DNA of 11,443 bases, from assembly GCA_028278125.1 (NCBI GenBank), contig JANQEY010000194.1:1-11443 (forward strand), written 5' to 3'. Both the position numbers and the translations under genes were made by a program. Source of the DNA: a bacterium. GTDB taxonomy: Bacteria > Electryoneota > Electryoneia > Electryoneales > Electryoneaceae. Positions 1-11,443 of the stretch are shown here, one piece after another; position 1 is the stretch's first letter; each line of letters starts with the position of its first letter. Below the pieces are notes generated by a model, which saw only the letters and a list, made by a program, of their open reading frames with translations, was not told where the DNA came from and searched no databases.

Positions 1-908
1 CCGAGTCCCGTCATCATTCCTATAACCGGCGGCAGGTGAAGGAAACTATGCATGGATACCGCCATAAACACAGTAATAAGAAATAATATCATCACGACAA
101 CGGCACCCTTCTTCAATTGAGCGCGTTCTTCCATCATCTCTGTTGTTCCAGAGGGTATGAAGAAGGATATTATAGCCGCTGGAATGATCCAGTTTACGAT
201 GGACGGAATCACCAGGTGGAAAAACTGGGTGAATTCAACCAGGCCTCCCTTCTGCCACACCATCAATGTCGTAATATCACCAAAGGGACTGAATGCGCCG
301 CCGGCATTAGCTGCAACTACAATATTGATACAGGCCAAACTGACAAATTTTACATTGGACTGTCCGACTGACATAACGACCGTCGACATGAGCAATGCGG
401 TGGTGAGATTATCGGCAATGGGAGACAGGAAAAAAGCGATAACACCCGTTAACCAGAAAATGGCTTTTAAGGAAAAACCCTGGCTCACCAGCCAGGCACG
501 TAATACCTCAAATACTCCCCGATCTTCCATGGTATTGATATATGTCATAGCGGCGAGAAGAAATAAAAACAGCTCTGCAAATTCGAGCAGGTTATGACGC
601 ACTGCAATTTCCGCCGTATGTTGATCACCATGCTGAGCGTAGACAGCAGCAACAAAAATCCAGATTAAACCCGCCGCAAAAATAACGGGTTTGGATTTTC
701 GCATATGGATATGCTCTTCGAGAATGACCAGGCTATACGCCAGAAAAAAAATGGCAAGACACAATATGCCGGCCCAATGACGGGTAAAATCCTGTAACTG
801 CACTGTCTCCGCCGCAAATACAAGCCCGGGGACAAAAAACACGATGCTCATTACAAAAAGCCTGAGAAACAGTGACGGCTGATAAGATTTGAAGCTTGAA
901 GTATTCAT
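1..908 (-). CDS. nhaD: NhaD-type sodium/proton antiporter, 3' end cut by window edge
   Basis: An inner-membrane Na+/H+ antiporter of the NhaD family (ion transporter superfamily), which would exchange cytoplasmic Na+ for protons. About 302 residues are visible. The protein begins with a signal-like hydrophobic segment (around residues 13-32, ending FVPGLVFA), followed by a series of membrane helices. Family-like motifs are EEHIHMRKSKP (around residue 70), SPIADNLTTALLM (around 162) and GGAFSPFGDITTLMVW (around 200), the last two being the conserved ion-path regions of this superfamily. From memory, NhaD proteins are over 400 residues, so roughly the last third is missing at the left edge. The start is uncertain: the ATG at 908 or an in-frame ATG at 929, preceded by a stop three codons further up. 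Neither has a convincing Shine-Dalgarno sequence. It lies about 130 bases after the response regulator gene and is probably a separate unit. Family assignment is firm; the physiological cation is inferred. Confidence 0.9.
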   Translation of the reverse strand, partial: MNTSSFKSYQPSLFLRLFVMSIVFFVPGLVFAAETVQLQDFTRHWAGILCLAIFFLAYSLVILEEHIHMRKSKPVIFAAGLIWIFVAAVYAQHGDQHTAEIAVRHNLLEFAELFLFLLAAMTYINTMEDRGVFEVLRAWLVSQGFSLKAIFWLTGVIAFFLSPIADNLTTALLMSTVVMSVGQSNVKFVSLACINIVVAANAGGAFSPFGDITTLMVWQKGGLVEFTQFFHLVIPSIVNWIIPAAIISFFIPSGTTEMMEERAQLKKGAVVVMILFLITVFMAVSMHSFLHLPPVIGMMTGL

Positions 909-948
909 TATTAAATAGTCAGTTACCATTGATAGTCAGTGTATATAA

Positions 949-963
949 GGCATAGTCCATGCC
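949..963. promoter_or_regulatory. Short inverted repeat upstream of nhaD
   Basis: On the minus strand this reads GGCAT-GGACT-ATGCC, a perfect 5-base dyad with a 5-base spacer, 20 to 41 bases before the two candidate nhaD starts. An AT-rich TATATA lies just downstream at about 942-947 and could be a -10 element, with TTGCTA about 19 bases before it as a weak -35. A regulator binding site is possible, but a dyad this short occurs by chance and no regulator gene is visible here. Confidence 0.2.
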
Positions 964-1055
964 AAATAGCAACAATTATGGCTGATACCTACCGTCGTTT
1001 TCAACTGAATTACACAGTATGGAATTCCAAAACCGGAAACGAAGGTCTCCATTTG

Positions 1056-1979
1056 TTAACTTAATCCGGTATCAATACTACATATTACCCTATTCCCCGG
1101 CTCAACAAACTCAATTTTATCAAAGCTAAGTAACCCGGCCATTGCTATCCCCCTGCCGTTAGGCAGGGTGGCCCGCTCCGGACTGAAGTTAATGAACCTT
1201 TCCCATTCAAATCCCTCACCGTCATCAGTGATAATCAACACCAGCGATTCGGATGTTCGCTTTATTTCCACTGTCGCTTTTTTATTTCTGTTTTCCGGAA
1301 GTTCCAGACGTTGTTTGATTTCGTCATGATAAGTCCCACCGAGTAATAACTTTGATTTTTCTTCAAAAGTGATTCCCAGGTTTCCATGTTCAATTGCATT
1401 CTGCATGATTTCCGTGATCCCCAATACTGCTTTTTTAGGATCCGGGCAACTACTGGCCAGAATGAAAGCGATGTTTTTAACCTCTTCCGGGGTGCTGAAT
1501 TCGAACTGGCCTTTAACCAGTTTACCCAGGCCTGTATTAAGATCATCCAGCTTGGTCTGTAACTGCAATAATTCGGAATATGTCGAATTCGTTCGCTTTA
1601 TATCACTGACCGCCGCATCTACTATCGCAAGCAACAATGCTTCATCATAGGGCTTGGTCAGATAATAATAGACACCGGCTTCAATACCTTCCTTGACCTG
1701 TTCAGTAAGCGCCGCACCGGTTTGCATAATTACTGGTATATCCTTATATCTATCATTCGCTTTTAATTCGCTGATAAATTCCATACCATCCATTTCCGGC
1801 ATCATTCTGTCCAGCAGAATAACCATTATGTCCGGGTTTTCTTCAAGCACCTGCCAGGCCTTTTTTCCATTTTCCGCACACAGCACCTCATACCCGGCCA
1901 GTTGAAGATCATCTTCAAGTATCTCGAGATTGATTTCTTCGTCATCAACCGCCAAAACTTTTATCTTTCCATTTTTCAT
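1056..1979 (-). CDS. Response regulator with C-terminal RsbW-like ATPase domain
   Basis: A 307-residue soluble protein. Residues 1-125 form a receiver domain with the acidic pair D12/D13, phospho-acceptor D57 (LLDRMMPEMDG), T87 and K109 (LTKPYD), so it should be phosphorylatable. A short helical linker follows (about 128-150). Residues 155-305 form a GHKL ATPase domain: N-box around N194 (EIMQNAIEHGN), G1 box D252-x-G-x-G (DDGEGF) and a glycine-rich G2 segment at 275-277 (GRGIAMA). No H-box or dimerisation helix pair precedes the ATPase, so it looks like the anti-sigma kinase class (RsbW/SpoIIAB) rather than a histidine kinase. The start is supported by GGAG 7 bases upstream. It lies 24 bases after the multi-PAS kinase gene and is probably one of its phosphorylation targets. 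An inferred role is phosphorylation of a STAS protein such as the one at 8804-8502. Domain calls are strong; substrate is inferred. Confidence 0.9.
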   Translation of the reverse strand: MKNGKIKVLAVDDEEINLEILEDDLQLAGYEVLCAENGKKAWQVLEENPDIMVILLDRMMPEMDGMEFISELKANDRYKDIPVIMQTGAALTEQVKEGIEAGVYYYLTKPYDEALLLAIVDAAVSDIKRTNSTYSELLQLQTKLDDLNTGLGKLVKGQFEFSTPEEVKNIAFILASSCPDPKKAVLGITEIMQNAIEHGNLGITFEEKSKLLLGGTYHDEIKQRLELPENRNKKATVEIKRTSESLVLIITDDGEGFEWERFINFSPERATLPNGRGIAMAGLLSFDKIEFVEPGNRVICSIDTGLS

Positions 1980-1986
1980 AATAATT

Positions 1987-1990
1987 CTCC
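1987..1990 (-). promoter_or_regulatory. Ribosome binding site of the REC-ATPase gene
   Basis: GGAG on the minus strand, 7 bases before the ATG at 1979. It lies in the 24-base gap after the kinase stop codon and supports the chosen start. Confidence 0.6.
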
Positions 1991-2003
1991 GAAATTATTC
2001 AAC

Positions 2004-5000
2004 CTATGCCGCCAGGGGCAAATTAAAGTTGAATATGGCACCTCCTTCAGGATTATTTTCCGCCCAGATCCTCCCATTATTGTGCGTGATTATTTCCTTA
2101 CAAATCGCCAGGCCCAATCCCGTTCCTCCTGCACCTGTTTTGGTTTTTGAACTTTGTACAAATTTATCAAAGACAGTTTCCAATTCGCCTTTGGGTATTC
2201 CTACTCCCTGATCAATGATCGATACGGTTACCGCGGGAATAACATTGCCCGAATCCTTGGCCGACAGTTCGCTTTTAAAAAATTCTACATTGATAAATTT
2301 TTCATCCGGTGTGAATTTAATTGCATTGGATAAAAGATTCACCAACACCTGGGAAATCGCACGTTTATCACCAATTGCCGCGGTCGGCACATCATTTATA
2401 TTGATATTTAATTTGATATTTTTCCGGTACATTAATGATGACAATTCATCAACTACCAATGCCAGTATCTCGGTTAACTCGATTTCCTGGAAGTTATATA
2501 TCACCTTATTCGCTTCCAGTTTTGAAAGGTCCAGCAGGTCATTAATAAGATCCAGTAAACGCTTTCCGCTTTGTTCAATCCTTGTCAAAGATTTCAGGGT
2601 TTTTTCCGGTGAATTTGTTTCAATTCGTTTCATCGTGGTGTTGGCCAGGTGAAGTATTGCGTGCATTGGTGTACGCAACTCATGGGACATATTGGCCAGG
2701 AATTCCGACTTGGCCTCATTGGCTCTTTCCGCTTCATGTTTGGCTTCTACCAGGTTCGCTGTTTGTTGATCAACCAGTGTCTGCAGGTTTTCACGATGAA
2801 GCTTTAACTCTTCCTCTGCTTTTTTCTGCTCGGTAATGTCACGGAAAACAACGACAGCACCTATATATTCGCCATCTTGCTGTATAGGAGTACTAACATA
2901 ATCGACGGGGAAGCTACTGCCGTCCTGCCGCCAAAAAACTTCATCACTAACATAGTGAACATTGCCATCATTAAATGCTGCATAAATGGGACATTCGGTG
3001 CGTGGATACGGGCTGCCATCCGCACGGCTGTGGTGAATGAGTTCGTGCTGGCGAGACCCGATAAGTTTATCGGCTTCATAACCCAGCATTTGTGCCGCAG
3101 TGGGGTTAATAAAAGTAATACAGCCGTCGGTATTGACACCGTAGATTCCTTCGCCGGCAGCTTCCAGTATCAACTCATTATCGCGTTTTGCCCGGGCCAG
3201 ACCTTCCTGTGTCAGCTTATGTTCCGTCATGTCCCTGAGAGTCATCACCATACCGGTAATCGTATTATCTTCATCCCGGTGCGGGATATAGGTTACCTCC
3301 AGATAGCGCTCACCGATATCAGGGAATGGGAACCAGCTGTTCTGCTTCTGGGTATCACCGGCAAACACCTTCCCATAATATTTTCTTTTATTCTTTTCAA
3401 ATCGCTCCCTGCCGATAACCTCTGATACATGGCGCCCTACTACCTCCTCGGGTTTCACATTCATCATATGCAGGAAAGTGTTATTGACGGTCCTGAAAAT
3501 ATAATCCACATCAACAAACGCCATGATCTCATTGGAAGCGTCAACGATATGTTTGTATCGTTTTAACTCTTTCTCAGCATGTTTTATCCCGTCGATGTCC
3601 CTGACACTGCTGACTATACCCGTAATCACTCCTTTTTCGTTATAAAACGGACTTAAATTGACATCCAGGTATTTGTAACTTCCATCCCGCATTCTTTTTA
3701 TCTGATAATTAACTACCTCACCGTCAAGACAGGAAATCAGTTTTTTCTTGGCGGATGTCTCAAAATACTCAACACCGATAATATCGACGATTGATTTTCC
3801 GACGATCTTTTCTCTTGGTAAACGGAAAGTGTCGATAAACTGCTGGTTTACTGCCCGGTAGATTAAATCCGTATCAATAAACGCCATACTGTCACGGGTA
3901 GCGTTAATAATATGTTTATATATCTGCAGTTCATCCTCGACTATTTTTCTCTCGGATGTATCCCTTATGCTTAAAACGGCTCCCGCTATTTTGCCATTTT
4001 CATCAATATACGGACTAAAACTCACCGCCATATAAAGTTGTACACCCTTTGTTGCAGGATAATCACGCCACACATAATTGGTAACCGATTCTCCCTGCAG
4101 ACATCTGTCGATATTGTGCTTTGCATGGGTTCGAAAAGCTTCTTCACCGATGACGGCAATGACATCATGACCCACTACCTCACCCCACGATTTCAGATAG
4201 TAATCCAGATAACTCTTATTTGCCGCCCGGTAAATATAATCCTTGTCTACCAGAATCATGGCTTCATTGGTAGAGTCGACGATATGTTTGTATTGCCGTA
4301 ATTCCTGTTCAGCCAGCTTAGCCTGGGTAACATCACGCGCACTGAAAACAACACCCGAAACAGTCCCATCATGCTCCTTATAGGGATTAAAATTGATATC
4401 CAGACAAATCCGGTGGTTATCCGGGGTCAGCAGCCATTTTAGTGTATGGATATTCTCCCCGGACAGACACCGATCCAGATCCGGCTTTACATCATTATAG
4501 AAAGTATCCATGCCGATCACATCAACCGGCGTATGGCCTATCACTTCACTGGCATCTTTCTTAAACAGATCTAAATAACTCTGGTTGATTGCCCGGTAAA
4601 CATAATCGGAGTCCAGATATGCCATCAAATCCGCAGTGGTATCCACGATATGACGGTAACGTTGTAACTCCCTTTCTGAATTTTTCCGATCTGTAATATC
4701 CCTGACTACTGCAGAAACAATCATTCCCTGTTCGGTTACCAGTGGGTTCAGGTTGATTTCCACCGGGATCTCTTTGCCGTCTTTCCTCCGGATAAAGAGC
4801 TCCAGATTCTCTCCCATCTGACGCGTATGGGGAGCCTGAAAAAAATTTCGCCGCAGACCTTGATGATTTCCGGCAAATCTGTCAGGTAACAATTTTTCTA
4901 TTGGTTGCTCCAGTAACTCATCGCTACAGTATTGTGTCATTATCTGGAGTTTTTCATTGACCAGTTCTATCTCCCCGTGACAATTGACGATGACTATTCC

Positions 5001-6737
5001 ATCCTGCGCGGATTCCAACAATCCTCTGAATTTCTCCTCACTTTGCCTGAGTGTTAATTCGGAATATTTGTATTCCAGAACTTCGGTAAAAATATTGGCG
5101 ACTGCCTGCAGGAAATTGATATCATCCTTGTTAAAAGCCTTTTTCTCACAGGCATATACAATTAGTATCCCCCAGGGGACTTTTTGTCCATGGATAATGA
5201 CACTGGCACTGCTGATGAGGTTGTCCTGATCCATTATCCGGGGATCCGAAAAACGTTTATCAAGCGTCAAATCTTCCACGATAACCGGTTCATTGACGAG
5301 TAATGTATAACCAGCCTGTGACCTGGCATCGAACGGGATCATCATCTTTCCTACCAGTGCGGTATCCCCACCCATGGCAGCGGCCAACCGTAATTCCTTT
5401 TTTGACGGTGAAAACTCAAATACCTTGCAATGCTCGACGGAAAGAGTCTCGGCGACACGTTTAACAACATAGTTCATCAGATCTTCAGGCCGGTGACTCT
5501 TAAGGGTTTGTCTACCCAGTTCGGCAATAACAGCCTGCTGATTGATCCGATTCTGCAAGGCATCCTCCGCCAGTTTCTGCTCAGTAATATCATGTCCTGT
5601 AATCACCGCGCCGGTGATCTTTCCATCTGCCTCCCAGTGCGGGGTATGACTGAACTCAAGATAACGGCGACCTAAACCGGGAAAATCAAACCATTTACAG
5701 AGCCTGAAACCTTCACCCTGAAGGCACCTGTCAATATCTTTTTTGACAAATTTCCGGAATTTCTCCTCGCCCAGTACTTCACATACCGGCCTTTCCATCA
5801 CCTGTTCCCTTTCCCTGTTCACGGCATCAAGATAACGCTGATTCACCGCTTTATAGATATAATTGCTGTCGACAAATACCATTAAATCCATTGATGAGTT
5901 AGCGATATTGTTATAACGCCGCAACTCCTCTTCTACGACTTTTCTTTCGGTAATATCAATAATAATTCCAAAGGCGCGGTGTATCTCATCTTGTTCATTA
6001 CGTATTAAGTTTACCAATGAGAAAATATGACGTACCTCACCGCTTTTTGTAACTATACGGTATTCGTGATTGAGTCTCTGTCCGGTTCTGATCGCCTTGT
6101 CCCTTTCATGTTTAAAGGCTTGCCGGTCATCAGGATGAATAAAATCCATAATCGGATCGCTGGATTGGGAAAATTCTTCCGGGGTTCTGCCGAATATGTT
6201 AACGACTTCATCTGACCAGTAAATCTTGTTGGCAAGGATATCTCTCTCAAAAAAACCCATGCGTGCGATTTTTTGTGCTTCACGGAGACGGTTGTCCTCC
6301 CGCCTGAGTATCTCCTCCATCTGTCCCTGTGGGATAACTTCGCTCACGGCAACCGTATAATAATCACTGCTATTTGCCGGATCGGACCAGGGGTAATCTT
6401 TAACTATCTTAGGGTTAAGCTTATTAATAAATCTGGTAAACCCGAATACCATAAAACTCAGGCTTGCCAGAATAGCAATCCAGTGCCAGTTCATTGGCGG
6501 ATGTCTTGCCACCCCTGATAAAGCTTTGTCTGGCGGCGAGAAAAATACACTTATCAAATCGAAAAAATAAAATAATGTGATAAGGATAACGCCGACCAGT
6601 AGCAGGGCAACCGGAACGGAAAACTCCGGCCTTTCATCGGTCTGATGATCACGCATTAACAGATAAACGAGATACCCGGATACCAGGATCATAACGATAT
6701 CGATCAATCCAGTCATTACAGAGGTATCCCAGTTCAT
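2004..6737 (-). CDS. Membrane-anchored multi-PAS/GAF sensor histidine kinase (8 PAS, 1 GAF)
   Basis: A 1577-residue inner-membrane sensor kinase. Three predicted membrane helices lie at about 9-28, 40-66 and 84-104, with no large periplasmic domain, so sensing is probably cytoplasmic or within the membrane. Then follow PAS1 (about 145-268), PAS2 (from Y275), GAF (about 400-560), PAS3 (about 564-680), PAS4 (from Y694), PAS5 (Y816), PAS6 (Y940), PAS7 (Y1061) and PAS8 (about 1184-1306). After a coiled-coil linker comes the HisKA domain with phospho-acceptor H1352 (SHELRTP), then the ATPase domain with N1471 (N-box), D1509 (DQGVGIP) and the G2 box from 1538 (GTGLGL). All catalytic motifs are intact. 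There is no receiver or HPt domain, so phosphate should pass directly to separate receiver proteins; the flanking HsbR-like and REC-ATPase genes, 19 and 24 bases away, are the obvious candidates. The Shine-Dalgarno sequence is weak (GAGCGAG), suggesting translation coupled to the gene before. PAS2 and PAS4-7 are paralogous. Ligands cannot be told from sequence. Confidence 0.93.
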   Translation of the reverse strand: MNWDTSVMTGLIDIVMILVSGYLVYLLMRDHQTDERPEFSVPVALLLVGVILITLFYFFDLISVFFSPPDKALSGVARHPPMNWHWIAILASLSFMVFGFTRFINKLNPKIVKDYPWSDPANSSDYYTVAVSEVIPQGQMEEILRREDNRLREAQKIARMGFFERDILANKIYWSDEVVNIFGRTPEEFSQSSDPIMDFIHPDDRQAFKHERDKAIRTGQRLNHEYRIVTKSGEVRHIFSLVNLIRNEQDEIHRAFGIIIDITERKVVEEELRRYNNIANSSMDLMVFVDSNYIYKAVNQRYLDAVNREREQVMERPVCEVLGEEKFRKFVKKDIDRCLQGEGFRLCKWFDFPGLGRRYLEFSHTPHWEADGKITGAVITGHDITEQKLAEDALQNRINQQAVIAELGRQTLKSHRPEDLMNYVVKRVAETLSVEHCKVFEFSPSKKELRLAAAMGGDTALVGKMMIPFDARSQAGYTLLVNEPVIVEDLTLDKRFSDPRIMDQDNLISSASVIIHGQKVPWGILIVYACEKKAFNKDDINFLQAVANIFTEVLEYKYSELTLRQSEEKFRGLLESAQDGIVIVNCHGEIELVNEKLQIMTQYCSDELLEQPIEKLLPDRFAGNHQGLRRNFFQAPHTRQMGENLELFIRRKDGKEIPVEINLNPLVTEQGMIVSAVVRDITDRKNSERELQRYRHIVDTTADLMAYLDSDYVYRAINQSYLDLFKKDASEVIGHTPVDVIGMDTFYNDVKPDLDRCLSGENIHTLKWLLTPDNHRICLDINFNPYKEHDGTVSGVVFSARDVTQAKLAEQELRQYKHIVDSTNEAMILVDKDYIYRAANKSYLDYYLKSWGEVVGHDVIAVIGEEAFRTHAKHNIDRCLQGESVTNYVWRDYPATKGVQLYMAVSFSPYIDENGKIAGAVLSIRDTSERKIVEDELQIYKHIINATRDSMAFIDTDLIYRAVNQQFIDTFRLPREKIVGKSIVDIIGVEYFETSAKKKLISCLDGEVVNYQIKRMRDGSYKYLDVNLSPFYNEKGVITGIVSSVRDIDGIKHAEKELKRYKHIVDASNEIMAFVDVDYIFRTVNNTFLHMMNVKPEEVVGRHVSEVIGRERFEKNKRKYYGKVFAGDTQKQNSWFPFPDIGERYLEVTYIPHRDEDNTITGMVMTLRDMTEHKLTQEGLARAKRDNELILEAAGEGIYGVNTDGCITFINPTAAQMLGYEADKLIGSRQHELIHHSRADGSPYPRTECPIYAAFNDGNVHYVSDEVFWRQDGSSFPVDYVSTPIQQDGEYIGAVVVFRDITEQKKAEEELKLHRENLQTLVDQQTANLVEAKHEAERANEAKSEFLANMSHELRTPMHAILHLANTTMKRIETNSPEKTLKSLTRIEQSGKRLLDLINDLLDLSKLEANKVIYNFQEIELTEILALVVDELSSLMYRKNIKLNININDVPTAAIGDKRAISQVLVNLLSNAIKFTPDEKFINVEFFKSELSAKDSGNVIPAVTVSIIDQGVGIPKGELETVFDKFVQSSKTKTGAGGTGLGLAICKEIITHNNGRIWAENNPEGGAIFNFNLPLAA
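3197..4664 (-). repeat. Four tandem paralogous PAS modules inside the kinase gene
   Basis: PAS4 to PAS7 each begin with a variant of YKHIVDxSxExMxFVDxDY and follow one another at 122, 124 and 121 residues (Y694, Y816, Y940, Y1061), close to 366 bases each. PAS2 (Y275) is a fifth, separated member. The modules have diverged, but PAS5 and PAS7 still share the 15-base stretch acgatatgtttgtat (4279-4293 and 3544-3558, plus-strand reading) within a longer similar region. This points to in-gene tandem duplication. Confidence 0.8.
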
Positions 6738-6756
6738 TATACGCTCGCTCTAGTGT

Positions 6757-8484
6757 TTACCAGCTGTAATTTACTTCAACTTCTCTGCCACTCTGCCGGT
6801 AATCAATACTGTCACTCAGGGATTTCACCAGGCCTATGCCTCTTGCGGATTGTTCCTGCGACAATATCTGATCTACATCAAAACCATTACCGGTATCCCT
6901 GATACGAATAGAGAATGTACCTCCGTCTCCGGAGGGTTTGTGTACGATATCTATATCGATTTCCCCATCCTTCAATTGTTCCAGCGCCTGTTTTCGCTGG
7001 AAATCATAGTCGGAAAAACCGATTGTGCTGTGATCGGTTTTTGTGGGCAAGTCCAGAATGCCGTGTTCGAGGGAGTTAAGATACAACTCTGATATTATGG
7101 TGTATAAATTTTGTCGATGACTGTCAATCCCCTGCATATCGGTAAGCAATTGTACAATCATGGGCACCGGATTTAATTCACGCAGGGTATCCGTATTCAG
7201 GGAGATACTAAACTTCCAGGTACCAGGTTCACGTGTATCTTTTCCGGAACGGAATTCATCATCATCGATAAGAATATCCTTGCATGAGATTTCCAGTATA
7301 CTGATATCATCCAGTTGTTCCACTCCGCTTCTGAATTGTTCGATGGTATTCAGTATTGTTTCAAATACTGCGTCCTGGTCAGTACTTTTACGAATGCAAT
7401 CGATCAGTCGCTCCGAGCCGAATGCATCATTATTTACGTTATTTGCATCAATCAGTCCATCACTATAGAGATAGATGCGATCGTCTTCCATCACCTGGTA
7501 ATGATTGATTTTGATATCCAGGTTGCGGTTTTTCTCGATCCCCAGGGGGAGGTTTCCAGAAGAACTTCTGAAACGTATGGTGTTTTTATTTGAACATATC
7601 AACACATCGGGCAGACCGGCATTAAATACGGAGACCGCCTTTTCATTCGGACGTATCTCCAGCATACATGCAGCCATAAAACGTCCGGTTGGCAGGGTTA
7701 TATTCAGCTTATAGTTAAGTTCATATATTACCTCTTCCATGGTATATCCTTTGGATACCATGGCATGGAAGGTATCCGCAACAATCATACATCCTATCGA
7801 AGCACCGAGACCATGTCCGGTAAAATCGGCCAGCAAAAACACCTGGCTTTTAGACGGCGTCAATGAAGACAGAATTAAATCCCCACTCAGGATATCAACA
7901 GGAGAAATGGAAAATTTGATATTATTGGTATTGAGATTTGACGCACGTGAAATATTAGTAATGATTTTTTCAGCGATCTCCATATCATAGTGATAGATCT
8001 GCTGGATATGCTCCAATTCGTTTTTTCTGGACTGAACCTGATCGTGCATTTTCTTGATCCGCATCAGGCTTTCAATCTTGGAAACAAGCAATGTGGCATT
8101 ATAGGGTTTACAGAGAAAATCATCTCCACCCGATTGCAAACACTTGATTAATGCATCTTCATCTACGATTGAGGTCAGGAAGATAATCGGGACGAATAAA
8201 TGACGTTGTTCCGATAGTTGTTTAATCCTGACCACCGCATCATAGCCATTCATCATGGGCATATTGATATCCATCAAAATAATATCCGGCTGTTCACGTT
8301 CAAAAGATTCGACAGCCTCATACCCGTTGACAACTTCCGTGATCCGGTATTCGTTAGTGTTTAATACTTTTTTAACGAACGCCCTGTCAATTTTTGAATC
8401 TTCGACAAGTAACAGCTTTATCCTGCCAAACTCACCTTCCGCACCCGATGAGTCAATATCTTGCCCGCACGTTTTATCTAACAT
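6757..8484 (-). CDS. hsbR: HsbR-like REC-PP2C phosphatase-ATPase response regulator
   Basis: A 575-residue cytoplasmic switch protein with three domains. Residues 22-145 are a receiver with phospho-acceptor D72 (LMDINMP), T104 and K126. After a helical linker (about 145-175), residues 175-400 are a SpoIIE/RsbU-type PP2C phosphatase with metal-binding acids D202 (SGDL), D220 (ADFTGHG), D342 (YSDG) and D393 (LDDIS). Residues 425-575 are an RsbW-like ATPase with N470 in the N-box (ELYLNSLEHG), D530-x-G-x-G and ARGIGL at 547-552. This is the domain order of Pseudomonas HsbR and Shewanella CrsR. In that family, phosphorylation of the receiver switches the protein between kinase and phosphatase activity towards the STAS partner HsbA. 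The hsbA-like gene lies 17 bases upstream, the same hsbA-hsbR order as I recall in Pseudomonas. No HptB gene follows; a large kinase stands in its place. The Shine-Dalgarno is weak and translational coupling is likely. All active-site residues are present, so both activities are expected. Confidence 0.9.
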   Translation of the reverse strand: MLDKTCGQDIDSSGAEGEFGRIKLLLVEDSKIDRAFVKKVLNTNEYRITEVVNGYEAVESFEREQPDIILMDINMPMMNGYDAVVRIKQLSEQRHLFVPIIFLTSIVDEDALIKCLQSGGDDFLCKPYNATLLVSKIESLMRIKKMHDQVQSRKNELEHIQQIYHYDMEIAEKIITNISRASNLNTNNIKFSISPVDILSGDLILSSLTPSKSQVFLLADFTGHGLGASIGCMIVADTFHAMVSKGYTMEEVIYELNYKLNITLPTGRFMAACMLEIRPNEKAVSVFNAGLPDVLICSNKNTIRFRSSSGNLPLGIEKNRNLDIKINHYQVMEDDRIYLYSDGLIDANNVNNDAFGSERLIDCIRKSTDQDAVFETILNTIEQFRSGVEQLDDISILEISCKDILIDDDEFRSGKDTREPGTWKFSISLNTDTLRELNPVPMIVQLLTDMQGIDSHRQNLYTIISELYLNSLEHGILDLPTKTDHSTIGFSDYDFQRKQALEQLKDGEIDIDIVHKPSGDGGTFSIRIRDTGNGFDVDQILSQEQSARGIGLVKSLSDSIDYRQSGREVEVNYSW

Positions 8485-8501
8485 TATTTTCTATGCGATT
8501 A

Positions 8502-8804
8502 TCATTCAATCGTTACCATCTGCTGGAAATTGGCAACGTGCAGGATTTCCTTGACATTGTCTTTTGCGTTAATTATCCGTACCGAATCTATCGTATCACC
8601 GGCATGTTCTCTCATTTGAAGGAGCATTCCCAATGCTGAGCTGTCCAAATAAGTGGTCTGACTCAAATCAACAATGAATTTTCTGACCCCAGGATTATCA
8701 GTGTATGATTTCCTTAGCTCCGAATGGATATCAAATGCAAATCGATCCGGCATACTGATTGTTACCATCTGCCCGTCATCCGAGGTCCGTATATTAAGTG
8801 CCAT
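8502..8804 (-). CDS. hsbA: HsbA-like STAS anti-sigma-factor antagonist
   Basis: A 100-residue cytoplasmic STAS-domain protein of the SpoIIAA/RsbV type, full length for the family. The hallmark is the segment YLDSSALGML at 52-61, where S55/S56 align with the phosphorylated serine loop of SpoIIAA; S56 is the likely phosphosite. Proteins of this class bind an anti-sigma factor or other target when unphosphorylated and are released when a cognate RsbW-like kinase phosphorylates them. The HsbR-like gene 17 bases downstream carries both kinase and phosphatase domains for it. In Pseudomonas the relative HsbA is reported to bind FlgM and a diguanylate cyclase, but neither is encoded here, so the output is unknown. 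The ATG is preceded by AGGAG at 7 bases, the clearest ribosome binding site in the cluster, which fits a need for excess antagonist over its kinase. Confidence 0.9.
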   Translation of the reverse strand: MALNIRTSDDGQMVTISMPDRFAFDIHSELRKSYTDNPGVRKFIVDLSQTTYLDSSALGMLLQMREHAGDTIDSVRIINAKDNVKEILHVANFQQMVTIE

Positions 8805-8811
8805 ATGTGTT

Positions 8812-8816
8812 CTCCT
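8812..8816 (-). promoter_or_regulatory. Strong ribosome binding site of the STAS gene
   Basis: AGGAG on the minus strand, 7 bases before the ATG at 8804. It fixes the start and is stronger than those of the neighbouring genes. The 94-base gap that holds it is AT-rich and could also contain a promoter, but I could not settle on a -35/-10 pair. Confidence 0.7.
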
Positions 8817-8898
8817 GTTGACTGTAATAATCTAAAAAATAATCTCCCCTATTTATGCATCCAGGTAATATGAGATGGTTTCAGCATACCTATTCATA

Positions 8899-10179
8899 TC
8901 AAAATAAGTGAACCTCTCCCTCAGTCATTGAATTCTGTTCAACGGTTTTATGTATCGATTGATCATTGAGTTGCTCAAGCTGCTGATTGATTCTGCAGGA
9001 TATCTGCCGCAATCTCTGTTCGTATTTCTTCTCATTTACTTCAGTACTGAGATCATCCAGCTCCTTTATTACTGACTGGATTATCCCATCAGCTTTTTCA
9101 ACTTTTTTGTCGATATGTTCGGATACCTGACGAATGATATCTTCGTGTTGCAGGTTGCGTACTGCTATTGCTGTTTTTTCAGCCAGGCTCTCATTGACTA
9201 AAGAAATCTCCTTTAACGAACGTTTGAGGTTTCCATCCAGTTCCTGAATCGATTCCATCATATGATCGACCTTTGCCTTACCCGAAAGAAAGACATTCAT
9301 GTCCTTCGACGCCGTCTCACCGATTAACTCCCTGGAATCAATGATCATGGACTGGGCCGAATGGATCATCTCTCTTATTTCTTCGTTAAAGTTATTTGAG
9401 GTTAATGACAGTTTTCTTACTTCATCAGCAACCACGGCAAAACCACGTCCTGCCTCACCGGCCCTGGCCGCTTCAATAGCAGCATTCAGAGCAAGTAAGT
9501 TCGTCTGTTCCGCGATGGAGTGGACCTCGGATAACATACCGAATATCTGCTCCATTTGTTCGGAAAGCTGATCCGTCTTGACGACAATATCCATACTGTT
9601 TTTGCTGTTTTCTACCAGCAGATCAACAAAATGTTTCAGCACATTGGAGGTTTTATCTACGAACTGCAGAATGGTGACCGATTCTTCGTCCGTATTATCC
9701 GAATCATTCGTTTCCTTTTTACCTCCCTTCTTTTCCGCAACTTCCTGTTCGGTATCCACCAGTTCTATCCTTTCCACCATATTGACCATGATGTCATGTT
9801 GGGCCTGGGTATCATTACTGATTTCTGTGAAACTGTGACTCAGGCTGTTGATGGACTCGGCAAGCAACCGGCGGATCTGGGATGATTCCTGGGTAAACGA
9901 CTGGATAATTTCATTGATAGAATGCTGAAAACCGGCGATTAATTTCAATGTTGAAGCGGACAGAGGATGGGCCGAACCCGCCGTTTCCGGTTGTCGCTCA
10001 CTGTCCGGTCCGTCGTGAGTCCGGTTCTGATTGCCGCTTCGCACAACAGAAATCAGCCAGACAATGGTCAACAGGGGCACAAGGATATGCCCATACTGCT
10101 GCCCGGCTTTCGTCCATGCAAATATGATTGCCGATAAACTGATCAGCATAGAGAAACGGTGTGCTGTCAATGATTCCAT
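8899..10179 (-). CDS. Methyl-accepting chemotaxis protein with minimal membrane sensor
   Basis: A 426-residue chemoreceptor. Two short hydrophobic segments (about 9-25 and 30-47), separated by only a few polar residues, form a membrane hairpin with no periplasmic ligand domain and no recognisable HAMP domain. A polar linker (48-75) leads into the helical signalling region. The conserved hairpin tip, which contacts CheA and CheW, spans about 222-257 and includes [19 protein letters not shown] and [15 protein letters not shown] lysine-, glutamate- and aspartate-rich stretch at 144-166 interrupts the N-terminal helix. The protein ends in EGEVHLF and has no NWETF-type CheR tether. The start has GAGG 11 bases upstream, slightly far. 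It sits between cheB (43 bases) and the STAS gene (94 bases), so it probably reports to the same chemosensory array that CheB adapts. The stimulus is unknown; membrane state or a partner protein are possible inputs. Confidence 0.9.
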
Positions 10180-10222
10180 GCTTATACCATCCTCACTTCC
10201 GAGGGATTGTCATATACTCCTA

Positions 10223-11344
10223 TTAAATCGACATTTTTTCCTCTTTCTTTAATACCTTAGCAGCAGTCTTAGACACCAGATCGAGAAGCTTTCTGGGTAT
10301 CCTGGACAGCGGTTCAACGTCGTCGACGCCTCCCAACTTTACCGCGGCACCGGGCATGCCCCAGACAACACTGGTCTTCTCGTCCTGGGCGATGGTTTGT
10401 GCACCGTTTTCATGCATTTCCTTGAGTCCCTGGGCCCCGTCCGCCCCCATGCCCGTCAGGATAATTCCGATCGCATTCTTGCCGACATTTTGAGCGACCG
10501 AGCGAAACAAGACATCGACTGAAGGCCGGTGACGGTTGACCGGCGGCCCACTGTCCAGACGGCATAGATATCTCGCTCCGCTTCTCTCTACCAGCAGGTG
10601 CTGATTTCCGGGTGCGATATAGACATCGCCGGGTACAATTTGCTGGCCGTCCCTGGCTTCATAAACATTCATTTCGGCAGCGGCATTTACACGTTTGGCG
10701 AAAGTCCCACTAAATGCTTCGGGGATATGCTGGGTGATCACCATGCCCGGTGCATCGGCTGGCATAGCCGTCACCAGTTTGAAAATAGCCTCGGTACCCC
10801 CGGTTGATGCGCCCACGGCGATGATGCTGTCCGTCGTTTTAAACGACAGATTGGTCTTCTTTTTTGCTTTCAGGATCACATCAGCCGAATGTTTGACCGG
10901 CTTCCCTGGCTGTTGCTCTCCGGACTCTTCACTTGGCTGGATATTTGCCCTGGCCGCGGTCTTGACCTTGCTGATTACCTCCTGTGAATAATCGACAAAG
11001 GTAGCGGCCAGATCCACCTTCGGCTTAGTCACATAATCAACTGCTCCCAAAGCCAGGGCATCCAGGGTGACATCGGCACCACCTTCCGTTAGTGAGGACA
11101 CCATGACCACCGGTATGGGATGTAACCGCATCAGGTTTGACAGGAATGTTACCCCATCCATACGCGGCATCTCCACATCCAGGGTCAGCACGTCCGGGTT
11201 TAACTGTTTTATCTTGTCCCGGGCAATATAGGGATCCGCCGCCGTACCGACCACTTCAATGGCACTATCAGACGATAAGATCTCGGTCAGCATCTGCCGT
11301 ACCAGAGCCGAATCATCGATAATTAATACTTTGATCTTTGCCAT
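10223..11344 (-). CDS. cheB: CheB protein-glutamate methylesterase/deamidase response regulator
   Basis: A 373-residue cytoplasmic adaptation enzyme that removes methyl groups from (and deamidates) chemoreceptor glutamate/glutamine sites. Residues 1-125 are a receiver with D10/D11, phospho-acceptor D56 ([11 protein letters not shown]), S83/S84 and K107. A polar linker runs to about 170. The esterase domain carries the catalytic triad S180 (GASTGG), H206 (TQHIP) and D302 (GMGADGA). The spacings (26 and 96 residues) equal those of S164/H190/D286 in the E. coli enzyme, as I recall its numbering. CheA normally phosphorylates D56 and thereby activates the esterase; no cheA is visible, so it should lie upstream beyond the right edge. 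The start at [12 protein letters not shown] is the canonical one, though only a poor AAGAG lies next to the ATG and a heptanucleotide repeat begins 6 bases upstream. The reading frame stays open through that repeat but has no start codon in it. Confidence 0.95.
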
Positions 11345-11350
11345 ACTCTT

Positions 11351-11443
11351 CGGTTCTCGGTTCTCGGTTCTCGGTTCTCGGTTCTCGGTTCTCGGTTCTC
11401 GGTTCTCGGTTCTCGGTTCTCGGTTCTCGGTTCTCGGTTCTCG
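11351..11443. repeat. Heptanucleotide tandem repeat (CGGTTCT)n, 13 copies, running off the window
   Basis: Thirteen perfect copies of CGGTTCT followed by CG at the window edge, with no mismatch seen. The minus-strand unit is AGAACCG. The array stops 6 bases before the cheB ATG, so it occupies the normal place of the leader and ribosome binding site. Because 7 is not a multiple of 3, gain or loss of a unit would shift any reading frame crossing it. On the minus strand the unit has no stop or start codon in any frame. True copy number is unknown because the window ends inside the array. Confidence 0.95.

What the first reader, a model, noticed from the sequence alone, without database searches (positions are those of the whole stretch)
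1056..8804. One STAS protein with two REC-controlled RsbW-like ATPases in the same operon
Seen: a STAS antagonist (8804-8502), a REC-PP2C-ATPase (8484-6757) and a REC-ATPase without phosphatase (1979-1056) lie in one tightly spaced, same-strand cluster, all with intact motifs. Known: HsbR/HsbA-type modules use a single bifunctional HsbR to set the STAS phosphorylation state. Inference: the second REC-ATPase may be a competing, kinase-only input on the same STAS protein, or may itself be the anti-sigma-like target of the STAS protein. Either would give a two-input partner switch that, as far as I know, differs from the described HptB-HsbR-HsbA pathway.
Basis: partly seen in the sequence, partly recalled or inferred. 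Interest (0 to 1): 0.7.

Follow-up and report, generated by a model that had tools for sequence, protein, structure and literature searches.

The report
Chemosensory partner switch with extra kinase
A bacterial chemosensory gene cluster carries a one-domain switch protein together with two enzymes that look able to phosphorylate it, each apparently driven by a different sensor, and genome comparisons suggest that the second, poorly understood enzyme is often a partner of this switch protein.

Summary
On the minus strand lie CheB, an MCP-like protein, an HsbA/CrsA-type STAS protein, an HsbR/CrsR-type REC-PP2C-ATPase, a 1577-aa multi-PAS histidine kinase (not mentioned in the finding) and a REC-ATPase without phosphatase; the last four are 17-24 nt apart. 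The REC-ATPase matches the description of TciR of Vogesella (published 2025, target unknown). The STAS-HsbR part resembles the chemosensory CrsR-CrsA module of Shewanella che1. Comparative evidence ties the TciR-like family to HsbA-type STAS proteins: STAS is present in 35 of 37 TciR genomes of an order sample (16 of 106 others) and 23 of 27 of a class sample (78 of 342 others); TciR is enriched where the HsbR-type ATPase is missing; and it shares an operon or contig stretch with STAS in several lineages, in two arrangements next to or fused to a PP2C where HsbR's ATPase is absent. Best reading: a PAS-kinase-controlled, kinase-only input to the STAS protein that HsbR also controls. Binding and phosphorylation are untested, and an anti-sigma-like role is not excluded. 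New variant of a known kind; its value is a testable target for an orphan response-regulator family.

The parts
10223..11344 (-). CheB (REC + CheB methylesterase), start of the chemosensory part seen in the window
   Evidence: NCBIfam PRK00742 446.9 bits over cut-off 293; Pfam CheB_methylest, Response_reg
8899..10179 (-). MCP-like signalling protein between CheB and STAS
   Evidence: Pfam MCPsignal 102 bits; same place in L181, L185, L186
8502..8804 (-). HsbA/CrsA-type STAS-only protein with D54-S55-S56
   Evidence: Pfam STAS/STAS_2 above cut-off; 32 hits incl. itself; alignment A2
6757..8484 (-). HsbR/CrsR-type REC-PP2C-ATPase, kinase and phosphatase motifs intact
2004..6737 (-). Histidine kinase with eight PAS stretches, GAF, HisKA and HATPase_c; inferred partner of the REC-ATPase
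   Evidence: a related kinase lies within 300 nt on the same strand in 33 of 80 loci of the REC-ATPase family; the five nearest rows in the kinase-core tree are all such neighbours, but the placement has no strong support
1056..1979 (-). TciR-like REC-ATPase without phosphatase; inferred kinase-only input to the STAS protein

Best explanation
A chemosensory partner-switch module with two kinase inputs to one STAS protein. The HsbR/CrsR-like protein is the bifunctional regulator (kinase and PP2C phosphatase) of the STAS protein, probably driven by the chemosensory array whose CheB and MCP genes precede it. The TciR-like REC-ATPase is a second, kinase-only enzyme for the same STAS protein (likely at S56 or S55), switched by the PAS histidine kinase encoded just upstream of it. 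The phosphorylation state of the STAS protein, and so which partner it binds, would then be set by a chemosensory signal and a PAS-kinase signal together. Shown: gene order, domains, intact motifs, genome-level association, repeated gene neighbourhood and replacement patterns. Inferred: all protein contacts, the phosphorylation site, which sensor feeds which receiver, and the output.
For: (1) Co-occurrence. In 369 genomes of one class the TciR-type ATPase (58 bits or more) is in 27, of which 23 have the STAS protein (E<=1e-3), against 78 of 342 others (p=1e-10). In 143 genomes of another group it is in 37, of which 35 have it (E<=1e-10), against 16 of 106 (p=1e-18; without four seed genomes 31 of 33 against 16 of 106). 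(2) Replacement. In the class sample, STAS-positive genomes without an HsbR-type ATPase have TciR more often than those with one: 10 of 14 against 12 of 77 at STAS E<=1e-10 (p=6e-5; 8 of 12 against 11 of 76 without seeds), 11 of 17 against 12 of 78 at 1e-6 (p=9e-5), 11 of 23 against 12 of 78 at 1e-3 (p=0.003). Of 76 genomes reached through TciR loci, 33 have a strong STAS hit (E<=1e-10) and no HsbR-type ATPase. (3) Gene order. CheB-STAS-[REC-PP2C]-TciR in one operon (L183); MCP-STAS-[REC-TciATPase-PP2C fused] (L002, L006, L018, one lineage); TciR-MCP-STAS (L182); STAS 5-14 kb from TciR on the same contig and strand (L007, L012, L014, L028, L033; L181; L344); CheB-STAS-STAS-[REC-PP2C]-divergent REC-ATPase in two Nitrospira genomes (L285, L337). 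(4) In 14 of 80 loci TciR is followed within 16 nt by a REC-PP2C without ATPase (Pfam seen for four); all 14 genomes lack the HsbR-type ATPase and 12 have a strong STAS hit. (5) HsbR ATPase motifs are broken in 4 of 27 TciR-positive and 0 of 28 TciR-negative genomes examined (p=0.05), whereas TciR keeps them in 74 of 81. (6) The two ATPase types are homologous (hhalign 98.7%).
Against: No binding or kinase data. 16 of 76 TciR genomes have neither a strong STAS hit nor an HsbR-type ATPase; 10 of these 16 have no STAS hit at E<=1e-3 at all, so part of the family must do something else. Only 10 of 80 TciR loci were found with STAS within 15 kb, and they fall in about five lineages. Genomes are related, which the tests ignore, and both genes may go with chemotaxis: against CheB-positive genomes the link is weaker (odds ratio about 7, p=1e-4, with a denominator extrapolated from 28 CheB-positive of 76 sampled; odds ratio 2.1, p=0.31, if the 28 are used without extrapolation). 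No such control was run for the second sample. The motif-loss difference is at the edge of significance. In the window both kinases look intact, so nothing there shows a division of labour. The Vogesella authors report no RsbV homologue in their strain (PMC12826045, passages), and the four Neisseriales-type relatives with TciR tested here (G398-G401) also have an HsbR-type ATPase.
Confidence: 0.6

Rival explanations
1. The REC-ATPase is an anti-sigma-like or sequestering target: its RsbW-like domain holds a sigma factor or other client, and the STAS protein, set by HsbR, frees the client by binding it. HsbR is the writer and the REC-ATPase the reader.
For: HsbR and CrsR are reported to interact with RpoS (PMC6482189, abstract, introduction and one results section); the TciR authors put forward inhibition of a sigma factor as their basic model (PMC12826045, section 8 and passages). 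Association data fit any STAS partner, reader or writer.
Against: In operons and genomes where no HsbR-type ATPase was found, the REC-ATPase stands beside or together with STAS and REC-PP2C, so a kinase would be lacking; the kinase motifs incl. the N-box Glu are kept in 74 of 81. RsbW-type proteins can be both, so this rival is not exclusive.
Confidence: 0.2
2. A PAS-kinase/TciR two-component pair with its own unrelated target that merely sits next to the crsRA-like genes; the genome-level link reflects a shared chemotactic or large-genome lifestyle.
For: In 70 of 80 TciR loci STAS was not found within 15 kb; upstream neighbours of ten TciR copies without an adjacent kinase gave no signalling partner (e.g. 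ketoacyl synthase, FKBP, ParA-like, transporter); 16 of 76 genomes have no strong STAS and no HsbR-type ATPase; the CheB-restricted test is weaker.
Against: Repeated same-strand neighbourhood in several lineages and fusion or adjacency with PP2C; enrichment where the HsbR-type ATPase is missing; 35 of 37 against 16 of 106.
Confidence: 0.15
3. Both histidine-kinase and chemosensory signals act on both receivers; the second ATPase is a redundant enzyme that only raises kinase dose.
For: Both ATPases are intact in the window.
Against: The two ATPase types are well separated by profile (window REC-ATPase 212 v 64 bits, HsbR 27 v 194), so this is not a recent duplicate.
Confidence: 0.05

Closest known systems
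CrsR-CrsA in the che1 locus of Shewanella oneidensis
   Same: STAS antagonist and CrsR encoded among che genes and MCPs; che1 holds CheA1, Y1, W1, R1, D1, B1, two MCPs, CrsR, CrsA (PMC9855816, passages).
   Different: No REC-ATPase and PAS kinase are among the ten che1 genes listed there. The gene order in che1 was not seen.
HptB-HsbR-HsbA of Pseudomonas aeruginosa
   Same: HsbR with receiver, PP2C and kinase/anti-sigma domain acts on a STAS-type antagonist phosphorylated at Ser56 (PMC6482189, sections 3 and 8).
   Different: There the input is HptB with three hybrid kinases and one bifunctional HsbR; here CheB/MCP neighbours and a second REC-ATPase.
TciK-TciR of Vogesella indigofera
   Same: Histidine kinase followed by a REC + RsbW-like protein in an apparent two-gene operon; relatives reported in beta-, gamma- and alphaproteobacteria and Nitrospira (PMC12826045, abstract passage, section 8 and discussion passages).
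   Different: No STAS partner known there; the authors state that an RsbV homologue is lacking.
SypE-SypA of Vibrio fischeri
   Same: Kinase, REC and PP2C domains acting on a STAS-only protein (PMC8256260 and PMC12826045, passages).
   Different: One protein, listed as kinase, REC, PP2C (that this is the domain order is recalled); no second REC-ATPase in the passages seen.
RbaV-RbaW-RbaY of Rhodobacter capsulatus
   Same: Split module: STAS, separate HATPase protein, separate REC-PP2C (PMC3999984, passages).
   Different: Only an HATPase domain is reported for RbaW in the passages seen, no receiver.

Membership tests
HsbR/CrsR-HsbA/CrsA partner switch | STAS-only protein with the DSS phospho-site motif | tested here: met
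   D54-S55-S56
HsbR/CrsR-HsbA/CrsA partner switch | REC-PP2C-ATPase in one protein next to the STAS gene | tested here: met
   17-nt gap; domains and motifs; HsbR-type ATPase profile 194 bits, a profile seeded with the window's own protein
HsbR/CrsR-HsbA/CrsA partner switch | Chemosensory (che1-type) neighbourhood, as for CrsRA | tested here: met
   CheB and MCP directly upstream; any further che genes would lie outside the window and were not seen
HsbR/CrsR-HsbA/CrsA partner switch | Binding of RpoS, FlgM or HsbD; input from HptB or CheA | not testable with these tools
   no own genome held; needs experiments
TciR-type REC-ATPase | REC followed by RsbW-like ATPase, about 300 aa, no other output domain | tested here: met
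TciR-type REC-ATPase | Histidine kinase gene directly upstream | tested here: met
   24-nt gap in the window; 28 of 80 family loci upstream, 5 more downstream
TciR-type REC-ATPase | Sequence similarity to Vogesella TciR itself | not tested
   TciR sequence not retrieved; the spread reported in the paper agrees with that seen
RsbW/SpoIIAB anti-sigma kinases | Match to HATPase_c_2 above the curated cut-off | tested here: not met
   25.8 and 27.1 bits against 27.4; best solved relative by sequence is 9qih SenB, with RsbW (6m36) at E=0.036 for the HsbR-type profile
SypE-type regulators | Domain order ATPase-REC-PP2C (order recalled) | tested here: not met
   window order is REC-PP2C-ATPase

The most novel reading that the evidence does not exclude
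TciR-like response regulators, a widespread family with no known target, are in the main the kinase half of a dispersed partner switch on chemosensory HsbA-type STAS proteins: together with REC-PP2C proteins they form a 'split HsbR' in which two separately sensed receivers write and erase the STAS phosphate, and in loci like this window they are added on top of an intact HsbR to give a two-kinase, two-sensor switch.
Probability: 0.5. Interest if true: 0.75.

Novelty: new variant of a known kind. Interest (0 to 1): 0.6.

Why it matters
[quoted passage not shown] The comparisons here name a concrete candidate partner, the HsbA-type STAS protein of chemosensory clusters, and point to genomes in which the test is clean because no HsbR-type ATPase was found. 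If right, it links ordinary sensor histidine kinases to a serine-phosphorylation switch that also listens to a chemosensory array, and turns 'what does TciR do' into a two-protein assay.

Tried and rejected
Rejected or corrected on the way: (1) The NHAD column was a script fault (a stale alignment file was reused) and was dropped; the annotation was rebuilt. (2) The idea that the REC-ATPase is a recent duplicate of the HsbR ATPase: profiles separate the two. (3) The raw tally (64 of 369) mixes HsbR-type ORFs with the TciR type; only hits of 58 bits or more were counted as TciR (27 genomes). HsbR-type was counted for hits of 56 bits or more at places other than TciR loci (82 genomes, a few partial), and for hits of 65 bits or more (27 of 76). 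(4) The tree of kinase cores (57 rows) puts the window kinase nearest to kinases beside TciR genes, but at an open fork, with an unsettled bootstrap and long branches; weak support only. (5) Upstream neighbours of ten TciR copies without an adjacent kinase gave no common partner. (6) No close genome could be read: the order of G080 holds 3 genomes, and the two nearest contigs (33405 and 6166 nt) are known only through the lengths listed with their proteins; equal length is taken as the same contig, an inference. On a 6166-nt contig a 4.7-kb kinase gene would not fit together with both neighbours, so the large kinase is not kept there in this form. (7) CheB control: 28 of 76 sampled genomes with no STAS, HsbR-type ATPase or TciR have CheB, as do all 4 TciR genomes without a STAS hit (G043, G112, G315, G355); extrapolated test p=1e-4, without extrapolation p=0.31. 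(8) A search for SenB: none of the 15 papers listed, of 48 found, mentions it. (9) The HsbR motif count covers the HsbR genes at hand (best 30 plus fetched regions), 55 genomes without the window, not every HsbR found; His to Tyr in the N box of G097 and G012 (both TciR-positive) was not counted as broken. Absence in print of a TciR-STAS link rests (open-access library only).
Full report
What is there. The window reads, on the minus strand, CheB (11344-10223), an MCP-like protein (10179-8899), a 100-aa STAS protein (8804-8502), a 575-aa REC-PP2C-ATPase (8484-6757), a 1577-aa histidine kinase with eight PAS stretches and a GAF domain (6737-2004), a 307-aa REC-ATPase (1979-1056) and nhaD (929 to the window edge). 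Gaps inside STAS-HsbR-kinase-REC-ATPase are 17, 19 and 24 nt. Receiver, kinase, phosphatase and STAS motifs are intact. The two ATPases fall just under the Pfam cut-off for HATPase_c_2 but match profiles built here from their relatives with 212 and 194 bits (the window's own proteins are among the seeds).

What each part is. The STAS and REC-PP2C-ATPase proteins are of the HsbA/HsbR and CrsA/CrsR kind. HsbR of Pseudomonas is fed by HptB (PMC6482189, sections seen), but the neighbours here, CheB and an MCP, fit the che1 locus of Shewanella, which holds crsA, crsR and two MCPs (PMC9855816, passages). CheB-MCP-STAS followed by an HsbR-type protein or ATPase recurs in L181, L185 and L186. The REC-ATPase has very many relatives: 6579 hits in a capped search (some may match by the receiver alone); of the 120 best, all have a precomputed receiver match and 113 also HATPase_c_2. 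[quoted passage not shown] TciR's own sequence was not compared. In 80 family loci a kinase related to the window's lies within 300 nt on the same strand in 33, 28 of them upstream, so the window's PAS kinase is the natural partner of the REC-ATPase.

Does the REC-ATPase go with the STAS protein? In a sample of 369 genomes of one class (that of G001, the genome of L013, a record titled Gammaproteobacteria), 27 have the TciR-type ATPase (58 bits or more) and 23 of these have the STAS protein (E<=1e-3); of the other 342, 78 have it (p=1e-10). In 143 genomes of the order of G398 (the genome of L003, Iodobacter), 37 have the ATPase and 35 of these the STAS protein (E<=1e-10), against 16 of 106 others (p=1e-18). 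Among STAS-positive genomes of the first sample TciR is in 10 of 14 without and 12 of 77 with an HsbR-type ATPase (STAS E<=1e-10, p=6e-5); at E<=1e-6 the figures are 11 of 17 and 12 of 78 (p=9e-5), at E<=1e-3 11 of 23 and 12 of 78 (p=0.003); without three seed genomes 8 of 12 and 11 of 76. Of 273 genomes with neither, 3 have TciR. These tests ignore kinship. A CheB control for the first sample found CheB in 28 of 76 sampled genomes with no STAS, HsbR-type ATPase or TciR, and in all 4 TciR genomes without STAS; with the denominator extrapolated the link stays (p=1e-4), with the 28 alone it does not (p=0.31). The second sample has no such control.

In 76 genomes reached through TciR loci (the 79 genomes of the 80 loci without G001, G011 and G080), 27 have an HsbR-type ATPase, 59 a strong STAS hit, 33 a strong STAS hit and no HsbR-type ATPase, and 16 neither; 10 of the 16 have no STAS hit at E<=1e-3. 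In 14 of 80 loci TciR is followed within 16 nt by a REC-PP2C protein without an ATPase (Pfam seen for four of them, two with a PAS domain). None of these 14 genomes has an HsbR-type ATPase and 12 have a strong STAS hit; in 11 of the 12 the STAS gene fetched stands next to CheB, and in none next to an HsbR-type gene.

Gene order. Ten of 80 TciR loci were found to have the STAS gene within 15 kb, all on the same strand: L002, L006 and L018 (MCP-STAS-[REC-TciATPase-PP2C] fused), L013 (CheB-STAS-[REC-PP2C]-TciR), L028, L007, L012, L014 and L033 (8.0 to 13.7 kb, with CheB and MCP genes near STAS), and L045 (12 kb, seen in L181). Flanks are often cut by contig ends (1.29 Mb held in all) and only strong STAS hits were followed further, so this is a lower bound. 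A rough expectation from one to two STAS genes per 4 Mb would be about one in 80; that figure is mine, not a tool result, and the ten stand for about five lineages. Outside the 80 loci, G104 has TciR-MCP-STAS, G537 has kinase-kinase-TciR and, 5 kb on, CheB-STAS-PP2C without ATPase, and two Nitrospira genomes have CheB-STAS-STAS-[REC-PP2C]-divergent REC-ATPase (L285, L337). For the window's nearest relatives, TciR (67% identical), HsbR (52%) and STAS (68%) hits all list a longest contig of 33405 nt, and TciR (67%) and HsbR (53%) hits both list 6166 nt. A third relative, with STAS 76% identical, lists 12228 nt and shares that length with an HsbR-like protein of 443 aa that ends after the PP2C part; whether it is truncated, and whether TciR is in that genome, is not known.

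Kinase wear. HsbR-type ATPase motifs were complete in 28 of 28 TciR-negative genomes examined and broken in 4 of 27 TciR-positive ones (G080 N-box Asn and G1 box, G212 and G227 G1 Asp, G003 N-box Glu; p=0.05). In G003 the TciR gene follows that HsbR by 15 nt (L040). TciR motifs are complete in 74 of 81, with Asp for Glu in 6 and Ala in 1.

Mechanism. The best reading is a STAS protein with two kinase inputs: HsbR, bifunctional and chemosensory-linked, and the TciR-like enzyme, kinase-only and under the PAS kinase. In Pseudomonas the phospho-state of HsbA decides between FlgM and HsbR or HsbD as partner (PMC6482189); the output here is not known. That the REC-ATPase is instead a sequestering target freed by STAS is possible, and RsbW-type proteins can be both.

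Novelty. Two-receiver, two-kinase control of one STAS protein was not seen in the listings of the paper searches made (open-access library only) nor in the passages read. The parts are known kinds. The link between TciR-like regulators and HsbA-type STAS proteins is, as far as those searches show, not in print, and is the useful result.

Noticed in passing
window 11350-11443: Perfect heptanucleotide tandem repeat TCGGTTC, 13.4 copies, directly upstream of cheB and running to the window edge; possibly a phase-variable or expression-tuning stretch.
   Followed up: no
window 10001-11000: G+C is 0.53 in this stretch (mostly cheB) against 0.40-0.45 in the other 1-kb steps.
   Followed up: no
L185:8458-9414 and L186:8925-9854: CheB-MCP-STAS followed by an HsbR-type ATPase whose N-terminal 150 aa match no REC or PP2C profile here (Pfam run on the L185 protein only); another rearranged kinase.
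   Followed up: partly
L285:3830-7095 and L337:7321-10586: Two Nitrospira genomes carry two adjacent STAS genes, a REC-PP2C and a divergent REC-ATPase after CheB.
   Followed up: partly
L338, L339, L340, L341: Genomes of the Magnetospirillum/Rhodospirillaceae loci hold further STAS-ATPase-PP2C sets with ATPases scoring higher with the HsbR than the TciR profile and no detected receiver on the ATPase.
   Followed up: no
L201, L203, L206, L207, L209, L210, L212, L220: In these loci of TciR genomes the STAS gene stands between CheB and a 321-340-aa protein with a C-terminal receiver, perhaps CheV (layout recalled, not tested).
   Followed up: no
L023:9194-10969: A 592-aa ORF with a partial GGDEF match before REC and the TciR-type ATPase: a possible fusion with a diguanylate cyclase-like part.
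   Followed up: no
PDB 9qih (SenB): A solved protein named SenB is the best sequence match in the PDB for both ATPase types and matches the REC-ATPase over nearly its whole length; none of the papers listed mentions it.
   Followed up: partly
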